From Nocardioides sp. (lineage in GTDB: Bacteria > Actinomycetota > Actinomycetes > Propionibacteriales > Nocardioidaceae): a stretch of 39,031 bases of DNA. Positions within the stretch are counted from its first letter, which is position 1. Every line of letters begins with the position of its first letter. Below are positions 1 through 39,031 of this stretch, in pieces. Location: contig JAICSK010000004.1 in assembly GCA_025936915.1 (NCBI GenBank), positions 1-39,031 of the forward strand, written 5' to 3'. The notes beneath the pieces were generated by a model. It had not been told where the DNA came from. It was given only the letters and a program-made list of their open reading frames with translations, and searched no databases. A program made the position numbers and the translations under genes.

Positions 1-135
1 CATCAGCGGGTCGTACGCCGGCAGGATCGCGCCGCCGGGGATCCCGAAGATGTCGCGGGTGCCCGCCGCCTCCAGCGACGCGATCAAGCTCTGGGCACCG
101 GTCACCGTGGCGGCGGCCGCCTGTCCCGCGGTCAC
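1..135 (-). CDS. ilvB: Acetolactate synthase large subunit, N-terminal fragment (cut by window edge)
   Basis: The first 45 codons of a minus-strand gene that runs off the left edge. The translation contains [16 protein letters not shown] followed by [16 protein letters not shown], the ThDP-binding N-terminus typical of the catalytic subunit of acetolactate synthase. This enzyme condenses two pyruvates, or pyruvate with 2-oxobutyrate, in valine, leucine and isoleucine synthesis. I chose the GTG at 135-133 because AGGTGA lies seven bases upstream on the minus strand; the nearer ATG at 143-141 is in another frame and stops after three codons. The upstream leader holds a full attenuator. Another branched-chain gene, ilvD, lies on the same strand at 8827-10503. 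Catalytic residues beyond the first glycines cannot be seen here. Confidence 0.9.
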
Positions 136-157
136 TGTGCCATCACCTGTGCCGTCA

Positions 158-181
158 CCGGAGTCATCACCGGAGTCATCA
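158..181. repeat. Two tandem 12-bp repeats in the ilvB 5' leader
   Basis: CCGGAGTCATCA occurs twice in direct succession between the attenuator terminator and the ilvB start, with an imperfect third copy closer to the start codon. It lies in untranslated RNA if the GTG start is right. Its role is unknown; it may be a slippage product. Confidence 0.6.
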
Positions 182-214
182 CGTGTCCTGTCCGTACTGC
201 CGTCTCGGGGGAAC

Positions 215-244
215 AAAAAACCCCTCGGCCCGGACGGCGAGGGG
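215..244 (-). terminator. ilvB attenuator: intrinsic terminator
   Basis: On the minus strand CCCCTCG and CGAGGGG form a perfect 7-bp stem (221-227 with 238-244) around a 10-nt loop, followed by six T residues (220-215). This is the only hairpin with a clear U-tract that I found in this GC-rich window. It lies 80 bases before the ilvB start. Confidence 0.9.
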
Positions 245-274
245 TGACGCGAGGGAGGAGCCTGGGCTCACCCC
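241..274 (-). promoter_or_regulatory. ilvB attenuator: antiterminator pairing
   Basis: GGGGTGA (274-268 on the minus strand, containing the leader-peptide stop codon) is complementary over 7 bases to TCACCCC (247-241), which includes the first four bases of the terminator's 5' arm. The two structures exclude each other. A small GAGCC/GGCTC hairpin (258-269) partly overlaps the 5' antiterminator arm. A ribosome stalled on the Leu-Leu-Val codons would leave GGGGTGA free and allow read-through; one reaching the stop codon would cover it and allow termination. Confidence 0.8.
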
Positions 275-309
275 GCGCGCCGGGTGCGTACGAGAAGCGT
301 GCTGCGCAT
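268..309 (-). CDS. ilvB leader peptide, 13 residues
   Basis: A short reading frame, MRSTLLVRTRRAG, upstream of the ilvB terminator. The run Leu-Leu-Val (CTT CTC GTA) supplies the sensing codons expected for attenuation by branched-chain amino acids. Its stop codon lies inside the antiterminator strand. No Shine-Dalgarno is visible, and a promoter sits at exactly the distance that would put the transcript's first base at the ATG, so it is probably translated from a leaderless end. Attenuation upstream of ilvB has been predicted in other actinobacteria; the assignment here rests on the sequence alone. Confidence 0.8.
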   Translation of the reverse strand: MRSTLLVRTRRAG

Positions 310-315
310 GGAGCA

Positions 316-344
316 ACGGTCCCGGCACGTGTTGCCGTCGTCAA
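316..344 (-). promoter_or_regulatory. Promoter of the ilvB leader transcript
   Basis: Minus strand: TTGACG (344-339), a 17-bp spacer, GACCGT (321-316), then six bases before the leader-peptide ATG. The -35 matches TTGACA at five of six positions with ideal spacing; the -10 keeps only A2 and T6 of TANNNT. Confidence 0.6.
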
Positions 345-380
345 GCCGAGTCTGGCACCCGTCCCACTATCTGGTACGAC

Positions 381-403
381 GGTCTCGCTCGCCGGACGAG
401 ACC
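381..403 (-). terminator. Hairpin after the pterin dehydratase/VOC gene
   Basis: GGTCTCG and CGAGACC make a perfect 7-bp stem with a 9-nt loop, starting 14 bases past the stop codon at 418. There is no U-tract. It probably ends the kynureninase/VOC transcript before the ilvB promoter. Confidence 0.5.
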
Positions 404-417
404 GAAGCCCTGAGCGG

Positions 418-1050
418 TCAGTCGCGTCCGGCCGGCGTGCAGATGCACGCCTTGTTCCCATCGGCGTCCGCGAGCACGGTGAACGCCGGAGCGCGGTCGT
501 CGGAGACCAGCGTGCCGCCCGCCGCCAACGCGGCATCGATCCGGCGCTGCGCCTCCTCGGGCGGGACGACGATGTCGAGATGGAACCGCTGGCGGGGTTC
601 GTCGTGCGGGTCGGTCTGCTGGAACCAGAGCGGGGTGAGCTCGGCGCCCGAGCCGTCGTCGAGGCCGATGACCGCTCGCCAGAACGGCTCGATCGCCGAC
701 TCGTCGGCGGTGTCCAACCCGATCTCCATCAGCACGAGCTGCGCGGGGTCCGCTGCGATCCCGAGCTCGGCCGCGACATCGCTGATGCCGCGGGCCAGGT
801 CGACGTCCCGCGAGGTGACGCCGCCCGCGTCGTGGCTCATCAGGGTGACCCGCACGAACGGATAGCGCAGGTCGACGTCCGGGTGGTGGTTCGCCTGCTC
901 GGCGAGCTCGCCGATCCGGTTCACGAACGCGAGGCCCGTGGCGAAGTCACCACTGCTGAAGTGCGCGTGGAGCGAGCCGAGGAGCCACCGCCAGTCGGTC
1001 AACCCGGCGCCCTCGGTCTCGGTGAAGGTCATCGTCTGTTGTGCGCTCAT
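418..1050 (-). CDS. Pterin-4a-carbinolamine dehydratase fused to a VOC domain
   Basis: A 210-residue protein with two domains. Residues about 10-97 are a pterin-4a-carbinolamine dehydratase (PCD/DCoH) domain: NHHPDVDLRY is followed by SHDAGGVTSRDVDLARGI, and H55, H56 and H73 have the 18-residue spacing of the catalytic histidines. Residues about 103-208 look like a glyoxalase/VOC half (VLMEIGLDTADE near its start and FTVLADADGNKACIC near its end). PCDs recycle the 4a-hydroxy cofactor of aromatic amino acid hydroxylases. The VOC substrate is unknown. The start is ATG with GGTGGAGGC just upstream. The gene lies 32 bases downstream of kynureninase on the same strand, so co-transcription is likely. 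I see no pterin-dependent hydroxylase in the window. Confidence 0.85.
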   Translation of the reverse strand: MSAQQTMTFTETEGAGLTDWRWLLGSLHAHFSSGDFATGLAFVNRIGELAEQANHHPDVDLRYPFVRVTLMSHDAGGVTSRDVDLARGISDVAAELGIAADPAQLVLMEIGLDTADESAIEPFWRAVIGLDDGSGAELTPLWFQQTDPHDEPRQRFHLDIVVPPEEAQRRIDAALAAGGTLVSDDRAPAFTVLADADGNKACICTPAGRD

Positions 1051-1082
1051 GCCTCCACCCTGCACCCGCACCGGTGGGCACG

Positions 1083-2285
1083 TCAGCCCAGGTTCGCGAA
1101 CACCTCGCGCACGGTGTCGATACCGCGCTCGAGCTCGCCGTACGACGTCGAGAGCGGCGAGAGCCCGATCCGGAGGCCACCGGGGTCGCGGTAGTCGGGG
1201 ATCACATCGCGCTCCCAGAGAGCCGGCACGACCTCCGCCATCCGGCTGTGGTGCAGGGTGACGTGACCGCCGCGCCTGGCCGGGTCGCGCGGGGAGGCCA
1301 CGGTGACGCCGTACGACGCGAGGTGCTCGTCGGCGAGCTCGATCGCGTACGACGTGAGCTGCTCTGACTTCTTGCGCACCGCGTCGATCCCCGCCTCGTC
1401 GACCAGGGCCACCATGTCCTGGATCGCCAACATCCCCACGACCGCCGGAGTTCCCGAGAGGAAACGCCGGATCCCCGACACGGGGACGTAGTCGGGCCCC
1501 ATCAGGAACGGGTCGGTGTTCCCCATCCAGCCCTGGATCGGCTGGGCGAAGGTCTCCAGGTGGCGTCCGGCGACGTAGCAGAAGGCGGGCGACCCGGGCC
1601 CGCCGTTGAGGTACTTGTAGGTGCAGCCGGCGGCGAGGTCGACGCCCCATGCGTCCAGCTCGGCGGGCACCGAGCCGACCGAATGGCACAGATCCCAGAG
1701 CACGAGTGCGCCGGCGTCGTGCGCGACCCGGGTGATCGCGGCCACGTCGGCGACCCAGGCCGAGCGGTAGGAGACGTGGCTCAACGCCACCAAGGCCGTC
1801 TGCTCCCCCACCGCGGCAGCGACGTGCTCGACGGTGACCCCGGCGCTGGTGTCGACGTCGATCCAGCGGATCGTCAGGCCACACTCGCCAGCGATCCCCA
1901 TCGCGACGTAGCGATCGGTCGGGAAGTTGTCGCGGTCGATCACGATCTCGGTCCGACCGGGTCGCGCGGCGACGGCGGTGCGCATCAGCTTGTAGAGGAG
2001 CACGGTGGTCGAGTCGCCGACAGCGACCTGCCCGGGTGCGGCACCGAGGCAGACGCTGCCGATCTCGTCGCCGAGATCGAGCGGCAGGTCGAACCAGGCC
2101 TCGTCCCATCCACGGATCAGGCGCCCGCCCCACTCGTCCTCGACGAAGGCGCGCATCCGGTCGACGGTGACGGTCAGGGGTCGGCCCAGCGAGTTGCCGT
2201 CGAGGTAGACCAGGGGCGAGTCGGTGCCGACGAAGCGCTCGCGCAGCGGGGCCAGCGGGTCGGCGTCGTCGAGAGCGTGCGTCAT
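1083..2285 (-). CDS. kynU: Kynureninase
   Basis: A 400-residue PLP enzyme that hydrolyses L-kynurenine to anthranilate and alanine (or 3-hydroxykynurenine to 3-hydroxyanthranilate) in tryptophan breakdown. YLDGNSLGR lies near the N-terminus; WDLCHSVG holds the cofactor-contacting D198 and H201; K224 in CTYKYLNGGPGSP is the expected Schiff-base lysine. Length and motif spacing fit bacterial kynureninases. An upstream in-frame ATG would give 453 residues, but the ATG at 2285 has GGGGGGAGA ten bases upstream and matches the usual family N-terminus. No other kynurenine-pathway gene is visible, so the pathway's first steps must be encoded elsewhere. Confidence 0.95.
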   Translation of the reverse strand: MTHALDDADPLAPLRERFVGTDSPLVYLDGNSLGRPLTVTVDRMRAFVEDEWGGRLIRGWDEAWFDLPLDLGDEIGSVCLGAAPGQVAVGDSTTVLLYKLMRTAVAARPGRTEIVIDRDNFPTDRYVAMGIAGECGLTIRWIDVDTSAGVTVEHVAAAVGEQTALVALSHVSYRSAWVADVAAITRVAHDAGALVLWDLCHSVGSVPAELDAWGVDLAAGCTYKYLNGGPGSPAFCYVAGRHLETFAQPIQGWMGNTDPFLMGPDYVPVSGIRRFLSGTPAVVGMLAIQDMVALVDEAGIDAVRKKSEQLTSYAIELADEHLASYGVTVASPRDPARRGGHVTLHHSRMAEVVPALWERDVIPDYRDPGGLRIGLSPLSTSYGELERGIDTVREVFANLG

Positions 2286-2322
2286 GTCCGCAGTCTCCCC
2301 CCGGAGCATGACAACGGGAAAC

Positions 2323-2341
2323 CACCCCGACAGATGGGGTG
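2323..2341. promoter_or_regulatory. Inverted repeat between divergent kynU and a secreted-protein gene
   Basis: CACCCC and GGGGTG flank 7 bases, 38 bp upstream of the kynU start. A TACGTT hexamer at 2360-2365 could be the -10 of the plus-strand gene at 2430. The repeat could be an operator for either gene; no nearby regulator is evident. Confidence 0.3.
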
Positions 2342-2429
2342 CAGCCCCGCGGGCGTTCCTACGTTGGGTGGGGTGCCGGCACTCCGGCCGGCGCGGCCGG
2401 CTCGTCCGGCCAATCGGGAGGGACTCCTC

Positions 2430-3068
2430 ATGGAACTCGGGCACAAAGGAAGGACCACGATCGGTCTGTCACTGATCGTGACGCTCGCCATGGCGGCGAT
2501 GATGATGCTGTACGACGGAGGGTCGTCCGCCGCCTCCACCGGTCAGGGAGCCGGTGCAGGTTCGGGATCGTTCACCAAGGTCGCACACGATGCGCAGGGC
2601 TTCGCCAAGTCGAAGATCGAGGGCGAGACCGCGAAGGGGAAGCCGGTCACCGGCTACTTCACGCCGTTGGGCTTCTCCAAGCACAACGGACATCTCCGCG
2701 CCCGCGGACTCGTCAGCGGGGTGATCCACCAGGGCAACGGGTCCACCCGCACGTTCAGTGTGATCCGGACCTTCCGGGTCAAGTCGATGAACGGGACCGT
2801 GCCAGAAGCCGCTCGCGCAGCGACGGCGCAGAGACAGCGCACCTGCGACATCCTCCACCTCGTCCTCGCTCCTCTGGACCTCGATCTGCTGGGTCTCAAG
2901 GTGCATCTGGACCGGGTGGTGCTGAACATCGTCGCCCAGTCCGGCGCCGGTCAGCTCCTGGGGAACCTGTTGTGCGCCGTCGCCGGGTTGCTCGACAACG
3001 GCGGCACCCTGTCGCAGCTGCTGACGAAGCTGGGGCAGATCCTCGACCAGCTCCTGATGGGTCTGTGA
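2430..3068 (+). CDS. Secreted or membrane-anchored protein of unknown function
   Basis: 212 residues. A short basic N-terminus is followed by a hydrophobic segment (residues about 10-29, IGLSLIVTLAMAAMMMLY), which suggests a signal peptide or membrane anchor. A Gly/Ser-rich stretch, a polar beta-rich region (about 50-120) and a strongly amphipathic Leu-rich C-terminus (about 138-212) follow. The motif TCDILHLVLAPLDLDLLGL and the sequence LLGNLLCAVAGLLDN contain two cysteines that could pair outside the cell. I have seen this pattern in other actinobacterial hypothetical proteins but know no function. The ATG at 2430 is preceded by GGGAGGGA at good spacing, so a much longer open frame beginning near 1560, antisense to kynU, is rejected. 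Confidence 0.75.
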   Translation: MELGHKGRTTIGLSLIVTLAMAAMMMLYDGGSSAASTGQGAGAGSGSFTKVAHDAQGFAKSKIEGETAKGKPVTGYFTPLGFSKHNGHLRARGLVSGVIHQGNGSTRTFSVIRTFRVKSMNGTVPEAARAATAQRQRTCDILHLVLAPLDLDLLGLKVHLDRVVLNIVAQSGAGQLLGNLLCAVAGLLDNGGTLSQLLTKLGQILDQLLMGL

Positions 3069-3121
3069 CCTGACGCGACCGGACGGGGTGTCGGGACCGC
3101 CCGTGCCCCGCCCGGTCGCTC

Positions 3122-3127
3122 TACGCT
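3122..3127 (+). promoter_or_regulatory. -10 element (TACGCT), leaderless
   Basis: TACGCT ends six bases before the GTG at 3134, so transcription would start at or next to the start codon. No convincing -35 is seen. Confidence 0.5.
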
Positions 3128-3133
3128 GCACTC

Positions 3134-3805
3134 GTGAGAGCGGCCCGGGCCTGGCACCTGCTGACCGCCGTCGCGGCCGTCGTCGCGCTCCTGCTCCAAC
3201 TGGTGTTGGTGATCCGCGGCGGTCGCGTCCTCGAGGAGGCAGCGCCTCCGCCCATGGGACTCCGCCTGGTGCGGTTCGTCGCCTACTTCACCATCCAGAG
3301 CAACATCCTGGTGCTGGTGTCGACCGCTGCGCTCGCCCTCGACCCCGAGCGCTGTTGGCGAGGGTTCCGAGCGGTGCGAACGGCGGCTGTCACCGGCATC
3401 ACCATCACCGGGCTGGTGCACTGGTTCTTGTTGCGGCCGCTGCTCGACCTGCACGGCGCCGACTACGGCGCCGACAAGCTGCTGCACGTGGTGGTCCCGG
3501 TGCTCGCCGTGACCGGATGGCTGGTGTTCGGTCCGCGACCCAGCATGGCGACGCGGGCCAGCCTGGTCGCGTCCGCGTGGCCCCTGGGGTGGCTGCTGGT
3601 GATCCTGGTCGCGGGCGCGGTCAGCGGCTGGTACCCGTACCCGTTCCTCGACCATCGGGAGCACGGGTGGGAGCACGTCCTGGTGGTCTGCGCCGGGATC
3701 TTCGTCCTGTGGTTCGCCCTGATCGGCCTCGAGCTCGCCTATGACCGACGGATGCCGCCGGCACGTGGCGCCGCCCCCAGGTCGGCGGGCGTCACTGATA
3801 GCTGA
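3134..3805 (+). CDS. Pr6Pr-like membrane protein
   Basis: 223 residues with about six hydrophobic segments. The first is near residues 7-27; FTIQSNILVLVSTAAL follows at about 55-70; others contain VHWFLLRPLLDL, DKLLHVVVPVLAVTGWLVFG, GWLLVILVAG and VVCAGIFVLWFALIGL. The FTIQSN motif and overall layout fit the Pr6Pr family of membrane proteins, whose function is not established. The start is GTG, with a -10 hexamer six bases upstream and no Shine-Dalgarno. The 3' end overlaps the convergent gene at 3792 by 14 bases. Confidence 0.75.
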   Translation: MRAARAWHLLTAVAAVVALLLQLVLVIRGGRVLEEAAPPPMGLRLVRFVAYFTIQSNILVLVSTAALALDPERCWRGFRAVRTAAVTGITITGLVHWFLLRPLLDLHGADYGADKLLHVVVPVLAVTGWLVFGPRPSMATRASLVASAWPLGWLLVILVAGAVSGWYPYPFLDHREHGWEHVLVVCAGIFVLWFALIGLELAYDRRMPPARGAAPRSAGVTDS

Positions 3806-4868
3806 CGAAGCTGACCGCCGGCCGGATCCGTCGTACCTCCTGCGGCGTGAACCGGTGGATGTCCCAGTGGTAGAAGAGCTTGAAGCCCTGACGGAACTGC
3901 CGAGGCCGGGTGATCGTGTGGTACGTCGCCAGCTTCTGGCCGCGGGTGCCGAACCCGTCCGCGTGCTGCACCATCGCCAGGCCCGGCCGGTGCACGATCC
4001 GATCGATGTCCGGCAGCATCGTGAGCCGGAACTGGTGGAGCACGAACAGCTTCTGCGGGAGCCCCTCGCGCTGCACGAGTCGGGAGAGCCAGAGCGAGGT
4101 GCGGTTGACCTCGGCCGCGCGGACGGACCCGACCACCGAGGCCGGCACCTGGTGGGGCCCCATCCGCCACTCGGGGTCGAGCGCGAGCCCGACCCACGGC
4201 TTCTCCAGCGCCCAGGTCCAGCGCTTGGCGACGACCGGGAACGGCGACCGGCCGGTCTGGAGGTCGAGCAGCAGCAGTGCGCCGTTGGCGTGGGCCGCGC
4301 GCACGTACTCCTCGACCAGGCTCCGCGGGATGTCGTGGCTGTAGTCGTGGTCGGGTCCCGGTGACCGGTCGGCGACGGTGACGATCAGCTCGTAGACCGG
4401 CTGGATCCGCTCGCCGGCCTCGCGGAACGGGCGGGCCGCCCGCATCAGTCGACGCTGCATCGTCTCGGGGTCGGTCGCCCCGAGCACGCCCATCGCGCCG
4501 GTCTGGGCAGTGCCGTAGTAGGCGACCAGGAACCGGTGGTCGCCGAAGATCCGGTAGCCACCGCCCGGGAGCCGGGGCTTGGGCGCGATCGCGGGCCCCG
4601 CCGGCTCGACGTACGCCGGTGGGTCGGCGGCCACGGTCGGAGTCGGCCGAGTCGTCGGCGATGGCGTCCGCGGGGACGCCGGCGGAGTCGTCCGGGTCGC
4701 CGTCGTGGGGGGCGCCGGGGCCGCCGCGTTGGCGGCCGGCGAGTCACCGCTGCCGACGTGACCGATGATCCCGGCCAACAGCACCAGCACGACGATCCCG
4801 ACCACCGCCAGTGACAGCGGGGATGCCGCACGTGCCCGCAGGCGGGACCGCACGTCCGGGCTCACCAT
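3792..4868 (-). CDS. Membrane-anchored extracellular protein, possible TIM barrel
   Basis: 358 residues. One transmembrane helix (about 19-37) is followed by a Pro/Thr/Ala-rich linker (about 45-90) and a globular domain (about 100-358). Alternating beta strands with acidic ends, such as IQPVYELIVTVADRSP, LLLLDLQTG, VGLALDPEWRM and FKLFYHWDIHRF, suggest a barrel resembling glycoside hydrolases, but I cannot name a family and see no diagnostic catalytic pair. The domain should lie outside the membrane. The gene follows the PP2C gene by 56 bases on the same strand. Its Shine-Dalgarno is weak (TGAGG about 13 bases upstream), and a start further upstream, inside the PP2C coding region, is open but would destroy the N-terminal anchor topology. 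Confidence 0.65.
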   Translation of the reverse strand: MVSPDVRSRLRARAASPLSLAVVGIVVLVLLAGIIGHVGSGDSPAANAAAPAPPTTATRTTPPASPRTPSPTTRPTPTVAADPPAYVEPAGPAIAPKPRLPGGGYRIFGDHRFLVAYYGTAQTGAMGVLGATDPETMQRRLMRAARPFREAGERIQPVYELIVTVADRSPGPDHDYSHDIPRSLVEEYVRAAHANGALLLLDLQTGRSPFPVVAKRWTWALEKPWVGLALDPEWRMGPHQVPASVVGSVRAAEVNRTSLWLSRLVQREGLPQKLFVLHQFRLTMLPDIDRIVHRPGLAMVQHADGFGTRGQKLATYHTITRPRQFRQGFKLFYHWDIHRFTPQEVRRIRPAVSFVSYQ

Positions 4869-4924
4869 GTCACTGTGACGCCTCAGGGCGGCACGGAGTT
4901 GTCGGCGCGCGGGACTCCCCTCCC

Positions 4925-5731
4925 TCACGGGGTGACCGCGCGGATGGCGGCCGGGTCGACGACCAGTCTCGGGTCCGTCATCGCACCCAGCGGGCGCCCG
5001 ACCGTGTTGACCTCGGGACCGTCGATCACGTCGGCGACGAGGCAGGTCACGTTGTCGCGGCCACCCGCTGCGAGGGCGAGCCCGACCAGGGCCAGGGCCG
5101 CTTCGTCGGGGTCTGCCGTCGCCAATGCGTCGACGATCCCCGCCTCCGGCACGAAGTCGGTGAGCCCGTCGCTGCACAGCAGCAGCCGGTCGCCGACGAC
5201 GAGATCGAGGTCACGCAGGGCCGGCTCCACCGGCTCGTCGCCGTTGACCGACCTCAGCACCACGTTGCGGTAAGGGTGCGTCGCCACCTCGTCGGGCTCG
5301 AGCTCGCCCCTGTCGACGAGCAGCTGGACGAGCGTCTGGTCGGTCGAGAGCCGTCCGAGCACCCCGTCCCGCAGGAGGTAGGCGCGCGAGTCGCCGACGT
5401 GCACGAGGGTCAGCCGGTCACCGCGCGCCAGCACCGCGGTCAGCGTGGTCGCCATCCCGTGCCGCGACTCGTCCTCGCGGGCCCCATGCTGGAGCTGGGC
5501 GTGCGCCGTGGCCACGGCCTCGGCCAGCAGGGTGGGCCCGTCGTCGTCGGGCCGGCCCATCGCCAGCGCGGTCACGACGTACGTCGTGGTCGCCGACGCC
5601 ACCTCTCCCGCGGCGGCCCCGCCGACCCCGTCCGCCACCAGCTGGAGGTAGGGCCCGGCGAAGCCGGCGTCCTCGTTGTGCTCACGAACCAGGCCGACAT
5701 GGGAGGCGGCCCCGTACGAGAAACGCAGCAC
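4925..5731 (-). CDS. PP2C-type Ser/Thr protein phosphatase
   Basis: 268 residues, a stand-alone bacterial PP2C (PstP/Stp type) that removes phosphate from Ser/Thr-phosphorylated proteins using Mn or Mg. The metal-binding motifs appear in order: REHNEDA, ADGVGG, GMATTLTA, VGDSRAYL, CSDGLTD and GGRDNVTCLV. No transmembrane helix follows the catalytic domain, so it is soluble. The start is GTG with GGAAGGAAC upstream. No partner kinase or FHA protein lies nearby; the downstream neighbour is the membrane-anchored protein at 3792-4868. Confidence 0.93.
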   Translation of the reverse strand: MLRFSYGAASHVGLVREHNEDAGFAGPYLQLVADGVGGAAAGEVASATTTYVVTALAMGRPDDDGPTLLAEAVATAHAQLQHGAREDESRHGMATTLTAVLARGDRLTLVHVGDSRAYLLRDGVLGRLSTDQTLVQLLVDRGELEPDEVATHPYRNVVLRSVNGDEPVEPALRDLDLVVGDRLLLCSDGLTDFVPEAGIVDALATADPDEAALALVGLALAAGGRDNVTCLVADVIDGPEVNTVGRPLGAMTDPRLVVDPAAIRAVTP

Positions 5732-5827
5732 CAGCGTTCCTTCCTGCTCGCCGGACAGACCCTGGGACGAAGCCCGCCATCGAAAGGTTGTCGACGCCGG
5801 GCGCGCCCGACCGAGAGAGTGTCGCCC

Positions 5828-6504
5828 ATGGAAGCCCGATCCGCAGCCCTGGACCGTGCTCGGGACCGCGCGACGGCCTGGTTGGCGACCCTCGACGACC
5901 GAGCGGTGCCGCCCCTGGTCGACGCCGACGAGATGGTGCGCCGGCTGGGCGACCTCCCCGACGAGCCGACGCCCGCCGCGGACGTTGTCGACCTGCTGGC
6001 CGAGGCGTGCGAGCCGGGCTTGGCGGGCATCCCGTCCGGCCGGTTCTTCGGCATGGTGATCGGCGGGACGCTTCCCGCCGCCCTCGGCGCCGACTGGCCC
6101 ACCTCAGCCTGGGACCAGAACGTCGGGCTACGCGCGCTCACCCCGGCCGGCGCCGCTGTCGAGGAGTTCGCCGGGCGCTGGCTGCTCGAGCTCCTCGGGC
6201 TGCCCGCGGGCTCGGCCGTCGGCTTCGTGACCGGGGCGACCATGGCGAACTTCACCTGCTTGGCGGCTGCCCCGCGACACCGTGCTGCGCCGGGCCGGGT
6301 ACGACGTGCAGTCCGGCCTCGCCGGCGGGCCCCCGGTGCACGTGCTCGGTCGCGGCGGCCCTGCTGGCGGACGGCACCACGTGGATGTCGGGCTCCCGCT
6401 GGCACGACCGCGCCATCGTCCGCATCTCGGTGAGCAACTGGAGCACCACCGACGACGACGTACGCCGATCGCTCGAGGCGCTGGCCCTGGCGGCGGCGCT
6501 CTAG
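5828..6504 (+). pseudogene. Decayed PLP-dependent decarboxylase
   Basis: Remnant of a group II-type pyridoxal decarboxylase (normally about 450-470 residues). The frame opens at ATG 5828 and reads correctly through GRFFGMVIGG, SAWDQNVGLR and GSAVGFVTGATMANFTCLAA. At a run of four C (6270-6273) the frame is lost; dropping one C restores RDTVLRRAGYDVQSGLAGGPPVHVL. Near 6347 the sequence then jumps, in a third frame, to the family C-terminus: ALLADGTTWMSGSRWHDRA followed by RISVSNWSTTDDDVRRS, ending at TAG 6504. Roughly 230-250 codons, including the PLP lysine, are missing. It is a dead gene by two independent lesions. The substrate of the ancestor is unknown. Confidence 0.85.
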
Positions 6505-6608
6505 GCGAGCGGCAGGACCATCGTCGCGACGGTCTCGGCCACGCCGACCGCGACGGTAGCCCGGCAAATCCGGTGTCCTCGGCGTACGGCGCGCGGTTGG
6601 ATGGCCGC

Positions 6609-7658
6609 GTGTTCCCCGCCCTCGTGCACCCGCCCAAGGCGAGGCCCGGCGACAAGGTCGCCGTGGTGTCACCCGCCTTCGCCGCTCCGGCCGTGGCGCC
6701 CGCCGTGCACGAGCAGGCGCTCGCCCGGATCCGCGACGTGCTCGGGCTGGAGCCGGTGGAGTACCCGACCACCCGCCGCCTCGAGGCCACACCGGAGGAC
6801 CGTGCCGCCGACCTGAATGCGGCGTTCGGCGACCCCGAGGTCAGGGCGGTGCTCGCCACGATCGGCGGCGACGACCAGATCACCGTCATCCCGTACCTCG
6901 ACCCGGACCTCGTCCGCGCCGACCCCAAGCCGTACCTCGGTTACAGCGACAACACCAACCTGCTCTCGTGGCTGTGGACCCAGGGGGTCGCGGCGTTCCA
7001 CGGCGGCTCGACCCAGGTGCAGGTCGGCGCCGGCCCGGGCCTCGACGACATCCATCTCCGGTCGCTGCGGGCCGCCCTGATCGACGGTGGGCAGCTCGAG
7101 ATCACCGAGCCTGGCGAGTCGGAGGACTTCGGCGTCCGCTGGCAGGAGCCCGCCGCCCTGACGTCGTACGGCGACCGCGAGCCGACCGAGCCCTGGACCT
7201 GGGACGGTCCGGATCGCCTGGTCATCGGCCCCACCTGGGGCGGCTGCATCGAGGTGCTGCAGTGGATCCTGACGGCCGGTCGGTTTCCGGCCGACCCGTC
7301 GGTGCTCGCCGGCGGCATCCTGCTGCTGGAGTCGTCGGAGGAGCTGATCCCGGCCTCGGAGTTCGGCTACATCACCCGCTCGCTCGGCGAGCGCGGGCTG
7401 CTCGCGGCCGTGGACGCGGTCGTCGTCGCACGCCCGCCCTCGTCGACCCACGAGCACCGGCCGGACGCCGCGGCCCGCGCCGCCCATCGAGCCGCGCAGC
7501 GCGACGTCGCCCTCGACCAGATCCGTCGCTACAACGCGGACGCGGTGATCGTCGTGGGTGTCCCGTTCGGGCACACCCGGCCGCAGTGGGTGCTTCCCTA
7601 CGGCGGCGAGATGATCGTCGACTCCCGCGCCCGCCGGGTCTGGGCCGACTTCGGCTGA
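6609..7658 (+). CDS. S66 peptidase (LD-carboxypeptidase/MccF-like)
   Basis: 349 residues. Family S66 serine peptidases either trim the D-Ala from L,D-linked murein tetrapeptides (LdcA) or cleave peptidyl-adenylates such as microcin C (MccF). The triad is visible: S113 in YLGYSDNTNLL, E241 in LLLESSEE and H322 in VPFGHTRPQWVLPYG. Spacing is closer to MccF-type members than to E. coli LdcA, so the substrate stays open. The GTG at 6609 is chosen because TTGGAT ends exactly six bases upstream, as at other leaderless genes here; a TTG at 6597 is the alternative. No signal peptide is seen, so it acts in the cytoplasm. Confidence 0.88.
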   Translation: MFPALVHPPKARPGDKVAVVSPAFAAPAVAPAVHEQALARIRDVLGLEPVEYPTTRRLEATPEDRAADLNAAFGDPEVRAVLATIGGDDQITVIPYLDPDLVRADPKPYLGYSDNTNLLSWLWTQGVAAFHGGSTQVQVGAGPGLDDIHLRSLRAALIDGGQLEITEPGESEDFGVRWQEPAALTSYGDREPTEPWTWDGPDRLVIGPTWGGCIEVLQWILTAGRFPADPSVLAGGILLLESSEELIPASEFGYITRSLGERGLLAAVDAVVVARPPSSTHEHRPDAAARAAHRAAQRDVALDQIRRYNADAVIVVGVPFGHTRPQWVLPYGGEMIVDSRARRVWADFG

Positions 7659-7676
7659 GGCGACGAGCGGCGCCTC
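7657..7676 (+). terminator. Weak hairpin at the end of the S66 peptidase gene
   Basis: GAGGCG and CGCCTC form a 6-bp stem with an 8-nt loop that overlaps the stop codon; no U-tract follows. Confidence 0.3.
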
Positions 7677-7800
7677 GACCTGGCGCGAATCATCCTCATG
7701 AGGGATGTGTCCCGATCATCTCGGACGTAGCGTGCCGGCGAGGACACACGGGGGTTCCCGGTGTGTCCGGGCCTCCGTGCCACATCACAGAGGAGGCCAG

Positions 7801-8223
7801 ATGCACGCCACATTACGAGTCATGACCGGTGCCGCCGCGGCGGCCGTCCTCGGTCTGAGCGCCTGGACACCCGCCCACGCCGATCCGATGAACGCGAAGA
7901 ACGCGCTCCCGATCCAGGTCTCGTGCGACAACGGCCACACCTACGACGCCGTCGCGAACGGGAACGGCGCCTGGACTCCGGCCCACGACCTGAACAGTCA
8001 GGCGATCCTGGTCCCGGTCTCGTTCGGCGAGGTGACCTTCACCGTCTACGACCCCGCCGGCAACATCATCGACCAGGAGACCTCGCCGCCCACCGCGAAG
8101 CCGGGCGCCAGCGCGCACAACAAGCACGCCACGACCGGCTGCGACTTCGCCGGTGCAGTCACGGCTCCGGACGGCTCGTCGTTCTCGATCTCGGGCAGCG
8201 TGGTCGGCTTCGTCACCCGGTGA
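7801..8223 (+). CDS. Small secreted protein of unknown function
   Basis: 140 residues. A clear signal peptide (about 1-27) ends at PAHA before the aspartate of DPMNAKNALP. The mature chain of about 113 residues is beta-rich with two cysteines (SCDNGHTYDA and TTGCDF) that could form one disulfide. It contains repeated polar motifs but no recognised domain. The Shine-Dalgarno GAGGAGG lies seven bases before the ATG. A long 5' leader is likely if TAGCGT at 7728-7733 is the -10 element. It is followed by a strong hairpin at 8250-8280 and appears monocistronic. Confidence 0.8.
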   Translation: MHATLRVMTGAAAAAVLGLSAWTPAHADPMNAKNALPIQVSCDNGHTYDAVANGNGAWTPAHDLNSQAILVPVSFGEVTFTVYDPAGNIIDQETSPPTAKPGASAHNKHATTGCDFAGAVTAPDGSSFSISGSVVGFVTR

Positions 8224-8249
8224 CGGGCTGACCGCGTTCGACCGCGGGT

Positions 8250-8280
8250 GCGCGGCGGGGACCGGGGGGCTCCGCCGCGC
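8250..8280 (+). terminator. Hairpin after the small secreted-protein gene
   Basis: GCGCGGCGGGG pairs with CTCCGCCGCGC over 11 bp (one G-U) around a 9-nt loop. There is no U-tract, which is usual for GC-rich actinobacteria. Confidence 0.6.
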
Positions 8281-8318
8281 CCTTCGGTGATCTCCCACGA
8301 CTCGCTCCTTCGGCTGGT

Positions 8319-8324
8319 TACGGT
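8319..8324 (+). promoter_or_regulatory. -10 element (TACGGT), leaderless
   Basis: TACGGT ends six bases before the GTG at 8331. Confidence 0.5.
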
Positions 8325-8330
8325 GAGGCG

Positions 8331-8822
8331 GTGTCGTGGTTCAAGAAGTCACCGGACGGCGAGTCCCCCGCCGACATCCCCGCCACGACCGACGCTCCCG
8401 CCCCGGAGATCGAGCCGCTCACCGACGACGAGGTCGAGTGGGTGCGGACGACGATCGCCGGGCTCGACGCCCAGGGCGTACGACGCGGCGACATCGACGA
8501 TCTGGGCCGGCACTACGACGAGCTGCTGACGGGCTGGCTGCGGCTCCGTGAGGCCGACCGCCCCGACCCCCACGCGGTGATCACCCAGATCGGGCTCGCC
8601 TTCGGCCAGCACATCGCCAACCACACCGGTCTCGAGTGGGGCGTGGCGAGTGGCCGCGAAGGGGTCGAGATCGCGCTGCACCGCTCGCCGCCGGCTCGGC
8701 CGGCACTGCTCTATCCCGCCGACATGGTGTCCGCGCGGTGGACCGCCGAGGAGACCGGCGTCCTGCCCGCTCTCGCCCGCGCCACCATCGAGGCCGTCGG
8801 CCCTGCGGGCCCCCCGATCTAG
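8331..8822 (+). CDS. DUF3806-like protein
   Basis: 163 residues, soluble. After a disordered acidic/Pro-rich N-terminus (about 1-30), the rest resembles DUF3806: AVITQIGLAFGQHIANHTGLEWGVA is the helical core, then a beta segment and LYPADMVSARWTAEETG near the C-terminus. The domain's function is unknown. The start is GTG without a Shine-Dalgarno, with a -10 element at the leaderless distance. The gene converges on ilvD with only four bases between the stop codons, so there is no room for a separate terminator. Confidence 0.75.
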   Translation: MSWFKKSPDGESPADIPATTDAPAPEIEPLTDDEVEWVRTTIAGLDAQGVRRGDIDDLGRHYDELLTGWLRLREADRPDPHAVITQIGLAFGQHIANHTGLEWGVASGREGVEIALHRSPPARPALLYPADMVSARWTAEETGVLPALARATIEAVGPAGPPI

Positions 8823-8826
8823 TGCC

Positions 8827-10503
8827 TTAGCCGCAGACGGCGCCGTGGGCGGCCGACTGCACGATCTTGGTGTACTTGGCGAGGACCCCACGCGTGTACT
8901 TCGGGGGCAGTGGCTCCCAGCCCTCGCGGCGCGACTCCCAGTCGTCTCCCTGCTCGACCTCGATCGAGCGGTTCGCGACGTCGAGGGTGATCCGGTCGCC
9001 GTCGCGGAGGAACGCGATCGGCCCACCGTCGACGGCCTCCGGTGCGATGTGACCGACGCACAGGCCCGTCGTACCCCCGGAGAACCGGCCGTCGGTGATC
9101 AGCAGGACGTCCTTGCCGAGACCAGCGCCCTTGATCGCGCCGGTGATCGCGAGCATCTCGCGCATCCCCGGTCCGCCCTTCGGGCCCTCGTAGCGGATCA
9201 CCACGACGTCGCCGGCCGTGATCCCACCGGCTGCGAGCGCGTCGAGCGCGGCCCGCTCGCCGTCGAAGACCCGAGCGGTCCCCGTGAACGTCGAGTCGTC
9301 GAACCCGGCGGTCTTCACCACCGCGCCCTCCGGCGCGAGCGAGCCCTTGAGGATCGTCAGCCCACCGGTGCGGTGGATCGGCCGGTCCAGCGACCGGAGG
9401 ACGTCGTCGTCCAGGCCGGGAGGGGCGAGCTCCGCGAGGTTCTCGGCCATCGTCCTGCCCGTCACGGTCAGCGCGTCGCCGTGCATCAGCCCGGCGTCGA
9501 GCAGCGCCTTCATCACGACCGGGATCCCGCCGACCTTGTCGACGTCGTTCATCACGTAGCGGCCGAACGGCTTGAGATCGCCGAGGTGCGGGACCCTGTC
9601 GCCGATCCGGTTGAAGTCGTCGATGGTGAGGTCGACGTCGGCCTCGCGGGCCATCGCGAGCAGGTGCAGCACGGCGTTCGTGGATCCGCCGAGCGCCATC
9701 ACGACGGTGATCGCGTTCTCGAAGGCTTCGCGGGTCATCACCTGCCGCGCCGTGATGCCCTGGCGCAGCAGGTTGACCACGGCCTCGCCCGACCGGTGTG
9801 CGAAGCCGTCGCGTCGACGGTCGACCGCGGGCGGCGCGGCCGAGCCGGGCAGGCTCATCCCGATCGCCTCGGCCACGGCGGCCATCGTGTTGGCGGTGTA
9901 CATCCCGCCGCAGGCGCCCTCACCGGGACAGATCGCGCGCTCGATCCGGTCGACCTCGTCGCGGCTGATCTTCCCGGCGAGGCAGGCGCCGACCGCCTCG
10001 AACGCGTCGATGATCGTGACGTCGCGGCCGTCGACCCGGCCGGGCATGATCGACCCGGCGTAGAGGAAGACCGCCGCCAGGTCGAGCCGCGCAGCCGCCA
10101 TCATCATCCCGGGCAGGCTCTTGTCGCAGCCCGCCAGCAGCACGGAGCCGTCGAGACGCTCGGCCATCATCACCGTCTCGACCGAGTCGGCGATGACCTC
10201 GCGCGACACCAGCGAGAAGTGCATCCCCTCGTGCCCCATCGCGATCCCGTCGGAGACCGAGATCGTGCCGAACTCCAGGGGGTAGCCCCCCGCCGCGTGC
10301 ACGCCGTTCTTCGCCGCCTGTGCCAGGCGCTGCAGCGAGAGGTTGCACGGCGTGATCTCGTTCCAGCTCGAGGCGACGCCGATCTGGGGCTTGGCGAAGT
10401 CCTCGTCGCCCATCCCGACGGCGCGGAGCATCCCGCGGGCGGCGGTCTTCTCCAGCCCGTCGGTGACGTCGCGGGAGCGGGGCTTGAGGTCCGGCGTGCT
10501 CAT
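8827..10503 (-). CDS. ilvD: Dihydroxy-acid dehydratase
   Basis: 558 residues. It dehydrates 2,3-dihydroxy-3-methylbutanoate (or -pentanoate) to the 2-oxo acid, the third step of valine/isoleucine synthesis. The Fe-S cluster cysteines are C53 (NEITPCN), C126 ([13 protein letters not shown]) and C198 ([16 protein letters not shown]). GRFSGGTTG near the C-terminus is also characteristic. Length is normal. The start is ATG; TAGGCT ends seven bases upstream on the minus strand and no Shine-Dalgarno is seen, which suggests a leaderless transcript. ilvB lies 8.7 kb further along the same strand, so the two are not one operon. Confidence 0.97.
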
Positions 10504-10510
10504 GCCCGGC

Positions 10511-10516
10511 AGCCTA
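10511..10516 (-). promoter_or_regulatory. -10 element of ilvD (TAGGCT)
   Basis: TAGGCT on the minus strand, seven bases before the ilvD ATG. No attenuator with a U-tract is visible upstream, unlike ilvB. Confidence 0.5.
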
Positions 10517-10603
10517 GTGAGAGGCCTGTTGCGTCGGGGTTCGCGGTCGGGGTACGGATCAGACGCGGGGACCTCTCGGGAGCGTCCACGAGCGGCGGTG
10601 ACC

Positions 10604-10623
10604 CCCGCGGCTCGGTCCGCGGG
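10604..10623. promoter_or_regulatory. Hairpin upstream of ilvD
   Basis: CCCGCGG and CCGCGGG form a perfect 7-bp stem with a 6-nt loop, about 100 bases before ilvD. Role unknown: it could belong to a longer ilvD leader, or terminate the gene at 10741-11307. Confidence 0.35.
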
Positions 10624-10686
10624 AGAAGGGACCTGCCATCACTCTCGATCCCCAGGCAGCCCCGCGAGCGACCCAGGCGGCACGCA

Positions 10687-10703
10687 CCGGTCGGCACGAC
10701 CGG
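10687..10703 (-). terminator. Hairpin after the DUF6197-like gene
   Basis: CCGGTCG and CGACCGG form a perfect 7-bp stem with a 3-nt loop, 38 bases past the stop codon; no U-tract. Confidence 0.5.
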
Positions 10704-10740
10704 CGCGACGCCGCCATGCCCGAGGCCGGGCCTGAACCCG

Positions 10741-11307
10741 TCATTCAGCCGCGACCGCCGCGGGTTCGCCATGGCTGAGGGAGCGGTGCAGCGCGGCCAG
10801 ATCCCTGGCGGAAGCGAGCAGGTCGGTGACATCGGTCCGGGTGCGCCCCGGGGCGTCGTTCCAGCGCGTGAGGTCGAGCAGCCGCATGGAGCGGACCGGG
10901 GGCGAGGGGCACAGGACCGCCGGTGGTTCCGGGTCGTCGCGCAGAGCGTGCCAGGTGAGGTCCAAGGTGCGCCGGACCAGCTGCGTCGAGGCGTGGTCCG
11001 GGCCGCCGGCAGCGAGCACGATGGAACCCGCCAGACAGGCGCCCGTGACCGGGTATACGTCGACCAGCGTCACCTGGTGGGCGGTGAGCAGGCGCTCTCC
11101 GAGGGGTGTGGCCACCGCGAACCAGGCGTGTTGGACCCAGCCGCCGGCGATCACCGCGGTGGCGTCCGACAGCAGGTCGTCGATCGCGTGGAGCTCGGCC
11201 AGCCGGGCGGCGACGGCGTCGCATCGAGCCAGCCGTCGGCGTTCGGCTCGAGAGGGTGGAGCGCGCACGGTGGCCTCGCGAGGTGGCACGCTCGTGAGGG
11301 AGCCCAT
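10741..11307 (-). CDS. DUF6197-like protein
   Basis: 188 residues, soluble, no signal peptide. The segment IDDLLSDATAVIAGGWVQHAWF followed by VTGACLAGSIVLAAGG recalls the DUF6197 pattern (paired helices around GW-x-QxA and a C-x-x-G core). No function is known for that family. The N-terminal 30 residues are basic and Pro/Arg-rich. The ATG at 11307 has GGAG about nine bases upstream; a longer frame from 11400 is possible but lacks a ribosome site. It sits between ilvD and the 1166-residue gene, all on the minus strand, but gaps over 100 bp argue against one operon. Confidence 0.6.
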   Translation of the reverse strand: MGSLTSVPPREATVRAPPSRAERRRLARCDAVAARLAELHAIDDLLSDATAVIAGGWVQHAWFAVATPLGERLLTAHQVTLVDVYPVTGACLAGSIVLAAGGPDHASTQLVRRTLDLTWHALRDDPEPPAVLCPSPPVRSMRLLDLTRWNDAPGRTRTDVTDLLASARDLAALHRSLSHGEPAAVAAE

Positions 11308-11395
11308 CAGCAATCTCCGCCGCTCTGAGAACCGTGTGACTCCACTGTGACCCCGGACCCGGTTCGAGACAACGGCTGCGTCGTACCGATTGTGC

Positions 11396-11411
11396 CTCAC
11401 CCGACGGTGAG
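11396..11411 (-). terminator. Hairpin after the 1166-residue gene
   Basis: CTCACC and GGTGAG form a 6-bp stem with a 4-nt loop, nine bases past the stop codon at 11421; no U-tract. Confidence 0.45.
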
Positions 11412-11420
11412 TGGCCGGAC

Positions 11421-14400
11421 TCAGTGCGTGAACGGCCTCGGCGGAGCGTGCAGCACGATCTCCTCGGGGCTCTCCGGGGCATGTCTCTCGACATACACCG
11501 TGGTCGGGATGCGCTCAGCCCACGCACGGTTCACGACCCGTTCCGTCTCCGGCTCTCGCGCCACGAAGCGTCGATCGCCGTCCTCGGTGTCCAGGACGAA
11601 TCCGCAGAAGTCGCCGAAGCGGTCGTAGACGAGGTCGACGACCTTGCCGGTCACTGCCAGCCGCGCCTCACCCGGCTCCCACGGCTTCCCCGGCCGGTAG
11701 CCGCCCAGCGAGGGTTGGATTCCGTCCGGGTCGACACCGATGCCCCGCAGCCGGCCGGCAAGCAGGTCGAGGTAGCGCAGCAGCACGGGATACCAGGGGT
11801 TGTCGTGCGACCAGCCCTCGAGCCGTGCCCGGAGGATCGCGTACGTCGTCTCCTCGGCGTGGCGCATGGCCGGTCCGGTCGAGACGGGAATCTTCACCTG
11901 GAACGACCCGGCGATGTAGCGCTCCCAGACCAGACGCCTCTCCACGGCCTCCTCGACGAGGACCGCGGTGGACCGCGAGGCAGGCTTGGCTGCGGCCGCC
12001 TTGGCCGTCTTTGCCGTCTTTGCCGCCTTGGCCGTCTTGGCCGTCTTGCCGCGGGCCGCGATCCTGGGTGGGGGTGGAGGTGGAGGCGGGGCGGCCGGTC
12101 GCAGCCTCTTGCCCACCCGGCGCACCACGATGTTGAACTCCTGCCCGGTCGTGACGGTGAGCGGCAGGTCGATGCTGAAGAGTCCCGCGTAGACCTCCGC
12201 CGTACCCACCGGAATGGGCACGAAGGTGACGCCCTTCAGGCTTGTGACCTCGATCAGGTGGGGCTCGACGGCGCGCAACGGATGGACGCCGTACATCCAG
12301 TCGGCGAGCTCGACCACCTCGTCCCCGGAGACGGCGGGCCAGTAGATCTGCGCCTTCGAGCCCGCCGGGGTGTCGCCCCAGAAGATGAGCAGCTCGTCGG
12401 GTCGTCCGGCGAGCGGTCCGGTCAGGGGCGGCGGTGCGCTCGGCTTGGTTGCGAAGGTCTGGGGTACGCGGTGCGCGGACATGGGGCCCGGGTTGTCCGA
12501 CGTCGTCACCTGCAGGTTGCGCTGCGCCAGCAGACCGCTGCCCTCGGGGGTCGGAACGATGCCGTTGACGACGTGGATCGGCGTTCCGGCGAAGGCGATC
12601 TCCGCGACGAGGCAGTGGTGGGTCCCCGGGAATGCCTGCCAGATCGGCGTGCCGTTGACCACGTTGCCGGGGTCGTTGACGTCGAGATAACACCCGAAGT
12701 ACGCCCAGCGGCTGTCACCCGAGGTGATGGCGATGGTCTGGTTGTTGGCGCCGGTGCCGGTGCTCCCTCCCGCCTTGAACTCCGGATCGTTGGGGTCGCT
12801 GAAGTCGGGCTGCTGGCTGGTGGCGAAGAAGGGGATCGTGTGGTCGTTGGCCGGTGCCTTGGGCCAGATCGGGTTGCCGCCGCCATCCGGCTGGCTCGGA
12901 TAGGTGGCCACGGGATCCCAGTCGGTGTCGGCGGTCTGGGTGCCCCACAACCGGAAGAACACCTTGACGTTCGCCGCGCTCGTGGTGCCCGCGATGCCCT
13001 TCAGGCGCACCCGAGCGATGGCGAAGCTGTAGTTGTTGTGGAATGCCCCGTTGACGAAGCTGAAAGGCGTCACCGAGGAGTCGGCGTCGAGCTGCCCTGC
13101 CTGCTGGGGGATGACCCCACTGGCGGGATCGAAGGGGTCGACCGACCCGTCTGCGTAGTTCTGGTTGAGATGGGTCAGCAGCGCCTGGACGTAGGTGTAC
13201 GCGCCGGCAGTGTCGAAGGTTGTCCCCGAGGTGTTCTCGACGAACTGGGGACCCCCGGGCACGGGAGTACGTGCGGCGACCGAGGCGCCCGGCGTCGCCG
13301 TGAACAGCCGGAGGTCCTCGCTGAGCCACGGCACGTTGACGCTGTTCGGGTGTGCGGGATCGGGCACGACGTTGGTGAAGTAGGGCGTCGCGCTGGCGGT
13401 GAAGAAGAACTCGGTCCTTGCCGACAGCGCCTCGCCGAGCACCGTGATGCCGGTGTCGACGGCCGCCGGCGTCTCACCCGACGCGGGAAACGTTCCGAGA
13501 GGGTTGGCGAACAGTACGTCGTAGGCGAACAGGATCTGCTGGGGAACCTTGACGTTGTCGCTCTGATGGAAGACGTCTGGCGTCGTCGCTGACAGGGCGG
13601 TCGTCACCCCTTGGAAGGCGATGGTCGGCAGGGACGGCCGGGTTCCGCCGACGACGTTCAGGCTGAACCCGTCGAGGGCGACCAGGAAACCGTCCGGATA
13701 GGTGCCGCCGTGGTTGATCACATCGGTGACCTCGTCCCGGCCCCAGGTGTCCTTGGCACCGACGTAGCTGAGAGTTCCGATCGGCCAGGGATCGTCGACG
13801 TTCGGCCCCGGGATGTTCGCCACCTGGTCGGGCGGATAGGCGGCAGCGAGCAGGCTCGCGAAGTAGGGGAACGGATCGGAGTCGTCGCCGGTCAGGTTCT
13901 TGTAGACGCCCTTCAGGCAGGACCCACCGATCACGTTGCCGCTGGAGTCGACTCCCGGCGCGTTGGCGATGATGTCCGGGATGGACGTGAACTGGAGCTG
14001 GTGGAACAGGTAGTAGAGGAACGCCATGCAGGCGCCGGTCGCCGGGCCGTTGCCGGCGAACGGCTTGACGCTGCCGACATAGTCCTGACGCGATCCGTAG
14101 TGGGTGCCCGTCGACGGCCCCCCGTTCGCACCCGTGGCGTCGAACTCGGTCGACGCCGGGTTGCTGGCCGGCAGGGAGGTGTTGAGCCAGGTCTTGGGGG
14201 TGTCGTTCATCAGCCAGGTCGAGCCCAGCCCCTGCGAGAGCTGGAACTGGACCGTCAGGAACAGCGAGAGCGCCTCGCCGCAGCTCTCCTCGTCGCCGAC
14301 ACCGTTGGAGTAGCCCCATCCCTTGTGCTGGGCCAGCATGAACACCTCGGACACCTCGGCGACGAACATCGAGCGCAGCAGCGTCGAGGCGCGGTTTCCC

Positions 14401-14921
14401 GCGTTCATCACCAGTGGCCAGCCCCAGCCGGCGTTGTAGCCGCCCTCGACGACGGCGGTCACGTGAACCGGGATCGGGAAGGGTCGCCCCTTGGTCATGT
14501 CGACCCCGGCGAACTGTGCCTGCAGCCAGTCGAAGTCGTTCTCGATGACCGGCTTGCTGTTCGCGCCGGTCGCGAGTACCTGGTTGATGCGTGCGGGCTC
14601 GACGCCTCCCGCCCCGCTGAGCGTGGTGTCGTAGAAGAAGTTGAAGTGCGTCGTCACGCCGCCGCCCGTGAGTCCCGTGGTGACACCCCAGACGGCGAAG
14701 AGGTTCAGGTTCGTGGACTGGTTCGGAAAGGTGCTCCCGCCGGGGCCGATGATCGTCCCGGTCCCGTCGGCCTTGGTGTTCCAGTAGAAGAACGGGCTGG
14801 AACCGTTGGTGAGGGTGCCGGGTCCCGCGATCGTCACGGCGGCGTTGGCGCCGTAGTTGGTGTTGTCGACCGGGGCCGAGCCACCGGTGCTCCCGTTTCC
14901 GTTGTAGATGATCTTGGGCAT
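11421..14921 (-). CDS. Large multi-domain protein of unknown function (1166 residues)
   Basis: No recognised overall family. Residues about 4-78 (IIYNGNGSTGG to NLNLFAVWG) look like an InlB B-repeat/Flg_new domain, normally found in surface proteins, yet there is no signal peptide. Residues about 184-215 (VAEVSEVFMLAQ followed by GEALSLFL) recall a zincin core without the HExxH histidines. A long region rich in Asn, Gly and Asp follows (about 300-900). A run of eight prolines (about 943-952) and a Lys/Thr/Ala tract of repeated KTAK units (about 955-976) lead into a basic helical domain and a small beta-rich C-terminal domain (about 1090-1160). The start has GGGGAGG upstream. Base composition is slightly lower in GC than its neighbours by eye. 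Function is not assigned. Confidence 0.85.
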   Translation of the reverse strand: MPKIIYNGNGSTGGSAPVDNTNYGANAAVTIAGPGTLTNGSSPFFYWNTKADGTGTIIGPGGSTFPNQSTNLNLFAVWGVTTGLTGGGVTTHFNFFYDTTLSGAGGVEPARINQVLATGANSKPVIENDFDWLQAQFAGVDMTKGRPFPIPVHVTAVVEGGYNAGWGWPLVMNAGNRASTLLRSMFVAEVSEVFMLAQHKGWGYSNGVGDEESCGEALSLFLTVQFQLSQGLGSTWLMNDTPKTWLNTSLPASNPASTEFDATGANGGPSTGTHYGSRQDYVGSVKPFAGNGPATGACMAFLYYLFHQLQFTSIPDIIANAPGVDSSGNVIGGSCLKGVYKNLTGDDSDPFPYFASLLAAAYPPDQVANIPGPNVDDPWPIGTLSYVGAKDTWGRDEVTDVINHGGTYPDGFLVALDGFSLNVVGGTRPSLPTIAFQGVTTALSATTPDVFHQSDNVKVPQQILFAYDVLFANPLGTFPASGETPAAVDTGITVLGEALSARTEFFFTASATPYFTNVVPDPAHPNSVNVPWLSEDLRLFTATPGASVAARTPVPGGPQFVENTSGTTFDTAGAYTYVQALLTHLNQNYADGSVDPFDPASGVIPQQAGQLDADSSVTPFSFVNGAFHNNYSFAIARVRLKGIAGTTSAANVKVFFRLWGTQTADTDWDPVATYPSQPDGGGNPIWPKAPANDHTIPFFATSQQPDFSDPNDPEFKAGGSTGTGANNQTIAITSGDSRWAYFGCYLDVNDPGNVVNGTPIWQAFPGTHHCLVAEIAFAGTPIHVVNGIVPTPEGSGLLAQRNLQVTTSDNPGPMSAHRVPQTFATKPSAPPPLTGPLAGRPDELLIFWGDTPAGSKAQIYWPAVSGDEVVELADWMYGVHPLRAVEPHLIEVTSLKGVTFVPIPVGTAEVYAGLFSIDLPLTVTTGQEFNIVVRRVGKRLRPAAPPPPPPPPRIAARGKTAKTAKAAKTAKTAKAAAAKPASRSTAVLVEEAVERRLVWERYIAGSFQVKIPVSTGPAMRHAEETTYAILRARLEGWSHDNPWYPVLLRYLDLLAGRLRGIGVDPDGIQPSLGGYRPGKPWEPGEARLAVTGKVVDLVYDRFGDFCGFVLDTEDGDRRFVAREPETERVVNRAWAERIPTTVYVERHAPESPEEIVLHAPPRPFTH
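11998..12052 (-). repeat. Degenerate 9-bp repeats encoding the KTAK tract
   Basis: On the plus strand, units of the type GCCGTCTTT, GCCGTCTTG and GCCGCCTTG recur head to tail. They encode the Lys/Thr/Ala-rich stretch of the 1166-residue protein. Such a tract can change length by slippage. Confidence 0.7.
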
Positions 14922-15089
14922 GAGCTACGCCTCCCCGTCGGGAGCAGTCGAGCGCGACGACCCGGCGTACCTCCCGGTCTACGACGTCCCCGTGGATGTC
15001 GTAGCTCTTGGTGTAACGCATCTCGATCGGGAGGGCAACGGGCAACGTGTCCCGTTCAGGGCGGTGACGTGCAGCCCCGCCGCATGACG

Positions 15090-16178
15090 TCAGATGACGG
15101 CCGCGCGCACCACGCAGATGTCGGGGAGGTCCTTGTGGATCTCCGACCAGGTCTGCCCCTCGTCGGGCGAGGCCCAGACGCCGCCGTTGCGGCCGCCGAA
15201 GTAGATGCCATGGGCGTCGTGGGTGTCGACGCACATCGCGTCGCGCATCACCGCGACGTAGTAGTCGTCGGGCAGGTCACCGTCGCCGAGGGCCGACCAG
15301 CTCTTGCCGCGGTCTGTCGAGCGCCAGACCCGGGCATGGCCGTCGACCGGCCAGCGGGCGCCGGCGTCGACGATCGGGAAGGCGTAGACGCTGTCGGGAT
15401 CGTGCGGGTGAACGACGATCGGGAACCCGAACTCCGACGGCAGCCCGGGCGCGATGTCCTGCCAGCTGTCGCCGCCGTCCTCGGAGCGGTAGACGCCGCC
15501 GTGGTTCTGCAGGTAGAGCAGGTCGGGCTGTGCGGCGTGCCGGGTGACCTTGTGCACGCACTGACCGAACTCCGGGTAGTTGCGCTCGCCGGGGAAGAAC
15601 TCCGCCTTCACGCCGGTGTTGGACGGGTACCACGAGTCGCCGCCGTCGTCGGTGCGGTAGACCCCACCGGTCGAGATCGCGGCGAGCACCTTCGCGGATT
15701 CGATCGGGTGGGGCAGGATCGTGTGGAAGGCCTGGCCGCCGAAACCGGCGTTCCACTCGGGGCGCTGGGGGTGGTCCCACAGCCCGCGCTCGAGCTGGAA
15801 CGTCTCGCCACGATCCTCGGAGCGGAAGATCGCGCCGGGCTCGGTGCCGGCGTACACCACGTCGTCGTCGACGCCGGGCGTCAGCTGCCACACGCGCGCG
15901 ACCGACGCGTCGGTGTCGTCGGGGAAGCGGACGGCCCCGTTGGGGGTCTCCTGCCAGGTCTCGCCGAGGTCGTCGGACCGCCACACCTGGGGGCCGAGCC
16001 AGCTCGAGCTCGCGCCGGCGAGCAGCCGCGGACGGTCGCCGCGGGTGTCGACCATGCAGGAGTAGACCTCCTCCATCGGGAAGTGCGGGCCGGTCCAGCT
16101 CCACTGCCGCCGGGACTCGTCGGAGCGTCCGATCCACAGTCCCTTGCGCGTGCCGACCATGACCAGGGTGTCGCTCAT
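15090..16178 (-). CDS. BNR-repeat (sialidase/VPS10-like) beta-propeller protein
   Basis: 362 residues, no signal peptide. Several Asp-box/BNR motifs appear at roughly regular spacing: VWRSDDLGETWQE, IFRSEDRGETFQL, VYRTDDGGDSWYP, VYRSEDGGDSWQD, VWRSTDRGKSWSA and VWASPDEGQTWSE. This predicts a six- or seven-bladed propeller. Such proteins are often annotated as exo-alpha-sialidase, but the catalytic arginine triad and Tyr/Glu pair of true sialidases are not evident, so glycosidase activity is doubtful. The ATG has GGAGGGAGC upstream. It is divergent from the PadR gene, and an operator palindrome lies between them. It is followed after 168 bp by the 1166-residue gene; co-transcription is possible. 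Confidence 0.8.
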   Translation of the reverse strand: MSDTLVMVGTRKGLWIGRSDESRRQWSWTGPHFPMEEVYSCMVDTRGDRPRLLAGASSSWLGPQVWRSDDLGETWQETPNGAVRFPDDTDASVARVWQLTPGVDDDVVYAGTEPGAIFRSEDRGETFQLERGLWDHPQRPEWNAGFGGQAFHTILPHPIESAKVLAAISTGGVYRTDDGGDSWYPSNTGVKAEFFPGERNYPEFGQCVHKVTRHAAQPDLLYLQNHGGVYRSEDGGDSWQDIAPGLPSEFGFPIVVHPHDPDSVYAFPIVDAGARWPVDGHARVWRSTDRGKSWSALGDGDLPDDYYVAVMRDAMCVDTHDAHGIYFGGRNGGVWASPDEGQTWSEIHKDLPDICVVRAAVI

Positions 16179-16214
16179 GAGGTGGTGCTCCCTCCGTCTG
16201 TCGACCCCTCATTG

Positions 16215-16227
16215 TTCCAATTTGGAA
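16215..16227. promoter_or_regulatory. Palindromic operator, probably for the PadR regulator
   Basis: TTCCAATTTGGAA is a perfect 13-bp palindrome in the 67-bp gap between two divergent genes. It sits four bases upstream of TAGTCT (16231-16236), a good -10 for the PadR gene, so a bound protein would block that promoter. Confidence 0.7.
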
Positions 16228-16230
16228 GAG

Positions 16231-16236
16231 TAGTCT
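16231..16236 (+). promoter_or_regulatory. -10 element of the PadR gene (TAGTCT)
   Basis: TAGTCT ends nine bases before the ATG at 16246, giving a very short or absent 5' leader. Confidence 0.5.
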
Positions 16237-16245
16237 CGACGTCTG

Positions 16246-16827
16246 ATGAGTCAAGACCCTCGCGACCGGACTCCGGAGCTGCCGGTCACGTCGTACGCAC
16301 TGCTCGGGCTGCTGACGTTCGGCGACGAGCTGACCGGCTACGAGCTCAAGCAGCGCGCCGACAACACGCTGCGGTTCTACTGGGTCGCGCCCGCGATGAG
16401 CCAGATCTACACCGAGCTCGGCCGGCTCACCGAGCACGGGTACGTCGAGCCGGTCACGACCCAGGGAGGGGCACGGCGGACGACGTCGTACCGGATCACG
16501 GCGGCCGGGTCCACCGCGCTGCGGGCCTGGATCGACGAGTCACGGGTCGGGTTTCCCACGCTCAAGCACACGGTCCTCCTCAGGCTCCTGATCGGACACG
16601 CCTCCGAACCCGACCGGATGCGGGCGATCCTCGAGGACTACGTCGCCGAACTCGCCGGCGCCCTCCGCGACCTCCGCGACGTACGCGACTCGCTGCGCGG
16701 GGCGGACGGACCCGGGGAGCCGTTCCACTACCCGTCGGTCGTCGCCGACTGGGGCCTGGACTACTTCGCCGCCGAGACGCGGCACACCCGCCGGGCGCTG
16801 GCTCGCCTCGCCGACGTCGCGCCCTGA
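16246..16827 (+). CDS. PadR-family transcriptional regulator
   Basis: 193 residues. An N-terminal winged helix (about 14-90) contains YALLGLLTFGDELTGYELKQ, YTELGRLTEHGYVEP and TTSYRITAAGSTALRAWI, the PadR pattern of short linker, recognition helix and wing. A C-terminal helical region (about 100-190) should form the dimer and bind an effector. PadR proteins usually repress neighbouring transport or detoxification genes. Here the neighbours are an EamA exporter 20 bases downstream, likely co-transcribed, and the divergent BNR gene. Autoregulation through the palindrome at 16215-16227 is likely. Confidence 0.92.
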   Translation: MSQDPRDRTPELPVTSYALLGLLTFGDELTGYELKQRADNTLRFYWVAPAMSQIYTELGRLTEHGYVEPVTTQGGARRTTSYRITAAGSTALRAWIDESRVGFPTLKHTVLLRLLIGHASEPDRMRAILEDYVAELAGALRDLRDVRDSLRGADGPGEPFHYPSVVADWGLDYFAAETRHTRRALARLADVAP

Positions 16828-16835
16828 CCGCTCGG

Positions 16836-16841
16836 TAGGTT
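16836..16841 (+). promoter_or_regulatory. -10-like element (TAGGTT) before the EamA gene
   Basis: TAGGTT ends six bases before the GTG at 16848, the leaderless distance, and lies in the short gap after the PadR gene. The exporter may therefore have its own promoter. Confidence 0.4.
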
Positions 16842-16847
16842 GCGGGG

Positions 16848-17702
16848 GTGCTGTCGAGGGTCCCGCCGGTGTGGCTGGTGGTCGGCGGGATCGCGTCGGT
16901 GCAGCTCGGCGCGGCGATCGCCAAGAACGTCTTCGACGACGCGGCGCCGCTGACCCTGGTCTGGCTCCGGCTGGCCACGAGCGCGGTCGTGCTGGCAGCC
17001 GTGGTGCGGCCGACGCTGCGAGGGCGTACACCGGAGGACTGGCGGGTGGTGGTGGCGTTCGGGGTCGTCCTCGGCACGATGAACGCCGCGATCTACGAGT
17101 CGTTCGCCCGGATCCCGCTGGGGATCGCGGTCACCGTCGAGTTCCTCGGCCCGCTGACGCTCGCGGTGGTCGGTAGCCGGCGGGCCCGAGATCTCGTCTG
17201 GGTCGTGCTGGCGGCGGTCGGCGTGGGGTTGCTGGGCGCCGAACGCGGCGACCTGAGTGCGGCAGGCGTCGGGTTCGCGCTGCTTGCGGCATCATGCTGG
17301 ACGGCGTACATCCTGCTCAGCGCGAACACCGGACGGAGGTGGCCGGGGCTCGACGGCCTCACCGTCGCGAGCGTGATCGGCGCGGTCGTGCTGGCACCCG
17401 TGCTGGCCGGGTTCTCCGGCCGCGGGCTCGGCGACCCGCACGTGGTCCTGCTGGGCGCGATGATCGGGCTGCTGAGCTCGGTGATCCCCTACTCCTGCGA
17501 GATCACCGCGCTCCGCACCATCCGGCCGTCGGTGTTCGGCATCCTGATGAGCCTCGAGCCCGCCGCCGCCGCGCTCGCCGGGATCGTGATCGTGCACGAG
17601 TTCCTCTCGGCGCTCCAGTGGCTGGCCGTGGCCTGTGTCATCGCGGCCAGTGTCGGGGCGACCCGCACCGAGTCACGGTTGGCGGCCCCCGTCCCGGACT
17701 GA
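16848..17702 (+). CDS. EamA/RhtA-like exporter
   Basis: 284 residues with about ten transmembrane helices in two EamA halves. The opening AIAKNVFDDAAPLTLVWLRLATSAVVL and the second half ending with SLEPAAAALAGIVIVHEFLS match the drug/metabolite transporter superfamily, close to threonine/homoserine exporter RhtA. The substrate cannot be read from sequence. GTG start without a Shine-Dalgarno. It follows the PadR gene by 20 bases and converges on the GNAT gene across a near-palindromic terminator. Confidence 0.9.
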   Translation: MLSRVPPVWLVVGGIASVQLGAAIAKNVFDDAAPLTLVWLRLATSAVVLAAVVRPTLRGRTPEDWRVVVAFGVVLGTMNAAIYESFARIPLGIAVTVEFLGPLTLAVVGSRRARDLVWVVLAAVGVGLLGAERGDLSAAGVGFALLAASCWTAYILLSANTGRRWPGLDGLTVASVIGAVVLAPVLAGFSGRGLGDPHVVLLGAMIGLLSSVIPYSCEITALRTIRPSVFGILMSLEPAAAALAGIVIVHEFLSALQWLAVACVIAASVGATRTESRLAAPVPD

Positions 17703-17723
17703 GCCGCCGGGGTGTGTATTCGC

Positions 17724-17747
17724 TTGCGGTTTGGCACCAATCCGCAA
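17724..17747. terminator. Near-palindrome between convergent EamA and GNAT genes
   Basis: TTGCGGTTTGG and CCAATCCGCAA (11-base arms, one mismatch) flank CA, followed on the plus strand by CGAAAA. It sits 22 bases past the EamA stop. Likely a bidirectional terminator; an operator is less likely at this place. Confidence 0.5.
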
Positions 17748-17812
17748 CGAAAACGGCCGCGGGCATGCAGTTCTTGACCAATCGTCGGGGGTGACGACGA
17801 TGGAGGGCATGG

Positions 17813-18760
17813 TCAGCCGGTGTGCACCAGGTCGATCCGGGTCTCGGTCTGCTGCCACCCGACGTCGGCGAAGGCGCGCGCCATCGGGACGTTGTCGTTG
17901 TCGGTGTCCGCGATCAGGGTCGTCGCGCCACCGGCCAGCAGCTGTCGCGTCTGCCAGGCGAGCAGCTGGCGCGCGTAACCCTGTCCGCGCTGGTCGCGCA
18001 CGACGCCGACGAAGAGGACCACGGCCCGGCCATTGCGTCGTACGTCGCCGGAGACCAGGCCGACGACCTCGCCGCTCTCGTCGAGGGCCAGGTGGATCCG
18101 GTCGACCGGGTCGGAGGTGACCAGCTCCTCGAGGCTCTCCGCGCAGGCCGCGTCGAAGCCGAGGCGCTCGACCAGGTCGCTGTCGTGGGCGTCGAGGGTG
18201 TCCCGCATGACCTCGCGATGGCAGGCGACCAGCCGCGGGTCGTGCCGATCGCTGAGGTGGTCGAACCGCAAGGCGGTCGGTACGCCGGAGCCGATCCCCG
18301 GAGGAGGCTCGAACTCGTAGTGCCGGCGCTCGACGAGGAGCCGCCAGTTTGCCTCTCGCAGGGCATCGACGAGCGGAGCGATCGACGCGTCGTCGACGGT
18401 GGTCCCGGGTGGGGCGAACAGCAGGACCTCCTCGTCGTTGCCGGCGACGGTCTGCTCCGTGACGTGCCGGATCAGCGACCGCGCCACCTCCGGGTCGTCC
18501 GGTACGCCGAAGACGTCGAGCAGCAGTCGGTCGTCGGGGGTACCGAACGCTCCGACGACTCCGAGCGTCGTGGGGTCGCCGGCACGCCGGACACCCCAGA
18601 CCCACTCGGGCCGCCGTCGGCCGGCACCGAAGTACTCGGAGAGGTTGTCGTCGGAGCGGATCCGGCGCTGGGTGAGCGAGTCGACCGGCATCGGGCTCGC
18701 AGCGAGCAAGGACCGGGCCTCCGCGACGCAGGCAGGGTGGAAGAACTCGAGATCGGACAA
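17813..18760 (-). CDS. GNAT acetyltransferase, last gene of the cobalamin-riboswitch operon
   Basis: 315 residues with two GNAT-like halves. The C-terminal half has the acetyl-CoA motif: RAVVLFVGVVRDQRGQGYARQLL, then TLIADTDNDNVPMARAFADVGW. The N-terminal half (about 1-150) is degenerate. The acceptor substrate is unknown. The start is TTG (18760), with GAGGA eight bases upstream overlapping the stop codon of the S-component gene; the two genes are ten bases apart, so translation is probably coupled. No other start fits as well. Its place behind the ECF genes suggests riboswitch control, but a link to cobalamin is only positional. Confidence 0.85.
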   Translation of the reverse strand: MSDLEFFHPACVAEARSLLAASPMPVDSLTQRRIRSDDNLSEYFGAGRRRPEWVWGVRRAGDPTTLGVVGAFGTPDDRLLLDVFGVPDDPEVARSLIRHVTEQTVAGNDEEVLLFAPPGTTVDDASIAPLVDALREANWRLLVERRHYEFEPPPGIGSGVPTALRFDHLSDRHDPRLVACHREVMRDTLDAHDSDLVERLGFDAACAESLEELVTSDPVDRIHLALDESGEVVGLVSGDVRRNGRAVVLFVGVVRDQRGQGYARQLLAWQTRQLLAGGATTLIADTDNDNVPMARAFADVGWQQTETRIDLVHTG

Positions 18761-18770
18761 CAGGGGTTCC

Positions 18771-19688
18771 TCAGATCTGGGAACCGGCCTCGCTGCGGAG
18801 GCCGGGAGACGGAGTGGACATCGTGGCCTCCTTCCTGTGCTCGTCGGGGCTGACGACGCTAGGGCTCCCCGACGACGGGGGCAACGCCTTTTCGACGGTG
18901 CCGACGACCACCACCCGACGGGCCGCCCGCCGCAACGTCGTGAGCACCGCCGGACCGAGTACGACGATCGCGACGGCGTTGGTGACCGCCCGCCCGGTGT
19001 CGAACGACCCGGTCGAGCTGATCAGGGTGTAGGCCAGGAAGCGATGCAGGTTCGCCGTCATCGGGTCGCCCGGCACGAACGCGAGCCCGGTGTGCCCGGG
19101 CACGGCGATCCCGAGCACGAACGGCCACGACGAGAGGTTGAGCAGCAGCCCGTAGACGTACGCCGCCACCACGCCGTACGCCGCCAGCATCGCGATCTCG
19201 GTCCGGCCGCCGACGCGTCGCGGCAGGAGGCCCGCGCCCATCCCGACCCACGCCGAGACCAGCATCTGGTAGGGCAACCACGGTCCGACGCCCCCCGTCA
19301 GCAGCGCCGATGCGAACAACGACGTGCACCCGAGGACGAAGCCGAACCCCGGCCCGAACACCCGTCCGGCCAGGATCAGCAGGAAGAACACCAGCTCCAC
19401 TCCGGCGGTTCCGGGCGAGACGCCGCGGAGCACGGCGTTCACCGCTGACAGCACGCCGAGCACGGCCAGCACCCGCGGGTCGAGCCCGCCCTCGGTGACC
19501 TCGGCCAGGACGACCACGATCACGACGGGCAACAGCGCCAGGAACACGAACGGTGGTCCGACCTGTCCGCCCGACGACTGTCGCACCAGCAACGGCCAGA
19601 GCAGCATCATCAGCCCGGCGACCGAGGCCACCCCGAGCACCAGGGCGGAGCGTCTCGACAGCGGGACGGCGCGGTTCACCCGGTTCAT
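18771..19688 (-). CDS. cbrT: ECF transporter S component, predicted cobalamin-specific
   Basis: 305 residues with a hydrophobic core of about 6-8 helices (about 12-265): GLMMLLWPLLVRQ, VFLALLPVVIVVVLAEVTEG, FFLLILAGRVFGPGFGFVLGCTS, PYQMLVSAWVGMGAGLLP and MLAAYGVVAAYVYGLLLNLS. The pattern fits substrate-binding S components (ECF_trnsprt/CbrT type). The C-terminal 50 residues are polar. Its ATG overlaps the stop of the ATPase gene (ATGA). The cobalamin riboswitch at the head of the operon makes B12 or another corrinoid the best substrate guess; the protein sequence alone would not prove it. Symbol is tentative. Confidence 0.82.
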   Translation of the reverse strand: MNRVNRAVPLSRRSALVLGVASVAGLMMLLWPLLVRQSSGGQVGPPFVFLALLPVVIVVVLAEVTEGGLDPRVLAVLGVLSAVNAVLRGVSPGTAGVELVFFLLILAGRVFGPGFGFVLGCTSLFASALLTGGVGPWLPYQMLVSAWVGMGAGLLPRRVGGRTEIAMLAAYGVVAAYVYGLLLNLSSWPFVLGIAVPGHTGLAFVPGDPMTANLHRFLAYTLISSTGSFDTGRAVTNAVAIVVLGPAVLTTLRRAARRVVVVGTVEKALPPSSGSPSVVSPDEHRKEATMSTPSPGLRSEAGSQI

Positions 19689-21262
19689 CTCGGGGTCACC
19701 TCCGACACCCGGAGCCATCCCTGCCCGAGGATCTTGGTGACCTGGGGAGCGAACGCCGGCGACCCGGCCAGCACCTCACGCGTCGGACCGTCCGACACGA
19801 CCTCACCCTCGGCCAGGACGACGACCTCGTCGGCCGCCTCGGCCGCGAACTCCACGTCGTGGGTCGCGACCATCACCGCGTGACCGTCGTCGGCCAGCCG
19901 ACGAAGCACCTCGACGAGCTCTGCCTTCGCCGGGTAGTCGAGTCCTCGGGTCGGTTCGTCGAGCAGGAGCACCGGTGGCGACGTCACCAGGACGACCACG
20001 AGCGCCAGCGCCAGCCGCTGACCCTCCGACAGGTCACGCGGATGAGCGTCATCGGGTACGCCGGGCACGAGCCGGTCGAGCAGCTTGCGGCACTCCCCCG
20101 AGCCCGGCCGCCCGGCGCCGCTGTCCGCCGCTGCGCACTCCTCGGCCACGGACTCGAGGTAGAGCAGGTCCGCGGCGGTCTGCGGGACGAGCCCGACCAG
20201 CGCCCGTCGACGGGCGGCGGGCTCGTCGGCCGGGTCGACGCCACCCACTGCGAGCGAGCCCGAGCGTCGTCCCCGCGTCCCCTGAACCGTCCACAGCAGG
20301 GTCGACTTGCCGGAGCCGTTGCGGCCCATCAGCACGGTCACGGTGCCGGGTCGGAGCGACACCGACGCCTCGCGCAGCGCGACCGTGCCCCCGCGGACGA
20401 CGGTCAGCGCGCGACCCGCCACCACCGGCTCCTGCGTCGACCGCGCCGCCACCGGGGGCGGCTGGCCCACGTCCACCCCGCGTGCGAGGCGGCGCGCGTC
20501 GCGCACCGTCAACGGCGGCGGCGACCAGCCCAGCGCGCGCCCCAGCTCCACGATCGGGGGTACGACGGGTGAGGACGCGAGCACGTCGGCCGGCGTACCG
20601 ACGCAGACGGTGCCGTCGCCGGGCAACAGGGCCATCCGGTCGGCGAACGGCACGACCCGCTCGAGCCGGTGCTCGGCCATCAACACCGACACGCCGAGGT
20701 CGTGGACCAGGCGAGTCAGGGTGGCCAGCACCTCCTCGGCCGCCGTCGGGTCGAGGGCCGACGTGGGCTCGTCGAGCACGAGAACACGAGGGTGCATCGT
20801 CAGCACCGAGCCGATCGCCACGCGTTGCTGCTCACCACCCGACAGGGTTCGCAGATCCCGGGAGCGCAGCGAGGCGATCCCGAGCAGGTCGAGGGTCTCC
20901 TCGACCCGCCGACGCATCGTGTCGGGGGCGAGCCCGAGCTGCTCCATCCCGTAGGCGAGCTCCTCCTCGACGGAGTCGGTGACGAACCCGGACGCCGGGT
21001 CCTGGCCGACGTACCCGATGACGTCGGCGCGCTCGCGGGGAGGCTGGAGCACGACCGACCGCCCGTCGACCAACACGTCCCCGGACAAGGTCCCGCCCGA
21101 GAAGCGCGGCACGAGTCCCGTCACCACGCCCAACAGGGTCGACTTCCCGACACCGGTGCGGCCCGAGACGAGCATCAGCTCGCCCTCGTCGAGGACGAGG
21201 TCGACGTCGCGCAGGATGGGGCTGTGGTCGTACCCGAAGCCGACGTTGCGGAGCTCGATCAC
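19685..21262 (-). CDS. cbrU: Fused double ATPase of an ECF transporter (EcfA1-EcfA2)
   Basis: 525 residues with two ABC ATPase domains. Domain 1 (about 1-230): Walker A GRTGVGKST, signature LSGGEQQR, Walker B VLVLDEPTSALD, switch H in MAEHRLERV. Domain 2 (about 280-520): Walker A GRNGSGKST, a changed signature LSEGQRLAL, Walker B VLLLDEPTRGLD, switch H in VATHDVEF. Most ECF systems use two separate ATPases; fusion is known in the CbrU type. It energises the membrane components EcfT and S. GTG start at 21262 overlaps the EcfT stop (GTGA), so translation is coupled. Long upstream extensions of this frame overlap ecfT and are rejected. Confidence 0.93.
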   Translation of the reverse strand: MIELRNVGFGYDHSPILRDVDLVLDEGELMLVSGRTGVGKSTLLGVVTGLVPRFSGGTLSGDVLVDGRSVVLQPPRERADVIGYVGQDPASGFVTDSVEEELAYGMEQLGLAPDTMRRRVEETLDLLGIASLRSRDLRTLSGGEQQRVAIGSVLTMHPRVLVLDEPTSALDPTAAEEVLATLTRLVHDLGVSVLMAEHRLERVVPFADRMALLPGDGTVCVGTPADVLASSPVVPPIVELGRALGWSPPPLTVRDARRLARGVDVGQPPPVAARSTQEPVVAGRALTVVRGGTVALREASVSLRPGTVTVLMGRNGSGKSTLLWTVQGTRGRRSGSLAVGGVDPADEPAARRRALVGLVPQTAADLLYLESVAEECAAADSGAGRPGSGECRKLLDRLVPGVPDDAHPRDLSEGQRLALALVVVLVTSPPVLLLDEPTRGLDYPAKAELVEVLRRLADDGHAVMVATHDVEFAAEAADEVVVLAEGEVVSDGPTREVLAGSPAFAPQVTKILGQGWLRVSEVTPR

Positions 21263-22374
21263 GACGCACCTGCCGGGAGCGAGGCGCCCTCGGGCCGGGG
21301 CGAGCAGAGGGCACCGCCGACCGCCACGACGGCCGCGACCAGTGCCAGCAGGCTGACCGTCGGCGACACGGTCACCGACGGGTAGGCGATCGCGAGCTGG
21401 TGCCGCGAGATCCACCACCCGGAGGTGCCGACCGCGACGCCCGAGGCCGCCACGACCAGCTCGGGCCACCGCCAGCGGTCGGGGCGGTAGCGGCTGCGCC
21501 CGACCCGACGCCCGGCCAGCCGGATCGCGACGACGGACACACCGACGCCCAGCACGAGCATCGGCCGGCCGAGCCAGGCGGGGGTGGTCCGGTCGAGGCC
21601 GCCGTACACCCCGACCGCGACGGCGCACAGCCCGAGCAGCATCAACCCGCCGGTGGTACGACGTTCGCGCGGCGTGGCACCGCTCGTGCGCCCATAGCCA
21701 CGGGTGTCCATCCCGGCTGCCAGCGACAGCGACCGTTCGAGGGCGTCCTCGAGCACCGGGACCAGGAGGCGTCGGAGCTTGCGGACCCGCCCGCTGTCCC
21801 CGCCCCGCAACAGCTGGGCCGCCCGGACCCTGCGGACGCTGTCCGCGAGCTGCGGCAGCACGGTCACCGCGACCACGAGCGCGCTGCCGATCTCGTAGAG
21901 CGCCGGCGGGACCGAGCGCAGGAGCCGCTTCGGGTTGGCAAGGGCATTGGCCGAGCCGACGCAGATCACGATCGCCGCGAGCCGTAGCCCGTCGTACAGC
22001 CCGGCGAGCAGCGCCTCCTGGGTGACGGGCCCGAGCAGCCGCAGCCCGAGCGTCCAGTGCGGCAGCGGGATCTGCGGCAGGTGCAGGAGCACCCGTCCCC
22101 CGTCGCCGCCGCCGACGAGCACGCGGAACAGCACGCGCACCACGACGATCACGACGCCGAGCCAGAGATAGATCCGGAACGAGTCGGCCCAGGGCTGGGC
22201 GCTGCGTCGCGCCGCCACGGCCAGGCAGGCGACGCCGATCAGGAGCAGGAGGAGGTACGGGTTGGTCGTGAACGACGCCGCCGTCGCCAGCCCGAGCGCC
22301 CACAGCCACCACGCGACCGGGTGCAGGTCTCGAGGCAGCCGTGCGGCGCCGAGCGCGGCGACGCGGCGGTTCAT
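21259..22374 (-). CDS. cbrV: ECF transporter transmembrane component (EcfT)
   Basis: 371 residues. N-terminal helices (AVAWWLWALGLATAASF-like opening, then YLLLLLIGVACLAVAARR and YLWLGVVIVVVRVLFRVL), a cytoplasmic coupling region with SVPPALYEIGSALVVAVTVLPQLADSVRRVRAAQLLRGG and the conserved MDTRGYGR element (the Ala-Arg-Gly type coupling motif), then three to four C-terminal helices. It joins the S component to the ATPase pair. ATG at 22374 overlaps the stop of the preceding gene in the string TGATG. Confidence 0.9.
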   Translation of the reverse strand: MNRRVAALGAARLPRDLHPVAWWLWALGLATAASFTTNPYLLLLLIGVACLAVAARRSAQPWADSFRIYLWLGVVIVVVRVLFRVLVGGGDGGRVLLHLPQIPLPHWTLGLRLLGPVTQEALLAGLYDGLRLAAIVICVGSANALANPKRLLRSVPPALYEIGSALVVAVTVLPQLADSVRRVRAAQLLRGGDSGRVRKLRRLLVPVLEDALERSLSLAAGMDTRGYGRTSGATPRERRTTGGLMLLGLCAVAVGVYGGLDRTTPAWLGRPMLVLGVGVSVVAIRLAGRRVGRSRYRPDRWRWPELVVAASGVAVGTSGWWISRHQLAIAYPSVTVSPTVSLLALVAAVVAVGGALCSPRPEGASLPAGAS

Positions 22375-23234
22375 CAGCCGCCGCTTCGTCGTCGTAGCAG
22401 CAGAACGGCCCCGGTGCCGGCGAACAACGCGGCGATCGCGACCGGCGCGACCCATCCGGGCAGACCTCCGGAGCCGTTCGACCCGTCGGAGGCAGCAGCC
22501 ACCTGGGCGACCGACCCGGCGGCGACCGTGCCGTCCGCGCCGTGGGGACGGTGTGCCTTCGGGCCCTTCGACGACCGGTCGTGGTGCCGCTTGCCGTGGC
22601 CGACACCCGCCCGGCTCGCCGAGGTCGGGAGCGAGCCCGGTGTGGCGGTCGAGCCGGGGTCGGCGGCAGCCGTCGTCGACGGCCCGGATCCGGGCGAGCC
22701 GGACGGATGGGAGCCACCGGACGGCTTTGAGGTGGGACGCGTGCTCGGCGAGGACGACGGCGACGAGGTGCGGTGCGCGGTCGGAGCGACCCGCGGCTTC
22801 GCCTGGCTCGACTGGCCCTGCCACGAGAGGGCGACGTACCCACCGTCGGGCACCTTGAGCGAGCTCACCCCGACCGAGGCGTACTGCCAGGTGCCGGACT
22901 TCCCGTCCGACCACCACAGGGACCAGTACGCGTCCTGCGGTGGCGTCTGCGCGCACTGCGACTGGGGTACGCCGTCCACCTGGCACACGAACGCCTCGCC
23001 GTGGACGTAGGTCAGCGCGTGGCCGGCGTCGGTGAACTGGGCATCGGCGTACTCCCCCGCGCCCCCCGCGTCACAGAACGTCGACACCCCTCCCCCCAGC
23101 TGGTGGAAGTCGACGACGACCGAGACCCCTGACGCCGTGCTGCAGGTCGATGCGTGAGCGGGCGCCGGTACGACGACGCCTGTCGCCGCGACCGCGATGG
23201 TCGCGGCGACGAGGCGTACGGCGTGACGCAGCAC
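22374..23234 (-). CDS. Membrane-anchored SCO2322/DUF4430-like protein (transcobalamin beta-domain-like)
   Basis: 286 residues. Signal peptide (about 1-28, cleavage after PAHA); a beta-rich domain (about 29-135) with cysteines near its start and in FVCQVDGVPQSQCAQ; a Ser/Pro/Thr-rich linker (about 140-215) with a His-rich patch GHGKRHHDRSSKG; and a C-terminal helix (about 258-280) followed by LLRRRSGG, a membrane anchor. The segment YWSLWWSDG, then WQYASVGVSSLKVPDGGYVALSW, has the pattern of DUF4430 and of the beta domain of transcobalamin and intrinsic factor. GTG start three bases after the upstream stop. I infer a surface protein that binds corrinoid with the alpha-barrel partner. Homology here is remote and made by eye. 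Confidence 0.7.
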   Translation of the reverse strand: MLRHAVRLVAATIAVAATGVVVPAPAHASTCSTASGVSVVVDFHQLGGGVSTFCDAGGAGEYADAQFTDAGHALTYVHGEAFVCQVDGVPQSQCAQTPPQDAYWSLWWSDGKSGTWQYASVGVSSLKVPDGGYVALSWQGQSSQAKPRVAPTAHRTSSPSSSPSTRPTSKPSGGSHPSGSPGSGPSTTAAADPGSTATPGSLPTSASRAGVGHGKRHHDRSSKGPKAHRPHGADGTVAAGSVAQVAAASDGSNGSGGLPGWVAPVAIAALFAGTGAVLLLRRRSGG

Positions 23235-23237
23235 GGG

Positions 23238-24329
23238 TCAGCAGCCGTGCCGGAACAGCAGAGCCGGAGCCGCTTGCGAGGTGGCGCGGCGCCACTGGTC
23301 CTGGGACTGGGTCGTGATGCCGTCCTTCAGGCCCGCCCGCAGCGCAGCGCGGTCGTAGGCGATCGCACCGCGCTGTCCGGCCAGCTTCGAGCCCGACGGC
23401 TGCGGGCCGACCTGGTAGGTCGCGACCCACGCCGCGGCCGCCTTCGCCGCCGAGCAGTGTCGCGTCAGTCCGAGCGCCCACCCGGCGAGACCGGTGCTGT
23501 TGGTGTTGGGCGTGGCCGTGCTGGTGCCACCGCTGAAGGCGCCGCTCCTGCGTTGCTGCGTCTGCAGCCAGGCCACCGCGTGCTTCAGCGCACCGCGGAG
23601 CCTGGCGTTCCCCTTGCTGGTCTTCCACAGCTGCACGACGGCGTACGACGTGGTGTCGGGGTCGGCGGGGCTCTTGGGGCCGCAGGACTGGTGGGACGAC
23701 CTGGGCTTGGAGAAGTTCAGCCGGAAGTATCCCTGACGGCACTGCTGCTCGAGCAGGAACCTGCGCGCCTTCCCGGCCTGGGAGCTCTTGGCGGCGGTGA
23801 GACCACGGACGGCCAGGATCTGGCCGATCGTGTTGGCGTTGTCCGTGATCCCGTTCGCCGGGTCCGCCACGTCGTGGATCCGACCCCTCGCCGGCCCCGA
23901 CGTGACCACGAGCCCGTTGAGCCGCTTGACCAGGTTGACGCCACCGAAGCTGCGCGGGTCGGCGTTGGTGACCTCGGTGAGGACGAGCAGCTTGGCCACG
24001 GCGCCGGCGAAGACCGCCGAGCTGCCGAAGTCGACACCGGTCGTGTAGCTGTCGACATGGGGCGCCAGGGCGTTCCTGATCTGACGCACGTCCGTGCGGT
24101 GACCTCCGACCGCGGTGAGTGCGAACGCGGTGTCGATGCTGAGCCCGTAGTCGTCGAAGTCGAACTGGTCGTTGTGGATCAGACCGTTGGTGAGCTGGTG
24201 CGAGAGCCAGTTGGCGGCGTGGTCCGCGGGAGCGGCCTGGGCTGCGCCCCCCGCGCCGATCACGGAGAGAACGAGGGCGGTCGCGACGACGCCGGAGCCG
24301 GCGCGTCGTACGACGGTGAGTCTGGACAT
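23238..24329 (-). CDS. Secreted alpha/alpha-barrel protein, prenyltransferase/squalene-oxidase-repeat type (transcobalamin alpha-domain-like)
   Basis: 363 residues. Signal peptide (about 1-33, cleavage near AAQA). The mature part consists of repeated helix pairs: GLSIDTAFALTAVGG, SSAVFAGAVAKLLVLTEV, ITDNANTIGQILAVRGL, DPDTTSYAVVQLWKT and TNSTGLAGWALGLTRHC. This is the alpha6/alpha6 toroid pattern shared by terpene cyclases, prenyltransferases and the B12-binding transcobalamin/intrinsic factor alpha domain. Catalytic DCTAE- or DxDD-type motifs of cyclases are absent, so binding is likelier than catalysis. Cysteines, including a C-terminal FRHGC, suggest disulfides. It is the first gene after the cobalamin riboswitch, with AAGGAAA as Shine-Dalgarno three bases before the ATG. 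Confidence 0.78.
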   Translation of the reverse strand: MSRLTVVRRAGSGVVATALVLSVIGAGGAAQAAPADHAANWLSHQLTNGLIHNDQFDFDDYGLSIDTAFALTAVGGHRTDVRQIRNALAPHVDSYTTGVDFGSSAVFAGAVAKLLVLTEVTNADPRSFGGVNLVKRLNGLVVTSGPARGRIHDVADPANGITDNANTIGQILAVRGLTAAKSSQAGKARRFLLEQQCRQGYFRLNFSKPRSSHQSCGPKSPADPDTTSYAVVQLWKTSKGNARLRGALKHAVAWLQTQQRRSGAFSGGTSTATPNTNSTGLAGWALGLTRHCSAAKAAAAWVATYQVGPQPSGSKLAGQRGAIAYDRAALRAGLKDGITTQSQDQWRRATSQAAPALLFRHGC

Positions 24330-24338
24330 GCTTTCCTT

Positions 24339-24391
24339 CCCGCTGCGACAGCGGGCAGGCGGCCCCGACGGGGCTGGGAACCCACCCGCTG
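24339..24391 (-). promoter_or_regulatory. Expression platform of the cobalamin riboswitch
   Basis: On the minus strand the order is CAGCGGG (24391-24385), CCCGCTG (24355-24349), CAGCGGG (24345-24339). The middle segment can pair with either copy. Pairing with the second copy gives a tight 7-bp hairpin with a 3-nt loop that ends right at the AAGGAAA Shine-Dalgarno (24338-24332) and may hinder translation; pairing with the first copy frees it. A GCCCCG/CGGGGC hairpin lies in between. No U-tract is present, so control of translation is likelier than termination. Confidence 0.65.
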
Positions 24392-24420
24392 CGTTCCTCG
24401 ACAGCGTGTGTTCGGGACGC

Positions 24421-24530
24421 GGCGCAGCAGGTGCTCCGGCTCACCGCGTCTCCACGAGAAGGACACGGCCTACGGTTGCGGGTCAGCGCCGGACTTCGAC
24501 CGGCTTCCCCCACCACGGGCGTGCTGGATG
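24421..24530 (-). ncRNA. Cobalamin riboswitch
   Basis: Minus strand. The aptamer core is present in order: GGGGGAAGCCGGTCGAAG then TCCGGC (hairpin GCCGG/CCGGC), the B12 box GGCGCTGACCCGCAACCGT (24490-24472), a variable stem region, and the 3' element GTGAGCCGGAGCACCTGC. CAGCA near the 5' end (24525-24521) can pair with TGCTG at the 3' end (24429-24425), closing the structure. This matches the consensus of cobalamin riboswitches (Rfam RF00174 type), which lower expression of B12 synthesis and uptake genes when adenosyl- or other cobalamins are plentiful. It heads the ECF operon 92 bases before the first start codon. Outer boundaries are approximate. Confidence 0.9.
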
Positions 24531-24542
24531 TTGATCAGGGGC

Positions 24543-24573
24543 AGGCTATCCCCTTCCCTGTCGCCGGGGACAA
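24543..24573 (-). promoter_or_regulatory. Promoter of the cobalamin ECF operon
   Basis: Minus strand: TTGTCC (24573-24568), a 19-bp spacer, TAGCCT (24548-24543). The predicted start near 24536 would put the riboswitch at the very 5' end of the transcript. With the AKR promoter, this accounts for the 310-bp gene-free stretch 24330-24639. Confidence 0.5.
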
Positions 24574-24627
24574 CCGTGGTCACGAGGTGGGCGCCCGCCG
24601 GCCACGAGGACGGTTGGCAGGTGGGGT

Positions 24628-24633
24628 CATGCT
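24628..24633 (+). promoter_or_regulatory. -10-like element (CATGCT) of the aldo/keto reductase gene
   Basis: CATGCT ends six bases before the ATG at 24640, the same leaderless distance as at other genes here; no Shine-Dalgarno is seen. Confidence 0.4.
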
Positions 24634-24639
24634 GGCCGG

Positions 24640-25644
24640 ATGCAGGCACGCACGCTCGGCTGGACAGGTCTGGAGGTCAGCCCCTTGGGCCTGGGCTGCT
24701 GGGCCATCGGTGGGCCCACCCAGTTTCGGGGCAGCCAGTTCGGTTGGGGACAGGTGGACGAGGATGAGGCGATCCGGGCGATCCGGGCCGGTGTCGACGC
24801 CGGGATCACCTTCCTCGACACCGCCGACATCTACGGGACCGGGCGCAGCGAGCGGATCGTGGGCCAGGCGCTGGCCGGCGTGCGCGATCGGGTCACGGTC
24901 GCGACGAAGTTCGGGCTGACCTTCGACGAGTACTCCGGCACCATGACCGGCCGCGACGCAAGCCCGTCGTACATCAGGCAGGCCTGCGAGGCTAGCCTGC
25001 GACGACTGGGCACCGACTACATCGACCTCTACCAGTTCCACTGGGGCGACTACGGCCCGCAGGCCGTCGACCCGGTGCTCGATGCTCTGGACGAGCTGGT
25101 GCGGGAGGGGAAGATCCGCTATTACGCCTGGGGCACCGGGCCCGAGGGCGCCATCCGGTTCGTGGAGCGCGGGCGGTGCCCTTCGGTGCAGTTCGGGATG
25201 AACATGTTGACGATGTCGTTCGGCGAGGCCGCGGACATGCTCGCGTTCTGTGACGAGCACGATCTCGCCGCGATCATCAACGGTCCTCTGGGCAAGGGTC
25301 TGCTCACCGGGAAGTTCGACCGGGCCACGACGTTCGAGGACGGCGACCTGCGTCAGCAGCAGGGGTGGAACATGCAGGAGGGCGTGGTCGCCACCGGTCG
25401 CCGGCTGGTCGAGCAGCTGCGCGAGATCCTGACCAGCGACGGCCGCACCCTGGCGCAGGCAGCCATCGGCGCTCTCTGGGCGCGAAGCCCGCGCTGCCTG
25501 CCCATCCCCGGCTTCAAGACGGTGGCCCAGGTGCGCGAGAACGCAGCGGCGCTCGAGTACGGCCCGTTGAGTCCCCAGCAGATGCAGGCAGTCGTGGACC
25601 TGGTGACCTCCTCGCTCACCGAAGAGGAGGCGCAGAGCCTCTGA
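24640..25644 (+). CDS. Aldo/keto reductase
   Basis: 334 residues, an NADPH-dependent (beta/alpha)8 oxidoreductase. Catalytic residues of the family are visible: D and Y in FLDTADIYGTGRSE, K in VATKFG and H in LYQFHWGD. The C-terminal part (FKTVAQVRENAAAL) carries the cofactor-binding arginine region. The layout resembles the YajO/Tas-like, general stress-type AKRs; the substrate cannot be told. It is divergent from the cobalamin operon and ends in a hairpin at 25700-25730. Confidence 0.92.
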   Translation: MQARTLGWTGLEVSPLGLGCWAIGGPTQFRGSQFGWGQVDEDEAIRAIRAGVDAGITFLDTADIYGTGRSERIVGQALAGVRDRVTVATKFGLTFDEYSGTMTGRDASPSYIRQACEASLRRLGTDYIDLYQFHWGDYGPQAVDPVLDALDELVREGKIRYYAWGTGPEGAIRFVERGRCPSVQFGMNMLTMSFGEAADMLAFCDEHDLAAIINGPLGKGLLTGKFDRATTFEDGDLRQQQGWNMQEGVVATGRRLVEQLREILTSDGRTLAQAAIGALWARSPRCLPIPGFKTVAQVRENAAALEYGPLSPQQMQAVVDLVTSSLTEEEAQSL

Positions 25645-25699
25645 CCGGGCGCGGTGAACGACTGTGGGCGGTACGCGCGACGATGACGAGCGGTAAGAC

Positions 25700-25730
25700 A
25701 GGCACCGTTCACGACGTCGAAACGGCGCCT
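25700..25730. terminator. Hairpin between two convergent genes
   Basis: AGGCACCGTT pairs with AACGGCGCCT over 10 bp (one mismatch that is a G-U pair on one strand), with an 11-nt loop. It lies between the aldo/keto reductase and the FAD/GcvT oxidoreductase and can serve both. Confidence 0.55.
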
Positions 25731-25768
25731 GACTCACCGATGCCTGCGTGTGCACCACGCTGCGGGGT

Positions 25769-28288
25769 TCAGCAGAGGATCCGCGCACGCTCGGGGTCGA
25801 AGAACGGCTTCAGCGACACCTGGGCCGGGACCCGGGTGCCGGCGACGTCGATCTCGAAGGAGCCCGCCGCGACGTCGGCCCCGGTGATGGCCTCGTCGTG
25901 CGAGATGTGGGCGATGCCGACGGCGGCACCCAGGGAGTGCCCGAACCCGCCGCTGCGGACATGGCCGACGGGCTTGTCGTCCCAGTACACCGGCTCGTCG
26001 CCGAACAGGTCGTGGTCGGGAGAGGTGAGGAGGACGTTCACCAGTCGACGGTTGGGCGGGCCCGACTCCCGCTGCTCGAGCAGCGCGTCGCGCCCGACGA
26101 AGCCCCCGGGCTTGTCCCACGCGACGGCGAAGCCGAGCCCGGCTTCGAGCGGGGTGTCGGTCGAGTCGATGTCGTGGCCCATGTCGCGGAACGCCTTCTC
26201 CAGGCGCATGGTTTCCAGCGCGCCGACGCCCGTCGGGCGGAAGCCGAGGTCGGCGCCGGCCTCTCGGAGCTGCTCGTAGAGCGTGGCGCCGAACTCGGTC
26301 GGCACGAGCAGGTCCCAGCCCAGCTCGCCGACGTAGGTCACCCGGAGCGCCCACAGCGGGGTGTAGCCGAGCTCGACCTTCTGCGCGGTCAGATACGGGA
26401 AAGCGGCGTTGGACCAGTCGTCCGGGCTCAGGCTCTGCAGCAGGTCGCGCGAGCGTGGCCCTTGCACCGACAGCAGCGCGTAGCCGCTGGTGACGTCGGT
26501 GACCGTGACGAGCTCGCCCTCGTGCGTGTGCCGGCGGATCCAGGCCGGCACCCGTCGGTGGATGGTGTCGCCGCTGATCACGACGTACTGGTCCTCGGCG
26601 AGCCGGGTGACGGTCACGTCGGCGATGATCCCGCCCCGGTCGTCGAGCCACTGGGTGTAGACGATTCGGCCGACGGGGGTGTCGACGTCGTTGTCGCACA
26701 CCCTGTTGAGCACGGTCGACGTGTGCGGCCCCTGGACGAGGTGGTGCGACATCAGCGACAGGTCGAAGATCGCGAGCCTCTCCCGGGCCTGGAGGTGTTC
26801 CTCGCGGGTCCGCTCGAAGCCCTCGCCTCGCGCGAAGCCCCACTCGACGGTGGGCGTGATCCCCGGCCCGGCGAAGTAGTCCGGGAACTCCCAGCCACTC
26901 GTGGCCACGAAGTGTGCGCCGTCGGCGACGTGTCGGGGGTGGTACGGCGACCGTCGTACGTCGCGACCGCGGCGGTTCTGCGCGTTGGGCCACGCCAGGT
27001 CGTTGAGCAGGAACCCCAACCGCTCGACCGTCCGCTCGCGCCGGAACAGCCGGGTCGCCTGGAACTCGTGGGCCCGGTCGACCGCCACCGCCGTCAGGTC
27101 GACCGGCGGGTGCCCGTCGATCAGCCACTGCGCCATGACATGACCGAGGCCGCCGCCGGAAAGGATGCCGACGGAGTTCAGCCCGCAGGCGAGGTAGAGG
27201 TTGTCGACCTCGGGCGACTCCCCCAGCATCGGCGACAGGTCGTCGGTGAAGCTCTCCGGCCCGCAGAACAGCGTCCGGATGCCGGCGTCCTCCAGGGCGG
27301 GGAAGCGCCGCATCGCGACCTCGAGGAACGGCGTGAGCCGGTCCCAGTCGGGTGGGAGGACGGCGAACGCGCTGTCGCGCGGCGTCCCGTCGAGCGCCCA
27401 GGGCGCGGCCACAGGCTCGAACATTCCGACGAGCAGGCCGCCGCCCTCCTCGCGGTAGTAGCTGTAGTCCTCGCTCACCTCGACCACCGGCACGGACTCC
27501 GGGGACACGCCGTCGATCGGCTCGGTGAGCAGGTAGTAGTGCTCGGCCGCCTGCAGCGGGACGGTGACGCCGGCCTTCGCCGCCAGCTCGCGACCCCAGA
27601 GACCGGCGGCGAGCACGACCTTCTCGCACTCGACGTCGCCGCGGGCCGTCCGGACGCCGACGACCCGGCCACGCTCGACCGCGAAGCCGGTGACCTCGGT
27701 GTCCTCGAAGATCCGCGCGCCGCGCTGTCGCGCACCCTTGGCCAGCGACATGGTCACGTCGACGGGGTTGGCGCGTCCCTCGTCGGGTGTCCAGAAACCG
27801 TGGGTGACGTCGTCGGTCCGGATCAGCGGCACCAGCTCGGCGACCTCGCGCGGCGACAGCACCTGCTTGTCCATCCCCACCGATCGCATGTACGCCGTCT
27901 CACGGCGGAAGCTCTCGTCCGCGCGCGGGGAGGTGGCGAGCTGGAGGTATCCGCACCGCCGGAAGCCCGTGGAGAGCCCCGTCTCCTCCTCCAGCCGCGC
28001 GTACAGCTGAGCGGAGTAGCGCGCCATCCACAGCGCGTCCTCGGTCGTGCCGCCGGAGACGACCTCGCCCGCGGCGTGCCAGGTGGTGCCGGACGTGAGC
28101 TGCTTGCGCTCCAGGAGTACGACGTCGGACGCCCCGAGCAGCGCCAGGTGGTAGGCGATCGACGTCCCGACCACGCCGCCACCGACCACGACGAACTGCG
28201 CCCGGCTCGGCAGGGCGCTCGACGAGGACGACTCGGCGGACTCCGCGCGCGCCGCGGCGGGGTTGATGGCGGTGAAGTCGAGCGACAT
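25769..28288 (-). CDS. FAD-dependent oxidoreductase with GcvT domains (dimethylglycine/sarcosine dehydrogenase type)
   Basis: 839 residues. N-terminal DAO domain (about 30-390) with dinucleotide motif VVVGGGVVGTSIAYHLALLG; H71 in SGTTWHAAG matches the histidine that carries covalent FAD in dimethylglycine and sarcosine dehydrogenases. A linker FAO_M region follows (about 390-450), then GcvT (about 460-730; TGVGALETMRLEKAFRDMG) and a C-terminal GcvT barrel (about 740-835). Such enzymes demethylate N-methyl amines and pass the one-carbon unit to tetrahydrofolate. The exact substrate (dimethylglycine, sarcosine or another) is not certain. It lies 67 bases downstream of gatB with an inverted repeat in between, so it is probably a separate, regulated unit. 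Confidence 0.88.
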   Translation of the reverse strand: MSLDFTAINPAAARAESAESSSSSALPSRAQFVVVGGGVVGTSIAYHLALLGASDVVLLERKQLTSGTTWHAAGEVVSGGTTEDALWMARYSAQLYARLEEETGLSTGFRRCGYLQLATSPRADESFRRETAYMRSVGMDKQVLSPREVAELVPLIRTDDVTHGFWTPDEGRANPVDVTMSLAKGARQRGARIFEDTEVTGFAVERGRVVGVRTARGDVECEKVVLAAGLWGRELAAKAGVTVPLQAAEHYYLLTEPIDGVSPESVPVVEVSEDYSYYREEGGGLLVGMFEPVAAPWALDGTPRDSAFAVLPPDWDRLTPFLEVAMRRFPALEDAGIRTLFCGPESFTDDLSPMLGESPEVDNLYLACGLNSVGILSGGGLGHVMAQWLIDGHPPVDLTAVAVDRAHEFQATRLFRRERTVERLGFLLNDLAWPNAQNRRGRDVRRSPYHPRHVADGAHFVATSGWEFPDYFAGPGITPTVEWGFARGEGFERTREEHLQARERLAIFDLSLMSHHLVQGPHTSTVLNRVCDNDVDTPVGRIVYTQWLDDRGGIIADVTVTRLAEDQYVVISGDTIHRRVPAWIRRHTHEGELVTVTDVTSGYALLSVQGPRSRDLLQSLSPDDWSNAAFPYLTAQKVELGYTPLWALRVTYVGELGWDLLVPTEFGATLYEQLREAGADLGFRPTGVGALETMRLEKAFRDMGHDIDSTDTPLEAGLGFAVAWDKPGGFVGRDALLEQRESGPPNRRLVNVLLTSPDHDLFGDEPVYWDDKPVGHVRSGGFGHSLGAAVGIAHISHDEAITGADVAAGSFEIDVAGTRVPAQVSLKPFFDPERARILC

Positions 28289-28305
28289 GGTGGAACCCTG
28301 CCACC

Positions 28306-28325
28306 GATTGACTAACTGTTCAATC
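28306..28325 (-). promoter_or_regulatory. Candidate operator before the FAD/GcvT oxidoreductase
   Basis: GATTGA and TCAATC flank 8 bases, 18 bp before the start codon. This AT-rich block stands out in a very GC-rich gap and probably overlaps the promoter. No regulator gene is adjacent. Confidence 0.45.
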
Positions 28326-28355
28326 AGACCGCGACGGAGGCCGTCCTTCGACGTC

Positions 28356-29846
28356 TCAGGTGAGCCGCTCCAGGACCAGCTCGCGCACGCGGTTGGCGTC
28401 GGCCTGGCCCCGCATCTCCTTCATCACCGCGCCGATCAGGGCACCCGCCGCCGCGACCTTGCCGTCGCGGATCTTGTCCGCGACCTCGGGGTTGGCGGCG
28501 ATCGCATGGTCGACGGCGGCGCTCAGCGCCCCCTCGTCGGAGACGATCGCGAGGCCACGGGCGGCGACGATCTCGTCCGGCGTCCCTTCGCCGTCGAGCA
28601 GGCCGTCGAACACCTGGCGGGCGAGCTTGTCGTTGAGACTCCCCTCGTCGACCAGGGCCTGCACCCGCGCCACGTCGCCCGGCGTCACCCCGAGATCGGC
28701 GAGCTCGGTCTCCGACTCGTTGGCGCGCCGGGCCAGCTCGCCGAGCCACCACTTGCGAGCGGTCTGCGGTGACGTCCCGGCGGCGATGGTCTCCTCGACC
28801 AGACCGAGTGCACCGGCGCCGACCGTGTCGCGCATCTCGAGGTCGGAGAAACCCCACTCGGCCTGCAGGCGGGCACGCCTCTCGTGCGGAGGCTCCGGCA
28901 GCTCGGCCCGCAGCTGCTCCACCCACTCCCGGCCTGGCGCCATCGGCACCAGGTCGGGCTCGGGGAAGTAGCGGTAGTCCTCGGCGTCGGACTTCTCCCG
29001 ACCGCTGGTGGTGACGCCCGTGTCCTCGTGCCAGTGCCGGGTCTCCTGCAGCACCTTCCCGCCGTCGGCCAGGATCGCGGCGTGTCGCTGCATCTCGTAG
29101 CGGGTCGCACGCTCCACCGATCGCAACGAGTTGACGTTCTTGGTCTCGGTCCGGATGCCGAGCGTGCCTGAGCCCCGCGGGGCCAAGGACAGGTTGACGT
29201 CGCAGCGCAGCGACCCCTGCTCCATCCGGACGTCGCTGACGCCGAGGCCGAGCAGCAGCGCGCGCAGCTGACCGACGTACGCGCGAGCCACCTCGGGCGC
29301 CTTCGCGCCGGTGCCGAGCACGGGCTTGGTGACGATCTCGATCAACGGGATGCCGGCCCGGTTGTAGTCGACCAGCGAGTAGTCGGCCCCGTGGATGCGG
29401 CCGGTGGTGCCGATGTGGGTCGACTTGCCCGTGTCCTCCTCCATGTGGGCGCGCTCGATGCCGACGCGGTACGTCGTGCCCTCCACCTCGACGTCCATCC
29501 AGCCGTTGAAGGCGATCGGCTCGTCGTACTGGGAGGTCTGGAAGTTCTTCGGCATGTCCGGGTAGAAGTAGTTCTTCCGGGCGAACCGGCACCACTCCGC
29601 GATCTCGCAGTTGAGCGCCAGCCCGATCCTGATCGCCGACTCCACGGCCTTCGCGTTGACGACTGGCAGCGAGCCCGGCAGGCCGAGGCACGTCGGGCAG
29701 ACCTGCGTGTTGGGGTCGGCGCCGAACGTCGTCGAGCAGCCGCAGAACATCTTGGTCGCCGTGTTCAGCTCGACGTGCACCTCGAGCCCGAGGGCCGGGT
29801 CGAACTGCGCCAGCACGTCGTCGTAGGACAGCAGGGTGTCGGTCAT
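28356..29846 (-). CDS. gatB: Aspartyl/glutamyl-tRNA amidotransferase subunit B
   Basis: 496 residues. GatB binds the misacylated tRNA and phosphorylates its Glu (or Asp) using ATP before GatA-supplied ammonia amidates it. Signature stretches: [54 protein letters not shown] and [14 protein letters not shown]. Zinc-site cysteines (MFCGCS, VCPTC) are present. The C-terminal YqeY-like tail ends with [20 protein letters not shown]. Length is standard. Its ATG overlaps the gatA stop (ATGA), with GAGGAGAGGG as ribosome site. Confidence 0.97.
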
Positions 29847-31405
29847 CCCTCTCCTCCGTGGTCCCGAGACCGGCGCAGGCCGCCTTCCTCGACCAGCGGA
29901 GGAGCCTGGTCGAGCAGCGCGCCGCCCCACTCGGCAGCGAGCAACGACTCGAGCGCAGCCCCGACCCGGTAGACCCGGTCGTCGGCCATCGCCGGCGCCA
30001 GGATCTGGACGCCGGCCGGCAGCCCGTCCTCGTCGGCGAGGCCGCTCGGGATCGAGATCCCGGGTACGCCGGACAGGTTGGCCGGGATGGTCGCCAGGTC
30101 GTTGAGATACATCGCGAGCGGGTCGTCGACCTTCTCGCCGATCTTGAACGCCGTGGTCGGCGCGGTCGGGCTGACCAGCACGTCGGCGTGCCCGAACGCC
30201 GCTGCGAAGTCGCGGGTCACCAGCGTGCGCACCTTCTGCGCCTGGCCGTAGTAGGCGTCGTAGTAACCACTCGACAAGGCGTAGGTGCCGAGGATGATCC
30301 GGCGCTTCACCTCGTCACCGAAACCGGCCTCGCGCGTGGCGCGCATGACGTCCTCGGCGCTCGGCCCTGCTCCATTCTCGGCAACGTCGGGCGTGACCCG
30401 CAGCCCGTAGCGCATGGCGTCGAAGCGCGCCAGGTTGGACGACGCCTCGGCCGGCAGGATCAGGTAGTAGGTCGCGAGCGCGTGGACGAACGACGGGCAC
30501 GACACCTCGACGACCTCGGCGCCCGCCTTGGTCATCAGCTCGACCGACTCCTCGAAGCGGGCCAGCACCCCGGCCTGGTATCCCTCGCCGCCGAGCTCCT
30601 TGACAACGCCGACCCGAACGCCGGTCAGGTCCCCGTCGGCTCCACGCCGGGCCGCCTCGACCAGCGCCGGCAGCGGCTGCTCGATCGAGGTCGAGTCGAG
30701 CGGGTCGTGGCCGCCGATCACCTCGTGCAGCAGCGCCGCGTCGAGCACGGTGCGGGTGACCGGCCCGGCCTGGTCGAGCGAGTTGGCCAGGGCGACGAGG
30801 CCGTAGCGTGAGACCCCGCCGTACGTCGGCTTGACCCCGACCGTGCCGGTGACGGCGCCGGGCTGGCGGATCGAGCCACCGGTGTCGGTGCCGATCGCGA
30901 GCGGCGCCTCGTACGACGCGACCGCGGCCGCGCTGCCGCCCCCGGACCCGCCGGGGATGCGCGCGAGGTCCCACGGGTTGTGGGTCGGTCCCCACGCGCT
31001 GTGCTCGGTCGACGAGCCCATCGCGAACTCGTCCATGTTCGTCTTGCCCACGATCGGCAGGCCCCCGGCGCGCAGGCGGGCCACCACGGTGGCGTCGTAC
31101 GGCGGCACCCAGCCCGCGAGGATCCGCGAACCGCAGGTCGTCGGCAGCCCCCGTGTCGCCATCACGTCCTTGACCGCGATCGGGATGCCGTCGAGCGGCC
31201 CCCAGGACTCGCCGGCGGCACGACGCGCGTCGGAGGCAGCCGCGTCGCGCAACGCGCCCTCGGCATCCACGTGGAGGAAGGCGTGGAGGGCGCCGTCGAC
31301 CTCGTCGATCCGGTCGAGGTGAGCCTGGGTGACCTCGACGCTCGTCGCCTCCCCCGCCGCCAGCGCATCGGCCAGCGCGGCCGCGGTGCGCCGTTCGGGG
31401 CTCAT
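29843..31405 (-). CDS. gatA: Aspartyl/glutamyl-tRNA amidotransferase subunit A
   Basis: 520 residues, the glutaminase of the GatCAB complex that releases ammonia for the transamidation of Glu-tRNA(Gln) or Asp-tRNA(Asn). The amidase-signature triad is intact: K79 (IAVKDV), cis-S154 (PGGSGGGS) and nucleophile S178 ([11 protein letters not shown]). The residue numbers equal those of Staphylococcus aureus GatA as I remember them. The C-terminus has about 25 extra polar residues. Its ATG overlaps the gatC stop (ATGA). Confidence 0.97.
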
Positions 31406-31716
31406 TGCTCGTCCCCCAGGATCCGAGGCACCCGGAACCGCTGCTGCTCGACCTCCGGCGCACCGCTCAACGCCTCCTCGGCGGTGAGGCCGGGACGCTC
31501 GACGTCGTCGCGGTAGACGTTGGTCAGCGGCAGGGCGTGCGAGGTCGGCGGTACGTCGTCGCCGGCGACCCCCTGGATCGAGGCGATCGACTCCAGGATC
31601 ACGCTGAGCTGGGGTGCGAGGTGGTCGAGCTCGGCGTCGGTCAGGTCGATCCGCGCGAGGGTGGCGAGGTGCGCCACCTCCTCGCGCGTGATCGTGTGCT
31701 CGGGAGTCTCGGGCAT
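31402..31716 (-). CDS. gatC: Aspartyl/glutamyl-tRNA amidotransferase subunit C
   Basis: 104 residues. GatC is a small belt-like subunit that stabilises GatA and Gat[34 protein letters not shown] is the usual N-terminal helix pair; DVERPGL and FRVPRIL near the end are conserved in the family. First gene of the gatCAB operon. TAGGAT on the minus strand ends six bases before the ATG and no Shine-Dalgarno exists, so it looks leaderless. Confidence 0.95.
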
Positions 31717-31722
31717 GCGTTC

Positions 31723-31728
31723 ATCCTA
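31723..31728 (-). promoter_or_regulatory. -10 element of gatCAB (TAGGAT)
   Basis: TAGGAT on the minus strand, six bases before the gatC ATG. GGTTGG lies at a 17-bp spacing as a weak -35. Confidence 0.6.
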
Positions 31729-31934
31729 GGGAGGCGGCCCGTCAGCCAACCATCCGGTTGTTCGGCGGAGAACGGCGACCAGGCGCCACCGCGACCACCG
31801 GCGTGCAGCGCCGGAAGACGCCACGAAAATTTGACCGTTCGGCCGCGTCACAGGTTGGCGAAACCACCCACGGGGGTGATCCGTGCGGGCTAGCGTGCTG
31901 GACACCACACGCAAGCCACCCCCCCAGGCTGACT

Positions 31935-33635
31935 ATGAACACCGCACTCCACACGGTCCGCGAGACCGAGGTTTCCGGCGTCCTGTGCTTCTTCGTGGAC
32001 ATGGGCCGTCCGGCTTCCGCTGCCCACCTGATCTTCCGTCAGGGCATGGCCGACGAGCCGCTCCACGAGACCGGCTGGCTGCACCTGCTGGAGCACCTGG
32101 CGCTGCTCGACCGGCAGACGCTGAGCCGTCCGATCCACGGCGAGGTGTCGATGCTGCTGACCCGCTTCGCGGCGTTCGGCTCGCCCGAGGAGATCACGCT
32201 CCAGCTGGGCCGGCTGTGCCGCTGGGTCGCCGAGCCGGACTTCCGGCTGCTCGCCCGTGAGCGTGGCGTCCTCCAGGCGCGCGCCCTCCAGGGGCAGGAC
32301 CCGCTGGCGCGGTCGCTGACCTGGCGGTACGGCGCGTCCGGCCCGGGCGTCACCAGCTACTCCGAGGTCGGCTCCCTCCGGGCCACGCCCGACCTCCTGG
32401 CCGAGCGTGCCTGGCGAGTGTTCAACGCGGCCAACGCGATCCTCGTCCTCGACGGTCCGCCGCCGGCCGACCTCACCCTCGGACTCCCCGGCGGTGAGTA
32501 CCTGCCGCCGCCCGCGGCCACCCCGGTGCCTCGTCGCTTCCCGGCGGCGTACCGCGACGAGGCGGGCCTGACCCTGAGCGGCGTCGTGTCGCGCACCCAC
32601 GAGGCGGGCTTCCTCGACGGTGTCCTCGAGCGGGCGGTGCATGACGGACTCCGCCAGCGGACCGGTGGCGCCTACGCCCCTTGGGCGAGCATGACCGAGG
32701 TCGACGACCAGCACCTCGTGGTGGGCTGCGGCTCCGACGTCGTACCGGAGATCAGGTCGACCGTCGCCGAGGCGGGGGTCGAGATCATCCAGCAGCTCGC
32801 CGACGAGGGCGTGCCGCGCGTCTGGGTCGAGGAGGCCGTTCAGCAGCGCCTCGCTCGGCTGGACACCCCGAGTGCCGTGGCCGACGTCGCGCTCGAGTCG
32901 GCGTACGCCGTGCTCAGCGACCGCGTGCCACGCAGCCACGAGGAGCTCATCGAGCAGCTGCGCACGACCGACCCGCAGCTGGTCGACACGGCCGTGCGCG
33001 AGCTCCAGGCGACGATGCTCGTCGGGCTGCCCGAGGACGCGAAGGTGCCGCGCGGACTCAAGCTCGTCTCATTCCCGGAGAGGGAGCCCACCGGCGAGGG
33101 GAAGCGGCACAGCCACGTGAACTGGCCCGCCGACCTCTCGACGTTCTCCGCGGACGGCCACGTGGCCGAGGAGGTCACGGGCTTGACCGCGCGGGCCATG
33201 CGGATGGAGGACGTCGTCGCCCTCTACTCCTGGCGCGACGGCACGCGTCGGCTGCTGGGCCGTGACGGCTCGGTGCTGGAGATGGAGGCGCGGCAGTGGG
33301 TGAACGGCGACCGGCTCGCGTCGCGGATCGACGACGCCGTCCCCGACGACCTGCATCTCCCGATGCCCGACCGTGAGGTGACGTTCAAGCGGATGGGCAT
33401 GGCCGAGCGGTGCGCCATCGGGTTCGCCCGCGCGGCCAACACCAAGCCGGGTCTGATCGTGCTGATCTCGCTGATGCTGCTGCTCACGTTGTGGTCGGTC
33501 ATCGGCGGCCACAAGCTGATGGCGCTGGTCCTCGTCGCGCTGTCCGGCTGCCTCGGAGCCCAGCTCTGGCGGATCGAGGGCGGCCAGCTCGGCCACACGG
33601 CGCCCACGCCGCCACAGACCCCCGACCCCGCCTGA
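31935..33635 (+). CDS. M16-like (insulinase-fold) membrane protein, possibly inactive
   Basis: 566 residues. The N-terminal part (about 10-200) resembles a peptidase M16 domain: HLLEH fits the inverted zinc motif HxxEH, and ARERGVLQAR corresponds to the ERxVxxxE helix. The distal glutamate expected seven residues after that helix's first Glu appears to be Arg, so a zinc ligand may be lost. A second M16-like half follows (about 205-400). One or two hydrophobic helices near the C-terminus (about 505-545, PGLIVLISLMLLLTLWSVIGG then LMALVLVALSGCLGAQLW) anchor it. ATG at 31935 is the first good start; the frame upstream lacks a ribosome site. A -10-like TAGCGT lies at 31891-31896. Convergent with ligA. 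Confidence 0.65.
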   Translation: MNTALHTVRETEVSGVLCFFVDMGRPASAAHLIFRQGMADEPLHETGWLHLLEHLALLDRQTLSRPIHGEVSMLLTRFAAFGSPEEITLQLGRLCRWVAEPDFRLLARERGVLQARALQGQDPLARSLTWRYGASGPGVTSYSEVGSLRATPDLLAERAWRVFNAANAILVLDGPPPADLTLGLPGGEYLPPPAATPVPRRFPAAYRDEAGLTLSGVVSRTHEAGFLDGVLERAVHDGLRQRTGGAYAPWASMTEVDDQHLVVGCGSDVVPEIRSTVAEAGVEIIQQLADEGVPRVWVEEAVQQRLARLDTPSAVADVALESAYAVLSDRVPRSHEELIEQLRTTDPQLVDTAVRELQATMLVGLPEDAKVPRGLKLVSFPEREPTGEGKRHSHVNWPADLSTFSADGHVAEEVTGLTARAMRMEDVVALYSWRDGTRRLLGRDGSVLEMEARQWVNGDRLASRIDDAVPDDLHLPMPDREVTFKRMGMAERCAIGFARAANTKPGLIVLISLMLLLTLWSVIGGHKLMALVLVALSGCLGAQLWRIEGGQLGHTAPTPPQTPDPA

Positions 33636-33642
33636 GCCGGGA

Positions 33643-35877
<2,235 letters not shown>

Positions 35878-35885
35878 CGCGATGG

Positions 35886-35902
35886 AACGAAACCGTTTCG
35901 TT
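35886..35902. promoter_or_regulatory. TetR operator 2
   Basis: AACGAAAC and GTTTCGTT, perfect 8-base arms around one central C, right at the predicted transcription start. It shares GAAAC/GTTTC with operator 1, but with different spacing. Confidence 0.7.
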
Positions 35903-35932
35903 TCATTTTGGTCACGAACAGGTGAACCCCGC

Positions 35933-36532
35933 ATGACTCCCGAGGCCGCAGCAGCCGCCGCTCTCCGACCGCGCGTCGAGGGCGACCGCGAGCAGGAGAT
36001 CCTCGACGCCGCGCTCGAGGTGCTCACCGACGTCGGCTACGACCGCCTGACGATGGACGCCGTCGCCCATCGGGCCAAGGCCTCGAAGGCGACGCTCTAC
36101 CGTCGGTGGAACTCCAAGGCGACCCTTGTCGTCGAGGCGCTGGCGCGGACCAAGGGCATCCCCGTGGTCCCCGACACCGGTCACCTGCGCACCGACCTGC
36201 TCACCGCTTTCTGCGGAATGGGGGGGCTCACCGAGAACGGGACCACGGCCACGCTCGGCGCGGTGATGACGGCCGTCACCACCGACCCCGAGTTCGCCCG
36301 CGAGTTCCGCACTCAGGTGGTCGAACCCAAGGCGCGGGTGTCGCGGGTCATCTTCGAGCGCGCCCGCGGGCGCGGCGAGCTCCGCGACGACCTCGACCTC
36401 GAGATCGTCGTTCCGGCCCTGGCCGGGATCGTCCTCCACCAGGTCTTCGTCTACGGCGAGAAGCCCGATGCGTCGCTGATCGAGCGGGCCGTCGACCAGA
36501 TCATCCTGCCGGCTGTCAGGCCGCAGTGCTGA
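35933..36532 (+). CDS. TetR-family transcriptional regulator
   Basis: 199 residues. N-terminal helix-turn-helix (about 18-65: EILDAALEVLTDVGYDRLTM, then AVAHRAKASKATLYRRW) and a C-terminal ligand/dimer domain of the TetR_C type (about 80-195). The ATG at 35933 has AGGTGA upstream; an in-frame ATG at 35882 would start before the predicted transcription start and is rejected. It lies 51 bases upstream of a DHA2 exporter on the same strand, so the pair forms a classic repressor/efflux unit: the repressor should bind its two operators, and a substrate of the pump should release it. Confidence 0.93.
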   Translation: MTPEAAAAAALRPRVEGDREQEILDAALEVLTDVGYDRLTMDAVAHRAKASKATLYRRWNSKATLVVEALARTKGIPVVPDTGHLRTDLLTAFCGMGGLTENGTTATLGAVMTAVTTDPEFAREFRTQVVEPKARVSRVIFERARGRGELRDDLDLEIVVPALAGIVLHQVFVYGEKPDASLIERAVDQIILPAVRPQC

Positions 36533-36583
36533 ATCCCGTCAAGAAGTCACGTAGTCACACACGTCAGAGAAGTTAGGAAACCC

Positions 36584-38260
36584 ATGTCCGACCTGACCGA
36601 AACCGTCGGGGCTCCCGAGCCGGAGGTCGATGCCTCCGACCGGAAGCAGCACCTCGGCTGGGCGCTGGTGCTCATCTGCATCGCCCAGCTGATGGTCGTG
36701 CTCGACGCGACGATCGCCAACATCGCCCTGCCGTACATCGGCAAGGACCTCAACATGTCCGGCACGAACCTCACCTGGATCGTCACCGGCTACGCGCTCG
36801 CCTTCGGCGGCCTCCTGCTGCTCGGCGGGCGTCTCGGCGACCTCTACGGACGGCGCAAGGTCTTCATGACCGGCCTCACCGTCTTCGCCGTCGCGTCGCT
36901 GCTCGGCGGCCTCGCCCAGAGCGAAGCCCTCCTGCTCGGTGCCCGGGGCCTGCAGGGCCTCGGCGCGGCCCTGGCATCACCGGCCGCCCTCGCGCTGATC
37001 ACCACGACGTTCCCGGCCGGACCGGCGCGCAACCGCGCGTTCGCGGTGTACGCCGCGATGTCCGGTGCCGGCGCGGCCGTCGGACTGATCCTCGGAGGCT
37101 GGCTGACGGGACTGAACGTGCACCTGTTCGACCCGCAGGACGGCTGGCGGCTGACGTTCCTGATCAACGTCCCGATCGGCCTGGTCGCGGCGCTCCTCGC
37201 CCCGCGCTTCCTGCGCGAGTCCGAGTCCCACCCGGGTCAGCTCGACGTGCCCGGCGCCCTGGCCGGGACCGGTGGCCTGCTCGCCCTGGTCTACGGCCTC
37301 ACCCGCGCCGGCAACGCGTCGTACGGCTGGAGCGACGGCCTGACGATCGCGTCGCTGGTCGCAGGGGCGACGTTGCTGGTGCTGTTCTTCCTGGTGGAGT
37401 TCCGGGTGGAGCACCCGCTGCTGCCGTTCCGGATCTTCATGAACCGGACGCGGGCAGCCAGCTTCGTCGCGATGATGCTGCTGCCGGCGGCGATGTTCTC
37501 GATGTTCTTCTTCCTGAGCCTGTTCATCCAGAACGTGATGGGCTACAGCCCGCTCAAGGCCGGCTTCGCCTTCCTGCCGTTCAGCATCTGCATCATCATC
37601 AGCGCGACGATCGTGTCCAACCTCGCCAACCGGATCGACCCGCGCTTCATCGCCGGTGTCGGCACCCTGATGGCGTCCGCCGCGCTGTACGGCTTCTCGC
37701 GGCTGAGCGTGCCGGACAGCGGCTCGGACGTGCTGACCGCGGTCGGCCACGGGCAGTACCTGGGCTCGGACATCAGCTACTGGACGCAGATCCTGCCCTA
37801 CGTCTCCCTGATGGCTCTCGGCATGGGCGCGGTCTTCGTGCCGCTGACCCTGACCGCCGTGCACCACGTGCGGGCCGAGGACTCCGGCGTCGGCTCCGGC
37901 GTGCTGAACACGATGCAGCAGGTGGGCGGTGCGCTCGGCCTGGCGATCCTGTCGACGGTGGGGAGCCACTTCACCAACGACCACGTCGCGAAGATCGCAC
38001 CGACGATCCAGCAGGGGCTCGCGGGTCTCGACCCGAACGTCACGTCCGCGCTGATGGCCAAGCTGGGCGTCGGCTCACCGGCTGAGCTGGTCGGTCGCCT
38101 GTCCTATCTCGGCGGCTTCCCGACCGGCGCGACCCACGCCTTCATCGTCGGCGTCTTCCTGATGCTGGCCGGCTCGGCCATCGTCTGGCTGTTCCTCGAC
38201 GTCAAGCACGAGGAGCTCGCCACCGACGCCCCCGAGCAGCAGAGCGTGCACGTCGGCTGA
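36584..38260 (+). CDS. MFS exporter, DHA2 (EmrB/QacA) type
   Basis: 558 residues with about 14 predicted transmembrane helices. Helix 1 contains the DHA motif LMVVLDATIANIALPYI; the loop 2-3 motif A is GGRLGDLYGRRKVF; motif C-like GAGAAVGLILGGWL follows in helix 5. This family exports lipophilic drugs and antibiotics using the proton gradient. The start has TTAGGAAACCC before the ATG. It is co-transcribed with and presumably controlled by the TetR gene, and ends at a very strong hairpin (38275-38309). The substrate is unknown. Confidence 0.95.
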   Translation: MSDLTETVGAPEPEVDASDRKQHLGWALVLICIAQLMVVLDATIANIALPYIGKDLNMSGTNLTWIVTGYALAFGGLLLLGGRLGDLYGRRKVFMTGLTVFAVASLLGGLAQSEALLLGARGLQGLGAALASPAALALITTTFPAGPARNRAFAVYAAMSGAGAAVGLILGGWLTGLNVHLFDPQDGWRLTFLINVPIGLVAALLAPRFLRESESHPGQLDVPGALAGTGGLLALVYGLTRAGNASYGWSDGLTIASLVAGATLLVLFFLVEFRVEHPLLPFRIFMNRTRAASFVAMMLLPAAMFSMFFFLSLFIQNVMGYSPLKAGFAFLPFSICIIISATIVSNLANRIDPRFIAGVGTLMASAALYGFSRLSVPDSGSDVLTAVGHGQYLGSDISYWTQILPYVSLMALGMGAVFVPLTLTAVHHVRAEDSGVGSGVLNTMQQVGGALGLAILSTVGSHFTNDHVAKIAPTIQQGLAGLDPNVTSALMAKLGVGSPAELVGRLSYLGGFPTGATHAFIVGVFLMLAGSAIVWLFLDVKHEELATDAPEQQSVHVG

Positions 38261-38274
38261 ACGCGACACGACGT

Positions 38275-38309
38275 ACGACGCCCCCGGAGCCTGGCTCAGG
38301 GGGCGTCGT
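38275..38309 (+). terminator. Strong hairpin after the MFS gene
   Basis: ACGACGCCCCC and GGGGGCGTCGT form an 11-bp stem; inside, GAGCC and GGCTC extend it by five pairs after one mismatch, leaving a one-base loop. No U-tract. Confidence 0.8.
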
Positions 38310-38332
38310 GCTGTCCGTGGCTGCTGGTGGCC

Positions 38333-38420
38333 GGTTCATCACGCTGAGTGGACCGAGCAGCGCATGGCCAGGTGAACTCCGCTGGCCATGTGCCGGTTGA
38401 CCCACTCAGCGTGATGAACC
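38333..38420. repeat. Nested inverted repeat
   Basis: Outer arms GGTTCATCACGCTGAGTGG (38333-38351) and its exact reverse complement (38402-38420), 19 bp each. Inner arms CATGGCCAG (38363-38371) and CTGGCCATG (38382-38390) around a 10-nt loop. The whole can fold into a two-part hairpin on either strand. It lies between the convergent MFS and O-methyltransferase genes. No open frame inside. Confidence 0.9.
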
Positions 38421-38425
38421 GTCCC

Positions 38426-38446
38426 CTCAGCGCTCAGCGCTCAGCG
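38426..38446. repeat. Three 7-bp tandem repeats
   Basis: CTCAGCG three times in a row, running over the stop codon of the O-methyltransferase gene (38441-38443). Probably a slippage tract. Confidence 0.7.
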
Positions 38447-39031
38447 CTTCCGGGCCACGCTGACCCCGTCACGCACCGGCAGGAGTACGACGTCGACCCG
38501 GTCGTCGGCGACCAGAGCGTCGTTCAGGGCGTGGATGGCCCGGTCGTCGTCGTTCTCCGGCGCCAGCACCCGGCCGTCGCGGAGCATGTTGTCGAGCACC
38601 ATCAGCCCACCCGGGCGCAGCCGCGGCAGGATCTCCTCGACGTACGACGCGTAGCCGGTCTTGTCGGCGTCGATGAACGCGAAGTCGAGAGGGGGCTCAG
38701 ACGGCAGCGAACGCAGCGTCTCGACCGCGGGTGCGATCCGCAGCTCGATCTTGTCGCTCACGCCGGCACGCTCCCAGTACCGCCGCGCGACCGACGTCCA
38801 CTCCTCGCTGACGTCGCAGCACAGCAGCCGGCCGTCGTCCGGGAGGCCGCGCGCGATGCAGATCGAGGAGTACCCGGTGAACGTCCCCACCTCCACCGCC
38901 TGCCGCGCGCCCGTCAACCGGACCAGCATCGTCAGCAGCTCACCCTCGTCGTGGGAGATCTGCATCGCCGCGCGACCACCGAGCTCGCGACGGGTCTCCT
39001 CGGCGAGGTCGCGGAGCACCTCGTCGGCGGG
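38441..39031 (-). CDS. Class I SAM-dependent O-methyltransferase, 5' end outside the window
   Basis: About 196 residues are visible. The frame stays open to the right edge (PADEVLRDLAEETRRELGG), and family members normally have 15-25 more N-terminal residues, so the start lies beyond 39031. The SAM site is VEVGTFTGYSSICIARGL; LLCCDVSEEW is motif II; FAFIDADKTGYASYVEEILPRLRPGGLMVLDN holds the metal-binding Asp residues of the catechol/caffeoyl-CoA O-methyltransferase type. The last residues (DGVSVARKR) are the usual family end. The acceptor is unknown; catechol-like substrates are typical. Confidence 0.92.
   Translation of the reverse strand, partial: PADEVLRDLAEETRRELGGRAAMQISHDEGELLTMLVRLTGARQAVEVGTFTGYSSICIARGLPDDGRLLCCDVSEEWTSVARRYWERAGVSDKIELRIAPAVETLRSLPSEPPLDFAFIDADKTGYASYVEEILPRLRPGGLMVLDNMLRDGRVLAPENDDDRAIHALNDALVADDRVDVVLLPVRDGVSVARKR

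Follow-up and report, generated by a model that had tools for sequence, protein, structure and literature searches.

An actinobacterial locus that combines a cobalamin riboswitch, two exported proteins and an ECF-type importer raises the question of whether the exported pair captures a corrinoid for the importer, as separate counterparts of the two domains of transcobalamin. We addressed this question computationally in a 39,031-nt stretch of DNA from Nocardioides sp. (contig JAICSK010000004.1 of assembly GCA_025936915.1, positions 1-39,031; hereafter the window) and in related genomes. With a probability of roughly three in four, we interpret the locus as a cobalamin-riboswitch-controlled corrinoid import operon, in which a tethered protein (D) and a secreted protein (B) are the separate halves of a transcobalamin-like binder that serves the S, EcfT and EcfA components. 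This reading draws on the genes themselves, the riboswitch, the protein folds, the conserved neighbourhood and natural B-D fusions in relatives.

Operon structure and cobalamin riboswitch

All genes of the locus lie on the minus strand, in the order that an earlier note on this DNA had proposed: cobalamin riboswitch, B, D, EcfT, a fused EcfA and S, with overlapping starts. Every part which that note had named was found at or near the place it gave. The riboswitch aptamer (24401..24532, defined by RF00174 and our own family model) lies 5' of B (23238..24329), a secreted alpha/alpha-toroid protein of 363 aa identified by its export signal and AF2 fold. After a gap of 3 nt follows D (22374..23234; 286 aa), which is exported and C-terminally membrane-anchored and whose conserved core (about 23150-22782) has the AF2 fold of a transcobalamin-like beta domain. 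The importer is encoded by EcfT (21259..22374), a CbiQ-family transmembrane component; EcfA (19685..21262), a single chain that carries two ABC ATPase cassettes; and S (18771..19688), the substrate-binding membrane protein. The overlaps at D/EcfT, EcfT/EcfA and EcfA/S span one to four bases: the EcfT ATG at 22374 overlaps the D stop (TGATG), the EcfA GTG start overlaps the EcfT stop (GTGA), and the S ATG at 19688 overlaps the EcfA stop (ATGA). The interval originally delimited (17813-24573) also contains a gene that had been left unnamed, a GNAT-family acetyltransferase (17813..18760; PF00583, 37.9 bits), which starts 10 nt 3' of S and is possibly co-transcribed with it; in one relative (L032) a GNAT gene of 64% identity occupies the same position.

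The riboswitch is compact and scores close to the Rfam threshold. When 601 bases were searched, RF00174 matched 24408-24532 at an E-value of 1e-5; its 29.7 bits fall just short of the gathering score of 31.5, and a scan of the whole window at gathering thresholds accordingly returned no match. Our own family model, R1, placed the element at 24401-24530 with 120.6 bits, the window copy being a member of its training set. Among the 150 candidates scored, of 219 in the host draft genome, no other RF00174 match at E≤1 was found. At gathering thresholds, Rfam detected a cobalamin-family element at the operon in 12 of the 23 relatives' loci scanned (L032, L033, L037, L061, L102, L104 as RF01482, L137, L157, L146, L152, L160 and L165) and missed it in the other 11; the operon switches of relatives score 31.9-53.8 bits. 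Since RF00174 matches at E≤0.01 occur in all 147 genomes of the order, only adjacency to the operon, not presence in the genome, counts as evidence. The folding of the leader RNA was not clearly better than that of shuffled sequences (z = -1.34, with 20 of 200 shuffles as good), and we therefore claim no expression platform.

The modelled D core has the transcobalamin beta-domain fold

By eye, D consists of an export signal, a domain with conserved Cys and Trp residues, a Ser/Pro/Gly-rich linker and a C-terminal membrane helix. Crude hydropathy cuts found a signal-like stretch in 80 of 81 D frames and a C-terminal helix in 55 of 81, and six core residues (Cys26, Cys56, Pro62, Cys66, Trp76 and Trp88) are present in 87 of 87 sequences. 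The AF2 model of the 123-aa core, built from these 87 sequences, has a pLDDT of 87.8 and a pTM of 0.84 and shows the strand and helix order E-E-H-E-E-E-E. When this model was compared to the PDB with Foldseek, the first 19 matches were 3u7z and chains of transcobalamin, haptocorrin and intrinsic factor. The VIA comparison gave the same picture: its best 15 matches were 14 entries of these three carriers (Z of 9.8-10.8; 93-98 residues aligned at an rmsd of 2.7-3.4) and 3u7z (Z of 10.2), and the next unrelated fold followed at a Z of 5.9.

The earlier description of D as DUF4430/SCO2322-like thus stands as regards the transcobalamin beta-domain fold, whereas membership of DUF4430 by sequence does not, and the similarity to the SCO2322 family lies far below the cut-off (SCO2322_fam, NF040672: 13.3 bits for the window D, cut-off 85). 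None of 39 D domains matched Pfam DUF4430 (PF14478) at E≤1, and the host genome is likewise without a match; a profile alignment of D with 26 DUF4430 domains (hhalign) was weak, with an E-value of 4.7e-4 and a probability of 33%. Within the phylum, the D profile had matches at E≤1e-6 in 47 of the 296 genomes compared, and Pfam DUF4430 had matches in 34 of 198, the host not among them. Transcobalamin itself was absent from the matches listed for the B and D profile searches (in one case the best 60 of 68).

B is predicted to be an exported alpha/alpha toroid

B carries an export signal and, by eye, no C-terminal membrane helix. The AF2 model of its 331-aa core (86 sequences; pLDDT 97.6, pTM 0.94) is an alpha/alpha toroid, so that the barrel architecture proposed for B was borne out; a specific relation to the transcobalamin alpha domain was not, as terpene cyclases and sugar epimerases and hydrolases score higher. 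VIA gave Z-scores of up to 23 to terpene-cyclase-type toroids, with cellobiose epimerases and glycosidases (GH76/GH105) close behind. Transcobalamin first appeared in the Foldseek results at rank 49 (E = 9.8e-4, TM 0.46); its absence from the 50 VIA matches listed carries no weight by itself. By sequence, the window B has a single, sub-threshold Pfam match (TED_complement, 16.6 bits against 22) and reaches 50.9 bits with SCO2321_fam (NF053823; cut-off 300). Cobalamin_bind (PF01122) matches 16 of the 86 B sequences at E≤1 (best 0.0015; five scores of 10.6-18.0 against a cut-off of 25), the window B not among them.

A terpene cyclase was considered and rejected, because the DXDD motif of these enzymes was found in none of the 86 B sequences (core positions 191, 193 and 194 of the window protein in alignment A6) and B is exported, with a signal-like stretch in 75 of 79. 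In the numbering of the 331-aa core, eleven polar positions (Asp34, Lys81, Asn134, Gln138, Asp193, Thr195, Gln227, Asn243, Asn245, Thr247 and Gln320) are conserved in at least 79 of the 86 sequences, as is the pair Cys165/Cys184. Polar contacts along the transcobalamin toroid have a spacing like that of these residues, which provides a lead only. In some relatives B is a lipoprotein or membrane-anchored; a bare pattern match found a lipobox in 10 of 79 sequences, at least three of which look spurious.

The ECF module and its S component

EcfT, two ATPase domains and S are encoded together, the arrangement of a group I ECF importer. EcfT matches CbiQ (PF02361) with 50.2 bits, and the two cassettes of EcfA match ABC_tran (PF00005) in two stretches with 156.4 bits. 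The S component, in which N-terminal hydrophobic segments precede the S core, scores just below the cut-offs of ECF_trnsprt (PF12822; 29.7 bits, cut-off 30.7) and PF07155 (25.6 bits). The suggestion that S is of the CbrT type found no support: its profile (A3) matched no chain at E≤1 in a set of PDB chains not confirmed to include CbrT, and the window S alone came nearest to FolT chains, at an E-value of 0.13. By sequence comparison, then, S belongs to no recognised family and offers no separate clue to what is imported.

Could the module import another substrate under B12 control, such as folate or, in the manner of CbiMNQO, a metal (cobalt or nickel)? The EcfT match is to a family named "Cobalt transport protein", B12 riboswitches can control cobalt importers, and S is nearest to FolT-type S components. 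However, no CbiM or CbiN match was found among the families listed for S, and the score of the nearest named family, the folate type, is 18.3 bits against a cut-off of 60. Given this sub-threshold folate match and the B12-carrier fold of the extracellular partner D, we rejected a cobalt or folate importer and consider any such substrate highly improbable.

Gene neighbourhoods in relatives

The neighbourhood survey called for by the earlier note tied the B-D pair to cobalamin riboswitches and the ECF module. A search with B found it in 53 of 147 genomes of the order at E≤1e-6. Among 54 loci of the order, 51 have all five genes (B, D, EcfT, EcfA and S) on the same strand; B precedes S in 46 of these and lies only after S in five. 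In the remaining three (L081, L082 and L084), B was matched but T, A and S were not. Several relatives in the order have D but no B before EcfT. Among further order loci, a weak D match precedes T in L209 (23 bits), L210 (19 bits), L214 (29 bits) and L205 (26 bits), and no D match was found before T in L203, L211, L212, L213 and L215.

We also anchored a survey on S, so that it started without B or D, by searching a collection of 84,980 species genomes with the S alignment. The search yielded at least 537 relatives, of which the best 80 were kept, a sample that leans to close relatives; they come from Nocardioides, Amycolatopsis, Actinomadura, Streptomyces, Micromonospora, Kribbella, an Acidimicrobiia bacterium and others. 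The 69 with at least 6 kb of upstream sequence were counted, 11 being dropped because it was shorter. EcfT and EcfA are present at all 69 loci. D lies just before EcfT in 66 (all except L105, L137 and L163) and anywhere at the locus in 67; B lies upstream in 53 and within 9 kb in 60, the nine loci without it being L105, L128, L129, L133, L137, L144, L152, L153 and L163. A riboswitch is found upstream in 67 (all except L144 and L151) and within 600 nt of the start of a B, D or T domain in 62. The B, D and riboswitch models were partly trained on the surveyed loci or on other loci of the same genomes, and the counts are therefore not independent; models built from order relatives alone reproduced both counts (66 of 69 for D before T, 60 of 69 for B within 9 kb). 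A chance neighbourhood was ruled out by the five same-strand genes in 51 of 54 order loci and by the 66 S-anchored loci with D before T. For comparison, of 30 DUF4430 loci in the phylum, 19 lie no more than about 1.5 kb from a T- or A-like match, where the A model may match any ABC ATPase, and two have a B-like match.

B-D fusions and covariation

In the window B and D are separate genes, and a single chain of the transcobalamin type occurs only in relatives. Two loci (L127 and L035) encode B and D in transcobalamin order in one frame, with 8 and 14 residues, respectively, between the model matches; by eye, the L127 protein has a signal peptide, toroid, beta domain, Pro/Ser linker and membrane helix. 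L150 has the same order with a membrane-like segment in between and is less clear. The reverse order, D-B in one frame, is found in L066/L126 (apparently one record), L124, L134, L145 and L165; L160 and L074 show it too, but with D matched only in part. The sequence distances of B and D also covary beyond those of S (partial Mantel r = 0.41, 0 of 2,000 permutations, 62 loci), a result whose weight is limited by relatedness and paralogues. Moreover, of 18 B genes located elsewhere than upstream in the operon, 10 are preceded by a separate riboswitch, two of the ten being D-B fusions (for minus-strand genes, distances of up to 1300 nt were allowed).

These observations bear on the division of labour between the two proteins. 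If D were the sole corrinoid receptor, B could be a separate enzyme or a cell-wall or glycan-binding partner, co-regulated by happenstance, and both the enzymes that dominate the structural neighbours of B (terpene cyclases, cellobiose epimerases and GH76/GH105) and the several loci with D but no detected B would be readily explained. Fusion of the two proteins in several lineages and in both orders, the separate cobalamin riboswitches of some B genes, the covariation of B with D, and the missing DXDD motif and signal-like stretches of B make such an arrangement decidedly unlikely. We instead favour D and B as two halves of one binder. Since D occurs in some relatives in which no B was detected, D is probably the core of this binder and B a supplementary clamp.

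B12 economy of the host

The 3.44-Mb draft genome of the host, 94% complete, has no CobJ match at E≤1e-10, an absence that is not certain at this completeness. It has five matches to B12-binding domains and one cobalamin adenosyltransferase, and the host therefore probably depends on imported corrinoid. Within the host family (52 of the 147 order genomes), an S component of the clade, defined by a score of at least 348 bits (next score 274), is present in 21 of the 22 genomes that lack a strong CobJ match and in 27 of the 30 that have one. The system is thus not confined to non-producers.

That CobJ producers keep the operon could mean that its main substrate is not cobalamin itself but a precursor or fragment of a corrinoid (cobinamide, alpha-ribazole, dimethylbenzimidazole or another cobamide). 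A riboswitch of this kind responds to B12 status and does not reveal the substrate, and ECF-CbrT restores both cobalamin- and cobinamide-dependent growth (PMC5997447). Yet the beta-domain fold is that of proteins that bind complete corrinoids, a two-domain clamp would seem large for a free base, and the host itself combines B12-binding domains and an adenosyltransferase with no CobJ match. We regard a precursor as the main substrate as unlikely, although it has an appreciable minority chance.

Proposed mechanism and significance

For the operon as a corrinoid importer, we infer the following sequence of events. Low intracellular cobalamin would leave the riboswitch open and the operon on. D would be held at the membrane by its C-terminal helix and B secreted, and outside the cell the two would close on a corrinoid from both sides. 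The complex would then bring the corrinoid to S, which would carry it inward, powered by EcfT and EcfA. At loci without B, D alone may hold the ligand, to which B would add affinity.

A two-chain clamp is physically reasonable in view of human transcobalamin, whose alpha and beta domains, when made separately, co-elute only with cyanocobalamin (PMC5599065). Animal transcobalamin is described as releasing B12 only after proteolytic degradation (PMC11107200). We tentatively propose, at somewhat under even odds, that the two exported chains assemble round a corrinoid only when it is present and that the tethered half passes it to S, which would make the pair a reversible bacterial counterpart of transcobalamin.

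If the reading as a corrinoid capture-and-import system is true, many actinobacteria, B12 producers and non-producers, would share a route of corrinoid capture, and ECF importers would gain a binding-protein step that is missing from the standard picture. The family would also offer two-chain bacterial models of how transcobalamin and intrinsic factor assemble, and it would suggest a function for the unexplained NCBI families SCO2321 and SCO2322.

Comparison with known systems

The capture step had been put forward as new in the earlier note, but Burroughs et al. (2007) already predicted it for related proteins, proposing B12 scavenging for toroid/beta-grasp surface proteins encoded in CbiQ/CbiO operons (PMC1796856). 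The 19 of 30 DUF4430 loci with a T- or A-like neighbour are in line with that prediction. We found no test of the systems predicted in 2007 in the open-licence literature, no paper on the actinobacterial B/D family among the matches listed there (titles and the start of abstracts), and no match to "SCO2322" in open-licence papers.

The SLBB proteins of Burroughs et al. resemble the window family in their exported transcobalamin-type beta-grasp domain, in a toroid fused in either order and in operons with CbiO-like ATPases and CbiQ-like proteins. The clade described in the available text comprises animals, low-GC Gram-positives, planctomycetes and euryarchaea, with no actinobacteria given. The window family, in contrast, is actinobacterial, its D escapes the DUF4430 model, its two domains are usually separate proteins, and it is accompanied by an S component and by a cobalamin riboswitch; a riboswitch is not mentioned in the text available.

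The vertebrate carriers transcobalamin, intrinsic factor and haptocorrin likewise combine a toroid with the same beta fold, in the order and with the short linker seen in L127 and L035. The window system differs from them in its two chains, its membrane-tethered D, an ECF importer in place of endocytosis, and a toroid that is only generically similar.

ECF-CbrT of Lactobacillus delbrueckii is also an ECF importer for corrinoids, the role that we propose for the window module; there, CbrT itself is described as the substrate-binding protein (PMC5997447), whereas the window S is accompanied by extracellular proteins and is not recognisably CbrT by sequence.

The best named models for B and D are the NCBIfam families SCO2321_fam and SCO2322_fam, names without a function; relatives from Streptomyces score higher, reaching 116 and 40 bits, all still below the cut-offs of 300 and 85. 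Thus, the concept itself is known, and what is new here is a divergent actinobacterial branch in which the two domains are split between two chains, the operon is linked to a riboswitch and the S component falls into no recognised family.

Gene Content Around the Operon and in Related Loci

In the window, a gene for a GNAT acetyltransferase (17813-18760) lies 3' of the S component gene and starts 10 nt past it; its counterpart in L032, a locus from a relative's genome, occupies the equivalent position and shares 64% identity. A group of loci, all belonging to a single sister genus, carries an additional, diverged D-like gene immediately behind the S component gene (L040:13431-13724, L041:14128-14460, L043:13351-13671, and likewise in L056, L057, L061, and L062). 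L061 (9858-9993) and likewise L062, L056, and L057 have a second cobalamin riboswitch within the operon, in the stretch that separates D from EcfT. Lone genes for the secreted toroid protein B, remote from the ECF operon, are each accompanied by a separate cobalamin riboswitch in six loci (L102:1935-2801, L103:1606-2475, L121:1802-2671, L125:11473-12342, L140:10872-11741 on the minus strand, and L106:16929-17813).

Many relatives within the order encode S components that form a sister clade, with S matches scoring 218-275 bits (e.g., L207-L214). Some of these loci carry D-like matches, some of them weak, and cobalamin riboswitches around the S gene; the clade may represent a second corrinoid-related ECF system.

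Matches to the Pfam family DUF4430 and to the D family, whose domains escape the DUF4430 model, co-occur in two genomes, G186 (G186:C203, where they lie about 1.4 kb or less apart) and G317 (G317:C1), a co-occurrence that possibly links the DUF4430 branch to the D branch.
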